From Deltaproteobacteria bacterium (GTDB lineage Bacteria; Bdellovibrionota_B; Oligoflexia; Oligoflexales; CAIYRB01), in NCBI GenBank assembly GCA_016874735.1, contig VGTI01000003.1, positions 1-64,000 on the forward strand: DNA of 64,000 bases, read 5' to 3'. Below are positions 1 through 64,000 of this stretch, piece by piece. Position 1 is the first letter of the stretch. Every line of letters starts with the position of its first letter. The notes under the pieces were generated by a model. It saw only the letters and a program-made list of their open reading frames with translations, searched no databases and had not been told where the DNA came from. The position numbers and the translations under genes were made by a program.

Positions 1-673
1 ACCCCCCCTCGACGAAATCACTGAGCTTTGCTCCCGAGCCGGAATTATCGCCAGACTTATTGGTGAACGCGCTTATGTCATTGATTCCAAACGTATGATC
101 CACACCGCCACGCCCGACAAATTTAACGCTTGCCCCAACACTCAGGCGGTCCTCAAAGAAGTTCTTCGCAAAGGCGATCGGGGCAATCATGCGGATACCG
201 GTCTCAACATCTGCAGAAATATCACGGTGGACGACCAAACTTGCTCCACCAGAGAGCCCGATTCCGATACCAAATCCCGGGAAAATCAGGTGTGGTGTTT
301 CAGTGATATTGAAATACTGTGGTTTGCCTGTATTATCCTGCAGAATACGCAAGACCCCATCTTCGGTAGAACTACTTCCGCCAGACGAGGTCATTAGCTC
401 ACCGATACTGCTCGCGGCCCCCACAGTATTGGAAGAAATCGCCAATGATGGGTTTAACAGTTCGCCTGACCAGCTCTTCAGTCGCGCCAATCCTGCGGGG
501 TTATAGAACAGAGCATTGAAGTCATCAGCGACCGCTACGTAGGCATTGCCCATGGCGAGTGGTCTCACACCGTAATGAGTCCACTTCAACTCACCCGCAT
601 AAGTCGCTGTGGCGGAGCCAACTAAAGTGAAGCAGACGGCAAGCCTGGATAACTTACTGACCAACCGACCCAT
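1..673 (-). CDS. Outer-membrane beta-barrel protein, C-terminus cut by window edge
   Basis: An open frame of 224 codons runs leftwards from an ATG at 673 to the window edge without a stop, so the C-terminus is missing. A GGAGAGG ribosome site lies just upstream. The N-terminus is a signal peptide (basic MGRLVSK, hydrophobic core, cleavage near TYAGE). It is followed by a segment with RPLAMGNAYVAVADD and FYNPAGLARL. That pattern (conserved 'MGxAxxAxADDxxAxxxNPAG') is typical of OMPP1/FadL/PorV-like barrels. Alternating glycine- and aromatic-rich strands follow. The protein should sit in the outer membrane; its cargo cannot be told. A TATAAA-like box on this strand lies at 714-719. The protein is divergent from the TetR gene, and the 222-bp gap between them may hold both promoters. 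Confidence 0.8.
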   Translation of the reverse strand, partial: MGRLVSKLSRLAVCFTLVGSATATYAGELKWTHYGVRPLAMGNAYVAVADDFNALFYNPAGLARLKSWSGELLNPSLAISSNTVGAASSIGELMTSSGGSSSTEDGVLRILQDNTGKPQYFNITETPHLIFPGFGIGIGLSGGASLVVHRDISADVETGIRMIAPIAFAKNFFEDRLSVGASVKFVGRGGVDHTFGINDISAFTNKSGDNSGSGAKLSDFVEGG

Positions 674-895
674 AGAACCTCTCCACGATCAGTAACCGAA
701 TGTGGACCTAACTTTTATAAACATTGAGTGTCTGTCGCAAAGTTTACCATGGATTCAAATTTAGCACCAAGCGATTGCTCCTATTTAGCGGCAATGCTAA
801 CATCAAAAAACGTTGTCATTACTGTTGGGTTACGGTTACGTCGCCCCTTCGGCACAAATCAACCGTGAGCACAGATTTGGAATCATGGAGAGCTT

Positions 896-1492
896 ATGTC
901 CAAGGCGGACGTTGCTGCAGAACGTAAAGATCAGATCGTCCGGGCCACGGTCGACTGTATCACCAAATTTGGTTACCACAATTTTTCAATGCAAGATGTG
1001 GCGCGGACCGCTGGAGTGAGCAAAGGCATCATCCATTATTACTTCTTGAATAAAGACGAACTGATGATGTCAGTTCTGGATAAAGTGGCCGGGGACATCG
1101 AAAAAATTCTTGCTTCAGAAATGAGCTCCATAGTTGATAACAAACGGAAGCTAGAGGTTTTCATTGAAGTCTGCTTCGATATTGTTCGGAGCACGAAAGA
1201 ATACTACCAAGTGAATATGGACTTCTGGACGCAGATCAACCAAAAAGACGAAGTTAAGAAGGTGATCGCTCGGCATTATCAGAAGTTCCGCGAGGCCGCG
1301 GCGAATGTAATCAGAGAGGGTATTACCGCTGGTGCATTCAGACCGGTTGACGCAAAAGATTATGCCTCCTACATAATTGCTGTAATCGATGGCTTAAGTC
1401 TACAATGGCTCTTCGATCAGAATTCTTTTGACTACGATCGCATTATCAAAAAAGCTGGCTCACTTGTGGTTGATGGCCTTTTGCAAAAATAA
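896..1492 (+). CDS. TetR-family transcriptional regulator
   Basis: A 198-residue protein with the classic TetR N-terminal helix-turn-helix (about residues 10-55, including SMQDVARTAGVSKGIIHYYF) and an all-helical ligand-binding C-terminus resembling the BetI-type TetR_C group. The ATG is preceded by GGAGAG. It is the first gene of a run of five same-strand genes (TPR protein, thiolase-like, FadJ-like, pyrF) with short gaps or overlaps. TetR proteins beside beta-oxidation-type genes often sense acyl-CoA. That role is inferred here from context only. The adjacent barrel gene at 1-673 could be a second target because it is divergent and close. Confidence 0.92.
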   Translation: MSKADVAAERKDQIVRATVDCITKFGYHNFSMQDVARTAGVSKGIIHYYFLNKDELMMSVLDKVAGDIEKILASEMSSIVDNKRKLEVFIEVCFDIVRSTKEYYQVNMDFWTQINQKDEVKKVIARHYQKFREAAANVIREGITAGAFRPVDAKDYASYIIAVIDGLSLQWLFDQNSFDYDRIIKKAGSLVVDGLLQK

Positions 1493-1513
1493 CCCCATAA
1501 TCCGGAAGTAGTT

Positions 1514-2620
1514 ATGGCCTCACAGTCTGCGCTAGAGGGTGACAGAATTAGAAGTCTCGTCACGAAGGTAGACAACGGAGCTATGGTTGACCCCGGCGAA
1601 AGACAGAAGGCACTCGACCTTTTCGAGCGCTATGAATGTTGGGGGCCTTATTTTCGCTTACTGAACACGATTATCACTGAGAATCCGCGGCAAAGTGAAT
1701 CCTATTTTATTCGCTTGGCTAAAGTTCAGAACCGCTACCTCGAAGATGCTTTTGCTGCTGCGGAATCCTGCGCAAATATGGTCGCGGATCTAAAATTAGG
1801 ATACCTAAGATTTAGCGAAGATATCCTGCCGCAAATCATCGAATTCGAGGACTACATAGCCGAGTCGACGATACTGTCTGCTATCTGTGACTACTTCCCG
1901 ACCGTGATCGATAGAATTTCCTGCCTAGAACGCTTGTGTATGCTCTACGAGAAGAAGACTCATAATGAAAACAGGCTGGTAGCCACCTATGAAAAGTTAC
2001 TTCTCACCGATCCTAGCAACGTGAGGGCGCTGAGATACTTTAAGCTCACCTACACTCAGAGTAACGAGTGGGATCAAGTCGTAGACATTCTACTCAAGCT
2101 CTTACAGGCAGTCCGACAACCTCAGGAAATTTTTCGAGTCGGCCAGGAATTAGCCGCAATTTATCTGTACCAGATGGATAGACCCAATGATGCTCTGTTG
2201 ATTCTGGATTCTCACTGCGCCGACAGCCCACTAGACACGTCAAATATTGCATTTGACGCCTATCAACGTCTAGCTGACTGGGATGGTTGTCTAAAGGTCT
2301 TACGCCAGTGCCTCCTAAATGTCGATTCTGAACGCTCTCGCGCAGTTCTCCATTACAAAATTGGCAATTTCAGCATGCAAATCGGCCGCCTCGACGACGC
2401 CATCGAAAACTTTAGTAAGGCCACAAAAATTGCTCCAGAATTTCTCGATGCATATGAGGGAATCATCGCAGTAAAACTACAGCAGCGAGACTGGGCAGGA
2501 GTCGATCAGTGGCTCGATGGACTCAGTAAAAATACGCAGGATGAAAAGCTGCGTAGTCAGCTTCAACACGCGAGGTCAAGGCTCCGCGACGGTATGGCCC
2601 ATGCCGATCAAATTCAATGA
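1514..2620 (+). CDS. TPR-repeat protein of unknown function
   Basis: A 368-residue, mostly helical, soluble protein with no signal peptide. Tetratricopeptide-like helical pairs are clear in the C-terminal half (for example 'AVLHYKIGNFSMQIGRLDDAIENFSKA', given here only as its position, about residues 278-305) and weaker in the N-terminal half. The ATG has GGAAG upstream and begins 21 bases after the TetR stop. Its 3' end overlaps the next start (2601) by 20 bases, which suggests translational coupling. TPR proteins serve as interaction scaffolds. The partner is unknown, though the neighbours in the operon are obvious candidates. Confidence 0.8.
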   Translation: MASQSALEGDRIRSLVTKVDNGAMVDPGERQKALDLFERYECWGPYFRLLNTIITENPRQSESYFIRLAKVQNRYLEDAFAAAESCANMVADLKLGYLRFSEDILPQIIEFEDYIAESTILSAICDYFPTVIDRISCLERLCMLYEKKTHNENRLVATYEKLLLTDPSNVRALRYFKLTYTQSNEWDQVVDILLKLLQAVRQPQEIFRVGQELAAIYLYQMDRPNDALLILDSHCADSPLDTSNIAFDAYQRLADWDGCLKVLRQCLLNVDSERSRAVLHYKIGNFSMQIGRLDDAIENFSKATKIAPEFLDAYEGIIAVKLQQRDWAGVDQWLDGLSKNTQDEKLRSQLQHARSRLRDGMAHADQIQ

Positions 2621-3659
2621 AGGTCTATTAATACGAGAATACCCAACGGCTCACCTAAAAATCCTGGGTGAAGGCTTTGTGCAGCGCAGCTTTGCCGAAC
2701 TAAGGCCGCAGCGCATGAACCACGTCAAGACTGCTGCAACTCTAGTGCGTCAGATGCAGCTGTCTGATCACCAGACAATGAGTGCAGCTACCGTACTTAT
2801 GCCCTTGCAAAACCACGACATGAGAGAGGTGCAGCGACACCTAGTTGATATTAAAGCTCTTAGCTTTAGACCGTCATGTCTGACTAGTTTCCTAGAAATT
2901 ATTATGCGGCCAAATGAGTTACAAGGTCTTGCAATTCTCAGTGACGGTGACCGTCCCAACACCGATGCTCATGGAGCTTTTGCGCGTGCAATGAGCTCGC
3001 AAAATCCCGGTAAAGAGCGGAGGGTTGCCCGAATTATTGCTGAATCCATGATGAAGGTAAGGGCCAACTACCCGCCGCAGTCGGCGGAGCGGTGGAAATT
3101 AGTAATCGAAGAGCGCCTCGGCAAGGCCACTTTTTTAGATCTTACGGAGCCCAGTTGGAGAGCATCTCTGAAAAGACTGCAATTTTTAGCAGCTCGCGAC
3201 CTCGCTCTTGCAGCAAAAGCCCCCCTTGAAGCACCCGAAGGCTGGGGTATGGCGACTCTACGTATCGCACCACACTCCATCTCTACGAAGGGGATCCAAG
3301 AGCGCCAATTGAAACTTGCATGTCTGAGTGTGCGAATGCCAGGGACTCAAATCAATCTCGATACTGGCGGCAAGCTGTGCTCATTGGCAAATCAGTGGCT
3401 CCAATCACAGTTTGGACTGACTACAAACGATCTCATAAAGCTTGTGATCTCGGATCCTTTTATTGTGATTGCAAACACTATTGCAGATGCCTTTAAACCT
3501 AGTGCATCGATAGCTGCCGCATCCATATACCCCGATGCAGTTTTTGGCTGGCAACCCGTCATCACGGCGGCCGAATTTTGCATGGGACACAAACTACCCG
3601 CGCTTGCAATTTTCACGGGCAACTATCCGGATGTTCATCTCTTGGCGGCAACCGCATGA
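2601..3659 (+). CDS. Divergent thiolase (FadI/FadA)-like protein, probably inactive or altered
   Basis: 352 residues from the ATG at 2601; longer upstream starts would lie inside the TPR gene. No strong family signature is obvious, but reading against the FadI-type thiolase pattern shows several collinear matches. There is a Ser-Cys-Leu-Thr-Ser-Phe segment with Cys93 where thiolases carry the acyl-accepting Cys. A 'GLTTNDLIKLVISDPF' stretch (about 272-287) sits where thiolases have 'GL...DL...E.HEAF'. A Gly-His pair (His330) sits where the catalytic GHP motif lies. The thiolase Glu-Ala-Phe and the second catalytic Cys with its glycine-rich loop are absent, and the protein is shorter than the usual ~390-430 residues. 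The partner gene downstream is FadJ-like, which supports the reading. Thiolase ancestry is inference; the open frame itself is secure because it is ATGA-coupled to the next gene. Confidence 0.5.
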   Translation: MPIKFNEGLLIREYPTAHLKILGEGFVQRSFAELRPQRMNHVKTAATLVRQMQLSDHQTMSAATVLMPLQNHDMREVQRHLVDIKALSFRPSCLTSFLEIIMRPNELQGLAILSDGDRPNTDAHGAFARAMSSQNPGKERRVARIIAESMMKVRANYPPQSAERWKLVIEERLGKATFLDLTEPSWRASLKRLQFLAARDLALAAKAPLEAPEGWGMATLRIAPHSISTKGIQERQLKLACLSVRMPGTQINLDTGGKLCSLANQWLQSQFGLTTNDLIKLVISDPFIVIANTIADAFKPSASIAAASIYPDAVFGWQPVITAAEFCMGHKLPALAIFTGNYPDVHLLAATA

Positions 3660-5569
3660 GTAACAGAATGTCAGACAATATGATTGTTATCTCTCTCCCT
3701 AATGTTCTTTGCTTTTATCAGCAAGCTGCGGGAGAGATTGTAGGGCGACTTGCTCAAATTGCTGAAAACTTGCACAAAACCAATACAAATCAGACTACTG
3801 GGGTGCTTTTACTTCAGTCTGGTGTAGCGCAAGATGCCGTTAGCCCGTGGATATCTGAGCTCGGAAATGATTGTCTTTTCAATGATCTCGTTCAGCGCAT
3901 TGATGCCTGGCGCTGGCTACTTTCCCTAATCCGAAACTCGCCAGTTCCTTGGACCTATGCCGCAGCTGCAAATTGCTATGGTAGTGCGTGGGAATTGGCT
4001 CTGTCATGCCATCATAGATACTGGTTCAATTCAAGGTCGCTACTCGGATTTCCAGAAATAGAGGCCGGCGTCTTTCCACCCGGCGGATTATTGGAATCAA
4101 TGAGTAAACGAGCCGGTAGAACGAGAGAGCGATGGCAAGCAACACCGGTATGCGCCGCCAAGGTGGCACTCAGTGATGGTTTGATCGACTATTGCTCGGA
4201 TGCCAGTAACTGGCACGATCAGGCCCGGAGGATTTTCAGCGAACTGATTGCCGTTCAACCCACTGCAGGTGTCAGGCCGATGAGGCGAACGCGTCCGCGC
4301 CATGATTTTGTATCAGTGGACGCACAGTCAAGACGGGCAGCCTATAAGCAAATTGAAAGCGTCTCCTCGCAGGAAAAGTTTGGCAAGGCAAGCGGTCCGA
4401 CGGCCTGGGATTACTGCTGGCAACTAGTGAGCGAGAGAGCAAAACTGAGGCAACCCGCAGATCTAGGGAGAATAATAAGTTTAATTGCAACTCGCTACCT
4501 CCTTCTACCACAGTATAGTAATTGGCTGGAGAAGCAGCTCGTTACTGCCCCTAGAACGGCGATCACTCTGGTGTCTGAAGCACTCATCGCTTCACCACCG
4601 GTGGCTATAAATCTTACACTAGGGATACCCCCATCTTCCGTACTTTCAAAGTTACTGGAAAACCAGCAACAAGTTTTGTTAGTTGCCAATGATGCTCGCG
4701 AACTTATCCCGGGACTTAATTTACTTTTTGCCCGCATTGAGCGGGCTCTTGGTATCGTCGCAGCTCAACATTTGTGGGAAAGGGGTGTCACTTGGTGTCA
4801 AGGTCAACCAACTGGCTTTAGTGGTCCGGTTCTCGCGTGGACAGCCGATGATTTTTTTAGCGTTTCCGAGGCACAAGTTGAATATCGCTTCTTCCGACTG
4901 AGTGGCAATCATATTGAATCTATTCCCGGTGTTTTAGAATTCTCGCAAGAACCAGCAATCCTACCGAGGACAATAAAGAATATACTCACGCATGTCAGCG
5001 ATGCCGTGGTCCGCAATCCTGATATGTCCCGATCTATCACACCACTTTCCATGCAATTTAGGTCTCTCTTTTTAGACGAACTCATTCGGACGACTTCCTT
5101 TTGTGATCATGATCTGGCTGCCGCTGTGGGCTCTCTGCAGAGATCAGGTTGGGAATTTGCCGGCAGTGAAGATAATTGGGAGCGTTTCCTGAAAATCAGA
5201 AACATCATTAATCCCAACAGAGACGGATCCACTTTAAACTCAAACATGCCTCGATTTGACTTCGAATACACCAGTTGGCGTCAGGCCAAGCAGCTTGCTA
5301 AACGCCTCCCATCAAGAAACCTCCGAAATTGGAATCATGTGAGCCTCAGTCAACACATGGCTACCTACCTAGGGATTCTTACTCGATTGACTGAAACCAC
5401 CAGTGGGGTCGAATTTGGACCAACGTTGGACTTTCTCGCTGGAGTGTCGTTAGGCATACCTCAAGGAATCGGCAGTCCGATGACGTTTTTGAGGCTGAGA
5501 GGTAGTCGCCGTACGGATCATTATGCTAGAAATCATTGGCAACATTTATTTCATTCTGAGCGTACATGA
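3656..5569 (+). CDS. Divergent FadJ/FadB-like multifunctional beta-oxidation protein
   Basis: 637 residues from the ATG at 3656, which overlaps the upstream stop (ATGA). The N-terminal ~200 residues are crotonase-like. A 'YGSAWELALSCHHRYWF' segment (about 108-124) and 'GFPEIEAGVFPPGG' (131-144) align with the enoyl-CoA hydratase core and keep both catalytic glutamates (Glu113, Glu134). The first oxyanion motif (AGADI) is not recognisable. Residues ~318-366 align with the start of the 3-hydroxyacyl-CoA dehydrogenase Rossmann fold, ending in 'LLFARIERALG', but the dinucleotide loop GxGxxG reads G-I-P-P-S-S. The C-terminal ~520-590 region resembles the HADH C-terminal helices. So the architecture is that of FadJ (usually ~710 residues), with the NAD site apparently destroyed. 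It is also ATGA-coupled to pyrF. Confidence 0.6.
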   Translation: MSNRMSDNMIVISLPNVLCFYQQAAGEIVGRLAQIAENLHKTNTNQTTGVLLLQSGVAQDAVSPWISELGNDCLFNDLVQRIDAWRWLLSLIRNSPVPWTYAAAANCYGSAWELALSCHHRYWFNSRSLLGFPEIEAGVFPPGGLLESMSKRAGRTRERWQATPVCAAKVALSDGLIDYCSDASNWHDQARRIFSELIAVQPTAGVRPMRRTRPRHDFVSVDAQSRRAAYKQIESVSSQEKFGKASGPTAWDYCWQLVSERAKLRQPADLGRIISLIATRYLLLPQYSNWLEKQLVTAPRTAITLVSEALIASPPVAINLTLGIPPSSVLSKLLENQQQVLLVANDARELIPGLNLLFARIERALGIVAAQHLWERGVTWCQGQPTGFSGPVLAWTADDFFSVSEAQVEYRFFRLSGNHIESIPGVLEFSQEPAILPRTIKNILTHVSDAVVRNPDMSRSITPLSMQFRSLFLDELIRTTSFCDHDLAAAVGSLQRSGWEFAGSEDNWERFLKIRNIINPNRDGSTLNSNMPRFDFEYTSWRQAKQLAKRLPSRNLRNWNHVSLSQHMATYLGILTRLTETTSGVEFGPTLDFLAGVSLGIPQGIGSPMTFLRLRGSRRTDHYARNHWQHLFHSERT

Positions 5570-6441
5570 CCTTGATACAATCCAGCTTCGTTAATTCCCT
5601 GTCCTCTAAAATCCGCTCTGTTGGTAATGCACTATGCGTAGGGTGTGACCCGGACATATTAGAGTCACCCAGATTCACCCGGGAATGGCTTGAACGCCAT
5701 GGGCCCGTCTCTTTTCTCGAGAATTTTAGTCGTTCTTTAATCGAGGCTGCCGCTGATAAGGTACCGGCCATCAAGTTCCAAAGTGCCTTTTTTGAGGCGT
5801 GGGGCCCAGACGGTTTCCGAGTATTGCAGTCAGCAATAAAATTTGCCAACGAGTGCGGCTTGTTGACTATACTTGATGCCAAAAGAGGCGACATCTCTTC
5901 AACTATGCGAGCTTACGGACAGATGGCATTCGATGTGATGGCAGCCGACGCACTTACAGTCACCCCCTATATGGGTACCGACACAGTGTCGCCCCTCGAG
6001 CCTTGGCTCAAGAGGGGGCGTGGAGTTTATCTAGTATGGGTGAGCTCCAATGCGAGTGGTGCGTCAGTCCAGGATTGCCCCATAGGGCCCACCAATGAAC
6101 CTCTATCAACTCGAATTTATCAAGAAATCCTCAATTATTTTGAAGAAGTTAAATTGAGCGACTCATTTGGACTCGTCGTAGGTGCTACCCGAGTATCAAG
6201 TATCGAGTATAAAACTCGGTCAAGCCTCCTTAATAAGGCACTTTTGATGCCGGGCGTAGGAGCCCAGGGCGGAACAATCACCCCAGAACTGCGCCGCCTT
6301 GTGGAGAGTGGTCGAACTTTAGTTCCACAGTCTAGACAGCTAAGTAGGGGTACACCCGACCTAAAACATTGGGACGATTTACGAGATCATGTGAATCAGC
6401 AGATATACAGTGCGACGAGCCATCTGCTTGTGACAACTTAA
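5566..6441 (+). CDS. pyrF: Orotidine-5'-phosphate decarboxylase
   Basis: A 291-residue OMP decarboxylase that makes UMP in de novo pyrimidine synthesis. The N-terminal CVGCDPD motif, the catalytic LDAKRGDIS motif (about residues 104-112) and the phosphate-binding 'LMPGVGAQGG' near the C-terminus mark it. Its length and spacing fit the longer 'type 2' PyrF found in actinobacteria, myxobacteria and others. The start overlaps the preceding stop as ATGA, so it is the last gene of the TetR-TPR-thiolase-like-FadJ-like operon, an unusual neighbourhood for pyrF. Its stop overlaps the stop of the convergent TPR gene. Confidence 0.95.
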   Translation: MTLIQSSFVNSLSSKIRSVGNALCVGCDPDILESPRFTREWLERHGPVSFLENFSRSLIEAAADKVPAIKFQSAFFEAWGPDGFRVLQSAIKFANECGLLTILDAKRGDISSTMRAYGQMAFDVMAADALTVTPYMGTDTVSPLEPWLKRGRGVYLVWVSSNASGASVQDCPIGPTNEPLSTRIYQEILNYFEEVKLSDSFGLVVGATRVSSIEYKTRSSLLNKALLMPGVGAQGGTITPELRRLVESGRTLVPQSRQLSRGTPDLKHWDDLRDHVNQQIYSATSHLLVTT

Positions 6442-7412
6442 ATCGCCGGGGTAATGCCTCCCAGCAGTGTTGAAGCTAGGTCTAACCAGCCAACGTCGTG
6501 TAGTCCCCTCAAAACCTGTGGGAGCGCGCGTACAAGGTCAGACTTCGTCGACATACCTACCCATTTAGCCTGATTCATGATCTTCACTGCGTCGGGCTTT
6601 CGACCCGTACGACAGGCCAACCTAAGTAATGTAAATACGACGGTCGGGTTTTCGGAGAATGCTGTCATCAACTTAGCGCCAACTTCAAATGCCTCCTGAG
6701 CAAGTGCTAATGGAACATTATTCTCAAGTGCAACCAATGCCATGTAAAGACTGACTTCAAAATTATTGGGAGATAGCTCCCGACACTGACGCAAAGCGAC
6801 GAACGCTCGCTCAGGGTCTCCAGAGATGTGCCTTGCCTTAGCCAATTGAAACCAAGCGATGGTCTCGGATCCAGAAAGCCTCGTTGCAATTTCTAAAACC
6901 TCAACGGCTTCTGTGCACCGACCGAGTTCAAGTAGCGCCTGCCCATGCAGCGTGTACAGCGGGGCAAACGGTTGATCGACTTTTTCACACTCTGCAATGC
7001 AATATTCCAACCGCCCGGTATTTAAGGCAGTCCAGGCCGCAAAAAATCTAAAAACCGCGAGTCTTGTGGAGTCAGCTCCTGATTTCATGGCTTCAAAAAA
7101 CTGATCGCCCTGATTTTTACGTACCGATTGTTCGGCAATCAACCCTACGAGCTCCATCATCTGAGCGCCATGACTATCGGCGAGCTCTTCGGCAAGCAGA
7201 AAGTCCTGCAGCGGATTTTTGGATTTTTGCAAAAACAAACGAAAAGCATCTAGCCATCTTCTGATGCCCACAGACTCGACAGAATGTATAGCATCACACA
7301 ATCGCCAAACTAAAAAATCAGGCAATTTTTCAAGTCCAGGTGGCATTTGCGCTTGTTGATTAAACCATCGCTGAAGTCTTGGAAAGATAGACAACTGAGC
7401 AAGTGTTTCCAC
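6438..7412 (-). CDS. TPR-like repeat protein
   Basis: A 324-residue soluble helical protein. It starts at a GTG at 7412 with GGAGA six bases upstream. TPR-like pairs are visible in the middle (for example 'LYTLHGQALLELGRCTEAVEVL' region and 'AWFQLAKARHISGDPERAFVAL', about residues 150-210). No catalytic domain, signal peptide or membrane segment is seen. It is convergent with pyrF and overlaps it by the stop codons. It stands alone as a transcription unit, 130 bases from the divergent ComEC-like gene. Function unknown. Confidence 0.78.
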   Translation of the reverse strand: METLAQLSIFPRLQRWFNQQAQMPPGLEKLPDFLVWRLCDAIHSVESVGIRRWLDAFRLFLQKSKNPLQDFLLAEELADSHGAQMMELVGLIAEQSVRKNQGDQFFEAMKSGADSTRLAVFRFFAAWTALNTGRLEYCIAECEKVDQPFAPLYTLHGQALLELGRCTEAVEVLEIATRLSGSETIAWFQLAKARHISGDPERAFVALRQCRELSPNNFEVSLYMALVALENNVPLALAQEAFEVGAKLMTAFSENPTVVFTLLRLACRTGRKPDAVKIMNQAKWVGMSTKSDLVRALPQVLRGLHDVGWLDLASTLLGGITPAI

Positions 7413-7542
7413 TGCATCTCCATGCCCTAGAGGTTATCTTAGTTTCATTGCCTTAGTTTACCACGACCAATATCTGGTAGTTGGTTTATATGTCCGTTCC
7501 AGCCTATTGTCGGAAGAGGCACGAAGTCGTATTTATTCGTGA

Positions 7543-8934
7543 ATGATTGGACTTTGGCTCACAAGCTTCTCGATTGGAAACCTGCTCGCACAATGCAGGT
7601 TAATTCAGCCGTTTCAGACAAGATGCTCGACCGTTTTACTTTTGTTTTCCGTGGTCCTCTTTTTTCTTTCACGGATAAAGAACTTTAGAAATTTATTCCA
7701 AATCTCACCGCCTCAAATAGTCGCCGTATGTTTGGCGCTGATTTGGTCTAGTAATCATAGCGCTCCCTCACTCGAATTCGGGGACTCTGGGCCCTTTAAC
7801 CCATTTTTCGGAGTGTTTACGACGAATCGGGGACGCGGTCCCCTTTTAATTAAAACACCGTCGGGACTGTTTCAAACATATGGAAATAGGAGTTCCATGG
7901 ACTCGGGTGAGGTCACGGTGACTGCTGATGCCACACTTTTTAGACGGCACAGATCTTACTTCAGTCACTCGAACGAATTACATACCAATTCAACAATCGA
8001 TCCTGCCGAGAGGAGGATTCGCCAATGGTTTGCTAAGAGTGCACGGAGCCTGGGATTAAGGCAAATGAGATGGCTCAAGGCTGTAATTTTGGGCGAAATG
8101 GATCAACTGCCTCGTGATCTGCACCGGGCTGTCAAAGCAACTGGTCTCCATCATCTTCTAGTAATAAGCGGCATCCACCTAACTGTAGTGACTCAACTCA
8201 CTTTTCTTGCGCTAGGCTTCATACCTACCACTTTATATGCCCTACGTTTGATATCGGCTACGCGATGGCTTGACGTACAAGCGATCATGCGATTGATTAA
8301 TACGTCAATCTCAGTCATGTATTTCATACTTGTTGGATGTCCACCCAATGCCGAGCGAGCGCTAATCGCCACTGTGACCTACAATATTTTTCGGGTATTT
8401 GTAGGATCACCACCGGCCGTAACGCACCTGCAGGTCATGCTGCTTTTACAGTCCCTAATTTTTCCAATCGGCTTTATCGGTGAGGCGAATTTACTCGGCT
8501 GGGGCGCCTATCTAATACTAGCTCACACTAGAATTCGATTGGGTTTTCGAAATAAGCACGGTTTACATGCATTGATGCAGTCGCAGATATCGCTATGTTT
8601 ACTGGGCACCGCGGTATTTGGCGAACTTAACTTTTTACCAATACTGTTTATGCCAGCCTTGATGCCGGTCTTTACATGCCTTCTGACGATGACTGGGATG
8701 GCTTTTTTGTTGCCCGAGACACTCCAGCCTGAGATCGCGCTCAGCCAACTTCACAGAGCACTTCAGTGGCTGTTATTAACACTCGAAACCGCTGTGACAC
8801 GTTGGCCATGGCTAAGTATTGGTCATGACGTTTTGCCACCTTGGTTCAGATATAGTGCGCTAATCTTGTCGGCAGTTATTTTGCTTAATGCGATAAGGGC
8901 ACTAAGCACATGTCAATCGACAACCGATTTTTAA
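7543..8934 (+). CDS. ComEC/Rec2-like membrane protein, short form lacking the nuclease-like domain
   Basis: 463 residues with several hydrophobic segments. Residues 176-216 carry the ComEC competence-domain signature: 'LKAVILGEMDQLPRDLH', then 'ATGLHHLLVISGIHLTVV'. It is followed by 'ILVGCPPNAERALIA', matching the family's 'xxxGxxPSxxRA' helix. An OB-like beta region precedes it (about 85-140). ComEC is the inner-membrane channel for single-stranded DNA during natural transformation. Full-length proteins are usually ~700-800 residues and end in a metallo-beta-lactamase-like domain. Here the protein ends after the competence-domain helices, and the next gene is on the opposite strand. So this is either a naturally minimal ComEC or a truncated one. 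No frame-shifted remainder is seen in the 50 bases downstream. Confidence 0.8.
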   Translation: MIGLWLTSFSIGNLLAQCRLIQPFQTRCSTVLLLFSVVLFFLSRIKNFRNLFQISPPQIVAVCLALIWSSNHSAPSLEFGDSGPFNPFFGVFTTNRGRGPLLIKTPSGLFQTYGNRSSMDSGEVTVTADATLFRRHRSYFSHSNELHTNSTIDPAERRIRQWFAKSARSLGLRQMRWLKAVILGEMDQLPRDLHRAVKATGLHHLLVISGIHLTVVTQLTFLALGFIPTTLYALRLISATRWLDVQAIMRLINTSISVMYFILVGCPPNAERALIATVTYNIFRVFVGSPPAVTHLQVMLLLQSLIFPIGFIGEANLLGWGAYLILAHTRIRLGFRNKHGLHALMQSQISLCLLGTAVFGELNFLPILFMPALMPVFTCLLTMTGMAFLLPETLQPEIALSQLHRALQWLLLTLETAVTRWPWLSIGHDVLPPWFRYSALILSAVILLNAIRALSTCQSTTDF

Positions 8935-8984
8935 ATTTAGACAAATTTCCGGAATTTTCGACCGTTATATTAGTCAAGTTATGA

Positions 8985-10094
8985 CTAGGCAGCATTCTCT
9001 GCTTGTTCACCAACTTCAGGTAACGAAGCCGTTTCCTTGTCATTTTTTTGCTGTTTTTGACTAATCATCGCACTGGCGCCGGCGACTGCTAAACAGAACA
9101 GCGAAACCAGCAGAAATGCTTTATGCCAGGCTATGCCAACAACCAAGAACACAACGGAAGCAACTAAGCAAACTACTGCGTTGATATTGATCTTATCGCT
9201 TTGTTTAATTGGCAATTCACCTAGCAACACTCCTGTGTTGTAGCCCTCAAGCAGGACGTTTTTCTCTTTTGGCTTATAAAAGTGGCGAAGCATGGTTTGG
9301 GGTCTGTATACATACGTCGCATGCCAGAATGGCAAATGCACTAACTGCACTCCAGCGATCTCAACCTCACTGCGGACGTCGGTTAGGTAGTCACAGTGCA
9401 TCCTTGCCATTTCTAGATGATATTGTTCCACGTGTGTCTTGGTCCGTCGCATCGCTTCTTCCTCGCCGACTTGCACCCCGACAACGGCTAGCCCATTACT
9501 AAAGGTAAAGTTGAAAACTTCCCTAGATTCGTAAGCTGTCTTCTCCGTTCGGGCTTCTTGCAACTGTCCGCGCGAAAAGGTGGAGTCAAGCGGGAATCCA
9601 TCCCAGCTGACAGCCACCTTCTCTTTGGGCTCATGAAGGCGAGTAAGCCCCCAAGATTCACAAATATTGTGACGCCCGGAGACTGCCCAGCGGTAGCTAC
9701 GCTTAAACTGGCCCCGCTCGATCAAATAATCCCCACCGTGCATCCCGTCCGGTCGACGTTTATGCTGTCTTTGGACTAGCCCCTTCCACTGGGTATGTAC
9801 CTCAACCGATACAACCCAGAAGGGGACGCTTAACCCGTTAATATTAGTTACAAAATACTCTGCTTCCACCAAATCCTGGCGATGGTTCAAACGCTTCAAC
9901 CACTCTACAACCAAAGCCTTGACCTGCACGGGGTTGGCCGTATTGGCAACGATGAAGTGATCGTTGTAAATCTCCTTGTGTCCACTTTCTCGCTCTAAAT
10001 TGAAGGTAGCTGAACACAGGGGACAAATGAGGAGGTAATCGCTTACATCATAGAACGAGGGAGAGTTACAACCTGGACACGCTAGCTCGTACAT
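8985..10094 (-). CDS. Zinc-ribbon membrane protein of unknown function
   Basis: A 369-residue protein that starts at an ATG with an excellent GGAGGTG site. The N-terminus holds a rubredoxin-like zinc ribbon: CPGC at residues 6-9 and CPLC near 24-27. A ~230-residue mixed alpha/beta soluble region follows, rich in charged and aromatic residues. Two adjacent hydrophobic helices (about residues 300-345) and a short acidic tail come next. The topology suggests membrane anchoring with the ribbon in the cytoplasm. I do not recognise the central region. It is divergent from dnaK, and the 135 bases between the two starts hold the dnaK promoter. Confidence 0.75.
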   Translation of the reverse strand: MYELACPGCNSPSFYDVSDYLLICPLCSATFNLERESGHKEIYNDHFIVANTANPVQVKALVVEWLKRLNHRQDLVEAEYFVTNINGLSVPFWVVSVEVHTQWKGLVQRQHKRRPDGMHGGDYLIERGQFKRSYRWAVSGRHNICESWGLTRLHEPKEKVAVSWDGFPLDSTFSRGQLQEARTEKTAYESREVFNFTFSNGLAVVGVQVGEEEAMRRTKTHVEQYHLEMARMHCDYLTDVRSEVEIAGVQLVHLPFWHATYVYRPQTMLRHFYKPKEKNVLLEGYNTGVLLGELPIKQSDKININAVVCLVASVVFLVVGIAWHKAFLLVSLFCLAVAGASAMISQKQQKNDKETASLPEVGEQAENAA

Positions 10095-10133
10095 CTGTTG
10101 GCACCTCCATGTTTTATGGTATCACGGTAACCC

Positions 10134-10161
10134 TTGACAGTGCGCGAGCGAGCCTTACTTT
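10134..10161 (+). promoter_or_regulatory. Candidate dnaK promoter
   Basis: A perfect -35 hexamer TTGACA lies at 10134-10139. TACTTT (10156-10161) or ACTTTA (10157-10162) follows at 16-17 bases spacing as a weak -10. No CIRCE inverted repeat (TTAGCACTC-N9-GAGTGCTAA) is visible between 10094 and 10230. HrcA-type control through that element is therefore not supported here. Confidence 0.45.
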
Positions 10162-10229
10162 ATGTGAAGGCGCGTGCAGCGTCCCAAAAACAGAAAAAAG
10201 TCACATTATTCGCAAGGATAGGAGAGATC

Positions 10230-12140
10230 ATGGGCAAGATCATTGGCATCGACCTGGGAACCACCAACTCGGTGGTGGCGATTATGGAGGGTAACCAGCC
10301 CAAGGTTATCGCCAATGCCGAAGGCCACAGAACCACTCCCAGCGTCATCGGATTCACCAAAGATGGGGAAATTTTAGTTGGTGCTGCAGCGCGACGCCAA
10401 GCTGTAACTAACCCAACTCGCACTATTTTTTCAGCCAAGCGGTTCATCGGGTGTAACTTCGACGAGCGCTCTGAAGAAGCGGCTAAAATGCCCTTCAAGG
10501 TGGTTAAGGGTAAAAATGGTATGGCTGTTATCGAGATCGATGGCAAGCAGTACACGCCACAGGAAATCAGCGCTAAGGTGCTCGGTAAATTGAAGCAAGC
10601 TGCTGAAGATTATCTTGGTGAAAAGGTTACAGAGGCGGTCATCACGGTACCAGCATATTTCAACGACAGTCAGCGTCAGGCGACGAAAGACGCTGGCAAG
10701 ATTGCTGGGCTCGACGTAAAGCGCATCGTAGCTGAGCCCACGGCGGCAGCTCTAGCTTACGGGCTGGACAAGAAAAAAAGCGAAAAAATAGCCGTTTATG
10801 ACTTTGGTGGCGGTACCTTCGATATTTCTATTTTGGAAGTCGGAGATAACGTCGTCGAAGTTTTAGCAACCAATGGCGATACTCACCTGGGTGGTGACAA
10901 TATCGACGAACTACTGATCGATTGGCTGGTCAAGAAGTTCAAGGGCGAAACAGGTATCGATGTTTCCAAAGACCCCATGGCTATGCAGCGTCTGAAAGAG
11001 GCGGCAGAGAAAGCCAAGATTGAGCTATCTTCGGCCCAAAGCACCGAAGTGAACTTACCCTTTTTGACAGCTGATCAAACGGGTCCTAAACATCTAAATG
11101 TGAACCTGAATCGCTCTGAATTTGAAAAGATGATTCATGACATCATCGAAAAAACGATGGTCCCCTGTCAGCGAGTCATGCAAGATTCTGGACTTAACAT
11201 CAATGAAATCAATGAGGTTTTACTTGTAGGTGGTTCGACACGGATTCCACTCGTGCAGAAGAGGGTTAAGGAATTTTTCGGTAAAGATCCCAACAAATCC
11301 GTCAACCCCGACGAAGTCGTTGCGGTCGGAGCAGCTGTGCAGGCTGGCATCTTGGGCGGCGAAGTTAAGGACGTGTTGCTTCTCGACGTGACTCCGTTGT
11401 CGCTTGGTATTGAGACTCTCGGCGGCGTCATGACTAAGCTAATTGAACGCAATACGACCATCCCCACCCGCAAGAGCCAAGTATTCTCAACGGCCGCTGA
11501 CAACCAAAGCTCCGTTCAGATCAACGTACTGCAAGGTGAACGCGAGATGGCTAAAGGCAACCGGGGACTTGCTGTCTTCAGCCTAGATAATATCCCGCCG
11601 GCACCTCGTGGTGTTCCCCAGATTGAGGTTACTTTCGATATCGATGCCAACGGCATCGTATCCGTGTTTGCGAAAGATCTAGGCACCGGCCGTGAGCAAA
11701 AGGTCACCATTCAAGCCTCAACCCGCCTCAGCGAGGATGAGATTAAAAATATGGTGAGAGATGCAGAAACTCACGCGGATGAAGATCGCAAACGCCGGGA
11801 ATCAGTTGAAGCTCGGAATGCGCTCGACTCTCTAATCTTCCAGTGCGAGAAAATGCTTAATGAAAACGGCGACAAAGTACCTGCCGCACTGAAATCTGAC
11901 ATCGAGTCAGCAGTTGCAACTGCTAAGTCCAAGCTTGATAGTGAAGACAAAGATGTACTCACTAGTGCCCGTGAAGAGCTGGAAAAGCGATTCCATAAAT
12001 TGGCTGAGGAGATGTACAAGACTTCCGGTGCGGATGGTGGCGCAGCTCCAGGAGCAGAAGGCACGGCTGGATCAGGCGGTGCTAAGACCAGCAAAGACGA
12101 TGTAGTCGATGCTGAATACGAAGAGGGCTCGCCAAGTTAG
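10230..12140 (+). CDS. dnaK: Chaperone protein DnaK (Hsp70)
   Basis: A 636-residue Hsp70. The start is the ATG at 10230, set by GGAGAG at 10221-10226 and the invariant [15 protein letters not shown]-terminus. The ATPase domain shows the phosphate-1 loop, '[13 protein letters not shown]' and '[13 protein letters not shown]' elements. The linker '[19 protein letters not shown]' leads into the substrate domain. The protein ends in a low-complexity glycine/alanine stretch and the conserved VVDAEYEE tail that contacts co-chaperones. Length and motifs are standard. It is not next to grpE (38.1 kb) or any full DnaJ in this window. Confidence 0.98.
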
Positions 12141-12159
12141 TTCGCTTCAGCAATAAGTC

Positions 12160-13401
12160 TTACGAATCAGTGTCTGCAACCTCGCTGTTTGGCATTCCCA
12201 GCAGCGAGGTTATCTTTTGATCGGGTACGTCCTGCACTTGACGAAGCTTACGGGTTATGACGCGACTGCGGCTATGGACCGTTTCAATCACATTGCCGGC
12301 TTCCTGTAATTTCTTCTCAACTTTTTTCAAAACGTCGTCAAACTTGATGAATTCAGCTTTTACGGCCGCCAGTATTTCCCACACTTCACTGGAACGCTTT
12401 TGAATCGCCAGACTCCTAAAACCCATCTGCAGACTGTTTAAGAGAGCAGCAAGTGTGGTAGGTCCAGCAATGACCACCCGGTAATCCCGTTGAATCTGAT
12501 CCACTAGCCCCGTGCGGCGAGCTACTTCCGCAAAGAGCCCCTCCGTGGGAAGATAAAGCACCCCAAAGTCGGTTGTAGAGGGGGGGTCCAAATACTTGTC
12601 AGCTATGTCTTTTGCAGAGCCTTTAATAAAAGTTTCGAGCTGCTTAAAGGCAGCCTCAGCATTCCCAATATCGGCCTGCTCCTGCGCTTCTACTAACCGA
12701 TGATAACTCTCTAATGGGAACTTGGCATCGATTGGCAACCAGACACAGCGGTCGGCGCATTCACGCCCTGGCATCTTAATTGCAAATTCGACACGTCCGT
12801 TGCTGTTAGCCTTCGTTTGGACATTGGCACTGTACTGGTCGGTAGTCAAAATCTGGTCCAAAAGACTGCCCAGCATGACTTCTCCCCAGATACCTCTGGA
12901 CTTTACATTGACCATCACTTTTTTCAGATCGCCTACGCCAGTCGCCAGAGACTGCATCTCGCCCAGGCCTTTGTGGACCTGCTCGAGACGATCGCTGACC
13001 AACTTGAACGACGCACCTAATCTCCGTTCTAGGGTGCCCTCCAACTTCTCAGCGACTGTTGTCCGCATGTCCTCCAAACGCTGATTATTTTCGGATCGTA
13101 GCTGTCCAAGCTGGCGTTCCATGGAAGCCCTGAGGTCAGAGAAACTCGTTGCAGACTCTTGGCGATTGCTCTTTGCATCTACCGTAAGCTGCTGTAGGAG
13201 TGCGTCAAGTCTTGAAGTTAATTCCAAACGTAGCTCACGCGCCATATCTGCGGATTCACGACGACTCTGAGATAATTCGTTAAGAAGATGAGGCCCGGGA
13301 CGATGAATGGCCTGAACGACTGCCAGGATCAGCGCACCCAAGCTGGCCACACAACTGAGGAGCAATAAAAACAGGACTACAACCGGCACACCACTAAGCA
13401 T
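12160..13401 (-). CDS. rmuC: RmuC-family protein
   Basis: 413 residues from the ATG at 13401; a TTG two codons earlier is an alternative. The N-terminus is a single transmembrane helix. A long coiled coil with repeated 'LRxSMERQLGQLRSE'-like heptads follows (about 35-125). The conserved RmuC core comes after: 'VKSRGIWGEVMLGSLLDQIL', 'WLPIDAKFPLESYHRL', 'FGVLYLPTEGLFAEV' and 'GPTTLAALLNSLQMGFR'. RmuC proteins are membrane-anchored, nuclease-fold proteins that limit recombination at inverted repeats. Standard length and motifs. It is convergent with dnaK. The UDG-like small gene lies 36 bases upstream on the same strand. Confidence 0.95.
   Translation of the reverse strand: MLSGVPVVVLFLLLLSCVASLGALILAVVQAIHRPGPHLLNELSQSRRESADMARELRLELTSRLDALLQQLTVDAKSNRQESATSFSDLRASMERQLGQLRSENNQRLEDMRTTVAEKLEGTLERRLGASFKLVSDRLEQVHKGLGEMQSLATGVGDLKKVMVNVKSRGIWGEVMLGSLLDQILTTDQYSANVQTKANSNGRVEFAIKMPGRECADRCVWLPIDAKFPLESYHRLVEAQEQADIGNAEAAFKQLETFIKGSAKDIADKYLDPPSTTDFGVLYLPTEGLFAEVARRTGLVDQIQRDYRVVIAGPTTLAALLNSLQMGFRSLAIQKRSSEVWEILAAVKAEFIKFDDVLKKVEKKLQEAGNVIETVHSRSRVITRKLRQVQDVPDQKITSLLGMPNSEVADTDS
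12178..12218 (+). terminator. Possible dnaK terminator inside the 3' end of rmuC
   Basis: A 10-bp perfect stem, AACCTCGCTG (12178-12187) with CAGCGAGGTT (12202-12211), encloses a 14-base loop and is followed by ATCTTTT. It lies 38 bases after the dnaK stop and within the last codons of the convergent rmuC. The loop is long and the T-run short, so intrinsic termination is only possible. Confidence 0.4.
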
Positions 13402-13437
13402 ACTCAATCCTCAAAACTTGCTCTGGAGCATCGCATA

Positions 13438-13857
13438 CTACAGCTTGAGATACGCCATGGCCACTTGCAACTGAGTCCAAGACTGTCGCTTTAATGCAGG
13501 CTCTGCCAATAATTCGCGAGGATGATGAGTCAGCAAGATTGGTGAAGTTACATCGGTCGTCCACTGCACCTTACCAGGTTCAACCTTCGGCAGCTTCAAG
13601 GCCTCTGCAGTCGATAACCCAAGGACTATCAACAAATCGGTCGCCTGTAGGTTATCTAGACTGCGACCAGAGTGGATTTGCGTGACACCTACTGGTAACC
13701 GCATGGCTAGTGCCATCTTGTTCAACAGTTCGTTTTCCGGGACGCTTAGAGGAGTATCTGTTAGCCAGGTTACACGCCACTGCGACGACCTAACCATCGG
13801 ATACCTAAGCCCTCTTTCGATTTGCCAAAGAATGTGCGCATAAACCGACTCGTTCAT
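13438..13857 (-). CDS. Uracil-DNA-glycosylase-fold remnant
   Basis: 139 residues, ATG start. The C-terminal half reads like the end of family 4/5 uracil-DNA glycosylases. 'DLLIVLGLSTAEALKL' stands where those enzymes have 'P.VIVALG..A..ALL'. 'LLTHHPRELLAEPALKRQSWTQLQVAMAYL' (about 108-137) stands where they have 'PTYHPA.LLRNP..K...W.DL'. The catalytic His-Pro pair is kept. The N-terminal FeS-binding cysteines and the GExPG active-site loop are missing, so glycosylase activity is unlikely. A non-catalytic DNA-binding or polymerase-accessory role is conceivable. It is immediately upstream of rmuC on the same strand. Confidence 0.55.
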   Translation of the reverse strand: MNESVYAHILWQIERGLRYPMVRSSQWRVTWLTDTPLSVPENELLNKMALAMRLPVGVTQIHSGRSLDNLQATDLLIVLGLSTAEALKLPKVEPGKVQWTTDVTSPILLTHHPRELLAEPALKRQSWTQLQVAMAYLKL

Positions 13858-13946
13858 CCCTCTGGTTTACTAGACATGCCGGTACTAGGCTACCGGTACT
13901 TTGACTCAGATTCTTGTCGTGCATACTTTTAAAACGATGAGGAGGG

Positions 13947-15452
13947 TCAGGCCGTTAACTTTTGTTGCCGATTGAGACGGCGGCGCGAACATTCGGCGAT
14001 CTCCGGACCAAATTTAGCCTCGCTGGCGCCCAGCTGCACGGCCCTCATGTACAGTTGGGTCGCCTTCAACCACTGCTGTGTCATGACGTGGATTTGAGCC
14101 AATAATAGAAAGGTCTTAGCTTTATTTGGCTCTAATCTTATCGATTCATTCAGCGCCTCTAAACCTGCGGGAATCTGTCTCATTAGAATTAATAATTCGG
14201 CCAGGTTGTTAAATGCATCGGCCGTGGGCAGCAATTGAACCACCCTTTGCAGTACCGGCAGTGCCTCATTGAGATCACCATTATGCAAATGAATGTTGCC
14301 GCAAATACGCAACGCTTGTGCGTGGTCCGGTTGCTTTTGCAAGATTTCCCTGACGAGCATTAGTGCTTCTTCATTGCGCTTTTGTTGCAGGTAGAACGAC
14401 GCCAAAAGCGTCGAAATCTCATGTTTATCTGAGCTGATCTTACGTTCGTCCTTGAGTAAATACTCAGCTTTTTTAGGGTCTCCGGCTTCGATGCAATGTT
14501 TAACTGCTGCCTCCAATGGTTTCAGAGCATGTGGCAGATACCGACGGACTCTGTGAAAGTAGTAAATTGACTTATCAAGGTTGCCCTGGGCTGCAAAAGC
14601 ATGTCCCAGCCCCATAAGAGCTGCAGTATTTTTTGGGGAGACCCTTAGTGCGGCCCTAAAATGAACAATTGCATCTTCGGGAAGGCTATTTTGAAGGAGC
14701 AGTTTCGCAATCTGAATCTGCCTTTCAGGCTGTTTTGGATTTATCGCTAGCTCCTGCCGCATGGCGGCCAGCGCTTGCTCCCGCTGCCCGGCCGACAGCA
14801 ATATGTCTCCTAATGCACGGTAAGCTTTGTGATAATTAGGATTTTTTTGAACTAAATCCCGCAACCTTGCCAGGGCTTCGGCCTCTCTATTTAACTTCGC
14901 AAGAACGAGTGACCTTCCGACTACCGCTCTTGAGTTATGTGGTTCCAGATCAAGTGTGCGATCGTAAGCCTCGAGAGCATCCACGTACCGACCAGTCGCA
15001 AGGAATTTCTCAGCACTGTGCAAAGACTCAAGACTAGCAATTGGAGCGTGATATGTATTGAGCACACCGAGGATTTTTTTCTCTAATTCACTTGCCTGAA
15101 AGGGTTTTAGCAAATAGTCGCTAGCCCCCAACCCGGCTACTTTAACGATATCCTCTTTACTGGCTTCGCCGGTAACAACGACCACCGGAATATCACTAGC
15201 TACGCTCCGATCACTGATGTGCTGAAGGACATCAATCCCCGTGATCCGCTTCATATACAAATCGAGAATAAGAAGGTCGATAGCATTTGACTTCAGGACA
15301 TTCAGTGCCTCAGCGCCATCGAAACATTCTATGATACTGACGAACCCCATATGCATAACTACGCGCTTGATCGCCTTCCGGATGGGGTCGTGGTCGTCGA
15401 CAATTAGCACTGTCAACGCCGCTGGCTCAAATCTTGCCTTCTGAACTATCAC
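13947..15452 (-). CDS. Response-regulator receiver fused to a TPR array
   Basis: A 501-residue protein starting at a GTG at 15452 with GAGGGGG upstream. Residues ~14-130 form a complete CheY-like receiver: VDDHD acidic pair, phospho-acceptor Asp in 'LLILDLYMKRITG', the Thr in 'VVVVTGE' and the Lys in 'DYLLKPF'. The remaining ~360 residues are at least nine TPR-like pairs. There is no DNA-binding or enzymatic output domain, so phosphorylation presumably changes a protein-protein interaction. The cognate histidine kinase is not in the window. It sits directly downstream of a second TPR gene and RNase Y on the same strand. Confidence 0.92.
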   Translation of the reverse strand: MIVQKARFEPAALTVLIVDDHDPIRKAIKRVVMHMGFVSIIECFDGAEALNVLKSNAIDLLILDLYMKRITGIDVLQHISDRSVASDIPVVVVTGEASKEDIVKVAGLGASDYLLKPFQASELEKKILGVLNTYHAPIASLESLHSAEKFLATGRYVDALEAYDRTLDLEPHNSRAVVGRSLVLAKLNREAEALARLRDLVQKNPNYHKAYRALGDILLSAGQREQALAAMRQELAINPKQPERQIQIAKLLLQNSLPEDAIVHFRAALRVSPKNTAALMGLGHAFAAQGNLDKSIYYFHRVRRYLPHALKPLEAAVKHCIEAGDPKKAEYLLKDERKISSDKHEISTLLASFYLQQKRNEEALMLVREILQKQPDHAQALRICGNIHLHNGDLNEALPVLQRVVQLLPTADAFNNLAELLILMRQIPAGLEALNESIRLEPNKAKTFLLLAQIHVMTQQWLKATQLYMRAVQLGASEAKFGPEIAECSRRRLNRQQKLTA

Positions 15453-15502
15453 CGTCGCCCCCTCGCTAGGGGATCGGCAATTTTCAAAATATCATTAGTA
15501 TT

Positions 15503-16237
15503 TTAGTCTTCCGGGGTTCTAGATCGACCTGTCCAAGAACCGGCGAACTTGAGATAAGCCCTTGCCGTAGAATCTTCTGGCGCCGATTCTTGCGCTTTTT
15601 CCCAATGCATTTTAGCCAAATCTCTCTGGCCCAACTTGTACTGCAAGATACCTAACCAAGTGTGTGCGTCGGAAAGCCAAGGGCATTCGTTAACTAACTC
15701 TTCAAATTCTTGCTTAGCCTTTTCGTGCTGACCAACTTTCACATAAAGCTTCGCCAAATTTAGCTTAACGTCTGGCATCTTATCGTAGAGAGATAGCGCC
15801 TTACGATATTCCTGAATCGCCTCTTGAAGCATGCCCGACTCAACATAGGCCTGCCCAGCTGCAACATGCATGTTGGCCAGACGACCGAGAACTAAACCGG
15901 GCTGCTTTTGCCGGTCACCGACCCGCTCTTCTAACTTTGCAAAAACTTGATTCGCCTCTTCGTAGCGACTGACATCGCAAAGAGTCGCTGCTAGATTCAG
16001 CGCCGCCTCCAAAAACTCAGGGTTCACCACTAATGCCTGGTTAAACTCCCTGATTGCCTCGACAAATTTCGACTGTTTATGAAAAGTGAGACCAAGCAGG
16101 TTATGAATGTTTGCGAGTGGCCCGTAATCAGCCAAAGTGGCTTTTAGCAGCTTTTCGGCCGCATCAAACCGACTGAGACTCAGGTAAAGCTCAGTTCTCT
16201 TCTTAACTTCAAGCAGTTCAGATCGTGCAACACCCAT
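15503..16237 (-). CDS. TPR-repeat protein coupled to RNase Y
   Basis: A 244-residue cytoplasmic protein made largely of TPR pairs (for example 'IHNLLGLTFHKQSKFVEAIREFNQAL' region, about residues 40-65, and further repeats to ~215). Its ATG overlaps the rny stop as TAATG, so translation is probably coupled. The tight coupling suggests the protein works with RNase Y or is needed in the same amount. That is inference. No signal peptide or membrane helix is present. Confidence 0.85.
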   Translation of the reverse strand: MGVARSELLEVKKRTELYLSLSRFDAAEKLLKATLADYGPLANIHNLLGLTFHKQSKFVEAIREFNQALVVNPEFLEAALNLAATLCDVSRYEEANQVFAKLEERVGDRQKQPGLVLGRLANMHVAAGQAYVESGMLQEAIQEYRKALSLYDKMPDVKLNLAKLYVKVGQHEKAKQEFEELVNECPWLSDAHTWLGILQYKLGQRDLAKMHWEKAQESAPEDSTARAYLKFAGSWTGRSRTPED

Positions 16238-17799
16238 TATGCAACCGCCGTGGCTTCAAATCTGCGCGATACGAGTATCTTAATCTCTCCCGGGAAAGCC
16301 ACCTCTGTGGCAATTTTGCGAGCAATATTTTGCGATAAAAGCTGCAAATCCTGTTCCTGAACGCGCTTGTTGTTTACCTCAACGTGAACCTCACGAGCTC
16401 CGTTCATAATAGCAAGACTAGTGATACCAGGAAAACTCCGCACACAGGATTCGATTCCAGACATCCGCATCTGGTATCCCTCTTCCAAGTTAACGCGTGC
16501 TCCAGGGCGGGCACCAGATAAGGTGTCAGCCGCCCGCAGCACATAAGCGAGGGGAGTCTCGATAACCAGATCGTTATGATGCGACATGACCGTATCACAT
16601 ATGAGCCGTTTTTCCCCAAATCGGTCAGCATAATCTCCGCTTATAACAGCGTGGCTGCCCTCAATGCGGTAATCGATTGCCTTACCAATGTCATGTAGGA
16701 GGCCACAGCGCTTCGCAGCATCCACGTCCACTCCCAGCTCGCTTGCGATGATACCGGCTAGCTTGGCAACCTCTACCGTGTGGTACCATTGATTTTGCCT
16801 GTAGCTAGTGCGCCAATTTAGGTAGCCAACGAGCTTTTGAATTTCAGGATGAATGCCGGATAGCTTGACTTCGCGCACTGCTGTGCGCCCGAGCTTGATT
16901 GCTTGTTGTTCGAGGAGCGCGCGATGTTTATCAAACATCACAGCGGCCTTTGACCAGCCGCCATTACCTTTAGCCAAGAGCTCGGTAAGTGCAAGTCTGA
17001 CAGCTTCTCTGTCCACTCCGGCCCCCCCGGCAAGCTTAACCATCGGTACCGGAAATTCAGCACTTGCCAGCAGCTCGATCTCGATCTGCGCCTTTTCGCG
17101 CAATTCTTCCAATACGGTCGCCCCTTCTGAGGCTAATCGATCCGCCTGACCTGGCTCGGTCAACTCAACGGTGTTTACTGACTTTGGCCAGTAAAAGTCG
17201 GGTGCGTATCTTGACATCACGCGCGACATGCAGCGTTGAGCTAGGCGCTTGTGGGACGAGCTCAACTCGTCATCCAAATTTTTTAAAACCTTTTGGCATT
17301 CAATCTGTTTGGAGTCGATGATGTTGACCTGCATGGATTTACTAAGCGTCACAGCGTCAACTTTTGCTGTACTTTCCAGGCTATGCACGAGCTCTCGGCG
17401 AAGATTTTCGAGCTCTGTCAGCTTTTGCTGATGCGCTTCTTTTAGAGTCTCTAATTTAGCAACGTGAGCCTCGTGCTCCTTAGTTATCTTCTGGATGCGA
17501 CTCTCTTCCATCTGCAAAGAGCGCTCTTGAGCCTGGAGATCTTCTTCGCTGATTTTCAAGTCCTCTTGTCTTTCGATTAAATCAGCCTCCACTTGTTCGG
17601 CAAGGAGCTGCCATTCCTCCTCGAAACGCTCAAGCTCATGCTGTTTTCTAGAGACGACCTGCTGCCTAGCGTCATTGAGAATATCGTCTCGCTGCGACTT
17701 ATGTTCCGATCTGAGCCTTTGCGGCAAAGATCTATAAATCAGGAGAAACGCAAGGTAACCCACCGCAACAGCGCCCAGCCCGAGTAATAAGTATCCCAT
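16237..17799 (-). CDS. rny: Ribonuclease Y
   Basis: 520 residues: an N-terminal transmembrane helix (about 1-20), then a long coiled coil rich in Glu/Lys/Gln (30-200). A KH domain (~210-275) and an HD phosphohydrolase domain with 'GLLHDIGKAID' and a later 'HHND' follow. RNase Y is the membrane-tethered endoribonuclease that begins mRNA decay in many bacteria. The start ATG has AAGGAGAAGG upstream. Family length is ~510-525, so it is intact. The downstream TPR gene is translationally coupled. Confidence 0.97.
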   Translation of the reverse strand: MGYLLLGLGAVAVGYLAFLLIYRSLPQRLRSEHKSQRDDILNDARQQVVSRKQHELERFEEEWQLLAEQVEADLIERQEDLKISEEDLQAQERSLQMEESRIQKITKEHEAHVAKLETLKEAHQQKLTELENLRRELVHSLESTAKVDAVTLSKSMQVNIIDSKQIECQKVLKNLDDELSSSHKRLAQRCMSRVMSRYAPDFYWPKSVNTVELTEPGQADRLASEGATVLEELREKAQIEIELLASAEFPVPMVKLAGGAGVDREAVRLALTELLAKGNGGWSKAAVMFDKHRALLEQQAIKLGRTAVREVKLSGIHPEIQKLVGYLNWRTSYRQNQWYHTVEVAKLAGIIASELGVDVDAAKRCGLLHDIGKAIDYRIEGSHAVISGDYADRFGEKRLICDTVMSHHNDLVIETPLAYVLRAADTLSGARPGARVNLEEGYQMRMSGIESCVRSFPGITSLAIMNGAREVHVEVNNKRVQEQDLQLLSQNIARKIATEVAFPGEIKILVSRRFEATAVA

Positions 17800-17956
17800 C
17801 GATCCTTCTCCTTGTGACTGCAGACTGAGTGCAAATTCAGGTAAGTTTGTGGCAGCCTGCTAATTCCCGTAATACAATAAGGAATGTGGTTTTGTCCCTG
17901 TGATGTAGCGATACGGGCTGATTTAAACACGGCCACCAGCTAAAAAATGGATTTTA

Positions 17957-18763
17957 GTGACAATTATATCAGATAGTTATAATTTTTTGGTAGATACTAT
18001 GGCTATGGCCAGCCTCGAATTGAACAAACGTCGGGGTGAGGACCTGAAAATCAACGTAAAGCCAGATGCCAGTTTGGTCACTGAGGCCGACCTAGCGAGT
18101 GAGCGAGTCATCATAGAGCGGATCTCCAAATACTACCCAGGAGACCTAATCTATGCTGAAGAATCCGGCATGAGCTCCAAGACAAAGAGGCATGGCAGCG
18201 CTGTTTGGGTTGTGGATCCCCTGGACGGCACCACCAACTACGCTAACGGCTACCCTTACTATTGTATTTCGATTGGTCGCGGCATTTTTGACGTTAATGA
18301 GCACATCCAAATGCAATGCGGGGCAGTTTTCGACCCCGTCCGAGGTAAATTTTACTACGCAGAGGCGGGTAAGGGAGCCTATTGCGACGGCAGGCGGCTG
18401 CAGGTAACTGCAGCCCGAGAGTTTTGCAAGAGCTTTTTGGTTACTGGATTTTACTACCTGCAGGGCCCTGACCTGCAGCACGAAATCGCTAGGTTTTCAA
18501 AAATAGCCGCAGAATGTCAGTCCATCCGACGCGACGGTGCAGCAGCGCTCGATTTGGCTCTGGTGGCCGAGGGGGTTTTTGATGCCTTCTGGGAGCTTGG
18601 GCTGGCCCCTTGGGACGTTGCGGCGGGCTCTTTACTAGTTCGAGAAGCAGGTGGGATAGTCAGAAATTACCCTCCTCACCATGGCTCTTACAACATTGAA
18701 GGGGTTGGTGTGATTGCCGGTACCCAAGGCGCGGTCGAGACGTTGACTAAGCATTTGTGCTAA
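17957..18763 (+). CDS. Inositol-monophosphatase-family phosphatase
   Basis: 268 residues, starting at a GTG at 17957 (no strong Shine-Dalgarno; a later ATG at residue 15 would cut the first helix). It carries the IMPase metal motifs in order: 'YAEESG' (first Glu), 'VVDPLDGTTNYANGYP' (Asp-Pro-Leu-Asp-Gly-Thr) and 'LGLAPWDVAAGSLLVREAGG'. The family dephosphorylates inositol phosphate, or PAP when of the CysQ type. The NYANGYP sequence is the usual IMPase/SuhB form. Mg2+-dependent and cytoplasmic. Divergent from rny. The exact substrate cannot be decided. Confidence 0.92.
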   Translation: MTIISDSYNFLVDTMAMASLELNKRRGEDLKINVKPDASLVTEADLASERVIIERISKYYPGDLIYAEESGMSSKTKRHGSAVWVVDPLDGTTNYANGYPYYCISIGRGIFDVNEHIQMQCGAVFDPVRGKFYYAEAGKGAYCDGRRLQVTAAREFCKSFLVTGFYYLQGPDLQHEIARFSKIAAECQSIRRDGAAALDLALVAEGVFDAFWELGLAPWDVAAGSLLVREAGGIVRNYPPHHGSYNIEGVGVIAGTQGAVETLTKHLC

Positions 18764-18816
18764 GCTTAAGCGAGCTAGAATCGTTACTAAATTTTTTGGC
18801 TCTTGAGGAGCTAGCA

Positions 18817-19590
18817 ATGGGCCCAAAACTGCCGAAGTTGAGCGTCGCTTGTTTCTTCATCTCCGTAACCTCTGCGGCATACGCCGCTCCAGTGATCGAA
18901 TCTAATGACAGATTAGAGGTTAATTGGAGCGCACTCAGGCTGCGTTATTACGGAGAAGCCAGCCCAGGTTCGGGCAGTGAAGACCTTAAGTCGGCTGAAA
19001 AAAAAGCCTGGCGCGACGGGTTAAACTACGCCAATGATGTCATCAGGAACTTAAACATTGCAGCCAACGAGCACTTCTCGCAAACGCCCGAAAAGTTGGC
19101 TGAGGACGCGAAACTTGCTGCCCACCAAGTCTCCACGGGAACTTCCTCGGTCAGCACCACTTATTTTGCCGATGGTACGGTTCGAGTTAATTTAGAAAGT
19201 TCGCTGCCCAAGGCCCTAGAGAGTTCTGCAATCCACTTCCGTCAAAAAGAGGCTCCCGAACCGACCATGACCGAACATACGGGCATCATCTTGGCGCCAG
19301 ACCATCCGGTCAAGCCAAGGCCAAATTATCAGGTTGTAGATGAAGAAGGTAAAATCCTCTTTGATGTCAGGGACATGGCGCAAGCCTCTTATAATCGCCG
19401 CCTGATGGGGCGATGGTACAGGAAACCAAGTCCGGCAGAAATCAGTGAGGCCGTCGGAAAAAACCCTTTAACGATTCCCGTTCAGGTTAAGGACGGCAAG
19501 TTCCTAGTTCAACGTGAAATTTGGGATAAAGCTACCGAAGGGCATAAATCTCTACTGGTCAGCGGTATAATTGCGATTGCGCTGCCCTGA
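18817..19590 (+). CDS. Secreted protein of unknown function
   Basis: 257 residues from the ATG at 18817, chosen because TTGAGGAG lies just upstream and a signal peptide (basic start, hydrophobic core, Ala-Tyr-Ala-Ala cleavage near residue 23) begins there. The mature part starts 'VIESNDRLEVNWSALRLRYYGEA' (positions only about 24-46). It is followed by an amphipathic helix with 'KSAEKKAWRDGLNYAND', a pattern seen in LPP20/FlgT-like periplasmic proteins. Family membership is not certain. It lies 54 bases after the phosphatase gene and 90 bases before rpmI. Confidence 0.7.
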   Translation: MGPKLPKLSVACFFISVTSAAYAAPVIESNDRLEVNWSALRLRYYGEASPGSGSEDLKSAEKKAWRDGLNYANDVIRNLNIAANEHFSQTPEKLAEDAKLAAHQVSTGTSSVSTTYFADGTVRVNLESSLPKALESSAIHFRQKEAPEPTMTEHTGIILAPDHPVKPRPNYQVVDEEGKILFDVRDMAQASYNRRLMGRWYRKPSPAEISEAVGKNPLTIPVQVKDGKFLVQREIWDKATEGHKSLLVSGIIAIALP

Positions 19591-19679
19591 AATAATGTGA
19601 TACCTCCTTCTTCCTCAAAGTTGAACGATCTGTTGGATGGGTCTGTTTAACATTTCTGCTGGAAGTAGAGGCAGTTGCG

Positions 19680-19880
19680 ATGTCGTACAAAGTCAAAACT
19701 CGGAAAGCCGCGGCAAAACGCTTCAAGGTCAAGCCATCTGGTAAGGTCAAGCGTGCAAAAGCGGGTAAGCGCCACATTCTAACCAAGAAGGCGCGCAATC
19801 GGAAAAACAAGCTGAAGAAGCCGGCCTACGTGCACCCGTCGAATTTGAGTCGGGTACTCCCGTGTTTGCCGAACGGATAA
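19680..19880 (+). CDS. rpmI: 50S ribosomal protein L35
   Basis: A 66-residue, highly basic protein with the L35 pattern '[14 protein letters not shown]...[31 protein letters not shown]' (positions 4-51). The ATG follows a GGAAGTAGAGGC site. It is followed 20 bases later by rplT, the usual pairing. infC, the normal first gene of this operon, is absent: the upstream gene encodes a secreted protein. Confidence 0.97.
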
Positions 19881-19900
19881 GTTGAGAGGATAGGAAATCC

Positions 19901-20260
19901 ATGACCCGCGCCAAGAGGGGCTTTAAAGCCCGTAGAAGAAGAAAAAAGATCCTAGCACTAGCAAGCGGCTTTAGGGGCTCGCGGAAGAATCGCTTCCGCA
20001 CGGCTATCCACGTGGTCCGCAGAGCTCTGAAGTTCTCTTACCGCGACCGTCGCGCAAGGAAAGGTGATTTCCGTCAGCTGTGGATCGTTCGCATTAATGC
20101 CGCTGCACGCGCAGCCGGTATGAAGTATTCAGAATTTATGTTTGGCTTGAAAAAGCGCGGCATCACCCTGGATAGGTCGGTTTTGGCTGAACTGGCTCTA
20201 CACGATGAAACGGCGTTTTCGAAGTTAGTTCAGGAAGCTAAAACAGCTCTGGCTAAGTAA
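19901..20260 (+). CDS. rplT: 50S ribosomal protein L20
   Basis: 119 residues, basic N-terminus 'MTRAKRGFKARRRRKKIL' and the globular 'RQLWIVRINAAARAAGMKYSEF' segment (about 60-81) identify L20. It binds 23S rRNA early in 50S assembly and often represses its own operon. GAGAGGA lies upstream of the ATG. The operon ends at the strong hairpin terminator at 20285. Confidence 0.98.
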   Translation: MTRAKRGFKARRRRKKILALASGFRGSRKNRFRTAIHVVRRALKFSYRDRRARKGDFRQLWIVRINAAARAAGMKYSEFMFGLKKRGITLDRSVLAELALHDETAFSKLVQEAKTALAK

Positions 20261-20284
20261 GATCTGCTGTTAGCTTAAAACAAA

Positions 20285-20316
20285 GCGCCCGGCCTTGGTT
20301 AAGGCCGGGCGCTTTT
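20285..20316 (+). terminator. Rho-independent terminator of rpmI-rplT
   Basis: A perfect 12-bp stem GCGCCCGGCCTT / AAGGCCGGGCGC (20285-20296 and 20301-20312) with a GGTT loop, followed by TTTTG. It lies 24 bases after the rplT stop. Confidence 0.95.
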
Positions 20317-20355
20317 GTTTAAACACTGCTCATATCTTTAGCTCATGCCAAGGAA

Positions 20356-20430
20356 TGGCGGTCCCGTCGGGATTCGAACCCAAAACGCCGCCTTCGGAGG
20401 GCGGAATGATATCCTTTTCACCACGGAACC
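20356..20430 (-). tRNA. tRNA-Arg (anticodon CCG)
   Basis: Reading leftwards from 20430, a full cloverleaf folds. The acceptor GGTTCCG pairs with CGGGACC (T-G wobble), and CCA is encoded at 20356-20358. The anticodon stem is CCGCC/GGCGG with loop C-T-CCG-A-A, and the T-loop TTCGAAT sits in a TTGGG/CCCGA stem. Anticodon CCG reads CGG arginine codons. Confidence 0.95.
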
Positions 20431-20458
20431 ATACAACCCATCCATGAGTTGCCGATCC

Positions 20459-20487
20459 CATGTACCAGTCAGACTGCTAATTGACAA
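20459..20487 (-). promoter_or_regulatory. Candidate tRNA-Arg promoter
   Basis: On the minus strand, TTGTCA (20482-20487) is separated by 17 bases from TACATG (20459-20464), about 30 bases before the tRNA 5' end. The same AT-rich spot gives TTGACA on the plus strand (20481-20486), a possible -35 for the divergent mutase gene, but no good -10 follows it. Confidence 0.5.
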
Positions 20488-20564
20488 GGTCTAAATGCTG
20501 TTTTTCCTGTGTTTTCCGTTGTTAAGAGGTCTATGATGGAGTTCGAGGTAAGGGAGGCGCGCCA

Positions 20565-22736
20565 ATGGCAGAGAAATACAAAACCGGAGCGAAAAACCTT
20601 AGTGACTGGACTTCGCAAGCTTCTAAAGAGGTTGGAGTTGACGTCGCTACCATAAAGGCAAGCAACACACCAGCCGGCATTGAAATCAAAAAACTATATA
20701 CCGAAGCCGATCTTAAGGGCGTGGAGCATCTTGATACATTGCCTGGTTTCGCTCCTTTTACCCGTGGGCCGCGGGCCACTATGTATACCGTTCACCCTTG
20801 GACGTTACGTCAATACGCAGGATTTTCGACTGCAGAGGAATCGAATGCCTTCTACCGCAAGAACCTTGCGGCAGGTCAAAAGGGACTCAGCGTTGCTTTC
20901 GATTTAGCAACCCATCGTGGATACGACTCCGATCATCCTAGGGTGGTCGGCGATGTGGGAAAAGCAGGAGTCGCTATTGACTCCGTCGAAGATATGAAGA
21001 TTTTGTTCGACGGCATACCGCTTGGCGACATGAGCGTTTCAATGACAATGAACGGTGCTGTTCTCCCTGTCATGGCCGCCTATATCGTCGCGGCTGAGGA
21101 GCAAGGAGTTCACCAAGCTGACCTCAAAGGCACCATTCAAAACGACATCCTCAAAGAGTATATGGTGCGAAACACCTACATCTACCCTCCGGAGCCCTCT
21201 ATCAGGATCGTAGCCGACATTATTGAGTATACCAGTAAGTCGATGCCAAAATTTAACAGCATAAGCATCAGTGGCTATCACATGCAGGAGGCTGGAGCCG
21301 ACTCGGCTTTGGAATTAGCGTTCACTCTTGCAGACGGTATCGAATACGTCAGAACTGCACTAGCAAGAGGTCTCAGTGTTGATCAGTTCGCTCCGCGACT
21401 CTCCTTCTTCTTCGGCACTGGCATGAACTTTTTCATGGAGATCGCCAAGCTTCGCGCAGCCAGAACCCTTTGGCATGAGCTCATGCTGCAATTTCAGCCG
21501 AAAGACCCTCGTTCATCGATACTCCGCACCCATTGCCAAACATCTGGCTATTCACTCACTGAACAAGACCCGTACAATAATATCATTAGGACTACCGTCG
21601 AGGCCATGGCAGCGGTACTAGGGGGCACCCAGTCTCTGCACACTAACGCTTTCGACGAAGCCATCGCCCTGCCATCGGCGTTTTCGGCTCATTTAGCGCG
21701 CAATACGCAGCTTATACTGCAGCACGAAACCGACCTGACCACCACGGTAGATCCTTTCGGTGGTAGTTATTTCATAGAACGATTGACCCAGGACTTAGTC
21801 GATAAAGCTCGGATGATAATCGAGGAGGTCGAAGGTTTTGGTGGCATGGTCAAGGCTATTTCGACAGGTATGCCCAAACTGCGGATTGAAGCGGCAGCAG
21901 CAAGGAAACAAGCTAGGATTGATAGTGGTACCGATGTCATCGTAGGCGTAAACAAGTTCCAGCGTGATCTGAGTACTGACGACGAAAATTTCGACGTATT
22001 AGTTGTTGATAATGCTGCCGTCAGAGAGCGACAATTGGCTCGCCTTGCTAAAATCAAGCGAGAGAGAAATCAGGCTAAGGTTGATCAAGCCCTGGACGGC
22101 CTCCGATTGGCGGCCAGAGATCCAGAGCAAAACTTATTGGCTTTTGCCATTGAGGCCATACGGGTCCGAGCCACTGTCGGAGAAATTTCAGAGGCATTAG
22201 CTGATGTCTATGGTCGATACCGCGCCATCAATCAAACTGTGAGCGCCGTGTATTTATCTGCTTATGCTGATAAAAATGAGGGGGCCGTCGTGCTGGCTGA
22301 AGTCAAAACTCTAGTCGAAACATTTATTGAGCGAGAAGGTCGCCGACCACGGATCCTCATAGTCAAGCTTGGACAAGATGGCCATGATCGAGGCGCGAAG
22401 GTCATTGCAACCGGGCTTGCCGATCTCGGATTTGACGTAGATATCGGTCCACTATTTCAAACACCCGAAGAAGCCGCTAAACAAGCTATTGAATGCGATG
22501 CTCACGTTGTGGGAATTTCATCTCAAGCCGCAGGCCATCGCACTCTGGTACCTCAGTTGATCACCGCATTAAACGCTGCGGATGCATCTGAAATTAGAGT
22601 GGTCGTCGGTGGCGTCATCCCCCAACAAGACTACGAATTCCTAAAGAAGAGCGGAGTGATGGATATATTTGGACCTGGTTCGCCAATTCCTGAGTGCGCT
22701 AGAACAATCGTAAAATCGCTACTGAAACAACCATAA
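20565..22736 (+). CDS. Methylmalonyl-CoA mutase, single-chain type
   Basis: A 723-residue coenzyme-B12 enzyme that interconverts methylmalonyl-CoA and succinyl-CoA. The N-terminal TIM-barrel substrate domain includes '[23 protein letters not shown]' (about residues 70-92) and '[10 protein letters not shown]'. The C-terminal cobalamin domain has '[15 protein letters not shown]' (~600-614), with the cobalt-ligating His of DxHxxG. Length matches the large-subunit (MutB/ScpA) type, which in most bacteria pairs with MutA or acts as a homodimer. No small subunit gene is adjacent. AAGGGAGG precedes the ATG. The MeaB chaperone gene follows after 8 bases. Confidence 0.97.
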
Positions 22737-22744
22737 GTGTAGCA

Positions 22745-23716
22745 ATGACAACCAGTACAGAGACACTTATAGCCGGCGTGCTGACAGGCCAGACCAAATC
22801 TCTGGCCAAAGCTATCACTTTGCTTGAGACATCGAGAGCCGATCAAAGACAATTAGCTGATCAACTGCTCACCGCTCTACTTCCCCATAGTGGTCGTTCT
22901 CTGCGAATCGCGATTAGCGGGCCACCAGGAGTTGGAAAAAGCACGTTCATCGAGGCATTCGGAGAACATTTGCTCAAATCTGGCCATCGTCTTGCCGTGC
23001 TGGCGATTGACCCCTCGTCTCCTGTATCAGGGGGCAGTATTATGGGTGATCGACTAAGAATGGAGAATTTAGCCAAATCTTCCGATGCTTTTATACGTCC
23101 CTCACCTAGCTCCGGTATGCTTGGCGGCACTGCTCGGCGCACGAGAGAAACCATCATCGCCTGCGAAGCTGCAGGATTTGATGTAATTTGCATAGAAACT
23201 GTAGGTGTTGGTCAAAGCGAAACTTTAGCCGCTAGTATGACTGATTTGTTTATTTTACTTTCACTCCCAAATTCTGGAGATGAAGTACAAGGAATCAAGC
23301 GCGGAATTTTAGAGCTTGCTGATTTCGTTGTAATCACCAAGGCAGATGGGGCATCGAAACAGGCTGCCGAGCTCGCCAAATTTCAAATTGAGCAAGCATT
23401 AATGTTAACCCGCCATGACAGTAAATTCCCCCCTCAAGTCTCGACTGTAAGCAGCATACAGGGCAGGGGGATCAAAGAGCTATATAACGCCGTCGCTGAA
23501 ACTGCCGCGAAGCTTAGACTCACAGATGATTTCGCAAAAAAAAGACGCAACCAAGCAATCGCCTGGTTCCGTTCTGCATTTATAGAACATGTCATCGCGG
23601 ATGCTGATCGGAAGCTCCAGACTCTAGCTGCCGCAGTGCTTGATGATGTTGCCAAAGGCAAGATTGCACCAAGTATTGCGGCTGCTAAATTGGCAGCGAC
23701 TATAATCAGTAAATGA
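22745..23716 (+). CDS. meaB: Methylmalonyl-CoA mutase-associated GTPase MeaB
   Basis: A 323-residue G3E-family P-loop GTPase that loads and protects the cobalamin cofactor of the mutase. P-loop 'GPPGVGKST' (about residues 58-66), 'LAIDPSSPVSGGSIMGDRLRM', 'IETVGVGQSE' and the 'ITKADG' base-recognition motif are all present. It begins 8 bases after the mutase stop, giving a two-gene operon. Older annotation names such as ArgK refer to the same family. Confidence 0.96.
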   Translation: MTTSTETLIAGVLTGQTKSLAKAITLLETSRADQRQLADQLLTALLPHSGRSLRIAISGPPGVGKSTFIEAFGEHLLKSGHRLAVLAIDPSSPVSGGSIMGDRLRMENLAKSSDAFIRPSPSSGMLGGTARRTRETIIACEAAGFDVICIETVGVGQSETLAASMTDLFILLSLPNSGDEVQGIKRGILELADFVVITKADGASKQAAELAKFQIEQALMLTRHDSKFPPQVSTVSSIQGRGIKELYNAVAETAAKLRLTDDFAKKRRNQAIAWFRSAFIEHVIADADRKLQTLAAAVLDDVAKGKIAPSIAAAKLAATIISK

Positions 23717-23722
23717 AAATAT

Positions 23723-25156
23723 TCATTTATGCTGAATGCGCGACCAATAGACTTCGTAGTCAAATTTGGGTGAGTGCTGCTTATTATGGCAACCAGTGCA
23801 TATAGCCCTATCTGGTTTTTTGACACCCCGCTCCCGCTGCGGATTATTAATATGGCTGCGCCGGGCGCCATGGCAGCTCTCACATTGGACATTTGCAAAC
23901 TGAGGACTCGACTCCGCACTGACGTATCCACCTGGCTCGTTGGCGCCAAGCACATGACATCCAATACATGCTGGATCCTCGTGCTTGTTCTTGTCTTGTA
24001 GGGTTTTCAGAGCATGGGCGTGTTTTGTAGCTAAATAAATTTTATACGCGTCCGGATGACAAGCTCCACAGGATTCGGCGCCCGCGAAAGCTGAGTTTTT
24101 CAGCTGCGTCTGCCTATTAGCTGCCGACTTACGAAACTCATCCCTGGCAGCCTCACTGTACTGCGCATAGATATCGTCAACAGCAGTACTTTCTGCTGCG
24201 ATAGAGGGATCGAGCCACGTGATTTGCTTACCCTCACGAAGCCAATCCGGGATGGTGGCAATCTTAGGGTCGTGTTTTGGTTTTGCCAGCAGAGCTGCCA
24301 AGCTTGGGGCCTCTGCAATCTGCAATCTCCCCCCCCTCAGAAGACCTTGTCCTGCTAGGGGGACCATCTGAACCACCGGCGTAAGCATTCGCTTTAACCT
24401 CGCCTCTTGGCGACGGTCATCAGCCCCAGGTATCGCCTCCAGCTTGGCGGTGTTAGAGCTAATGATCGTTGTGAATAGTCCACAATCAATGACCTGTCGT
24501 AGCTCTGGATCACTGCCCGCAAACAAAAGAATACGGTGATCGCCACTGTGTGACGACAGGACTTTTCTCCATCTGTCGAGGAGTTCCTTGTTGAGACCTT
24601 CAAATACTGACGTCGATATGGCAGGCTGCACATAACCCATTGCGACCCACCCACGACCAGTCAACTTTTCCTTAGCATATCTCCCTGCAATGTCAGACGT
24701 TACCGCGTTACTAAGCACAAAGGGTAACATCTGGTTTTTGTGTTCATCCACCCAAGTGGCGACCTCCGCTCGGCGAAAGAACTCCAACTCATTGAAAAGA
24801 ATGGCGTTTGGTCGAAGTCGCGCTTGGGCATCTAGAATAAACTTGGTCTTCAGAGCGGGCTCGGCTGGCAACGGAAGGGCGTTACCCAGGTCAAACAGCA
24901 GTAATTCTGGATAGATGGCCCGCTCGCGCGCAACTACAGTTGCCAATCGTCTTATGCCGCCAAGGTCGGTGCTTGGATCACATCCACACGGCTCTATGTG
25001 ACCACGCAAGTCTCCATAAGCAAGAAAACCGATATCAGACGGAGCAGCGGAGGCGAATGTTGTCAAGAGCGCTAATAATAGGTAGACCATGGCTTGTAAC
25101 CCGAGCAATCGACGACAGAGTTTATGACTCAAATCTGAGTTTAGTCGATTAAGCAT
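23723..25156 (-). CDS. Secreted multihaem cytochrome c fused to a UshA-like phosphoesterase region
   Basis: 477 residues from the ATG at 25156. A longer in-frame start at 25210 would overlap the divergent gene, and a start at 25090 is also possible. A signal peptide (VYLLLALLTTFASAAP) precedes 'GDLRGHIEPCGCDPSTDLGGIRRL', the N-terminal signature of the metallophosphatase/5'-nucleotidase-like proteins often joined to cytochromes. The C-terminal ~130 residues contain four CxxCH haem sites: CGACH, CIGCH, CESCH and CTGCH, the arrangement of cytochrome c554-type domains. The full set of metallophosphatase ligands is not clear, so catalysis is uncertain. Probably periplasmic or surface electron transfer. 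Confidence 0.85.
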   Translation of the reverse strand: MLNRLNSDLSHKLCRRLLGLQAMVYLLLALLTTFASAAPSDIGFLAYGDLRGHIEPCGCDPSTDLGGIRRLATVVARERAIYPELLLFDLGNALPLPAEPALKTKFILDAQARLRPNAILFNELEFFRRAEVATWVDEHKNQMLPFVLSNAVTSDIAGRYAKEKLTGRGWVAMGYVQPAISTSVFEGLNKELLDRWRKVLSSHSGDHRILLFAGSDPELRQVIDCGLFTTIISSNTAKLEAIPGADDRRQEARLKRMLTPVVQMVPLAGQGLLRGGRLQIAEAPSLAALLAKPKHDPKIATIPDWLREGKQITWLDPSIAAESTAVDDIYAQYSEAARDEFRKSAANRQTQLKNSAFAGAESCGACHPDAYKIYLATKHAHALKTLQDKNKHEDPACIGCHVLGANEPGGYVSAESSPQFANVQCESCHGARRSHINNPQRERGVKKPDRAICTGCHNKQHSPKFDYEVYWSRIQHK

Positions 25157-25179
25157 CGACCTGAAAGTAGGACATACAA

Positions 25180-25548
25180 GTGACAGGTATAAGATTGACA
25201 GAACGTGCAATTGAAGCTGTGCTTGAGCTTCAACGAGTCAACGCGCAATTCAGCGAGAGTATTCTACGGTTGTACATTGACGGCAAAGGGTGTGACGGAT
25301 TTTATTATGGGGTCACCTTTTCCGACCAACTTGAGGGCGACGTTGAGGTATTGACGAAACCAATAAGGGTGTTCATCGATCAAAATTCTTTAGAGTTTAT
25401 GAGAGATGCGATTATCGATTGGGTCGATGATGATCGCGGCAGAGGATTTTTGGTAGAAAATCCGCACCACGGCAAGTTTAGAGGTAAATTTTTCAAACGA
25501 CAGGCTTGGCAAGAAAAGCTCAGTTCTTCTTCTCAATCACCAATTTAG
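25180..25548 (+). CDS. IscA/ErpA-like protein lacking the C-terminal cysteine pair
   Basis: 122 residues, GTG start at 25180 with AAGTAGGA upstream. The fold pattern is that of A-type Fe-S carriers: 'IRLTERAIEAVLELQ' at the N-terminus and 'LRLYIDGKGCDGFYYGVTF' (about 32-50), retaining the first conserved Cys. The second motif, normally CGCGxSF near residue 100, reads H-G-K-F-R-G-K-F-F with no cysteine. Canonical cluster transfer therefore seems unlikely, or it uses other ligands. It is divergent from the cytochrome gene and its 3' end overlaps the next minus-strand gene by 29 bases. Confidence 0.75.
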   Translation: MTGIRLTERAIEAVLELQRVNAQFSESILRLYIDGKGCDGFYYGVTFSDQLEGDVEVLTKPIRVFIDQNSLEFMRDAIIDWVDDDRGRGFLVENPHHGKFRGKFFKRQAWQEKLSSSSQSPI

Positions 25549-26521
25549 TGCCAGGTGGAATGACTGTAACACCCTGGCCAAGAAATACGATGTCAAAAAT
25601 ACCGTATGGTCCGCGTGCTTCACGCAGTGATAACAAGCCAGCTCCAGCTCGTTCATTCGATTTTAAATTAAATTTTGCAGCCGAATCATTCACTGCCAAC
25701 GCTTGGACCTGAGGAATGTCGAGGGATCTCAACGTAGAACCGATGAGCACTTGATCACCTTTCTGATCGAGGACAATTCCGTCCCATCCGAGAGCCTCAA
25801 ACGTCCAAGCCACAAGGTCCTCGTTAGAGGTAATTTTGGGAGCCGGAGTTGCAAAAATCTGTACTGCTTTACTCGCCTCTAATCGAAATCCCTGCCATTC
25901 TCCGGCGTCTGGTGCAATCACGACCAAATCCGCACCTGATGAGGCAAAGACAGTCACCAGCCTATCCATGCTTGCATACTTACGCTTGTTTAACTTCATA
26001 TTCCATTCAGCACTGACCCCATTGACCGCAATCAAATTGGACTTGCCATTAAAACCCTCAAAATCGACTTGCATAAATTTGATTTGCTTGGGGGCCTTCG
26101 GATCCTTCGAGGTCAACTCGTTTAAGTTTTTTACGAAAATGACGCTCCGCGGCATCACGGAAGCCTTCGTACGGATTTCATTCAACCAAGTATCTATTGT
26201 GACGCCGGACGGCAAGGGCGCAGCGGTATCGGCCGTCGGCGCAGCACCGACTGGAGCCACGGCATTAGGATCGGCAACGGCTGCTGGAGCCACGGCATTA
26301 GGATCGGCAACGGCTGCTGGAGCCACGGCATTAGGATCGGCAACGGCTGCTGGAGCCACGGCATTAGGATCGGCGACGGCTGCTGGAGCCACGGCGTTAG
26401 GATCAGACACAGCTGTGTCCACCGGTATAGAAGAATCCTGGCCCGATGCAGCGGATGTTGCTGTCGATGCTAAGAACGCCACCAACAAGCTCGTCCCAAG
26501 TGAATTTTGTCCCCGCAGCAT
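25520..26521 (-). CDS. Secreted protein with an 11-residue tandem repeat
   Basis: 333 residues from the ATG at 26521. The open frame extends further upstream, but this start has GGTGAGG nearby and a signal peptide (LLVAFLASTATSAASG), and it begins 9 bases after the previous stop. After the signal come four and a half copies of an 11-residue unit D-P-N-A-V-A-P-A-A-V-A, then a linker. A ~220-residue domain with mixed strands follows; its middle contains 'DRLVTVFASSGADLVVIAPDAG' and its end 'GTKLVIEKKN'. I do not recognise it. It is the last gene of the three-gene run FecR-like, beta-barrel, this protein, and may be secreted or periplasmic. Confidence 0.72.
   Translation of the reverse strand: MLRGQNSLGTSLLVAFLASTATSAASGQDSSIPVDTAVSDPNAVAPAAVADPNAVAPAAVADPNAVAPAAVADPNAVAPAAVADPNAVAPVGAAPTADTAAPLPSGVTIDTWLNEIRTKASVMPRSVIFVKNLNELTSKDPKAPKQIKFMQVDFEGFNGKSNLIAVNGVSAEWNMKLNKRKYASMDRLVTVFASSGADLVVIAPDAGEWQGFRLEASKAVQIFATPAPKITSNEDLVAWTFEALGWDGIVLDQKGDQVLIGSTLRSLDIPQVQALAVNDSAAKFNLKSNERAGAGLLSLREARGPYGIFDIVFLGQGVTVIPPGTKLVIEKKN
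26251..26405. repeat. 33-bp in-frame tandem repeat
   Basis: Four nearly identical 33-base units (starting at 26251, 26284, 26317 and 26350) and a partial fifth to 26405 lie within the secreted protein gene. The unit begins CTGGAGCCACGGCATTAGG on the plus strand. The few differences between units are point changes (one A-to-G in unit 4, and changes in the partial copy). The unit length is a multiple of three, so copy number could vary without a frameshift. Confidence 0.97.
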
Positions 26522-26529
26522 GAAATGCC

Positions 26530-28200
26530 TCACCAAGATAGTGCTACCCCTGCTCCAGCGTACCCAACATCGTAAGAGACACCTGAAATTGCCGCAGGGT
26601 CGGTATCTGCAGCTTTGACTGTGGTGTTGGTCAACCCTACTGACTCCCAGAAATAGAAAGCTAAAAGTGCCGTCCGTAGCCGCAAACCTAGTAAGGGCAA
26701 CTCTGGACCCGCCGTGAAATAAGCGTCGACTCCTAGCCGGTTGGAGGTAACTTTGCCTCCCGACTTGATAAGCGAATACCCAGTGTTTATTCCAAACCAC
26801 CCTCGAATTGTATACCAGTCTGACAACTGCTCCAGACCTACCTCGAGACCAAGAGCAAATGACCTTCCCAGGCTGAAATCAGCCATCTCAGTGACCTTGT
26901 TGTTTTCATTCAACTCAACTGGCAACGATGCATTGAAGGTCCAGATGCCGAGTTTCGGATCCACAGTCACCCGATCGACGAGGAACCCTGGATTAAAGTC
27001 CCACGAGAATCCGATAACGTGTCGGGCAAAGGCTATTGAAGCAGTATATGTGGTATCAATGCCCTTGATGTCTACACCCGGTAATGTCTGAGTCGCTTTG
27101 GGCAACACATCGTAATAGTACCTTAGGCCTTTGAGCGGTCCTCCCCGCATCTCAAATAAAAGTCCAAACATATTCGTCTTCGCCAACAATGTCCCAAGAG
27201 GCCCAAAACCTGGTAGCACCTGTTTCCCGTACCTTACCCCGACGTACCCTGAGGCCGCGGCCTCCCATAACTGGCCAAGAAAATCCTTCCCACCCGTCAA
27301 AAAATCATCGAGTACGTCCTTCTCAACCGCCCGATCAAGGTCTGCATGCGCGGCCACGAGGCCCTTCATGATATCAGCCTTCCGAGCTCCTGGACCCTCG
27401 GCACTTTGAGCCCATAGCGGGCCAGTCGCTAAAACGGCGTCAACTGCAGGTGTAATCTCGTAGGTTACATCGCCACCTGATAATACCGACTTCTTCTTCA
27501 CCTTTTTGGTCTTCGGTTTGTTGATCTTGGTGCGAGTCGCAGTACCCACAACTTGACTAGACCACTGTTTCTGCGTTGAATCCCAGCTCAACCTATAAAG
27601 CACAAGTGATTTGGGAGCTTCTTGCTCGGGATATTTAAACGACCTTGACTTACCTGCCCGCCAGTAGCGACCCGTAAAGGTGGGGGGCGTGCCTTTTATC
27701 CTCGCCTTGCTAACAAGCATTCCCATCGGACTACTTTCGAGAAGAGCAAAGGCAACGTAGTCGATGTATTCGTCGTCTTTATAGAACTTCATCAGATGCT
27801 CTGAATGAGTCAGGATGTACTCACTCACAATTTCACTAGCTTTATCGTCCTGATGAATGAGCTGGTACTTAACGTCCTTAACACCATCGATGATGTTCAA
27901 AGTCCAATTTGTTGTTTTTTCTATTCCCGAAACTTTTTTTCCACTCAAGTAACAACTAAAAGAACCAAAAGCGCCGAAACCATAGGGACCGTTACCCACA
28001 GACATCGCGGACCCTAGGGCAGCACATGTCTTTTTCCAGTTTTTACTGTAGCTTTTTGACTTATCCTTAGGGACTTTTCTGCTAGATTTAACGTCCACTA
28101 TAATCTTTAGATGCTCTATGTTTATCTCTTCTGCGTGCAGTGCAGCCGAGAAAAACAAGGAAGCAAAACTAGCCAAAAGTATTTTGAAGACGAAATTCAC
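26530..28200 (-). CDS. Probable outer-membrane beta-barrel protein
   Basis: 556 residues from a GTG at 28200. Signal peptide (ILLASFASLFFSAALHAEE) at the N-terminus. The C-terminal ~250 residues alternate hydrophobic and polar residues with many aromatic and glycine turns, and end '...GAGVALSW', an aromatic terminus typical of BAM substrates. A lysine-rich stretch (about 225-240, 'KINKPKTKKVKKKS') separates an N-terminal soluble domain from the barrel. No family recognised. It lies 42 bases downstream of the FecR-like gene and 8 bases before the repeat protein on the same strand. Confidence 0.7.
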   Translation of the reverse strand: MNFVFKILLASFASLFFSAALHAEEINIEHLKIIVDVKSSRKVPKDKSKSYSKNWKKTCAALGSAMSVGNGPYGFGAFGSFSCYLSGKKVSGIEKTTNWTLNIIDGVKDVKYQLIHQDDKASEIVSEYILTHSEHLMKFYKDDEYIDYVAFALLESSPMGMLVSKARIKGTPPTFTGRYWRAGKSRSFKYPEQEAPKSLVLYRLSWDSTQKQWSSQVVGTATRTKINKPKTKKVKKKSVLSGGDVTYEITPAVDAVLATGPLWAQSAEGPGARKADIMKGLVAAHADLDRAVEKDVLDDFLTGGKDFLGQLWEAAASGYVGVRYGKQVLPGFGPLGTLLAKTNMFGLLFEMRGGPLKGLRYYYDVLPKATQTLPGVDIKGIDTTYTASIAFARHVIGFSWDFNPGFLVDRVTVDPKLGIWTFNASLPVELNENNKVTEMADFSLGRSFALGLEVGLEQLSDWYTIRGWFGINTGYSLIKSGGKVTSNRLGVDAYFTAGPELPLLGLRLRTALLAFYFWESVGLTNTTVKAADTDPAAISGVSYDVGYAGAGVALSW

Positions 28201-28242
28201 GCATAACCTGCTTAGTTAGATTAACTCGAGATAGAATTGAGA

Positions 28243-30396
28243 TCACTTGTGAGAGACTATTTCGACTTTTCCTACAAATACCGCCTGAGCTTGATTGCCA
28301 ATAAACGCAGCAACCTCGGTACTCGATTTTAGGAATTCACGACTGACTGGGTAGAGAGTGCCTTTCTTTAAAATATACAAAACGTGTCCCTTATTTAGCA
28401 AGGACCACATAGGATCACCAGGTCGATTCTGGGCAAATTCCCTAATGTTCTGGAACGCCTGACGCTGCCCTTTGAAGACGAAATCACCGTTTAATAAGGA
28501 GGAAGTTTTACTTATTATCTGTTTGTTTAAAAGTGTGCCTGAGATCTGAGCAACAATTAGGTCCTCTCGGACAACAAAATATCCCTCGTTGGACAGAGGG
28601 TGTCTCTTATCTAGTGCCAACAGGTTGGAGTCTCTGATCAAATTTGAGAATCGACCAAAATCTGCGCTGCTCATCAGCTGAATGACAAGTCCTGACTGGA
28701 AGAGTTCGACTTCCTTTTTTGGAGCGATCCACACTGCGTCAGCGCTTTCAGGTTTTGGCGCAAAGTCACTGACGCCTATGTTGATGGGACCATCCGGAAT
28801 CTCACCCAACGTGACAACGGTCAATTTAGTCTCGCCGTCTGCCAAGGATTTGGTGCGCTGGTTAATCCCTCGCGATGCCTCAACACCTGCACGAATTTTG
28901 AAATGATATCGCTTTATGCCGCCGAAAAGCTCGGTCACACCAACCTTTTTGATGGTCTTTAGTGGCACAGAGATGGTTGCGTCATTTGGATGCGCAACAA
29001 AAATTTCCTCTGTCTGTCCGTTACCAGACACAGAGATGAAAGCACGTAGCGTAACTGAGCCATCGGGCTTGTCTTGTGTCAACGCTGGTACAGGTAAATC
29101 GAGGGCTCCACCTTGAGGGTTTTCTAAGTTTCGCATGGTCCAATACTCTACGCCTCGAGGCGGGGGGGGGCTTTCCACCTTTATTGGCGGCAACGGTGCC
29201 GGGGGTGGAGGACTGGGTGGGATGACTGCCACTACTTGGGGCTTGGGCGGCACAACTTTTAGTGACGTAAGAGGCGAAGAATTCGAAGGAGTCATTTGCT
29301 GATTCGCCGATTTAGACTCCCCGATTTTTTTTGCCGCTAGCTGTTGCTTATTCAGATTGACTGTTGAAGTGACCTTTTTCTCTTCGATCGGCTTTCCGAT
29401 GAATCCAGCAAGCTCGGAGGCACCATGGTTGGGAGCTAGTCCACCGAGGTTGGCACCGTCTATTTTCATGGCATCGGCACCTAGGGAGCTCAGTTCGGTT
29501 AAACCCATTCTAGCGTTCTGTAATTGGGGAGCGGATGGCATAGGTGGCGGCATCATCGGCGCAGGCATCTTATCCAGCACAAGAGCATCTAGTGGGTCTG
29601 ATAGTTGCATTTCGGCATTCTCAGCCGAAGACAAACCATCGCCAGTAGCCGGCTCAAAATCGACTCGCCCTTCAGTGGGCGCTTCAGCCCTAGCTCCTAC
29701 CTTGGTCGAGCCGGTGGCCGGTGGGGGGGGTGCCGGTACCGGTGGCGCTGGCGGCAGTGGCACCAAAAACACAGGTGCCAGTATGGGCTCCGGAACTGAT
29801 GCAAGGGGCGGTGGCGCGATTGCAACTATAGTTGGTTTGATCGCGGAAACTACGGACCGCAGATCGGCATTCGTGGGAATTATTTTAGCCTGCACAGCCC
29901 GAGCCTGACGACTACCTTGTGGCTTAAAGACGGCGATTTTCTTGCCAGCCGAAATCGTATAGCTCTCTTCACCGGCCCTAAGTATTAGCGGTGGGCATTC
30001 CTTACACTTGTCTGCAACTTGTGGTACTGCGGACCCTCGGATCAAGCGAATGATGTACGCGGAACCACGCTGAGATCCGATCGCTGTAATTTGTACTTGA
30101 CTGTCTTCGCCTAAAACCAGAGCTCTAAATTTATCAAACCTAATCTTTGCTCCGCTGGTTTCTGCAGTTGCCAAGGTGTCACCATCAAAAACACCCTGCC
30201 CCTTAATGAGATCTCGCCATCTTACTACCCCCTCTGACCTCGCTAGCAATGCGCCCTGTAGCTCTTCAACAGAGGCCACAGATGCTTGGACAATTTTTGT
30301 GAAGTTATCGATGTTGTAAATTGCCAACAGAATACCGAGAACGGCAACGCCCCAAATGGCGAGAAATACGACTTTTATGTTTGGTTTTTGTAACAA
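28243..30396 (-). CDS. FecR-domain, proline-rich envelope protein
   Basis: 717 residues from a TTG at 30396; no other start exists before an upstream in-frame TGA. A single N-terminal membrane helix (about 8-28) is followed by a FecR-like domain (~45-140): 'EGVVRWRDLIKGQGVFDGDTL', '..TSGAKIRFDKFRALVLGEDS'. The next ~320 residues hold two proline-rich tracts (P-P-A-P-P-V-P-A-P-P-P-P and P-P-S-P-P-P-P-A-P-L-P-P). The C-terminal ~290 residues are mixed alpha/beta and unrecognised. Proline tracts often span the periplasm, as in TonB. It is divergent from the SpoIIE-type phosphatase. Confidence 0.72.
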   Translation of the reverse strand: MLQKPNIKVVFLAIWGVAVLGILLAIYNIDNFTKIVQASVASVEELQGALLARSEGVVRWRDLIKGQGVFDGDTLATAETSGAKIRFDKFRALVLGEDSQVQITAIGSQRGSAYIIRLIRGSAVPQVADKCKECPPLILRAGEESYTISAGKKIAVFKPQGSRQARAVQAKIIPTNADLRSVVSAIKPTIVAIAPPPLASVPEPILAPVFLVPLPPAPPVPAPPPPATGSTKVGARAEAPTEGRVDFEPATGDGLSSAENAEMQLSDPLDALVLDKMPAPMMPPPMPSAPQLQNARMGLTELSSLGADAMKIDGANLGGLAPNHGASELAGFIGKPIEEKKVTSTVNLNKQQLAAKKIGESKSANQQMTPSNSSPLTSLKVVPPKPQVVAVIPPSPPPPAPLPPIKVESPPPPRGVEYWTMRNLENPQGGALDLPVPALTQDKPDGSVTLRAFISVSGNGQTEEIFVAHPNDATISVPLKTIKKVGVTELFGGIKRYHFKIRAGVEASRGINQRTKSLADGETKLTVVTLGEIPDGPINIGVSDFAPKPESADAVWIAPKKEVELFQSGLVIQLMSSADFGRFSNLIRDSNLLALDKRHPLSNEGYFVVREDLIVAQISGTLLNKQIISKTSSLLNGDFVFKGQRQAFQNIREFAQNRPGDPMWSLLNKGHVLYILKKGTLYPVSREFLKSSTEVAAFIGNQAQAVFVGKVEIVSHK

Positions 30397-30596
30397 CCTA
30401 TGCGTTCCAACGAATTTACTGGTTCCTGTGGCGTATCCTCACTTCAATTGTCTTAACCCGTGCTCCCTAAGGTATTCGGCTGGCAACCAACCGAGCTTTA
30501 GAACACGACGTCATTCAGCAATCCAAAATAGACCGTCTCAAGTTCTCAAGTGGCGATCCGATAGTACCGTAGACAGAATCCTAAGATGGGGCGCTT

Positions 30597-32975
30597 TTGA
30601 ATACTGCAGGCTTCAAATCGTTAGGAGCAAAGCTCTTCTACCTGATGACGGTCTTGGTGCTAGTCACGGTAGCTGGCAACTCATGGCAATTTTTCCGGAC
30701 ATACAAGGCTGACCTACTCGAACAACTTCAAGATTCGCTACAAAGCCAAGCAGAACGTGCCAAAGATCAAATCGAAACGTTGATTGAGACATGGCGGTCA
30801 CAAGTGACGGTGGCACTACCGACACTACGAACTCAGGGAAAGGACGATGGCAAAGCGGGGAATCTTGCGCTCCAGAGATTTATAAATTCAAACACAGATT
30901 TTGTCGCTGTACATCTGATTAGCGCTCGTTCTGCCAGTAGCGCTGAACTCTCCTTGGTTGGAGAGGCATTCACTTCGCGAATCAACGACAAGAACTTTGA
31001 GGACAAGGAAGCAAGACTTGTGAGCGAGCAGCTTCGCTCTGCCATTCCAACTTGGTTGAAGACTCAAGTCGGCAGCCTAAAAGGTAAGGTTCTAGTGGAG
31101 AGTCTAGCAAAGCAGGTCAGATTACCTTTGGTAACCGTAGCCATTAGATTCGAAATTGCAAATACCAGCGAAGTGCTTTGGGCCGTTCTAACAGCCTGGC
31201 AAACCGGCATTAATAAGGCTCTTGCAAAATCGTCTTTCTTGAAAAGCTCTCTGCTCGATCGAAGCGGACGTGTATTCGCTTCTCTCGATCCCAACGACGT
31301 TTTGAACAGGCCATTATTCACAGGAAAGCAATTACTCAAGAGTGCTTTGGCCAGCAACAAGCCATCCGGGTTTGAAAATATTTACAAGGACCAAAGAAAC
31401 CGGGAAAAAGTTGGAGCTTATGCAAGGTTTCAAAAATACCCTTTAATACTGGTGATTGAGCAAGATGCCAACGCAGCAACCCAAACTGTCCGTAAAACAC
31501 TAATTTCGACGAGTCTGTGGGCAGGCCTTTTTGTCCTGCTTGCTATTATGCTGAGCTTTTTGGGATCTTCACAAATCACTAAGGGTTTACGTGCTGTAAC
31601 GCTGGCCACAACGAAGATCGCCTCCGGCGACTTTCAACACAAAGTATCGACGGGTAGTCATGATGAGGTGGGAGCGCTAGCAACTGCAGTTAACCATATG
31701 TCATCTCAAATCGAAAATCTCCTCAAGTCACAAGTCGCACAAGCTCAGGTAGAGAAGGATCTAGAGACAGCGAAAACCGTACAAAATACATTTTTTCCTG
31801 AAAGCGATATTCGTCTTAGCCACATAAAAGCTACGGGTTTCTACAAGCCTGCCACCCAATGCGGTGGCGATTTGTGGGGTCATTTTCCTATCGAGGATGG
31901 TTTAGACTTTATATTCATCGCTGATGCCATGGGCCACGGAGTAGCGGCCGCCCTCGTGACGGCAATGGCATACTCAATCACGATGTCAATTGCGGACATT
32001 GTGAAACACGACCCAAGTTTTCGTGATTCACCTGGAACCGTACTAGAACGGCTGAATCGCGTCATCTACGATGCTGTTGAGGGAAAGATTAGTATGACAT
32101 TCTTCGCTTCGGTGATCGACACCAAGCGAGGCATTATGACCTATGCAAATGCTGGGCACAATTTCCCAGTTATAGTCCCTAGCGATTCAAGTGACTCACG
32201 ACTTACCAAAACCCCAAAGTCGCAATCTTTGGGCGGCCTCATTCAACCTATCTCTCTCAAACTTATGGGTACCCCCCTCGGAATGGATAGTACCTCCCAG
32301 TACAAAGAACGCACTATAGAGATCGCACCCGGTGACAAGATATTTTACTTCACAGACGGTCTGATCGAATGTACCTCTCCGTCTGGTGAGATGATGGGAA
32401 GAAAACAAATGCTTATCGACGTGGCTACTTATGCCAACCTACCTGCGGAAGAAATGAAAAATGCAATCGTAGACAAGGCCTTCGCGTTCTATGCTGGCAC
32501 TCCTCAAGCCGATGATATCACCCTAGTAGTTACTGAAATTTCGAAAGATTGGAGGCAAGGAGAAATTCCTGCAGCAACGCCGCTTGAACCAAGTAGCGAA
32601 AGTTTAGTGCGTCGAGACAATGACGGTTTTGCGTCGGCGATTTCTGCAACGGATCCGACGATTGCAACTGCACGTACTGAAGTCCCACCTATTGACCTCG
32701 TAGGTACTAGTCTTATTACTGAAAATTTCATACCCAGCCCTACCGGGATTGAGGTTAAGGAATCGGCCTCAAAAAATCCGGATCCAGTTAACGTACCGCC
32801 ACCGCCCCTAGCATTACCTCCTCCTCCAAATCTGCCAGATTTGGCCGTACACCTTGAGGCTCAAGTCGTAGTTGCCCCTTCAATAGAGCCGTTGACAAAT
32901 ATTCAGCCAGGCTCTGCTCGGGTTAACAGCAGGATTTCAAGTAAATATAAGTTAAAGCTGCCCAGTGTAGGATAA
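30597..32975 (+). CDS. Membrane HAMP-SpoIIE (PP2C-type) serine phosphatase
   Basis: 792 residues, TTG start at 30597 with GATGGGG upstream. A transmembrane helix (~15-35), an extracytoplasmic sensor (~40-295) and a second helix (~300-325) lead into a HAMP domain (~325-385) with 'DEVGALATAVNHM'. The PP2C/SpoIIE domain (~395-650) keeps the metal ligands: 'GGDLWG' (~422), 'IADAMGHGVAAALVTAMA', 'AGHNFPV' and 'ADDITLVV'. Such proteins dephosphorylate anti-anti-sigma or similar partners in response to outside signals. The last ~140 residues are low-complexity with 'PPPPLALPPPPNLP', resembling the proline tracts of the divergent FecR-like protein. No STAS or anti-sigma kinase gene is in the window. 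Confidence 0.92.
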   Translation: MNTAGFKSLGAKLFYLMTVLVLVTVAGNSWQFFRTYKADLLEQLQDSLQSQAERAKDQIETLIETWRSQVTVALPTLRTQGKDDGKAGNLALQRFINSNTDFVAVHLISARSASSAELSLVGEAFTSRINDKNFEDKEARLVSEQLRSAIPTWLKTQVGSLKGKVLVESLAKQVRLPLVTVAIRFEIANTSEVLWAVLTAWQTGINKALAKSSFLKSSLLDRSGRVFASLDPNDVLNRPLFTGKQLLKSALASNKPSGFENIYKDQRNREKVGAYARFQKYPLILVIEQDANAATQTVRKTLISTSLWAGLFVLLAIMLSFLGSSQITKGLRAVTLATTKIASGDFQHKVSTGSHDEVGALATAVNHMSSQIENLLKSQVAQAQVEKDLETAKTVQNTFFPESDIRLSHIKATGFYKPATQCGGDLWGHFPIEDGLDFIFIADAMGHGVAAALVTAMAYSITMSIADIVKHDPSFRDSPGTVLERLNRVIYDAVEGKISMTFFASVIDTKRGIMTYANAGHNFPVIVPSDSSDSRLTKTPKSQSLGGLIQPISLKLMGTPLGMDSTSQYKERTIEIAPGDKIFYFTDGLIECTSPSGEMMGRKQMLIDVATYANLPAEEMKNAIVDKAFAFYAGTPQADDITLVVTEISKDWRQGEIPAATPLEPSSESLVRRDNDGFASAISATDPTIATARTEVPPIDLVGTSLITENFIPSPTGIEVKESASKNPDPVNVPPPPLALPPPPNLPDLAVHLEAQVVVAPSIEPLTNIQPGSARVNSRISSKYKLKLPSVG

Positions 32976-32986
32976 ATCTTCGTTAT

Positions 32987-33700
32987 CTACCTGAGTAGAT
33001 AGCCCCCTCCATAAATGCAGCGTATAGTCACAGTGCTGCCCACTAGCTTTGCGCGCAGACGGGATATATGACTATCAATCGTCCGGGGAGACACCTTGAC
33101 TCCCTGCCAGATTTTCGAGCTGATTTCATCCCGGCGAATAGTCTGGCCACAATGATTCACAAGTAATCGGAGTAATTGGAGTTCTTTTTGTGGCAAAACA
33201 ACTACTTCTGAGGAATCACCCAGTCTTAACTTTAGGTTAGCTAAGTCCAGAACTAGATCCCGATAACGGATGACACTCCCCGCTCTACCACGAGTATCTT
33301 TACCCAGCATATTGCGGAGATTGATAGCAAATCGCATAGGATCATCACTAATTTCGATAGCTTGAACAGTTTCCGGCAGATCCTTCGGATTGCCATCTCC
33401 CGAAGAAACGGCAATGCAGGCGCAGCCAGCAAGGTTTTGCCGAGCGATTGTTGCAATCTCAGATAATGACCAAGTTTTTGCACGATTATCAATGATTAGG
33501 GCGTCTGGCATCTGATTACAGTTAATTCGGATAATAGACCAAAGCGTCTGAGTTGACGCTACGGCTCGGACAGCGAAATCACCGATCAGCATGTCGGTGA
33601 TTCTTGGTTGCGAATGATCTGCCTTTTCTAATACCCAGAGTGTTGCCAATGATAGCTCTCCACTTGAATTCCGCAGTTGAAATATGGTTATCTGCAGCAA
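32987..33700 (-). CDS. OmpR-type winged-helix regulator with a degenerate receiver
   Basis: 237 residues, TTG start at 33700. The C-terminal ~100 residues are a clear OmpR/PhoB winged helix: 'VVLPQKELQLLRLLVNHCGQTIRRDEI', 'VSPRTIDSHISRLRAKL' and 'IRCIYGGGYLL'. The N-terminal ~130 residues have a receiver-like outline with an Asp in 'PDALIIDN', but lack the N-terminal acidic pair and the conserved Lys. Phosphorylation control is doubtful. It is convergent with the phosphatase gene (11 bases apart) and divergent from ilvA. Confidence 0.88.
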   Translation of the reverse strand: MLQITIFQLRNSSGELSLATLWVLEKADHSQPRITDMLIGDFAVRAVASTQTLWSIIRINCNQMPDALIIDNRAKTWSLSEIATIARQNLAGCACIAVSSGDGNPKDLPETVQAIEISDDPMRFAINLRNMLGKDTRGRAGSVIRYRDLVLDLANLKLRLGDSSEVVVLPQKELQLLRLLVNHCGQTIRRDEISSKIWQGVKVSPRTIDSHISRLRAKLVGSTVTIRCIYGGGYLLR

Positions 33701-33787
33701 TTGATTCTCGATAACTCAATTATATGACAGATATCGCCGATTAGGATGCTGGGTTCGGTATTCTTAGTCATAAGAGCAGGTGTCCTA

Positions 33788-35017
33788 ATGGCCTCACAAT
33801 TAACTATTGAAACCGTTAAAGAAGCTGCGAAAAGAATTAGGCCATATGTCGCGCCATCCCCCGTAAAATACTCGGTAAATCTGTCAAAAAAAATGGATCA
33901 GCCTGTTTACCTTAAGCTTGAAAATTTAAATCTATCCGGCTCATTTAAGATTAGAGGAGCCATGAATGCACTCCTTCAGGTCGGGCCAGAAGAGCTAGAA
34001 TCTGGTGTAATTGCAGCTAGCGCAGGAAATCATGCGCAGGGAGTGGCCCATACTTGTCGCCTACTTGGAACTAAGGCGACCATCTTCATGCCCATTCATT
34101 CTCCGATTGTAAAGGCAGCAGCAACCAGAGAGCTGGGAGCTGAGGTCGTTCTAACTGGTAACAGTTACGAAGAAGCTTTGGGCGCAGCACTTGAGCGACA
34201 GAAACAAACGGGCGCTCTGTTCCTTCATGGTTTTAACGATGAGCGTGTGATCGCAGGACAAGGCACAGTGGCGTTGGAACTTTTAGAACAGGTTCCCGAC
34301 ATGGGCCTTGTATTAACAAGTATCGGGGGAGGCGGTCTGGCAGCGGGCGTTGCGTTGGCCATAAAGGAGTCAAATGCGTCAATTCAGGTGGTGGGAGTTC
34401 AATCAACCTCTTTCCCGGCTATGAAACAATCACTTTCAGCGGGTAAGATGACGGAGTTCTCGACAGGCTATACGATTGCGGATGGAATTGCGATCAAAGT
34501 GCCTGGGTCGAAAAACTTCGAAATTCTGAACTCTTGTATCGACGATATCGTGCTAGTTAGTGAAGACGAAATCGCCTCGGGAGTCATGAATTTAATGGAG
34601 TGGGAGCATATGCTAGCTGAAGGGGCTGGTGCTGCAGCTGTGGCCGCACTTTGGAAAATTTCTCCACAAACATTCGCTAAAGTACAAAAACGACCGATTG
34701 TCTGCGTTGTGTCAGGTGGTAACATCGACGTTAATTTACTAAAGAGAATCATTCCTATCGGTCTAAAGCATACTGGAAGGCTGTTTAGACTGGCTGTGAT
34801 GATACAAGATCGGCCGGGCCGCTTAGCCGAACTTCTTAACATAGTGAGTCAAACAGGTGCAAACCTGCAGGACGTTACTCATAATAGGTTGTACAACGCT
34901 GTCGGTTTCGACGATGTTGAGGTCATTCTCGACATCGAAACCATCGATAATCAACATCAAGACCAAGTAACTCAGAGCCTAACTAGACAAAAGTTCAAAT
35001 ATACCAAGCTAGGATGA
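33788..35017 (+). CDS. ilvA: Threonine ammonia-lyase with C-terminal ACT domain
   Basis: 409 residues from the ATG at 33788, preceded by GAGCAGG; the longer open frame has no better start. PLP-dependent fold type II: the 'SGSFKIRGAMN' Lys that binds PLP, 'SAGNHAQGVA', and the glycine loop 'SIGGGGLAAG'. A single ACT domain (~330-405: 'RLAVMIQDRPGRLAELLNIVSQTGANL') suggests amino-acid feedback. It makes 2-oxobutanoate from threonine, feeding isoleucine synthesis. The catabolic TdcB type lacks ACT, and biosynthetic enterobacterial IlvA has two, so this is the ~400-residue one-ACT form. Confidence 0.94.
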   Translation: MASQLTIETVKEAAKRIRPYVAPSPVKYSVNLSKKMDQPVYLKLENLNLSGSFKIRGAMNALLQVGPEELESGVIAASAGNHAQGVAHTCRLLGTKATIFMPIHSPIVKAAATRELGAEVVLTGNSYEEALGAALERQKQTGALFLHGFNDERVIAGQGTVALELLEQVPDMGLVLTSIGGGGLAAGVALAIKESNASIQVVGVQSTSFPAMKQSLSAGKMTEFSTGYTIADGIAIKVPGSKNFEILNSCIDDIVLVSEDEIASGVMNLMEWEHMLAEGAGAAAVAALWKISPQTFAKVQKRPIVCVVSGGNIDVNLLKRIIPIGLKHTGRLFRLAVMIQDRPGRLAELLNIVSQTGANLQDVTHNRLYNAVGFDDVEVILDIETIDNQHQDQVTQSLTRQKFKYTKLG

Positions 35018-35032
35018 TAATATTGCTATAAT

Positions 35033-35060
35033 AAAAAATGGCGCTTACGCGCCATTTTTT
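35033..35060. terminator. Bidirectional terminator between ilvA and lon
   Basis: A perfect 12-bp stem AAAAAATGGCGC / GCGCCATTTTTT with a TTAC loop. The T-run serves ilvA on the plus strand and the A-run gives a T-run for lon on the minus strand. It lies between the two convergent stops (35017 and 35082). Confidence 0.92.
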
Positions 35061-35081
35061 ATATCTTTTCATTCATAACCA

Positions 35082-37535
35082 TCAACTTGCAAGATTCTTA
35101 GCACCCCGCTCACCACCTACCGACTGCATGTCGCCAGCAACCTGAAACACGGAGCTTTGCAGTTCAAACATAATTTCTGCTACATCGATGTAAGTTTTAA
35201 CGAAAGTTACCTTTATTTTCTTCTTCACATTCACAGGCAGTTGGTCAAATGCCCCTCGGTTTTTCTCAGGTAATAATACATGCTCAACACCCTCTCTCTG
35301 AGCGGCAAGTAGTTTCTCCTTCAATCCGCCAATAGGTAGTACCTTCCCGTGGAGGGTGATTTCACCCGTCATCGCAATCTTTTCCTTGGGTGCCTTCCCC
35401 AGGAGCGCCGAGAGAATTGACGTCGCCAAAGCAATTCCAGCGGACGGTCCATCCTTAGGCACGGCACCGGCAGGAAGATGTATGTGGATTTCGTTTTCCA
35501 CAAGATTTTTGGCATCAACACCAAATTCAACAGCACGAGATCTTATGTAGCTCAACGCAGTCTGAGCAGACTCTTTCATGACGTCACCTAGTTGCCCTGT
35601 CAGTACCAGCTTAGACCTAGTACCAGGCAACAGATTTGTCTCGATTGCCATCACTTCACCACCGTAGCTCGTATAAGCAAGGCCCAGAGAGACCCCCGTT
35701 ACCGGATCAAGGTGGTAAAAATCGTCGTCAAATCGCTTGACGCCCAAATGTTTCTCTACCAATTGGGGCGTTAATTTGATGACCGTCCGCTTGGTCGAGT
35801 CCGTGTCCTCTTCTGCATACTGACGCGCTATCTTTCGACAAACTGATGCTATTTGCTTTTCTAAACCCCTTAGACCACTTTCACGCGTATATGCGTTAAT
35901 GATCGTGGTCAAAGAGTTTCGCGAAAACACAACCTCTGAATCGTTAAGGCCTGATTCTTTTAACTGCTTTGGCACTAAATACTGATTTGCTATAATGAGC
36001 TTCTCCTCTTCTGAGTAGCCCGATACCTCGATTATCTCCAGACGATCACGCAATGGCCCCGGAATGGTCTCCAAAGAGTTGCAGTTTGCAATGAAGAAAA
36101 CATCCGAAAGGTCAAAAGAAACCCCCAGGTAGTGATCGACGAAGTTTTTATTTTGTTCGGGATCCAGAACTTCAAGTAGTGCCGATGCCGGGTCTCCTCG
36201 ATGATCTGACCCCATTTTGTCGATCTCGTCCAGCATGATCAGAGGGTTACTACTTTTGACTTGTTTAAGGCTAGTGATCAGACGGCCCGGGTACGCACCG
36301 ACATAAGTCTTTCTATGGCCACGTATATCGGCCTCATCCCGGACCCCCCCAAGTGAGATGCGAGAGAAGTGTCTGCCCATCGCTCTCGCCACTGATTTAC
36401 CCAGACTAGTCTTACCGACACCCGGCGGACCAACGAAACATATGATTGGGCTTTTAGCGCGCGGGTTAAGTTTTTTTACTGCTAGATATTCAATGATACG
36501 GTCTTTCACCTGGTCTAGGCCGTAATGATCCTCATCTAGGACGTTTTTGACATCTTTGAGGTTTAATTTGTCCTCTGTGCGTAATTCCCAAGGTAACGCT
36601 AAAATTGTTTCGACGTGCGTCCGCGTTAAAGCAGCCTCGCTAGTATCTGAGTGCATTCTTTCAAGACGCCTCAATTGGCGAGAAGCCTCTTCCTTGGCTT
36701 CAACGCTTAGTTTAACGTCCTCCATTTTCTTCCATAGCGCTTCAATTTCCTCCTTGCCATCGGAATCACCGAGTTCAGTTTTGATCGCTCGCATTTGCTC
36801 CCGCAGATAATGCTCGCGCTGCATTCGGCTGATCTCTTCCTTGGCCTGAGATTGAATACGCACCTGCATCTGGTAAACTTCGATTTCGCGAGATAAAAAG
36901 CGATGAACCGCACGGAGTCTTTCGGTTGGGTTGTAAACCGCGAGAATCCCCTGCGCTTCTTGAACTTTTAGTCCGAGATTAGCCGCCACTAAATCAGCCA
37001 AGCGTCCAGGATCTGTCACATCTTCCAAGACCATCAAGATGTCTGGTGACAGAACTTTACCGAGACTCACAACTTTTTCCAAATTTTCTCGCGTTGCCCG
37101 AATCATCGCTTCGATTTCCGGGGTATTCTTTACAATGACCGGCTCCTCGATTACCTTCACACGCACCGAAGGAAACGGCTCGCTTGAAATCAGGCCCGAA
37201 ATTTCGGCCTTCGATATGCCTTGCACTAGAACTTTCATTCTTCCATCTGGTAACTTCCTCGTGCGCATAATCGAACAAACAGTACCAGTGTCGTACACAT
37301 CGAATGGAGCTTCTAGAGAGCAGTTAAGACTATCAGTCTGTTCACCAGCGACCTTAAAGGCTGATAAAAAAATCTTTCGCTGATGGGCTAGTGCATGCTC
37401 TACAGCATTAATGCACAGATCTTCGTTGATGAAGACTGGCACAATCATGTGGGGAAATACCACGATATCCTTAAGCGGCAGCAAGGGCATCTCGGTGTTG
37501 ATGTCGGTGAGCTGGTTACTGCTTTGTCCGGTCAT
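35082..37535 (-). CDS. lon: ATP-dependent protease Lon
   Basis: 817 residues from an ATG with AAGGAGAG upstream. The N-terminal LON substrate-binding domain begins 'MPLLPLKDIVVFPHMIVPVF'. A coiled-coil linker and an AAA+ module follow, with Walker A 'GPPGVGKTS' and Walker B 'IMLDEIDKMG'. The C-terminal serine-lysine protease has 'PKDGPSAG' (catalytic Ser) and the downstream Lys in 'GLKEKLL'. Degrades misfolded and regulatory proteins in the cytoplasm. Typical length. On the same strand as, and 152 bases after, the DnaJ-CTD gene and grpE. Confidence 0.98.
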   Translation of the reverse strand: MTGQSSNQLTDINTEMPLLPLKDIVVFPHMIVPVFINEDLCINAVEHALAHQRKIFLSAFKVAGEQTDSLNCSLEAPFDVYDTGTVCSIMRTRKLPDGRMKVLVQGISKAEISGLISSEPFPSVRVKVIEEPVIVKNTPEIEAMIRATRENLEKVVSLGKVLSPDILMVLEDVTDPGRLADLVAANLGLKVQEAQGILAVYNPTERLRAVHRFLSREIEVYQMQVRIQSQAKEEISRMQREHYLREQMRAIKTELGDSDGKEEIEALWKKMEDVKLSVEAKEEASRQLRRLERMHSDTSEAALTRTHVETILALPWELRTEDKLNLKDVKNVLDEDHYGLDQVKDRIIEYLAVKKLNPRAKSPIICFVGPPGVGKTSLGKSVARAMGRHFSRISLGGVRDEADIRGHRKTYVGAYPGRLITSLKQVKSSNPLIMLDEIDKMGSDHRGDPASALLEVLDPEQNKNFVDHYLGVSFDLSDVFFIANCNSLETIPGPLRDRLEIIEVSGYSEEEKLIIANQYLVPKQLKESGLNDSEVVFSRNSLTTIINAYTRESGLRGLEKQIASVCRKIARQYAEEDTDSTKRTVIKLTPQLVEKHLGVKRFDDDFYHLDPVTGVSLGLAYTSYGGEVMAIETNLLPGTRSKLVLTGQLGDVMKESAQTALSYIRSRAVEFGVDAKNLVENEIHIHLPAGAVPKDGPSAGIALATSILSALLGKAPKEKIAMTGEITLHGKVLPIGGLKEKLLAAQREGVEHVLLPEKNRGAFDQLPVNVKKKIKVTFVKTYIDVAEIMFELQSSVFQVAGDMQSVGGERGAKNLAS

Positions 37536-37686
37536 CCAAGGCTCTCCTTACTAGTTGCTAATCGCAAAAGTAGATTCAGTATTCGCATCAACGATATCGG
37601 CACCATCTCGTGTGAGCTTGAGGCCAACAATTCTTTTAGGTGTAAAATTCTCTGGGGACCGAAGTCTGACTGGAGGGAACTCACTT

Positions 37687-38115
37687 TTACTTAAGATGAA
37701 TAATAACTATCAAATCGCCTAAATTCTCGGCATCTTTGTCGCCGATGCCTGCAAATGTGAGACGACTACCATCGATCGTACCGGGAGGGATTGGAACACT
37801 GAGAGATACAGGCTGCCTGATTGGCTTTTCACTCTCAAGGCTGCCCTTAACGCTTCTCGAACAGCGGACAACAACTTCTCCACCAATTTGAGCCAACTCA
37901 TGACTAATCCAAAGCGGCACATGCAGATCCAGGTCGGAATGTGTTTTTTGCCAAGATTCAAAAGAGATTTCCTCTAAACTTGTTTGTTCGCAAAAAGCAT
38001 TGATGGATTGTCGATCTTCATTTCTAGGGGGGTGAGACTTGGGAGGGGCGGCTGCTTTCTGTTTCCGCTTCTGCTTACTACGCAGCCGTTTCAAGGAGGG
38101 ATTGGACTCTTTCAT
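37687..38115 (-). CDS. DnaJ C-terminal-domain-only protein without a J domain
   Basis: 142 residues. The first ~30 are very basic (KRLRSKQKRKQK). Residues ~60-142 match the end of the DnaJ/CbpA substrate-binding region: 'DLDLHVPLWISHELAQIGGEVVV', 'PVSLSVPIPPGTIDGSRLTFAGIGD', 'GDLIVIIHLK'. The HPD-containing J domain, the Gly/Phe linker and the zinc-finger region of DnaJ are all absent. It lies 18 bases downstream of grpE on the same strand. Without HPD it cannot stimulate DnaK in the usual way. It might bind clients or regulate the machine. A decayed dnaJ is the alternative. Confidence 0.72.
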   Translation of the reverse strand: MKESNPSLKRLRSKQKRKQKAAAPPKSHPPRNEDRQSINAFCEQTSLEEISFESWQKTHSDLDLHVPLWISHELAQIGGEVVVRCSRSVKGSLESEKPIRQPVSLSVPIPPGTIDGSRLTFAGIGDKDAENLGDLIVIIHLK

Positions 38116-38133
38116 TTCGCTGGCACCGATTTT

Positions 38134-38724
38134 TCAACCACCAGATGGTGTCAGCACACTCACCATAGCTGGTCTAATTAGCCTACCGTGCAATTGATAT
38201 CCTCTAGCATACTCGTTTCCAACGGTATCGATCTTAACATCCGCAGAATCAATTCGCTGTATTGCCTGATGCAAGTGCGGATCGAATGGTGCATCCTTTG
38301 CGACGATGGGCTCTAGACCATGCTTAGAGCAGACTTCGACTAGCTGACGGCGGACCATGATCATTCCTTCCGCAAACGCTTCAACACTGGCAGGGTCTGT
38401 CAGTGCCTTGACACTGCAATCTTCGGGTATCGCCTTTTCGAAACTATCGAGCACGGGAAGCAGGTCCTTAAAAATCGTCTCAAGCCCAAATTTCATTAAA
38501 TCTAAACGCTCTCGCTCCTGGCGACGTCGCATGTTCTCCATGTCAGCATGAACTCGAACATATTTATCCTTCAGGTCCTTGATCTCGTCTTGCAGTTTCG
38601 CTCTTTCATCGTCACCTGGTTCTGACTGAGGATTCGTCTCCCCAGAGTCCACCTGATGTGAGCTGTTTTGAACGTCTTTCGGGATGCTAGGGTCAGTTTG
38701 AGTATTGTTTTGATCTGCTTGCAT
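38134..38724 (-). CDS. grpE: Nucleotide exchange factor GrpE
   Basis: 196 residues: an acidic, disordered start, then the long paired helix 'KDKYVRVHADMENMRRRQERER' (~50-71). The beta-domain comes next with 'DPHLHQAIQRI' and the C-terminal 'GYQLHGRLIRPAMVSV' signature. GrpE releases ADP from DnaK and so sets the refolding cycle; it acts with the dnaK gene at 10.2 kb. Forms a likely operon with the DnaJ-CTD gene and possibly lon. Confidence 0.96.
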   Translation of the reverse strand: MQADQNNTQTDPSIPKDVQNSSHQVDSGETNPQSEPGDDERAKLQDEIKDLKDKYVRVHADMENMRRRQERERLDLMKFGLETIFKDLLPVLDSFEKAIPEDCSVKALTDPASVEAFAEGMIMVRRQLVEVCSKHGLEPIVAKDAPFDPHLHQAIQRIDSADVKIDTVGNEYARGYQLHGRLIRPAMVSVLTPSGG

Positions 38725-38899
38725 GACTTATTTCCCAAGTATTCTCTAGGTTCAATGCATAGGAATTAATAAGTCATCAAAGAATTCTGGGCAAGGGTAA
38801 GCCGCGGTGGGGTAGGTACATTGTCTATCGTATCATGTCTGTGGCTGAGGAAAAGGGACCGGCCAGTACATTTTACGAAAAAAATATGCCTCTTGAATG

Positions 38900-38929
38900 T
38901 TGACACTTCCTAGACCCCACTGTTACAAA
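38900..38929 (+). promoter_or_regulatory. Candidate promoter for the Fis-type regulator
   Basis: TTGACA at 38900-38905, an 18-base spacer, and TACAAA at 38924-38929 with an extended TGT just before it. The implied transcription start (~38936) gives a ~65-base leader to the GTG at 39001. Confidence 0.6.
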
Positions 38930-39000
38930 ATTCCTCTCTGAAATTGGCACCATCTGATGGCCTCTGCCAACAGTGTTGGTCAAAATCTTGGAGTTATCTT

Positions 39001-39381
39001 GTGGATCCTGTCCGCGCGTCTGCGCAGAACTCAACTCTAGCCGCAACTGCGGAACCCTCCCGTGAAATGCCCGAGGTTCACGGTGCTGCGCAGTCTAGTC
39101 GCCCCGAAGGACTCGGTCAGATTGACGCTGAGCTCGCTAATCGGCTGGATAGACACTCGCTCGAGTCCATTGTAGAACTAAAGATCAGTAGGTTCTTGGA
39201 TCAGATCGGGACCTTTTACCCCGAGGATCTCCACGCACTGATCATGAAGAAAGTAGAAAAACCCCTACTAGGACAGATCCTAAGGCGTACTGGTGGCAAT
39301 CAGGTACACGCCTCGAAAATACTTGGCATCAATCGCAACACGTTGCGAAAAAAAATGAAGCTTTATGGCTTCAATGTTTGA
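39001..39381 (+). CDS. Fis-type DNA-binding regulator
   Basis: 126 residues from the GTG at 39001, chosen because GGAG lies eight bases upstream; an earlier TTG at 38944 has no ribosome site and would be almost leaderless. The C-terminal ~50 residues are an HTH_8/Fis domain: 'VEKPLLGQILRRTGGNQVHASKILGINRNTLRKKM'. The N-terminal ~70 residues are low-complexity and unlike Fis itself. It could be a nucleoid or sigma-54-type accessory DNA binder. Convergent with dnaB. Confidence 0.85.
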   Translation: MDPVRASAQNSTLAATAEPSREMPEVHGAAQSSRPEGLGQIDAELANRLDRHSLESIVELKISRFLDQIGTFYPEDLHALIMKKVEKPLLGQILRRTGGNQVHASKILGINRNTLRKKMKLYGFNV

Positions 39382-39397
39382 ACGCTGGAATACGCGG

Positions 39398-40732
39398 TTA
39401 GGACTGCTGCAGGTTCGTAAATTTTAGAAAGTTTGGGGCAAAGGCGACGTAGATGTCCTGCAGGGACCCATGTCGGTTCTTGGCGATGCGTATCATCGCC
39501 TTGCCCGCATCTTCTGAGTTTGGGTTGTAATACTCGTCCCTATACAAAAATAGTATCATATCGGCATCTTGCTCCATCGAGCCAGACTCTCGCAAATCAC
39601 TCAATTTGGGCACCTTGTCCGGCCGACTTTCAACCCCTCGATTGAGCTGAGCAAGTGCGATTACAGGAACGTTGAGCTCTTTGGCTAACGCCTTCAGTCC
39701 CCCAGAGATCTCAGAAATCTCGCGCTCTCTACTCTCATACTTTTTTGTTCCGGACGGCCCCATCAATTGCAGGTAGTCGATGACGATCAGATCGAGTCCA
39801 TGCTCCTTTTTAAAACGACGGCAGCGCGAGCGCAATTCAAGCAGCGAGATACCAGGTGTCTCGTCTATACCAAGGACAGCAGGCATCGTCGCAATCGCTC
39901 GCGTGCCATGCATCAACCTATCCAATTCTTCCTCGTTCAGATCGCCCTTCCGCATTCGTGATGAGTCAATCCTCGCCTCACTTGCGATTATCCGCTCCAT
40001 CAACTGAGTTTTCGACATTTCAAGTGTGAAAACGACCGTCGATTTTCCTGCTCTAACGGCATTGATACAGCAGTTTAGAGCAAAAGCGGTCTTACCCATA
40101 CCTGGACGCGCAGCTAAGATTACGAGGTCACTTCGCTGCCATCCACCTGTATTACGATCCAAGTCAATAAATTCAGACGGCACACCGGTCATCTGACCAT
40201 CACTGTTCAACCTATTTTCGATTTCAGTGATAGTCTTATCAAGAACCTCGTGAGTAGTAGAAATACCGCCAGTATCCTGCTGATTAGCGATAGCTATAAA
40301 CTCTTTTTCGATGTCCTCAATGAACCCTGAGACCTCGCCATCATAGGCCATAGCCTTTTTGACGGTGGTCTGACAGGCGTCGATGATCCTCCTGAGATAA
40401 TAGTAATCGCTGACTACTCGAGCATAGTACTCTACGTTCTGAGTAAACGGTGAGTTCTCAGTTAGCTCAACCAGGTACGCCGGCCCGAGAAAATCGTCAT
40501 CGGCTTGACCACGGCGCAGTCGCTCGGCAACTGTTAGTATGTCTGTGGGTTCATTTTGCTGATACAACTCACACATCGCTTCAAAAATGTCGCGATGAGC
40601 GTCGAGATAGAACTGCTCAGCAGAAAGTTTATCTGCAATCAGGTTAAAGGCGTCCGCGTCCCGAAGAACAGCCCCTAAAACCGCCTTCTCGGCGTCAAGG
40701 GAATGTGGCGGCGCCAATACCTGTGCTGTCAT
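39398..40732 (-). CDS. dnaB: Replicative DNA helicase DnaB
   Basis: 444 residues from the ATG at 40732, with AAGAG upstream; the frame also extends past it but the DnaB N-terminus begins here. The N-terminal primase-interaction domain shows 'PPHSLDAEKAVLGAVLRD'. The RecA-like motor has 'AARPGMGKTAFALN' (Walker A), 'DLIVIDYLQLM' (Walker B) and 'LSDLRESGSMEQDADMILFLYRDEYY'. Hexameric 5'-3' helicase at the fork. It follows rplI by 24 bases. Confidence 0.97.
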   Translation of the reverse strand: MTAQVLAPPHSLDAEKAVLGAVLRDADAFNLIADKLSAEQFYLDAHRDIFEAMCELYQQNEPTDILTVAERLRRGQADDDFLGPAYLVELTENSPFTQNVEYYARVVSDYYYLRRIIDACQTTVKKAMAYDGEVSGFIEDIEKEFIAIANQQDTGGISTTHEVLDKTITEIENRLNSDGQMTGVPSEFIDLDRNTGGWQRSDLVILAARPGMGKTAFALNCCINAVRAGKSTVVFTLEMSKTQLMERIIASEARIDSSRMRKGDLNEEELDRLMHGTRAIATMPAVLGIDETPGISLLELRSRCRRFKKEHGLDLIVIDYLQLMGPSGTKKYESREREISEISGGLKALAKELNVPVIALAQLNRGVESRPDKVPKLSDLRESGSMEQDADMILFLYRDEYYNPNSEDAGKAMIRIAKNRHGSLQDIYVAFAPNFLKFTNLQQS

Positions 40733-40755
40733 AGCTACTCTTAACGGTACGAATG

Positions 40756-41202
40756 TTACTGAGCGGCAACGACCCAAACTTTGAACTTAGGAACTACTTC
40801 ACTGTGCAGCTTAACTTGAGCTGTGTAAACACCGACCTTCTTGATCTCCTCAAGAATGGTAATGTCTTTCCTAGACACGTTAAGCCCTTCGGCCTGCAGC
40901 TGAGCTTCCAGTTCGGCGACCGTTACAGAGCCGAAAATCTTCTCATCTTCCCCGACCTGCTTGGCAACGGTTACGGAGGTTTTCTCGATCTTCGCAGCTA
41001 ATTCCTTAGCTGCAGCGAGCACCTTCTCGCGCTTCTTGTCCAGCACCCTTTTGTGATGAGCCAAAGCTGCTTTGTTTTCCTCGTTAGCCACTGCGGCTAG
41101 GCCGCGAGGCAACAAGAAATTACGTGCATAGCCATTGCGAACATTAACAACGTCGCCAATCGAACCCAAGTTCGACACTTCTTGCGTTAAGATTAATTTC
41201 AT
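40756..41202 (-). CDS. rplI: 50S ribosomal protein L9
   Basis: 148 residues with the L9 N-domain 'MKLILTQEVSNLGSIGDVVNVRNGYARNFLLPRGLA' (1-36), a long connecting helix and the C-domain. Binds domain V of 23S rRNA. It sits directly after rpsF (27 bases) and before dnaB. rpsR (S18), usually between rpsF and rplI, is absent here. Confidence 0.97.
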   Translation of the reverse strand: MKLILTQEVSNLGSIGDVVNVRNGYARNFLLPRGLAAVANEENKAALAHHKRVLDKKREKVLAAAKELAAKIEKTSVTVAKQVGEDEKIFGSVTVAELEAQLQAEGLNVSRKDITILEEIKKVGVYTAQVKLHSEVVPKFKVWVVAAQ

Positions 41203-41229
41203 GACCTTATCCCCAACCGGCAGTCCAAT

Positions 41230-41619
41230 TTATTCTTTGCGGCGCTTCTGCTCAAGATCGCGTTCACGAGCTTCACGCTCTTGTTTCGCGAGCTCGGCCT
41301 TACGGGCTTCTACGTCAATGCCACCGTCCCCTGATTCCAACTTGACTACAAGGTGACGTAAGACATTGTCATCAATGCGCATCAAGCGTTCCATCTCGGC
41401 AAGGTTCGCCGGCGTCCCAACAAAGTCATAATTTACATAGTTGCCACGGAAGCACTTGTTTATTGGATAAACCAACTTTTTGTTGCCCCAAGCATCTTTC
41501 TTAAGAATCTGTCCGCCGTCCTTGATCATCAAGGCTTCGTACCCTTCAAGTACTTTTAGAGCCTCGGCTTCCGGGAGATCCCCTTTAGTGATGATCGTAA
41601 AATCGTATTCTCTTAACAA
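41230..41619 (-). CDS. rpsF: 30S ribosomal protein S6
   Basis: 129 residues, TTG start at 41619 with GGGAGATGGAAG upstream. The S6 fold shows 'YDFTIITKGDL', 'LVYPINKCFRGNYVNYDF' and 'MRIDDNVLRHLVVKL'. A charged tail of ~25 residues (Arg/Glu/Lys) extends the C-terminus, as in many species. First of the rpsF-rplI-dnaB run. Confidence 0.96.
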   Translation of the reverse strand: MLREYDFTIITKGDLPEAEALKVLEGYEALMIKDGGQILKKDAWGNKKLVYPINKCFRGNYVNYDFVGTPANLAEMERLMRIDDNVLRHLVVKLESGDGGIDVEARKAELAKQEREARERDLEQKRRKE

Positions 41620-41677
41620 CTTCCATCTCCCTTTCGGATTAAACAGCCAGCAAACTATTTGCCAGCAAGAGAGTTAC

Positions 41678-42220
41678 TCACTTTTGCTTATCGAAAATCT
41701 GCTTCAACCGAAGCTCAACTTCGGACCGCATCTCCTCGCCCAGAGCTTTTAACTCTGTGTCTGACAACTCACTCAACACCCAGTCTGCCGTATCTCTGTT
41801 GTCGGGCGGACGCCCGACACCCAGCTTCAACCGATGGAAATTATTATTTCCAGTCTCTTCGATGATGCTTCTAACACCGTTGTGACCGCCGTGGCCACCA
41901 CCTTCCCTAGCTCGTACCTTGCCTGACGGCAAATCAACGTCATCAAAACAAACGATTGTGTCCTCGGGATTGATTTTAAAAAACCTTTGGACCGCACCTA
42001 CCGATCGACCACTCAAATTCATAAAGGTCATCGGCTTCAGAAATACACACGCCTGCCCTAACACAATGCCCTTGGCAATGTCACCGTTGAATTTAGCCTG
42101 CCCACTTTCCCACGAGGCACCAGAGTTAGCCACAAGCAGATCAACCATAAGAAATCCAGCGTTGTGGCGAGTCTCTTTGTACTTCGGGCCAGGGTTACCA
42201 AGCCCAACGATTAACTTCAT
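41678..42220 (-). CDS. pth: Peptidyl-tRNA hydrolase
   Basis: 180 residues: N-terminal 'LIVGLGNPGPKYKETRHNAGFL' (catalytic His in RHN), 'FLKPMTFMNLSGRSV', and 'DLPSGKVRAREGGGHGGHNGVRSI'. Hydrolyses peptidyl-tRNA released from stalled ribosomes. Its coupling to rplY (upstream, 12 bases) is typical. Confidence 0.97.
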   Translation of the reverse strand: MKLIVGLGNPGPKYKETRHNAGFLMVDLLVANSGASWESGQAKFNGDIAKGIVLGQACVFLKPMTFMNLSGRSVGAVQRFFKINPEDTIVCFDDVDLPSGKVRAREGGGHGGHNGVRSIIEETGNNNFHRLKLGVGRPPDNRDTADWVLSELSDTELKALGEEMRSEVELRLKQIFDKQK

Positions 42221-42232
42221 AATTACAACGAC

Positions 42233-42523
42233 TTAGGTCAGGGGGGCCAAATCGACGTGCAATGCCAAGCGTTTGACTGGATCGACTTGGAGCTCGGTAA
42301 TACGAACCCGCTGGCTCTTGCCGTCAACCAACAGATCAAATTGTTTATCGCAGTCACGCCAAGCTTTTGAGAGCAATTTGGGATCCAGCTCCAACAATGT
42401 GGATTGGCCCTTGGCATTCAGGACAGCAGGTACTTTGCCATTACGGCGCAGCTTACGAGTGTAGCTCTTACCTAAACCAGTACGCAGCGTTGCCTCAATG
42501 GACACATCTTTCTTATTCGACAT
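42233..42523 (-). CDS. rplY: 50S ribosomal protein L25
   Basis: 96 residues from the ATG at 42523 with GGAG upstream (a GTG one codon before is possible). The N-terminal 5S-rRNA-binding domain has 'TGLGKSYTRKLRRNGKVPAVL' and 'ITELQVDPVKRLALHVDL'. This is the short form without the CTC C-terminal extension. Precedes pth. Confidence 0.93.
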   Translation of the reverse strand: MSNKKDVSIEATLRTGLGKSYTRKLRRNGKVPAVLNAKGQSTLLELDPKLLSKAWRDCDKQFDLLVDGKSQRVRITELQVDPVKRLALHVDLAPLT

Positions 42524-42624
42524 CACACAACTCCAACAGTATAGAGGCAGGTCTTATAGCGGGAAGGTGAAAAGCTTTCAACTATGTTCGCAGAGGATTT
42601 TCTTTTCTCTTTAGTTTCAATTGC

Positions 42625-43560
42625 TTATATGAACAAAGCGCTAATGGAATCATCGTTGTGGATTCGACGGATGGCCTTACCCATGAGTTCAGCTATGCTT
42701 AATTGGGTTATTTTTGAACACTTCTTAGCCTCGCTAGGCAGCTGAATCGAGTCGGTGACTACCAGTTCCTCTAGCTTAGAGCGCTCTAAGTTCTCTATTG
42801 CCGGACCGCTCAGCACGGGATGGCTTATAGCTGCTCGTACAGAAAGTCCGCCGGCAGCAAAAAGAGCGTCTGCAGCCTTAGTCAATGAACCTGCCGTATC
42901 CACTATATCGTCAATGATTAAACAGTTTTTACCCTTTACATCGCCGATGATATTCATCACGGCACTCTCGTTTGGTTTGTCACGACGCTTATCCACGATC
43001 GCCAACCCACAGTTAAAGTGCTTGGCCATCGCCCTAGCTCTTTCCACCCCCCCGGCGTCCGGGGAGACTACGACGAGATTTTCCATCCTACGAAAATAAG
43101 TGCTGAAGATTGGCTTGGCATATAGATGGTCTACGGCAATATTGAAAAAACCCTGAATGGCAGAGGTGTGCAGTTCCAGGGTGAGAACGCGATTGAAGTT
43201 GGCCGTCTGCAATAAATCGGCGACCAATTTGGCTGAAATTGGTGTACGCGGGGCGCTTTTTCGCTCCTGTCGTGCATAGCCAAAATACGGGGCCACAAGT
43301 GTAACACGAGCAGCTGAAGCGCGATGGGCGGCGTCAGCCATAATCATTGCTTCCATCAAGTGCTGATTAGCTGGTCGCGATAGCGACTGAACGATAAAGA
43401 CATCTCGACCGCGAACGTTACTGTTGAGCTCGACCCTTGTCTCACCGTCGGCAAACTGGGATACAACAGCCTCACCTAGGGGCATATCTAGCCAATCGCA
43501 GATTTTCTCAGCCAACGGACGATTTGCGTTGCCGGAGAAAACAATTAACTCTGCGTCCAT
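42625..43560 (-). CDS. prs: Ribose-phosphate pyrophosphokinase
   Basis: 311 residues from the ATG at 43560 (SD GGAGC; the TTG at 43572 overlaps the SD itself). Class I PRPP synthase: 'FSGNANRPLAEKICDWL', the 'RQERKSAPRTPISAKLVADLL' flexible loop and the PRPP loop 'LIIDDIVDTAGSL' are all present. Makes PRPP for nucleotides, His and Trp. tRNA-Gln lies 60 bases upstream in the same direction. Confidence 0.97.
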   Translation of the reverse strand: MDAELIVFSGNANRPLAEKICDWLDMPLGEAVVSQFADGETRVELNSNVRGRDVFIVQSLSRPANQHLMEAMIMADAAHRASAARVTLVAPYFGYARQERKSAPRTPISAKLVADLLQTANFNRVLTLELHTSAIQGFFNIAVDHLYAKPIFSTYFRRMENLVVVSPDAGGVERARAMAKHFNCGLAIVDKRRDKPNESAVMNIIGDVKGKNCLIIDDIVDTAGSLTKAADALFAAGGLSVRAAISHPVLSGPAIENLERSKLEELVVTDSIQLPSEAKKCSKITQLSIAELMGKAIRRIHNDDSISALFI

Positions 43561-43620
43561 GTCTAGCTCCAAAAGAGGCAGGTAAGCTTGATTCTGTGCC
43601 AGGAATACATGAAATTAGAT

Positions 43621-43695
43621 TGGCTGGGGCGGAAGGGATCGAACCTTCGAATGCCGGAATCAAAATCCGGTGCCTTACCACTTGGCGACGCCCCA
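43621..43695 (-). tRNA. tRNA-Gln (anticodon TTG)
   Basis: Cloverleaf read leftwards from 43695: acceptor TGGGGCG with CGCCCCA, discriminator G and encoded CCA (43621-43623). The anticodon stem is CCGGA/TCCGG with loop T-T-TTG-A-T, and the T-loop is TTCGATC. The T-stem is AAGG-type. Confidence 0.96.
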
Positions 43696-43735
43696 CTATC
43701 AGGAGAGACCTACGCTCCACTCTGTGGAGGCATTA

Positions 43736-43763
43736 AATATATTGTGGCGTACCCAGGTGTCAA
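43736..43763 (-). promoter_or_regulatory. Strong promoter of tRNA-Gln (and perhaps prs)
   Basis: On the minus strand, TTGACA (43758-43763), a 16-base spacer, and TATATT (43736-43741). Transcription would start about 34 bases before the tRNA. Confidence 0.85.
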
Positions 43764-43780
43764 CTGCGATGAGATTTTTC

Positions 43781-46414
43781 TCAACCTGCTGGTGGCAAAT
43801 AATAGTCCCGACGGTGGTCATAGGTCCAAACAGCTCTGCCACCCCGGTCTAGGTCGAGCTGCCAGGTTCCGTTTGCCAACCCAGGATATGCTAACACCCG
43901 CTCTGACACGGCATCGACTACCAATCTGGTAAAATCTCTCCTAATCGCGCGGCCACCCATTATGTCCTCGGCTCCAGTTGTCAGTAGCCTTGTTTGCAGC
44001 CGGTGCCCGAGACGGATTATAAATTGGCGGTCTGCTAGGCGCAGGTTCAGCTCCCCCAGCAACCGCTTCAGGACTAGGCGCAACTGCACCTTACCTAAGC
44101 GCTTGAATACAACTACCTCATCGATTCTATTGACAAACTCTGGACGTAGTTTCATAGCCAGGTTTCTTCGGACTGACTCGTCGGAGGCACGTTCTGGATC
44201 CACGATGCGATCCAAACTTAAGTTAGAAGTCATGATGATAAGCGTGTTACGAAAATCCACTAGGCGACTTCGGCCATCTGTTAGTCTTCCGTCATCGAAA
44301 GTTTGCAAGAGCAGATCCAAAACTCTAGGGTGAGCCTTCTCAATCTCATCTAATAAAACGACTGCATAAGGTCGCTGCCGGACAGCCTCAGTCAACTCCC
44401 CGCCGTCACCGAAGCCAACATACCCGGGCGGAGCTCCAATCAGTCGCGCGATCTGGTGTTGCTCCATGAACTCTGACATATCGATTCGTATAATTTTCGA
44501 CTCGTCAGAAAAAAGCTCCTCCGCCAGAGCCTTGGCCGTTTCAGTTTTTCCGACACCGGTTGGTCCGAGAAAGAGAAAGACTCCTAAGGGCCGCCTCGGA
44601 TCGTTGACACCGACTCTAGCTCTCTTGAGCGTTTGAGCAATCCGATACAATGCATCATTTTGCCCATAAATTCGGGTGGCTAGCCTAGCCTCCAAAGTCA
44701 AGAGCCGGCTGTTATCCTTCTCCATAAGTTTACTAATTGGAATGCGAGTCCAGAGAGCGATGATTTCAGCGATTTCACGAGCACCAACTATGCGGCGTAA
44801 AAAGTTATGCGCTTGTTGTAAGCGATCGAGCTCTAATTTGATCTTGTCGGTCTCCCGACTCAGCTTCGGCAACTCACCGAATTGCAAACGCGCCGCAAAA
44901 TCAAAGTTTGAATTGGAACGAGCGCTACGATAGAGCTCTACACCTTCAAGACGATTTTTCTCGGCCACACGAAGTCGCTGTAAGAGATTCTGATGTGACC
45001 GCCAAATTTCGTCGTAACTGGCATGCGCCAGCTGGGCCTTTTCTAGTCTCGCCTCTAGTTTGGCAAGAGCAGCAATTTGACCCTTATCCTGTGGGCTAAT
45101 AGCCTTTCGTTCCACTTCAATTTGGCTAATTTCTGATGCTAGTTCATCTAAAACTGCTGGTACGCTGTCCACCTGCAACCGGAGACGGCTTGCAGCTTCA
45201 TCGATAAGATCGATCGCTTTATCGGGTAGCTTCCTTTGTGGGACATACCTCACTGATAGTGATACTGCTGCCTCAAGCGCCTCGTCGGCAATCTGGATAC
45301 CGTGATGAATCTCGTAGTGGCTCTTTAAACCACGTAGGATCGCCAGAGCAGCTTGCGCGGTTGGTTCCTCGACATTTATTGGCTGGAATCTACGCTCTAA
45401 TGCCGCATCTTTTTCTATATATTTTCGATATTCATCGATAGTTGTCGCACCCAGGCACTGTAATTCTCCGCGTGCTAAAGCCGGTTTTAGCAAGTTGGCA
45501 GCATCTGCGCTTCCCTCGTGATTGCCCGCGCCAACGAGCATGTGAATTTCGTCGATAAAGAGAATGATCTTGCCCTTCAGCGAAGCCACGGCGTTTAGAA
45601 GGTTTTTCATACGGGATTCAAATTCACCTCTGTACTTCGCACCTGCCAGCATAGCGCCTAGGTCTAATGAGAAAACTCTCTTGCCGCGCATACTTTCAGG
45701 TACGGCGCCTGACGCAATCCTTATGGCTAATGCTTCAGCTATTGCGGACTTCCCGACACCTGGCTCACCGATTAGTAGTGGGTTATTCTTCTTTTTTCTC
45801 CCGAGAATCTCCAGGACGCGTCTGACTTCCATGTCACGACCGATTACCGGATCTAACTCACCTCGCTCCGCAGTGGCCGATATGTCGATAGTGTACTGTC
45901 GCAACTCTTGATCAAATTCATCTTCCTCTTTCCGCGGTATCGGAACCTCGACTTCACGTTTAGCCTTACCGCTGCTTGTCGCTACACCCTCGCCAGAAGC
46001 TTGTCGGGTAACCATCGGTTCAAAGGCGGCGTCTCTAATACTCTGGGCGCTTGCCTCTTCTGCAGCCCTTGTCGTGAAGTTTTGGATCAGGGTCGATTGC
46101 TTTTGAAGTTCTTCCCACAGGATTCGGGCAGGTACTAATTTAGGTTTCGACCGAGCCTCGGCCTGATCTAAGGCCTGATCCAAGCGGGTTCCGAAGACTA
46201 CCTTCACCTGTCCCAACACTCGCGGGGCCCGGCTTAGGTAGGCTTCTATATGCCGCTGCAGTCTCGATGCGACAGATAATTCAACGCCGCCAGCGCGCAG
46301 CAGGGCTAAAGCCACATGCTCGACCTCGAGCGCTTGGTGACCGAAGCTACGGGCGTATTGCAGTCCCTGATAGAGGGCTTTTTGGCAGCTGAAATCGTAT
46401 AAATTGACGTCCAT
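43781..46414 (-). CDS. clpB: ClpB-type AAA+ disaggregase
   Basis: 877 residues: a Clp N-domain (~1-110) and a longer than usual charged linker (~125-175). The first AAA module has '[12 protein letters not shown]' and 'LFIDEIHML'. The coiled-coil M-domain (~420-560) contains '[15 protein letters not shown]'. The second AAA module has '[12 protein letters not shown]', '[22 protein letters not shown]' and the sensor-2 'GGRAIRRDF'. The M-domain is full length, so it belongs with ClpB rather than ClpA/ClpC. It works with DnaK to recover aggregated protein. No type VI secretion genes are near, so a ClpV role is not supported. Confidence 0.9.
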
Positions 46415-46503
46415 AAACCCACCCGCCCGACATTACGGGACCATTTCCCGCACTTGAGGCATCGGCATAGAATGGATCAATCATTAGGACGGAGGTCCCT
46501 TAA

Positions 46504-46764
46504 TCAGGGACGAGAGGCCTCCACCCACTTGACCTGTAGGTCAGCGAGCAGCTGGTGGACTAATTTCGCCTCTTCTGGACTTAGGTTTCCCTTAGTTTTG
46601 TCTTGGAGCATCTTAATGATTTCAATGTTTTGCTCTGCCAGAGCCAGATTTATCGTCGGTCCCTTGCCCAGTGCCGGAGCGAGCCCCAAGTAATGTAACG
46701 CCGCCGACGAAAATCCGAGAATTAAAGCCGAAAAATCAACGGGTTCGGCATGTGATTCAGCCAT
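46504..46764 (-). CDS. DUF1844-family protein
   Basis: 86 residues with the compact helical DUF1844 pattern: 'VDFSALILGFSSAALHYLGL' (9-28), 'INLALAEQNIEIIKMLQDKTKGNLSPEE' and 'LVHQLLADLQ'. A GGGAGG site precedes the ATG. Function unknown; found in many Gram-negative genomes. Upstream of clpB on the same strand and divergent from the FHA gene. Confidence 0.85.
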   Translation of the reverse strand: MAESHAEPVDFSALILGFSSAALHYLGLAPALGKGPTINLALAEQNIEIIKMLQDKTKGNLSPEEAKLVHQLLADLQVKWVEASRP

Positions 46765-46877
46765 GGTGTCCTCCCTTGTTAGGCAAAAAAGCTAACGAAA
46801 AATCTGTACAGGAAAAAGGCCGATTTAAGTCGGGCAATATATGTTCCGATACTCACACTAGGTCAGCCCGAGGTGCC

Positions 46878-47615
46878 ATGGCTAGTAAGAACCCAAATGA
46901 AGATCTACGGGGAGTGCTACATGCACTTTCGTCGACAACACCTGGCGAGGTAATCAAACTACGCCGGGATGCTACAATTTTCGGCAGAGAAAAAGGCGAC
47001 ATCATCGTCAACGATCACGAAATATCTTCTACCCACTGCCAAATTCAAAACATCAACGGCAGCTACCATCTCTTCGACATGAACAGCACCAATGGAACTT
47101 TCGTAAACAACGAACGCGTCGTTAAATCCAAATTAAACCCGGGCGATACTATTACGATCGGTCAGACTTCGTTTCGTTTCGAATTAGAACAGGAATCTAG
47201 GGTGAGGCATATCTCGACCATCTTTAAAGGTCGCGATCAACGCGGCATGACCGATACAAAAGTGAGCTTAGTAGACACCTTAATAGAAGGCGAACTTAAA
47301 GGGGTACAGACGGGCTCAATCGTACTCAATGTTACCTATGGTGACGGTTCTAAGGACGAAATCGAGCTTAACCAGCGATCGTTCTTCATAGGGCGCGCTT
47401 CGAGCTTCGCAAAGTTCGACCAAGACCCCGAGATGTCTCGGAAGCACCTCCTGGTGAAGGTCAATGATTCCGGTGAAATATTCATCGAAGATCAGGGATC
47501 GACAAATGGTTCCTTCCTGAACGGCAAGCGGCTCCAAGGTATGCACATTGTCCGCCCAACCGACGAAGTTCGCGTTGGGTCGGTACTTATCAGGTGCCGG
47601 GCGAAAACAACCTGA
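46878..47615 (+). CDS. Protein with two FHA domains
   Basis: 245 residues from the ATG at 46878 (GAGG upstream); longer frames run into the divergent gene. First FHA domain ~27-105: 'TIFGREKGDIIVNDHEISSTHCQI', 'SYHLFDMNSTNGTFVN'. Second ~150-240: 'FFIGRASSFAKFDQDPEMSRKHLLV', 'IEDQGSTNGSFLN'. Both keep the Gly-Arg, Ser-x-x-His and Asn-Gly-Thr/Ser residues for phosphothreonine binding. No catalytic domain. Acts as an adaptor for Ser/Thr kinases. No kinase gene is in the window. Confidence 0.92.
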   Translation: MASKNPNEDLRGVLHALSSTTPGEVIKLRRDATIFGREKGDIIVNDHEISSTHCQIQNINGSYHLFDMNSTNGTFVNNERVVKSKLNPGDTITIGQTSFRFELEQESRVRHISTIFKGRDQRGMTDTKVSLVDTLIEGELKGVQTGSIVLNVTYGDGSKDEIELNQRSFFIGRASSFAKFDQDPEMSRKHLLVKVNDSGEIFIEDQGSTNGSFLNGKRLQGMHIVRPTDEVRVGSVLIRCRAKTT

Positions 47616-47694
47616 CAGAGTTTTGGCGCTACCCTATAATTGGCACGTCGATGTTGTCCCACTCACCTGAGATCAGCCACCGGACGAGGCCAGT

Positions 47695-49380
47695 ATGAAC
47701 CATCCCGAAAAGACACCGGGATCGAATTTTATTCGTTCCATCATCAACGAAGACAATAAGTCAGGCAAGTTCGGTGGGCGAGTCCATACGCGGTTTCCGC
47801 CAGAGCCGAACGGCTACTTACATGTTGGGCATGCAAAATCGATCTGTCTTAATTTTGGCTTAGCTACCGAATACAGCGGTAAATGCAACCTGCGTTTTGA
47901 TGATACAAACCCTGTGGCAGAGGACCCTGAGTTCGTCGCATCAATCAAGGCTGACGTTAAATGGTTAGGTTTTGATTGGGAGGAACGCTTATTTAGCGCG
48001 TCTGATTACTTCGAACAATTTTACCAATGTGCAGAACTATTGGTGCGCAAGGGTAAAGCTTACGTAGACAGTCAAAGTGCCGAGGATATTCGGTCTAATC
48101 GAGGCACGCTCACTGAGCCTGGTCGAAACAGCCCCTTCCGAGAGCGACCCATCGAGGAGAACCTCAGAATTCTCGTCGAAATGAGGAACGGTAAGCATGA
48201 AGATGGCGCTCATATTTTGCGTGCTAAAATTGACATGGCATCTCCCAATATCAACATGCGGGACCCAGCAATTTATCGTATCCGTCGCGCGGAGCACCAC
48301 GCCACAGGGAACAAGTGGTGTATTTATCCCATGTATGACTTTGCTCACTGCATTTCTGACGCTATTGAGGGCATCACCCATTCCATCTGTACCCTTGAGT
48401 TCGAAGACCATAGGCCCCTTTATGATTGGTTTCTAGTCGAGTGTGAGTTTAAAACTCCACGACCACAGCAAATTGAGTTTGCACGCCTTGACTTGAGTTA
48501 CACCGTGACAAGCAAACGTAAGCTAAAGGAGCTAGTCACCGAGGGCGTGGTCCGTGGGTGGGACGATCCTAGGATGCCCACAATTTCGGGTATGAGGAGG
48601 CGGGGCTACCAGCCGTCCGCTCTCCGTGATTTCTGCGAGCGCATTGGTGTCTCCAAGGCAGCCAATACAGTGGACATGGGCTTTTTAGAGTTCTGTGTTC
48701 GCGAGGATCTAGAGCGCTCAGCCAGGCGCGTACTCGGTGTGCTACAGCCAATAAAAGTTGTCCTTGAAGACTACCCAATAGACAAGGTTGAGTACCTCAA
48801 TGCAGCTTATCACCCGCAAGATCCATCGCTAGGTAGCCGTCAGTTACCATTCGCTCGCGAATTGTACATTGAGTCTGACGACTTCGTGGAAAACCCGCCG
48901 AAAGGCTATTTCCGATTAGTGCCTGGCGGAGAGGTTCGGCTACGATACGGTTACATCATAAAATGCCGCGAAGTCATCAAGGACAGTAACGGTAGGGTGA
49001 TTGAGTTGCGCTGCACCCATGATCCCGAGACCCTCGGCAAAAATCCGACTGATGGGCGCAAGGTCAAGGGCATCATTCATTGGGTTGCGGCTGCCCACGC
49101 CGTAACGGCTGAAGTCAGGTTGTATGATCGGCTCTTCAACGTCGCTAATCCTGGTGGCATTAAAGATGGAGACTACAAGGATCGTGTAAACCCCGACTCA
49201 TTGAAGGTCCTTGCTGCTGCAAAATTGGAGTCGAGTTTAGCTCATGCTAATTACTCACAACGGTTTCAGTTCGAGAGGTTGGGGTATTTTTGTCTCGATC
49301 AGGAGAGCAGGCCAGGGAATCTGGTATTCAATCGAACGGTAACCCTCCGAGACTCCTGGACAAAAGAACAGAAGACTTAG
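47695..49380 (+). CDS. glnS: Glutamine--tRNA ligase
   Basis: 561 residues: class I synthetase with '[15 protein letters not shown]' (HIGH motif, ~41-55), 'LRFDDTNP', '[12 protein letters not shown]' (KMSKS-like) and the C-terminal beta-barrel anticodon domains. Family length ~550. Its presence means Gln-tRNA is charged directly. The tRNA-Gln is at 43.6 kb. Confidence 0.98.
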
Positions 49381-49405
49381 TAGTCGCATTTTATAGAACT
49401 GACTC

Positions 49406-49434
49406 TTGAGCAAAGCCTCGTGATGCTATATGTT
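49406..49434 (+). promoter_or_regulatory. Candidate tRNA-Leu promoter
   Basis: TTGAGC (49406-49411), a 17-base spacer and TATGTT (49429-49434) place a start about 20 bases before the tRNA. Confidence 0.5.
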
Positions 49435-49460
49435 GCAGGGCGCTCATAAGTCAGCCAGTT

Positions 49461-49545
49461 GCGGACGTGATGAAATTGGTAGACATGCTGGTCTTAGAAG
49501 CCAGTGGGGTAACCCGTGTCGGTTCAAGTCCGACCGTCCGCACCA
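49461..49545 (+). tRNA. tRNA-Leu (anticodon TAG)
   Basis: 85 nt with encoded CCA. Acceptor GCGGACG pairs with CGTCCGC. The anticodon stem CTGGT/GCCAG carries loop C-T-TAG-A-A. A long variable arm (GTGGGGTAACCCGT) marks the class II structure. Confidence 0.96.
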
Positions 49546-49604
49546 ATACTGACCCATGGGCTCAAGATCCATTTCGCAATCGGCAAGATTGTCCAGTCAA
49601 CTAA

Positions 49605-50483
49605 TCAGAACTCATCGCCATGCGTGCCTAGCTCCTTTGCAATTCCAAAGGGTGACCCAGAATCAGTAAATATGGCCCAGGTCGCAGGAAATCTTGTCTT
49701 GAACTCGTCCCTAGTGCCAGTTGAGCAATAATAGCTATCAATCGTATTGGCATAAACGAGGTTAGCAAAAGCGTTAGGATCTTTGCGGCTAAAATCTTGC
49801 AATCTTTTATCTGTCATTAAGCCAGCAGCGGCCACATCTGTAAGCAGCCCCTTAGCGAGTCGCATTTTTTCCTGATTGAAGCCCTGCGCATAGGTCTGCC
49901 ATTCGGCAGTTTTGAATGCCCCCGGCACACCATCACGAACCAGTCCCTGAATGAAAAACTCCATGTGCCAATAGGCAAACAGCCTAACTAAGCTAGACCT
50001 GATAACAATCGCCTCTGGACTAAGAACCATGCGGAGACCCCCCCCCGAGCCTAGCCAGCAGGAGCTTGGTCTTTTCGTATCGTTGACCAAAGGTTTTTCT
50101 GCATTTGTCAAAGGTGCGGCTCTGCACTCTTTTGCAGCGTCGCCAATTTCAATCCGACCTCGAAATACTTGAAAATATAGAGCCAAAAGTGGGCGCGGGA
50201 TCGCCTCTAATGCACCTATGACCGCATTTTTAAGGGTGGAATCACCTGGACTGTTTATTGTCAGTGCACCAGCCAAGACTTCAGCTGATTTAGGCAATGC
50301 AGTTTGTCCATCGTAACTTAATCCGCATGGATGATTCACTGCCGCATCCTCGGCACCGACTACGTTATCAAGAGTCTTTACGGGTGAGCGTTTGGACTGA
50401 GCTGGTTTGCAGGCAACACCGAACACGACGATCATTAACGCCCAGACAAAGTTAGGATAGGATTGTCTAGAATCAAAAATCAT
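49605..50483 (-). CDS. Lipoprotein of unknown function
   Basis: 292 residues from the ATG at 50483 (AAGGTGAGG upstream). Signal sequence 'FVWALMIVVFGVAC' with a lipobox ending in Cys (about residue 25) marks it as a lipoprotein. The mature part is helical and unrecognised, with a small cysteine content. Directly downstream of a second lipoprotein gene (stop at 50494) on the same strand. Likely outer-membrane or periplasmic. Confidence 0.75.
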   Translation of the reverse strand: MIFDSRQSYPNFVWALMIVVFGVACKPAQSKRSPVKTLDNVVGAEDAAVNHPCGLSYDGQTALPKSAEVLAGALTINSPGDSTLKNAVIGALEAIPRPLLALYFQVFRGRIEIGDAAKECRAAPLTNAEKPLVNDTKRPSSCWLGSGGGLRMVLSPEAIVIRSSLVRLFAYWHMEFFIQGLVRDGVPGAFKTAEWQTYAQGFNQEKMRLAKGLLTDVAAAGLMTDKRLQDFSRKDPNAFANLVYANTIDSYYCSTGTRDEFKTRFPATWAIFTDSGSPFGIAKELGTHGDEF

Positions 50484-50493
50484 AAACCACACC

Positions 50494-50970
50494 TCACCTT
50501 ACTTGGGTTGGATTGCTGGTCGGCGAAGCCACAGTCGGTTGACCACCAATCAAGCTACCAAGTAAATTACCGAAACCTGACAATGTGCCGCCACCCCCTG
50601 AACCACCTGTAAATGCAGAGATCAGGTTAGTTACTGAACCAAATATCGCATTAAAATCACCACCGCCTTGGATAGTTCCAATCAAACTTGAGATTGCGCT
50701 CATGCCAGTTGTGAGACTGCCATTACCTCCAGCCGGCGAGGCCTGTGTAGGAGGCGGCAAATTGATTGATGATCCGGCACCAATAGTACCCGCTCCCATA
50801 CTTCCTGTGCCGATTTGAGTGGCCGTCCCTTGGACAGGTGCCATTGCCCCGGATGGAGATGAGGTGCCAGGTTTTTTCTTTCCAGTCTCTGGAGGCGCCG
50901 GTGCTGGAGGAGTGCAGGATAAGGCTAATGAGTAAAAAGTAGCAAAGGTCATGCGTAACCAATATTTCAT
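50494..50970 (-). CDS. Small glycine/proline-rich lipoprotein
   Basis: 158 residues with a lipobox (L-A-L-S-C at about 15-19). A proline-rich start and then long Gly/Ser/Ala/Thr-rich low-complexity sequence follow, including 'GGSGGGG'-type stretches. No domain is recognised. Its start overlaps the aldolase stop, so the genes aldolase, this, and the next lipoprotein form a run. Confidence 0.65.
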   Translation of the reverse strand: MKYWLRMTFATFYSLALSCTPPAPAPPETGKKKPGTSSPSGAMAPVQGTATQIGTGSMGAGTIGAGSSINLPPPTQASPAGGNGSLTTGMSAISSLIGTIQGGGDFNAIFGSVTNLISAFTGGSGGGGTLSGFGNLLGSLIGGQPTVASPTSNPTQVR

Positions 50971-52322
50971 TTCATATTCCTCCGCCCTTCAACGATCCCT
51001 ATAAACGAACGAGACATCAATTCTTCGGACGTGATTCCAACTTGTTTTAGGTGATCCGTGCCAATTACACCTAGTTCAAGAGCTCTGATAAAAAAGTTCA
51101 GCAACCCCTGGCCAGTTGCAGCATCATCAAACGTGCCCCCTATGGCTGTCGCCTGTGCAGCCTTGGCGAGGAAGCTACTTAGCCTCTGCATGGCTGATGG
51201 GAGGTATCGTAGGAAAAATGCGTAATGAGCTACAAGCCGAATACCGATTTGGTAGGGATGCAAATCCCACCCCTGATAAAGCCCTAGCTTTAAAGAGTTA
51301 TGAACTGCGCGAAAACTTTGCTGCCAGGCGCGTTTAACTTGAGCTTCGTTTTCTATTTTCTGACCGACCGTTAAAGGGCGGGTTCCAATTTCACGGTGGA
51401 CAGGCAGCGGTAAGATATTCGTTGCACCATCGGCCAGCCAAACGCGACTGCCATGTAACGACGCTTTCATTGATAGCAAAGCATAGATACAGGCGGGATG
51501 ATCCATCGATTGATACTCAGCACTGACGTCCAGGGCCGCCGAATAGTCATAGGTGCCAAAGTGCACCCCCCGACATCGGCCCTGGGCTTCGCCGACTATA
51601 CCTTTTAAAGGATTAGTACCATGCTCCGTCACAAGCGCTTCAGGACCTTCAACCATCAGCTCAATTCGGATGGAGCGACGAGCTAAAGAGAAACGTCCCT
51701 CTATCAATTCGAGGAGATCCGAAATTGCGCCCACTTGTATCTTGTGGGTAACCTTTGGTAGCGTCACAACGAACCCTGATGGCAGTACTCCCGAGGTCGC
51801 CTCAAGGAACTGCGTCATAAAAAGGTCCAAAGTCCGGATTGAGCGCTGTACCGTCTCGGGCAAAAATGCCTTCACTCGAATACCGAATGAGGGCGGCAAG
51901 AAATCCGCCTCCATTTCATGAGCTAGACAGGCGGCCGTCCTGATTGCATCTAGGTCTTCTTCTTCGCTACTCCTTGCCCCATAGCCATCCTCAAAATCGA
52001 TCCTAAAATCCTCGATCGGTTTATGCCGCAAGCGGCCTACGACACTTTCGTAAACAGTAGACCACGGCGTTTCTCGATCTTCTTCTAGGTCAAGAATTGA
52101 CACCAAAGCACGGTCACTGTCTACCCATGACGTAAAATGGCCCCTAGCCAAATCGCCCAATTTCGCCAAGGAGCCATTCTTGAATAGTTGAGCGCCACCG
52201 TACAAGGTATGGACCGGCTGGCTCAGGCCACCGACCTGGGCCAGAGCGACATCCACAGTTGGCACTTTATGTACTCTATTGCTGACGGCTGCGATCACCG
52301 CTTTATCGAAAGTTGGATCCAT
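50967..52322 (-). CDS. CitE/HpcH-type aldolase-family protein
   Basis: 451 residues. 'EDFRIDFEDGYGAR', 'IELMVEGPEALV', 'HFGTYDYSAALDV' and 'LHPYQIGIRLVAHYAFFL' match the HpcH/HpaI/CitE-like aldolase superfamily in its long DUF6986-type form. The conserved acidic residues that bind the metal (in 'VEGPE', 'GTYDYS') are present. The substrate is not known. ATG start with GAGCCAGG upstream. The run with the two lipoproteins downstream seems to be by position only. Confidence 0.78.
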   Translation of the reverse strand: MDPTFDKAVIAAVSNRVHKVPTVDVALAQVGGLSQPVHTLYGGAQLFKNGSLAKLGDLARGHFTSWVDSDRALVSILDLEEDRETPWSTVYESVVGRLRHKPIEDFRIDFEDGYGARSSEEEDLDAIRTAACLAHEMEADFLPPSFGIRVKAFLPETVQRSIRTLDLFMTQFLEATSGVLPSGFVVTLPKVTHKIQVGAISDLLELIEGRFSLARRSIRIELMVEGPEALVTEHGTNPLKGIVGEAQGRCRGVHFGTYDYSAALDVSAEYQSMDHPACIYALLSMKASLHGSRVWLADGATNILPLPVHREIGTRPLTVGQKIENEAQVKRAWQQSFRAVHNSLKLGLYQGWDLHPYQIGIRLVAHYAFFLRYLPSAMQRLSSFLAKAAQATAIGGTFDDAATGQGLLNFFIRALELGVIGTDHLKQVGITSEELMSRSFIGIVEGRRNMK

Positions 52323-52419
52323 CCTGGCTCACTTGGCGCCCGATTACTCTACGTAATCCGGTGTGCTATGAAGATGTTATATAGCCACAATCATAACACT
52401 TTTTTGCGCCCCCAATGAC

Positions 52420-52459
52420 AAAAAGCCGAGACTCAGCGTGGGCTGAATCTCGGCTTTTT
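52420..52459 (-). terminator. Terminator of the tRNA-Lys/tRNA-Glu transcript
   Basis: An 18-bp stem with one mismatch (52420-52437 with 52442-52459, GTGG loop) is flanked by A5 on the left, which is a T5 run on the minus strand. It lies 19 bases beyond the tRNA-Glu 3' end. It could also act on plus-strand transcripts. Confidence 0.88.
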
Positions 52460-52477
52460 GACTATCGCACGTGAGGA

Positions 52478-52555
52478 TGGCGTCCCCAGGGGGATTTGAA
52501 CCCCCGTCGCTGCCGTGAAAGGGCAGTGTCCTGGGCCAGGCTAGACGATGGGGAC
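52478..52555 (-). tRNA. tRNA-Glu (anticodon TTC)
   Basis: Cloverleaf read from 52555: acceptor GTCCCCA with TGGGGAC, discriminator G and CCA (52478-52480). Anticodon stem CTGCC/GGCAG with loop C-T-TTC-A-C. T-loop TTCAAAT in a GGGGG/CCCCC stem. Confidence 0.96.
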
Positions 52556-52580
52556 GTACACTACTCACACTCCCTGGACC

Positions 52581-52656
52581 TGGTGAGCCGTGCTGGATTC
52601 GAACCAGCGACCCGTACATTAAAAGTGTACTGCTCTACCAGCTGAGCTAACGGCCC
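52581..52656 (-). tRNA. tRNA-Lys (anticodon TTT)
   Basis: Cloverleaf read from 52656: acceptor GGGCCGT with ACGGCTC, discriminator A and encoded CCA. Anticodon stem GTACA/TGTAC with loop C-T-TTT-A-A. T-loop TTCGAAT. It lies 25 bases upstream of tRNA-Glu, co-transcribed. Confidence 0.96.
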
Positions 52657-52672
52657 GATCAAGGGAGTCGTC

Positions 52673-52701
52673 TTTCTACAGGGAGGGACCATTCGTGTCA
52701 A
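52673..52701 (-). promoter_or_regulatory. Promoter of the tRNA-Lys/tRNA-Glu unit
   Basis: On the minus strand TTGACA (52696-52701), a 17-base spacer and TAGAAA (52673-52678). The start would be about 10 bases before tRNA-Lys. Confidence 0.85.
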
Positions 52702-52848
52702 CGCCAAAACCTAGAGGCGGTGATTTTTATGTGGAGGGCAGCGCAATTGCTTTTTCGTCTCCTATCGCCTAGACTTCAACCGATTTTTGCTTGCTCAATC
52801 GGGCATTTTTTCGACGCAAACTTTGAACTTGTTTGACTGGACCCGCTC

Positions 52849-53169
52849 ATGACCGTCATAAAGCGAAGCCAAAAAGATACCACCAGCGATCTCATTACTG
52901 CTATTGATGTGCTGATCCCACTACTTCGCGATCAAAAAGAAGACGATGCAATTGGTGTATTAGCGTTGGCGGCTAAAACACTCCGATCAGCAAAGCCCCA
53001 GAGCGCTGAGCACCGGCAAGCCGTCGCCGATGTTGTTGATGCTTTCGAGGGGGATCATGAGCTCATATCCTACACTTTTCAACGTGACAACGGCACGCAA
53101 TGGACTGAGGTGGAGGAGCTATCTCAGGCTAGTGCACGAGTTTTGAGCCTAGCGCGACGTATGCAGTAA
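52849..53169 (+). CDS. Small conserved-looking hypothetical protein
   Basis: 106 residues, predicted soluble and helical, acidic in the C-terminal half. I see no recognised motif, signal peptide or membrane helix. The stop is 3 bases before the cardiolipin synthase start, so the two are probably co-transcribed. Confidence 0.6.
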   Translation: MTVIKRSQKDTTSDLITAIDVLIPLLRDQKEDDAIGVLALAAKTLRSAKPQSAEHRQAVADVVDAFEGDHELISYTFQRDNGTQWTEVEELSQASARVLSLARRMQ

Positions 53170-53172
53170 CGG

Positions 53173-54654
53173 ATGATGCCCCTGATTGAATCAACCAATG
53201 TCTTTGGAGTGGTTCGATTAGCCATCTATGGATTGGCCGTCTACAACTCTGTTAAGATCGTTAGCAATAGGGCGTCACCTGGGGCCTCAATCGCATGGCT
53301 TTTGCTACATGCGGTGGTACCCTTTGTGGCAGTTCCAGCCTACCTGCTGATTGGTGACTATAGAATTAAGGGATATGTGCGGCGCCACCGCGCCAGCCAG
53401 CAGCAGCTAGCTGATGCTGGTGCCTTAATGTTGCCAGAGGCGCCTCCTGACCCAGCTACTTTGCCGGCGGAGATTCGAAATACCTATCGAATTTTTTCCA
53501 CTGTATTGCGTCAATTCGGCACTGTATTCGAACCTCAGAGAGGGTATGCAACACTGCTGGTTGACGGCAAAGACACATTTACATCGATATTCCAAGCTAT
53601 CTCGGCAGCTAAATCCTATGTGATGGTTCAGTACTACATACTGCGCTCGGACCGGCTTGGCCTTGAATTAAAGCGGCTTCTGATCTCAAAAGCAAGGTCA
53701 GGGGTTGCTGTCTACATGCTCTACGATGACATGGGCAGCTTTTGGTTATCCAAGGACTACCTGCGTGACCTTCAAAAGGCAGGGGTCAATGTCGAGCGAT
53801 TTTTGCCAATCCTCATTTTCAAGCGATTTTTCCAAATGAATTTTCGCAACCATCGTAAACTTGTCATTGTTGACGGCGAAATCGCGTTCACTGGTGGCCT
53901 TAATGTTGGCGAAGAATATGCAGCGAAAAAATCCCGAAAAACAAGACTTCGCTATTGGCGGGATACCCACGTACAGATCCAGGGCGCTCCAGTTACGCAG
54001 CTAGAAGATGTTTTTCTTGAAGACTGGTATTTTGCAACCGGACAACAGCTAAAGCTGCAGACTGCCAAGGCCTCTTTAAATGTTGAAGACCATGCTACAC
54101 AAGATCGAAGTATAGTCCAGATTGTCCCTACAGGCCCTACAGATGAGACCGTCGTTAGCTTACTATTTATTCTTCAATTAACAAATTTAGCTGAAAGGCG
54201 TCTCTGGCTCGCTTCTCCATATTTTGTGCCTGACCCGGCCATCATGCACGCTCTGGAATTGGCTGCCTTGCGAGGCGTCGATGTGCGCTTAATGTTACCT
54301 TATCGCTCCGATAATGCGTTTGTTCACTGGGTTTCACTCTCCTATGCTTCCGAGCTTCAATCGCGTGGAATCAAAGTTTTACTTTTCACCGCTGGCTTCA
54401 TGCACCAAAAGGCAATTTTGGTCGATGACTCTTTGGCTGCGATTGGCACCATGAATCTCGATAACAGGGCCCTATATTTGAACTTCGAGACTATGGTTCT
54501 ATTCCATGGTAAAGCCTTTAATCAGCGCGTGGCGAAGATGCTTGAGAAGGACTTCCAGTCCTGCCGCGAGCTGACTAGACCAACAAAACCTCTGAAAAGG
54601 GCTGTCGCTGCGCTTCGCGGAAACGTTGCCAGACTTCTGGCACCTGTACTTTAG
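53173..54654 (+). CDS. cls: Cardiolipin synthase
   Basis: 493 residues. N-terminal membrane segments (~5-65, including 'ASIAWLLLHAVVPFVAVPAYLLIG') precede two phospholipase-D motifs: HRKLVIVDG in 'NFRNHRKLVIVDGEIAFTGGLN' (~230-250) and HQKAILVDD in 'FMHQKAILVDDSLAAIGTMNLDNRA' (~412-436). Joins two phosphatidylglycerols at the inner membrane. A second ATG one codon later is equally possible. Intact and typical in length. Confidence 0.93.
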   Translation: MMPLIESTNVFGVVRLAIYGLAVYNSVKIVSNRASPGASIAWLLLHAVVPFVAVPAYLLIGDYRIKGYVRRHRASQQQLADAGALMLPEAPPDPATLPAEIRNTYRIFSTVLRQFGTVFEPQRGYATLLVDGKDTFTSIFQAISAAKSYVMVQYYILRSDRLGLELKRLLISKARSGVAVYMLYDDMGSFWLSKDYLRDLQKAGVNVERFLPILIFKRFFQMNFRNHRKLVIVDGEIAFTGGLNVGEEYAAKKSRKTRLRYWRDTHVQIQGAPVTQLEDVFLEDWYFATGQQLKLQTAKASLNVEDHATQDRSIVQIVPTGPTDETVVSLLFILQLTNLAERRLWLASPYFVPDPAIMHALELAALRGVDVRLMLPYRSDNAFVHWVSLSYASELQSRGIKVLLFTAGFMHQKAILVDDSLAAIGTMNLDNRALYLNFETMVLFHGKAFNQRVAKMLEKDFQSCRELTRPTKPLKRAVAALRGNVARLLAPVL

Positions 54655-54685
54655 CTCCCTCAGGGGTATCAAACGGAGCTCGACA

Positions 54686-54934
54686 ATGACTATGTCAGTC
54701 AAAATTCGCTACTTCGCCTTACTTAAGGACTTAGTTGGGCATTCTGAGGAATCCCTTCTAGTTCCTACTGGGTCCACTGCTGGAGATTTATATCTAAAAT
54801 TAGCTGGAAAATATGCGTTCCCCTTGGCGTTAACAGACGTCCGCGTCGCCGTTAATGATGAGTTCACGACTGCGTCACATCCACTAAAAGCAAATGACTT
54901 CATAGTTTTCATACCACCTGTCGCTGGAGGTTAG
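54686..54934 (+). CDS. moaD: Molybdopterin synthase small subunit
   Basis: 82 residues from the ATG at 54686 (GGAGC upstream; ORF otherwise extends into cls). Ubiquitin-like MoaD: 'VKIRYFALLKDLVGH', 'VAVNDEFTTASHPLKANDFIVFIPPVAGG'. The C-terminal Gly-Gly is thiocarboxylated to donate sulphur. First gene of the Mo-cofactor run; moaE follows after 1 base. Confidence 0.94.
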   Translation: MTMSVKIRYFALLKDLVGHSEESLLVPTGSTAGDLYLKLAGKYAFPLALTDVRVAVNDEFTTASHPLKANDFIVFIPPVAGG

Positions 54935-54935
54935 C

Positions 54936-55403
54936 ATGGAACTCGACCACCTATCTGGTCACATAAGCTGCTCCATTAGCCCCGAACCTATCGATTCAAC
55001 CGTGCATCGGCGTAGCTTGCCATTAACAGGTTCGGCTGGTGGCTTTGTGTGTTTCGAGGGATTAGTAAGGAACGTCAATCATGGCAAATCGGTCTTTCGG
55101 CTAGATTATGAGGTATACGAAGTTCTCGCACTCAAGGAAATGCGACGCATTGCTGCACAAGCTATGACCGACTTTCAGCTCTTTAGTGTGCGAATGTGGC
55201 ATCGATCGGGATCACTCTGCATCGGTGAAACCGCCGTATACATCGACGTCCTATCACGTCATAGGGCCGAAGCATTCCGCGGCTGTAGGTTTGTGATCGA
55301 TGCCATCAAGCAGCGCGTTCCCATTTGGAAAAAAGAATACTACGATGATGGGACTGTGACCTGGAGTCAGTGCCATGAACATACGATTGAACCGGCACTT
55401 TGA
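54936..55403 (+). CDS. moaE: Molybdopterin synthase large subunit
   Basis: 155 residues. The MoaE pattern is clear: 'GGFVCFEGLVRNVNHGKSV', 'DYEVYEVLALKEMRRI' and 'VPIWKKEYYDDGTVTW', with the catalytic lysines in the second and third. Accepts sulphur from MoaD to convert cPMP into molybdopterin. GGAGG for its start lies in the moaD end. Confidence 0.95.
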   Translation: MELDHLSGHISCSISPEPIDSTVHRRSLPLTGSAGGFVCFEGLVRNVNHGKSVFRLDYEVYEVLALKEMRRIAAQAMTDFQLFSVRMWHRSGSLCIGETAVYIDVLSRHRAEAFRGCRFVIDAIKQRVPIWKKEYYDDGTVTWSQCHEHTIEPAL

Positions 55404-55418
55404 GGAGATTTGGGGCTA

Positions 55419-55712
55419 ATGGCTAGAGAGATCTATAAGGGTGAGATCGAATCCCTTCTGGCTGATGGTGCTCTGTTAGTAGATGTCCGTGAGGGATTGG
55501 AGCATGGGCGGGACGAGGGTATACCGGGACACACCCATGTGCCTCTGTCACAGATAAACGAACTTCGGTCGCAGTTAGTGGTTCCAAGGCCAGTTATTTT
55601 TTATTGTAGGTCAGGACTTCTGAGTTTCCAGGCAGCTACGATCGTTGCAAATTGGACTGAGCAGCCTGTTTACTACCTGGCTGGCGGATTAGTCAGCTAT
55701 GTTAATGCATAA
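55419..55712 (+). CDS. Rhodanese-like sulphurtransferase in the Mo-cofactor operon
   Basis: 97 residues from the ATG at 55419 (GAGGAG upstream; a TTG at 55410 lies too close to it). Single rhodanese domain: 'LLVDVREGLEHGRDEGIPGHTHVPLSQI' and the active-site loop 'FYCRSGLLSFQA' with the persulphide Cys. By position it may supply sulphur for MoaD thiocarboxylation, which in other species is done by a rhodanese domain of MoeB/MOCS3. That is inference. Overlaps the next gene by 14 bases. Confidence 0.9.
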   Translation: MAREIYKGEIESLLADGALLVDVREGLEHGRDEGIPGHTHVPLSQINELRSQLVVPRPVIFYCRSGLLSFQAATIVANWTEQPVYYLAGGLVSYVNA

Positions 55713-57324
55713 TTACACCCTAGCGATTCTCTGTGGGGGAATGTCCAGTCGCCTTGGCAGTGACAAGGGACTCTACCGTCCTCCGGGGGAAGACAGCTTG
55801 ATCGTCCGGACATTGAGATTGTTGGGTAGACAGGCAACCGAAGTACTACTTGTTTGCCATGACCCGGCGCAGAAAAGTCATTACGAAACCGAACTCTCTT
55901 TGTGCGCCGTCAAACCACGAACCTCGCCGTTGAGGATAGTGACAGACCAATCTGCAATTGACTCGATAATCCCGAGATCTGCCCTCACCGGCATTGCTAC
56001 GGCACTGATCCACGCAAAAAACCCGCGGGTGTTGGTGGTTGCCATCGACCAGTTAGGAGTGCGTCAACGCCATTTACTAAGACTACTCCAGGCAGCTGGT
56101 CCTATGACTGAACAATCCGTAGTTACCTTTAGCGACGCGAGCGGTGATCCCCTACCTTTTCCGTCTATGTGGTCCACCTCTACCCTTCCCTCGATTTTGA
56201 CTCGGCTTGCTAACGGTGCCTTTAGCGTGCGTTCTGCAATCCGCGAGTCCACTTATCTACTACTAAACTTTGAGTCAGAGACCCCAGGCCTGACAGATCC
56301 ATTGCTAGTCAATGCCAATACATTGAGTGACATGAGTCAGTATTTCGGTAAGCCACTCTTCGACTTTCGAGGCAGAAGGCTTAATTACTTGCGTTTCTCG
56401 CTCACTGAGGCATGCAACATGGCCTGTACGTATTGCCTACCAGAAGGATATCCGCAGTGGTATCGACATAAAGCGACTTTGACGCTGCCGCAAATAACCA
56501 CCCTACTAGGCGGCTTTAGACGTCTAGGATTTCGAAAAGTTAGATTCACCGGAGGAGAACCTACAACCCATCGTAGTTGTCTTCAGGCTGTCGCTGTCGC
56601 TGACTCCATGGGATTCGAGACTATTGCCATAACTACCAATGGACTGCTCATCGGAGATCTAAAGCCTTGGATTAATGCTGGACTGACCCATCTGAATGTC
56701 AGTCTCGACAGCCTCGACGAGGATGAGTTTCTACAACTCACCAAAAGCAAAGAATTAAAAAAAGTCCTTCAACTCATCGAACAAGCAGCGGCCCTAGGAA
56801 TCAAGACCAAAGTCAATACAGTGTTAATGCGATCGGTAAATGGTTCTCGGTCAAGTATTATTAGACTACTAGACTGGGTGTCCAAGACTCCAATTACACT
56901 TAGATTTATTGAGTTGATGGATACTGGCCTCAATCATAGCTTCGCAGCTCGAGAGAGAATACTCGGCACGGACATTGAGCCCCTATTAATCGAGCGAGGG
57001 TACGCGAGGGTCAACCAAGATACGAAAAACCTGAATCCCGAGGGGCCGGCTGTTAATTATGCACACCCATTTTGGTCCGGCCAAATTGGACTAATAAACC
57101 CACTGTCTGGAAACTTCTGCAATACTTGCAATAGGTTAAGGATTACTGCCCGCGGCAACCTGAAACTTTGTTTGTTTGGCGACCAAGATTCAGCGCTAGA
57201 CATGACCTCTCCCGAGGCTGTCGCCTTGAATGTCCAGCAGCTAATTGGTACAAAGCCCGAGCGGCACTATTTGGACGTCGGAAACTACGGTAACGTCGCC
57301 ACTTTCCGCACTATTGGTGGTTGA
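55699..57324 (+). CDS. MobA-MoaA fusion: Mo-cofactor nucleotidyltransferase plus GTP 3',8-cyclase
   Basis: 541 residues. The N-terminal ~215 residues are a MobA-type nucleotidyltransferase: 'ILCGGMSSRLGSDKGLY' (10-26), 'VVAIDQL' with the metal-binding Asp, and 'NANTLSDM'. Residues ~225-541 are a radical-SAM MoaA: the 'CNMACTYC' cluster (Cys239, 243, 246), 'TGGEPTTHR', and the C-terminal 'CNTCNRLRITARGNLKLCLF' second cluster. It ends in the Gly-Gly needed for activity. MobA adds GMP to molybdopterin; MoaA makes the first precursor. Both catalytic parts look intact. Each is normally a separate ~200 and ~330-residue protein, so the length fits a direct fusion. Confidence 0.95.
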   Translation: MLMHNYTLAILCGGMSSRLGSDKGLYRPPGEDSLIVRTLRLLGRQATEVLLVCHDPAQKSHYETELSLCAVKPRTSPLRIVTDQSAIDSIIPRSALTGIATALIHAKNPRVLVVAIDQLGVRQRHLLRLLQAAGPMTEQSVVTFSDASGDPLPFPSMWSTSTLPSILTRLANGAFSVRSAIRESTYLLLNFESETPGLTDPLLVNANTLSDMSQYFGKPLFDFRGRRLNYLRFSLTEACNMACTYCLPEGYPQWYRHKATLTLPQITTLLGGFRRLGFRKVRFTGGEPTTHRSCLQAVAVADSMGFETIAITTNGLLIGDLKPWINAGLTHLNVSLDSLDEDEFLQLTKSKELKKVLQLIEQAAALGIKTKVNTVLMRSVNGSRSSIIRLLDWVSKTPITLRFIELMDTGLNHSFAARERILGTDIEPLLIERGYARVNQDTKNLNPEGPAVNYAHPFWSGQIGLINPLSGNFCNTCNRLRITARGNLKLCLFGDQDSALDMTSPEAVALNVQQLIGTKPERHYLDVGNYGNVATFRTIGG

Positions 57325-57364
57325 ATTAGATACACCAGAATAGGTTTGCGGTGGGTTCTCGTGC

Positions 57365-57838
57365 ATGGGTGATTTTTCACATTTGAGTCAGGACGGCAAC
57401 GCCAGGATGGTCGATATCGGTGCTAAGGCTATCACCGCACGGAAGGCCCTAGTCGGCGGATGCGTCTCGATCTCGAAGGATTGTCGTGCTGCTCTCAAAG
57501 CAGAGAGCATCCGTGAGATCATAACAACGGCCCGAATTGCGGGGATTCAAGCTAGTAAGCAATGCTCCATGCTTATCCCCTTATGCCACCAAATCGCTCT
57601 TAACAAAGTCGAAATCGAGATCGTCTTGGATCCGAACAAACTTCAGTTCTCATTATCAGTTCAGGCCCACTCTGCTGGAAGCACTGGGGTCGAAATGGAA
57701 GCTCTTACTGCAGCATCTATTGCAGGTCTTACCATTTATGACATGATCAAGGCTGTCGATCCGGCCGCAACGGTGGGACCATTCCGTCTGTTGCACAAGT
57801 CGGGAGGTAAACATGGTGAGTGGAGCCGGGATGACTGA
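57365..57838 (+). CDS. moaC: Cyclic pyranopterin monophosphate synthase
   Basis: 157 residues. MoaC converts the MoaA product to cPMP. 'MVDIGAKAITARKALVGG', 'ASKQCSMLIPLCHQIALNKVEIEI' and 'GVEMEALTAASIAGLTIYDMIKAVD' are all present, including the CHQI segment. The last bases overlap the mog start. Confidence 0.96.
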   Translation: MGDFSHLSQDGNARMVDIGAKAITARKALVGGCVSISKDCRAALKAESIREIITTARIAGIQASKQCSMLIPLCHQIALNKVEIEIVLDPNKLQFSLSVQAHSAGSTGVEMEALTAASIAGLTIYDMIKAVDPAATVGPFRLLHKSGGKHGEWSRDD

Positions 57839-58343
57839 ATCACGTACTTCGAAAGTGCTAGTTAGCTCCGATCGTGCCGCTGATGGTATCTACGGGGATC
57901 TTAGTGGGCCGGCTGCAGCTAACTGGCTGGAATTGCATGGCTATAGAGTAGAAGGTATCCAGATTGTCGCAGACGATCGCCTTGAATTAGGTAGAGCTAT
58001 CGAGATTGCGTGCTCTGGTGAGATCGATCTTCTAGTGATTTCTGGCGGTACAGGCCTTGGTAGCCGCGACATCACCCCACAAACCCTTGATGCGATTGCA
58101 GATTACTCCATTCCTGGCTTTGGAGAGCTACTACGTCGGGAAAGCTTACGCTATTCACTTAATGCCTATTTGAGCCGCTGTGGAGGGTGGGTCAAAAATC
58201 GCGTCCTCGTGCTCGCGCTACCAGGAAATCCCAAAGCGGTATGTGAGCAATTAGATATACTGAGCGATCTCCTTCCGCATGCTCTAAAGAGCCTAGGGGA
58301 TGCTTGTAAAGATCGTCGCGCCCCGGTGGATGTGCATGATTAG
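57831..58343 (+). CDS. mog: Molybdopterin adenylyltransferase
   Basis: 170 residues from the ATG at 57831 (GGAGCCGGG upstream, overlapping moaC end; an ATG at 57813 is less well served). Mog/MogA fold: 'VLVSSDRAADGIYGDLSGP', 'LLVISGGTGLGSRDITPQTL', 'VKNRVLVLALPGNPKAVCEQL'. Adenylates molybdopterin before Mo insertion by MoeA. The last bases overlap moeA. Confidence 0.9.
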   Translation: MTESRTSKVLVSSDRAADGIYGDLSGPAAANWLELHGYRVEGIQIVADDRLELGRAIEIACSGEIDLLVISGGTGLGSRDITPQTLDAIADYSIPGFGELLRRESLRYSLNAYLSRCGGWVKNRVLVLALPGNPKAVCEQLDILSDLLPHALKSLGDACKDRRAPVDVHD

Positions 58344-59532
58344 TTACGAGCGAGCGCTTGAAATCATTGCAACTCTGCCCCGCAGCAGCCAACTTGGCTC
58401 CGTGCAGCTTGAGCATGCTTTGGGTCGTATATTAGCGACTGATTTAGCTGCTCGCATACCATCCCCCCCCTTCTGTAATAGCGCCATGGATGGATATGTC
58501 TGCCGGTGGGATGAATTAGTTAGTACCCCACTCAAAGTGTCGGGCTTATTAAAGGCCCAAGCAAACCCCTCTGTCTCATGGACTTCACCCCGCGAATCCG
58601 GCACCTGCTTCCGCATAACCACAGGAAGTCCGGTTCCCCCATGGGCCGATACCGTTGTACCTCACGAGGGAGTGAAAGTCAGAAGCGACGGTCGTATTGA
58701 GCTCAACGGTCAACTTAAACCAGGGGATAACATTCGTCGTGCAGGAGAGGATCTGACTGAAGGTGAGCAAATAATTGCCAGCGGGACTCTGCTCGATCCC
58801 GAGCGAATCATGCTGGCTGCAGCCTTTGGTCATGAAACTTTGCTAACGTTTGAGCCACCGAAAATTATCGTCGCCACCAGCGGGGATGAGATTGTAAGCC
58901 CTGGATCTCAATTACCCTTCGGCGCCATGTTCAACTCCAATCGGTATTTTTTGCAGGCATCCCTCCAAAAATTAGGTCTGAGTTGCGCCAGTGAACCAAT
59001 TCACTTGCGAGATGAACTCTCGGTTGCGGTAAAGCGAATGAAGGAAGAGTTAGGGAATTCATCTGGCTCGACTATGACAATAACTACCGGGGCGGTATCG
59101 GCCGGCGACACAGACTTCATACCCGAACTTGTCAGGACTTTGGGGTTTAAAATCCTTTTCCACAAAGTTGCTGTAAGACCTGGAAAGCCGGTGATGCTTG
59201 CAATACGCGATCAACATGTATGGCTAGGTTTACCAGGAAATCCCCTGGCTACTTGCACTGGTTGGTACTATTTTGGACGACCAGTGCTCACCGCAATAAG
59301 CGGTCTGGCACCTACAAAGAAGCAAATTGTGCAGTGTTCAACCGACCTAACTAAGCCTGAAAGCTTGCGTTGCTTTTATCGTGGCATTTTAAATGCCGAC
59401 GGCCTGAAAATCTCACCCAAGCAGGGAAGCGCTCACTTCTCAGCTTCGATTGATAACAATGCTTATGTGGAGCTACCAGCGGGTTACTCCACAATCCAAG
59501 CCGGGACCAAGCTCCTGGCGCTAACACCATAA
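58336..59532 (+). CDS. moeA: Molybdopterin molybdenumtransferase
   Basis: 398 residues from the ATG at 58336, overlapping the mog stop (GGTGG upstream; earlier ATGs are in the mog gene). MoeA: 'NSAMDGYV', 'RITTGSPVPPWADTVVPHEGVKV', 'GDNIRRAGEDLTEGEQII' and 'TTGAVSAGDTDFIPE', then 'RPGKPVMLAI...LPGNPLAT'. Inserts molybdate. Last gene of the operon. Confidence 0.95.
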   Translation: MISYERALEIIATLPRSSQLGSVQLEHALGRILATDLAARIPSPPFCNSAMDGYVCRWDELVSTPLKVSGLLKAQANPSVSWTSPRESGTCFRITTGSPVPPWADTVVPHEGVKVRSDGRIELNGQLKPGDNIRRAGEDLTEGEQIIASGTLLDPERIMLAAAFGHETLLTFEPPKIIVATSGDEIVSPGSQLPFGAMFNSNRYFLQASLQKLGLSCASEPIHLRDELSVAVKRMKEELGNSSGSTMTITTGAVSAGDTDFIPELVRTLGFKILFHKVAVRPGKPVMLAIRDQHVWLGLPGNPLATCTGWYYFGRPVLTAISGLAPTKKQIVQCSTDLTKPESLRCFYRGILNADGLKISPKQGSAHFSASIDNNAYVELPAGYSTIQAGTKLLALTP

Positions 59533-59552
59533 ACAACTGAAAGAATTACACC

Positions 59553-60554
59553 TTGGACACCAACCAACCAACCGAACCTACTGTCGAAATAACTAAGAAA
59601 CAGCGAGTCATTGCCGCTCGTGGTCAAGAGGTTAACGTCGATTACTTCCTGTTTTCTTGCCTCGAGCAAGAGCGTCTGGAGAGAGCTCAGGGGGCAGGTA
59701 CACCGCCTTTACAGTGGCCAGGTCTCACCAGCGGCGCGACGCAGCAGGCAGAAGTTACTCAGCCATTCGAAAGCTTGGTTTCGGAGCTTTGTCAGTGGTA
59801 TAGCGATCGCTTCCCAGAGCTAACATCGAACCGAAAGATAGACCACGAACAGCTAGTCGAGGTCGTTCCAGCCTTTGTTGCCATGTGCCGTGATCTCGCA
59901 GATCTATTCAAAATCAAATCGGATCAAAACTTGCCTGCGTTGCCAGTTGCGGCGGGTATAGATCGCAGCCCCTGGGATGCAATAGAAGGCGCCATACGAC
60001 GCTTTTTCTCGAGCAACAGTCATCTATTCCTGCGCTACCTTTCATGGGCACACGGCGCTGAGAGAGTTGAAGAGTTTGTACCAGGTAGCCGCCCTCCCGT
60101 TGGCAAATATGCTCCTCCCCCGTTGCCTCGTAGTGGCAGCCGTGATGCTCGCACTGGCCGATCTGATCGTCTGAGTGGGAGTAAAGGTAAGGGGGATAGG
60201 GGCGGTAAACACGAAAAACCCGAATTCCGCACCCGTAACGAAAGACCTTCTCGACCCGATAGGGACCGCCAGAGACCCTTCAAAAATCATAAAGAACAAG
60301 GACCTCAGCAAGAACACAAACGCCGTCCACGCAAGAGCGACGAGGAGACGGCTAAGCTCACCGACAAAGCTATGGCCGAAGTAAATCAGGCGATTGCGAC
60401 GCTGCGTTCTGATAGTTCTGTGCAGGAAATCACATTACTGCCAACCAATAGTTTCTACCGGCGCATCCAACATCAAGAAATCGTTGATGCTGGTTTTGTC
60501 TCGAATTCCGTTGGTGAAGGGGCCGATCGGGCGGTGAAAATTACGCGAAAGTAA
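59553..60554 (+). CDS. R3H-domain nucleic-acid-binding protein
   Basis: 333 residues, starting at a TTG at 59553 (weak GAAAG upstream). The first ~170 residues are helical and unrecognised. Residues ~185-275 are low-complexity, rich in Arg, Lys, Asp and Pro. The last ~45 residues are an R3H domain: 'LLPTNSFYRRIQHQEIVDAGFVSNSVGEGADRAVKI'. The R3H Arg-x3-His pair is present (R..Q-H). Binds single-stranded nucleic acid in other proteins. Possible RNA-binding role; no KH domain (as in Jag) is present. Confidence 0.78.
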   Translation: MDTNQPTEPTVEITKKQRVIAARGQEVNVDYFLFSCLEQERLERAQGAGTPPLQWPGLTSGATQQAEVTQPFESLVSELCQWYSDRFPELTSNRKIDHEQLVEVVPAFVAMCRDLADLFKIKSDQNLPALPVAAGIDRSPWDAIEGAIRRFFSSNSHLFLRYLSWAHGAERVEEFVPGSRPPVGKYAPPPLPRSGSRDARTGRSDRLSGSKGKGDRGGKHEKPEFRTRNERPSRPDRDRQRPFKNHKEQGPQQEHKRRPRKSDEETAKLTDKAMAEVNQAIATLRSDSSVQEITLLPTNSFYRRIQHQEIVDAGFVSNSVGEGADRAVKITRK

Positions 60555-60559
60555 ATGTT

Positions 60560-61342
60560 ATGACTGCTTATACAATGGCAAATCGTGTCGTAGTCATAAC
60601 AGGCGCTAGCTCGGGGATCGGTGCCGCGTGTGCAAGGGCTTTTGCAAGCCATGGGTGTAGGCTAGCCTTGGGGGCACGACGTACCGATAGACTTGCTTCA
60701 TTAGCACGTGAACTGGAGGGTCTCGGCTCTCCGCAGGTTTGGAGTGGCTGGCTCGACGTCAGGGACGGTCGGTCGATCACAAATTTTCACCGTGATGTCG
60801 TGAACAACTTTGGCCGCGTTGATGTCTTAATTAACAATGCAGGATTAGCTGCTGGTCTGGATCCCGTATCCACTGGAGAAGACGCCGATTGGGAGGCGAT
60901 GCTGGACACGAACGTGCTCGGTCTATTAAAAGTCACTCGAGCGTTTCTTCCAGATATGGTGACAAGACAGCGCGGTCATATCATCAATCTTGGCTCTATT
61001 GCTGGGTTGCAGACATATGCGAAAGGAGCTGCTTATGCCGGCTCAAAACATGCTGTCCGGGCGATCAGCGGCGCCCTCAGATTAGAATTAATTGGTGCAG
61101 GAATACGAGTCACCGAAATTGACCCTGGAATGGTGGAAACTGAATTCAGCTTAGTACGCCTCAAGGACCCGAAAAAAGCTAACGCAGTTTACGCGGGAAT
61201 GACGCCACTCACGGCTGAAGATATTGCCGACACAATCATGTTTGCCGCAAACAGACCCTCTCACGTCAACATAGATCAAATCGTTTTAATGCCGACTGAT
61301 CAGGCCGCCGCAACACAAGTGTATCGACGACCCCAAGCATAA
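60560..61342 (+). CDS. Short-chain dehydrogenase/reductase
   Basis: 260 residues. Classical SDR: dinucleotide motif 'TGASSGIGAACA', 'NNAGLAAG', the catalytic Ser in 'LGSIAG', and 'YAGSKHA' (Tyr and Lys). It is close to the YdfG-type SDRs that oxidise 3-hydroxy acids or serine. Substrate unknown. Its start is 3 bases after the R3H gene stop (60554-60560). Confidence 0.94.
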   Translation: MTAYTMANRVVVITGASSGIGAACARAFASHGCRLALGARRTDRLASLARELEGLGSPQVWSGWLDVRDGRSITNFHRDVVNNFGRVDVLINNAGLAAGLDPVSTGEDADWEAMLDTNVLGLLKVTRAFLPDMVTRQRGHIINLGSIAGLQTYAKGAAYAGSKHAVRAISGALRLELIGAGIRVTEIDPGMVETEFSLVRLKDPKKANAVYAGMTPLTAEDIADTIMFAANRPSHVNIDQIVLMPTDQAAATQVYRRPQA

Positions 61343-61465
61343 CCACCTGAGTTGTATATCCTATTTTGAATTAGTTTGAAGTCAGTCAACATCGAATTTG
61401 GGGGCAGAGCTCAAGCTTCAGTGGGCTCAGCCGAAAACTAGGACTGGCGGATATTTTTACTAACA

Positions 61466-61485
61466 GCGAAACACGGAGGTTTCGC
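61466..61485 (+). promoter_or_regulatory. Hairpin presenting the ribosome-binding site of the lipoprotein gene
   Basis: A 7-bp perfect stem GCGAAAC / GTTTCGC (61466-61472 and 61479-61485) holds the ACGGAG loop, so the Shine-Dalgarno GGAGG lies partly in the loop and one base into the stem. The ATG is at 61487. It may tune translation, but a functional role is not shown. Confidence 0.45.
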
Positions 61486-61486
61486 A

Positions 61487-62284
61487 ATGAGACGGCATCC
61501 ATATACCGGCTCCACAATCCTTTGGCTGATAGGCTGCCTCCTTGCCGTGGGCCTGCTTAGCGCATGTTCCGGCACATCAGGGGACGAAGAAAATCTAGAG
61601 GCTGATAAGGGTGGAGAAAGCGGAAATTTGGGCCAAGACGATGCCGCCGAGGGTAATGGCCAGGAAAACTTTGCTAACGCCGAAAGTCCTGGAGGTGATA
61701 GCGCAGAAATCAATAGCGATACGGCCGATGCTGGCGGCGAGCCCCCAGCTGCGAACGCGCTACCAGCTGAAGGTGTCAATACTGCCTCTGGTGGCAACAA
61801 TGGTATGTTCGATAACTCAGGTGGGACTCAAGCGAACGCTGCGGTTCCGCTTAACGGTGCTCCTACAGCAAACGGGACTGCTCTGAACAATACGGTAGCC
61901 AACGTACCTTTAAACGCAGCTGTGAATCCATCACCCCCGGCGAATAACGCGATTCCGGCGGTGGCTGCAGTCCCAGCAAATGCAGCAGCGCTAATGCAAA
62001 CTTCTCCTCCCAGTAATTCAAATCAGTTACCGTCAGCGGCAACTTCAACCTCTGGCCTAACTCCGCGACCAGACGGACGAGTCCGCTATGTCAAACAAGG
62101 GGGCATCCAGATTATGAATGCTCCAAACGGAGAACCGGTCTCTAGCTTGGAGCAGGGTGATCACCCCGTGACCTGGGAGGAAAACGGTTGGTTGAAGATG
62201 GCCGATGGAATGTATCTCCCGGTAGACGGGGTATCCCAAAAAGGTATTGGCAGACCAAAGGTTCAGCGTGGTTGGGCGCATTAA
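61487..62284 (+). CDS. Low-complexity lipoprotein with SH3-like C-terminus
   Basis: 265 residues. Signal sequence ending in the lipobox 'LLSAC' (Cys at about 27). The next ~160 residues are rich in Asn, Ala, Pro, Gly and acidic residues, a flexible linker. The last ~70 residues, from 'RVRYVKQGGIQIMNAPNGEPVSSLEQGDHPVTWEENGWLKM', resemble a bacterial SH3-type domain. Probably anchored in the outer membrane with the SH3-like part reaching toward peptidoglycan. Inference. No strong homologue can be named. Confidence 0.8.
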   Translation: MRRHPYTGSTILWLIGCLLAVGLLSACSGTSGDEENLEADKGGESGNLGQDDAAEGNGQENFANAESPGGDSAEINSDTADAGGEPPAANALPAEGVNTASGGNNGMFDNSGGTQANAAVPLNGAPTANGTALNNTVANVPLNAAVNPSPPANNAIPAVAAVPANAAALMQTSPPSNSNQLPSAATSTSGLTPRPDGRVRYVKQGGIQIMNAPNGEPVSSLEQGDHPVTWEENGWLKMADGMYLPVDGVSQKGIGRPKVQRGWAH

Positions 62285-62305
62285 CGCAAAGCTATCACAA
62301 CAGAT

Positions 62306-62983
62306 TTAAAACATGACGCGGAAGCCGATATTCGTGTACCAGGTCGACCTCGCTTCATCGCGTTGGCGATCTGTGAAGCTAACCGGAATTGATCCAAGAT
62401 AATTGGTATTCTTGCGGATGATTTGAATACCAAAATGACGACTCAAGGCAATATCCACTCCGAAAAGCACGTTAGCTGTTAGGCTACCTCCCTCCGAGAA
62501 GCGCTCCCCTAGATAACGACGATGCCATCTTGTGAATCCTACTCCCAGACCAGCAAGAGGCGTAACCATAGTGGAGTTATATAAGCGCACCATAAGGTCG
62601 GTTTCTGGTCCCACCTGAGCAGCAAAATACTGCTCGGAATTAAGTTGATAATAATAATATGTAGCCTCAACACCAACGAATCGCACCCAGTAGTATCCCA
62701 GTGTCGCCTGGCCAGAAACATATTCTGCCGAAGCCCCAAATCCACCGTTGAACATCCACCTACCATTATCGTTCGTTGAACGATCGACAGGAAGCGGCTG
62801 GTCTTCGACAGATTCTTGCTCTAGCCCAATGCCCGCCTCTGATGGACTTACAACTATCTGGTCCGCCTCAGCTGGCAACTGCGGAACTTCACCATCCAGA
62901 ACTGACTCTTCAGCCACCGCGATCTCATTAGTGAAAAGAGCAACTCCCAAAAATAGCGACAGTGGTAAACAGACTTTTTTCAT
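62306..62983 (-). CDS. Outer-membrane beta-barrel protein
   Basis: 225 residues. Signal peptide 'LPLSLFLGVALFTNEIAVAEE' then an acidic region (to ~70), followed by ~8 alternating strands with Tyr-rich turns and a final '...TNIGFRVMF', the usual aromatic C-terminus. Size and pattern fit a small OmpA/OmpX-type barrel. Convergent with the SH3-like lipoprotein and codirectional with the FAH gene. Confidence 0.82.
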   Translation of the reverse strand: MKKVCLPLSLFLGVALFTNEIAVAEESVLDGEVPQLPAEADQIVVSPSEAGIGLEQESVEDQPLPVDRSTNDNGRWMFNGGFGASAEYVSGQATLGYYWVRFVGVEATYYYYQLNSEQYFAAQVGPETDLMVRLYNSTMVTPLAGLGVGFTRWHRRYLGERFSEGGSLTANVLFGVDIALSRHFGIQIIRKNTNYLGSIPVSFTDRQRDEARSTWYTNIGFRVMF

Positions 62984-62997
62984 TTTGGGCCCTAGAG

Positions 62998-63981
62998 CTA
63001 TTTACTAAATGGCACAACTTTTTGGGCAATCCGACCAAAAATGCTTTGGCCGTGTCGATCGAACATCTCTATACCAACAGTATCGCCATATTTCATGAAT
63101 GGCGTGCTCATCGCACCTGTATCAATCTTCTCGATCATGCGTTTTTCTGCCAAACACGACGATCCCCGCGCACGATCTTCATTGGATACGGTTCCACTGC
63201 CCAAGATTGTACCAGCGGTAAATGACCGCGTTTTGCAAATGTGTTCGATCAGGTCAAAGAAGGAAAAATGCATTTCAGGTCCAGCATTGGGATCGCCAAA
63301 CTGAGTACCATTGTACTCGGTAATCAAGGGTAGATGTACACGCCCACCTTCCCAAGCACTTCCGAGTTCGTCAGGTGTCACTGCAACTGGTGAAAATGCT
63401 GTCGCAGGTTTCGACCCGAAGAATCCGAATCCCTTCTCAAGTTCAGCGGGAATAAGATTACGCAAAGAAACATCATTGGCGAGCATGATGAGTTTCACAT
63501 GTTTAGACGCTTCGCCCTTTTTGGTACCTTGTGGGGTATCGCCCAAGACTACACAAACTTCTGACTCAAAATCTAACCCCCAATTGGGATCGGCAAGTTT
63601 GATGTCATCCGTAGCACTTAGGAGCACGCCCGAGCCACCTTGGTAGATTAAAGGATCAGTACGTAACGTCTCTGGTGGCGTCGCATGGCGAGCCTTGCGC
63701 ACAAGCACCACGTGGTTGACGTATGCAGAGCCATCGATCCATTCGTAAGCCCTTGGCAACGGGGCCATGAATCTAACTGCGTCACAACGACCGGAAACTC
63801 CCTCGCCTCGCTGCAAGCTTTCGAATCGATGATGCAATTTCGGCTGAATTAACTCCCAGCGATCCAGAGCGGCCTGTAATGTGGGTGCGATATCGCCGGC
63901 ATCGCCATAAACAGACAAGTCGCGGCTGACAACCACAAGCCGTCCATCGCGGCTGCCATCGTGTAAAGTTGCTAGTTTCAT
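62998..63981 (-). CDS. Fumarylacetoacetate hydrolase-family protein
   Basis: 327 residues. FAH-fold with 'DFESEVCVVLGDTP' (metal-binding acidic residues), 'MLANDVSLRNLIPAELEKGFGFFGSKPATAFSPVAV' and 'FTAGTILGSGTVSNED'. Family enzymes cleave C-C bonds of 3-oxo or fumaryl acids; maleylacetoacetate partners are not in the window. ATG start at 63981 near the window edge and the C-terminus is complete. The 14 bases to the next gene contain no terminator. Confidence 0.9.
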   Translation of the reverse strand: MKLATLHDGSRDGRLVVVSRDLSVYGDAGDIAPTLQAALDRWELIQPKLHHRFESLQRGEGVSGRCDAVRFMAPLPRAYEWIDGSAYVNHVVLVRKARHATPPETLRTDPLIYQGGSGVLLSATDDIKLADPNWGLDFESEVCVVLGDTPQGTKKGEASKHVKLIMLANDVSLRNLIPAELEKGFGFFGSKPATAFSPVAVTPDELGSAWEGGRVHLPLITEYNGTQFGDPNAGPEMHFSFFDLIEHICKTRSFTAGTILGSGTVSNEDRARGSSCLAEKRMIEKIDTGAMSTPFMKYGDTVGIEMFDRHGQSIFGRIAQKVVPFSK

Positions 63982-64000
63982 TTTGACTCCAGGGCTAAAA

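Follow-up and report, generated by a model that had tools for sequence, protein, structure and literature searches.

A probable FadI/FadJ-type protein pair, stripped of most catalytic residues, in a TetR-TPR operon of the Oligoflexales

Introduction

The described system closest to the locus studied here is the trifunctional enzyme formed by FadI (the beta or thiolase subunit) and FadJ (the alpha subunit) of E. coli (PDB 6ysv, 8bnu), whose genes are adjacent, the thiolase-fold protein being followed by the FadJ-fold protein. Lone thiolase-fold proteins without catalysis are also known, the precedent being TLP1 of Mycobacterium smegmatis, which has the thiolase fold, does not conserve the catalytic residues, shows no thiolase activity and is of unknown function (PMC3406046). 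The TLP1 protein is monomeric and carries an additional barrel domain at its C-terminus; no FadJ-like partner has been described for it (PMC3406046). Moreover, according to the two reports, the Sal/Shy steroid side-chain aldolase/hydratase complexes combine a repurposed thiolase-like subunit with a hydratase subunit, and complexes related to them use catalytically inert partner domains (PMC12329534, PMC11321319). In the open-access literature we found no description of a stripped pair comprising both subunits of the beta-oxidation complex and kept across an order.

Here, we analysed a window of 64,000 nucleotides from a bacterium of the order Oligoflexales, in which two adjacent genes, termed gA and gB, had originally been predicted to encode a decayed or repurposed FadI/FadJ pair coupled to pyrF. 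The locus shares with E. coli FadI/FadJ the adjacency and order of the two genes and the alignment of gB over most of FadJ. It differs from the E. coli system in a gA protein that is shorter, carries no thiolase fingerprints and has no detectable sequence link to FadI, and in a gB protein that is about 80 residues shorter and in which both the NAD loop and the His motif of the dehydrogenase are missing. With TLP1, gA shares a predicted thiolase fold without catalytic residues; the gA chain (352 aa), however, stops with the thiolase core and has no added domain, which sets it apart from TLP1-type proteins with their C-terminal barrel. The Sal/Shy complexes are unlike gA/gB in being active enzymes with MaoC/DUF35 partners instead of FadJ-type proteins.

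Results and Discussion

Organisation of the locus

The genes of the operon and the region of gB that harbours the hydratase glutamates are the following:

896..1492, + strand: TetR-family regulator (BetI/FadR-like), 198 aa; Pfam TetR_N and TetR_C_6
1514..2620, + strand: TPR-repeat protein, 368 aa, encoded second in the operon; Pfam TPR_14 and TPR_19
2601..3659, + strand: gA, 352 aa, protein of predicted thiolase fold without thiolase fingerprints, in the FadI position; AlphaFold2 model and PDB matches
3656..5569, + strand: gB, 637 aa, FadJ-like multifunctional protein with a crotonase domain and a PP motif replacing the NAD loop; hhalign and Foldseek
3983..4072, + strand: hydratase-glutamate region, gB residues 110-139 (SAWELALSCHHRY...GFPEIEAG)
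5566..6441, + strand: pyrF, orotidine-5'-phosphate decarboxylase; NCBIfam pyrF_sub2, 4.9e-55, above cut-off

At both the gA/gB and the gB/pyrF boundary the genes share an ATGA overlap, which bears out the coupling noted earlier, and the TPR gene overlaps gA by 20 bases.

gB is related to FadJ

Searches with the single gB sequence yielded weak matches that were confined to the crotonase domain and remained below the cut-offs (Pfam ECH_1, E=0.0026; NCBIfam FadJ, E=5e-5); the bit scores for NCBIfam FadJ, 21.6 and 19.9 against cut-offs of 869 and 968, fall short of the curated family. A profile built from 25 orthologues, the window protein included, retrieved FadJ as its best match in the PDB (E ~1.6e-10), and hhalign aligned gB with canonical FadJ sequences across 588 columns (E=6.5e-16). 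Most of this score is carried by the crotonase part, which alone matched FadJ with E=9.5e-17 in the profile-profile comparison. The C-terminal half alone gave a collinear and weak match (E=0.012) with a score of 28.8, the maximum among 20 column-shuffled controls being 24.3. In addition, the AlphaFold2 model of gB (pLDDT 79, pTM 0.67) resembles the alpha chains of trifunctional enzymes over the whole chain, the top PDB match in Foldseek being E. coli FadJ (6ysv, E=1.1e-15). By sequence and predicted fold gB is a FadJ-type protein, and its crotonase domain is unmistakable.

The two hydratase glutamate sites correspond to E113 and E134, and the window protein has a glutamate at both, as originally described. 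The position of the NAD-binding loop reads LGIPPSSVLS in the window protein, and the GxGxxG motif has given way to other residues in each of the 25 gB sequences, in agreement with the earlier observation; P326 within the alignment is invariant (25/25). The dehydrogenase His motif MHFFSPV falls into an alignment gap when gB is compared with canonical FadJ.

The main rival to a role of the pair as scaffold or sensor is surviving hydratase activity, in that gB would be an active enoyl-CoA hydratase or another enzyme of the crotonase type whose C-terminal half is non-catalytic, gA would serve as its structural partner, and the dehydrogenase and thiolase steps would be left to intact enzymes. The two glutamates in the window protein, their joint presence in 15 of the 25 sequences and the crotonase motif region, the part of gB with the highest conservation, speak for this explanation. 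However, the first site is Glu in 19/25 and Asp in 6/25 sequences, the second is Glu in 21/25 and Asp, Gln or Gly in the remaining 4/25, and the oxyanion GGG is altered. Moreover, in one relative with the gene order TetR-gB-pyrF (L113:7649-8629) gB comprises the C-terminal half only (326 aa), the remainder thus persisting without a crotonase domain. We therefore regard an active hydratase as unlikely.

The same genome encodes intact thiolase/FadJ pairs

At least two intact thiolase/FadJ pairs, whose alignments show the catalytic residues, are encoded by the genome from which the window is derived, one on contig C3 (about 123.7-127.2 kb) and one on contig C52 (about 7.7-11.1 kb); the check for a second intact fadIJ proposed with the original prediction hence returned two. 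In these pairs the thiolase gene adjoins that of FadJ, and gA is always found directly upstream of gB. All 19 relatives searched have thiolases.

It is a known pattern that pseudoenzyme subunits regulate their active relatives. The intact pairs in the same genome, together with this pattern, would fit an explanation in which gA and gB act as pseudo-subunits with a regulatory function, joining or tuning the cell's intact FadI/FadJ complexes instead of assembling into a separate complex. Identity to the window proteins decreases from TetR (61-94%) to the TPR protein (27-86%), gB (17-61%) and gA (9-52%), and the divergence of gA and gB is far faster than expected for proteins tied to slowly evolving partners, which renders such a role distinctly improbable.

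The predicted fold of gA is that of a thiolase

For gA, AlphaFold2 produced a confident model (pLDDT 84, pTM 0.87), and Foldseek returned nothing but thiolases among the 50 best PDB matches (best E=3.1e-9, probability 1.0, TM about 0.5-0.6). At the sequence level, no signal linking gA to thiolases was obtained with hmmscan, with hmmsearch on PDB sequences or with hhalign employing 9 and then 30 thiolases, and neither Pfam nor NCBIfam contains a match to gA. It is thus the predicted fold that points to thiolase kinship. A structure search showing neither a thiolase nor an HADH fold had been named in advance as a finding that would refute the FadI/FadJ idea; the search returned thiolase and FadJ folds for the two predicted models. 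The proposed kinship consequently holds for gB by sequence and fold and for gA by predicted fold, the sequence link of gA having gone undetected.

Because the secondary-structure elements of the gA model run, in our reading, in thiolase order, we infer that G-W-Q-P (residues 316-319) may occupy the place of the thiolase G-H-P; position 318 is His in 9/25, Gln in 6/25 and Asn in 6/25 orthologues. The alignment of the 25 gA sequences contains neither a conserved nucleophilic Cys nor a GHP motif or a CxG loop, in line with the missing second catalytic Cys loop reported before. The open reading frames, their coordinates and the residues were all found as originally described; the reading of Cys93 and Gly-His 330 as thiolase remnants did not hold. 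Since Cys93 is unique to the window protein (1/25) and His330 occurs in 2/25 orthologues, past the helix that follows the presumed GHP equivalent, these residues are coincidences, although the guess at the family was right.

The lack of a sequence signal between gA and thiolases with any profile and the TM values of only about 0.5-0.6 leave room for a further explanation: gA would be no relative of thiolases, its likeness being convergent or an artefact, gB would be a crotonase-derived protein of another design, and the resemblance to FadI/FadJ would be partly accidental. In contrast, the Foldseek probability is 1.0 with thiolases alone among the top 50 matches, gB matches the alpha chain of the trifunctional enzyme over its whole length, and the gene order is that of a thiolase followed by FadJ. 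An accidental likeness is, in our judgement, very unlikely, and gA and gB are probably a stripped FadI/FadJ-type pair.

gA and gB are conserved across the order Oligoflexales

The arrangement TetR-TPR-gA-gB, followed by pyrF or lpxC, was found across the order Oligoflexales in many families. Of the 58 genomes of the class, 25 were positive in a profile search with gA, and none of the 15 genomes outside the order was. More divergent pairs are present in four further loci (L081-L083 and L086; hhalign 5.6e-5 to gA and 1.1e-14 to gB). In two dozen loci the frames are open and syntenic and the overlapping starts are kept, as is the predicted order of the thiolase-like gene before the multifunctional one. 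Relatives with stop codons in these frames had been named as a finding that would refute the original reading, and none of the gA and gB frames in the relatives examined contains one. Nei-Gojobori estimates, which comprise few pairs, gave dN/dS values of 0.08-0.11 for gA, 0.11-0.12 for gB and 0.14-0.26 for pyrF in two independent close pairs. Hence, gA and gB are under strong purifying selection, with dN/dS no higher than that of pyrF, and they are constrained, yet in a manner unlike an enzyme active site.

Neither broken frames nor relaxed selection, as expected of pseudogenes, was found for gA or gB. Since all frames are open and dN/dS is about 0.1, the pair is conserved and not decayed; the view that both genes are under selection for something stands, and the description of the pair as decayed has to be abandoned.

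The composition of the operon varies at its margins. One locus has TetR-TPR-pyrF without the gA/gB pair (L090), in two others lpxC follows TetR (L104, L106), and in another the TPR gene is absent and the pair is kept (L101). In L108 (positions 4266-6323) gB (685 aa) follows TetR directly, and neither a TPR gene nor gA was recognised there. In Silvanigrellales-like genomes, the place of gA/gB after TetR-TPR is taken by a conserved protein of about 436-451 aa (L111:8806-10161, L112:6449-7801, L117:2522-3832), for which no Pfam match was obtained in the two loci tested (L112, L117). Eroding remnants nearing loss, to which fast divergence and a missing or reduced pair in L090, L104, L106, L108 and L113 might point, are highly improbable given dN/dS of about 0.1 in two independent close pairs, not above pyrF, and the open frames and preserved overlapping starts of all loci.

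In other families the gene after the pair is lpxC, which makes pyrF a neighbour and not an obligatory partner. A functional tie to pyrF, as suggested by the coupling of the genes, was therefore dismissed; the lineage represented by L090, moreover, retains TetR-TPR-pyrF in the absence of gA/gB. Likewise, the correlation of tree distances among gA, gB and the TPR protein, although positive, was discarded as evidence for partnership, since lpxC correlates alike and the signal is not specific.

A putative role as scaffold or sensor

We read gA and gB as a putative pseudo-trifunctional enzyme, probably a catalytically stripped relative of the trifunctional-enzyme subunits, present since an Oligoflexales ancestor and held in the TetR-TPR-gA-gB operon. 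The two proteins probably still bind each other in the manner of the alpha and beta subunits. The putative complex would no longer perform beta-oxidation and would bind acyl-CoA or a lipid ligand, probably via the crotonase pocket; the TPR protein could be its docking partner and the TetR protein probably sets its level. The complex would then act as a scaffold or sensor in lipid metabolism.

The claim as a whole, a stripped FadI/FadJ-type pair acting as an acyl-CoA-binding scaffold or sensor, is possible, at somewhat less than an even chance. The mechanism taken by itself, a scaffold or sensor, is tentative. The fullest version, in which, within one order, both trifunctional-enzyme subunits became an acyl-CoA sensor or scaffold that lacks catalysis and acts together with a dedicated TPR protein under the control of a very conserved TetR regulator, is rather doubtful. 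If true, the pair would offer a compact means of asking what remains for a metabolic complex to do after the loss of its chemistry, and this in the little-studied Oligoflexales, a group of bacteria about whose lipid biology almost nothing is known.

The TetR regulator and adjoining genes

The TetR protein matched the NCBIfam models for BetI (2.5e-26) and Bacillus-type FadR (2e-22), both below cut-off. No other gene of the operon comes near that of TetR in conservation, and the protein retains more than 50% identity in the Silvanigrellales as well. Upstream of TetR, no palindrome conserved throughout the order was found. At positions 767-777 of the window, a genus-level motif, CCAANCGATTG, recurs in the genomes of the genus above the reversed control. 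It was considered as the operator of a regulon and rejected; since all other sites inspected lie inside ORFs, the motif defines no regulon. In the TetR promoter of the window, positions 767-777 read CCAAGCGATTG, which is conserved in the genus. The contrast between the extraordinarily conserved TetR protein and the fast-diverging remainder of the operon hints at a regulon of wider extent. In several families, two neighbours of the operon, located at positions 6438-8934 of the window and encoding a further TPR protein (- strand) and a ComEC-like competence protein (+ strand), remain next to it.
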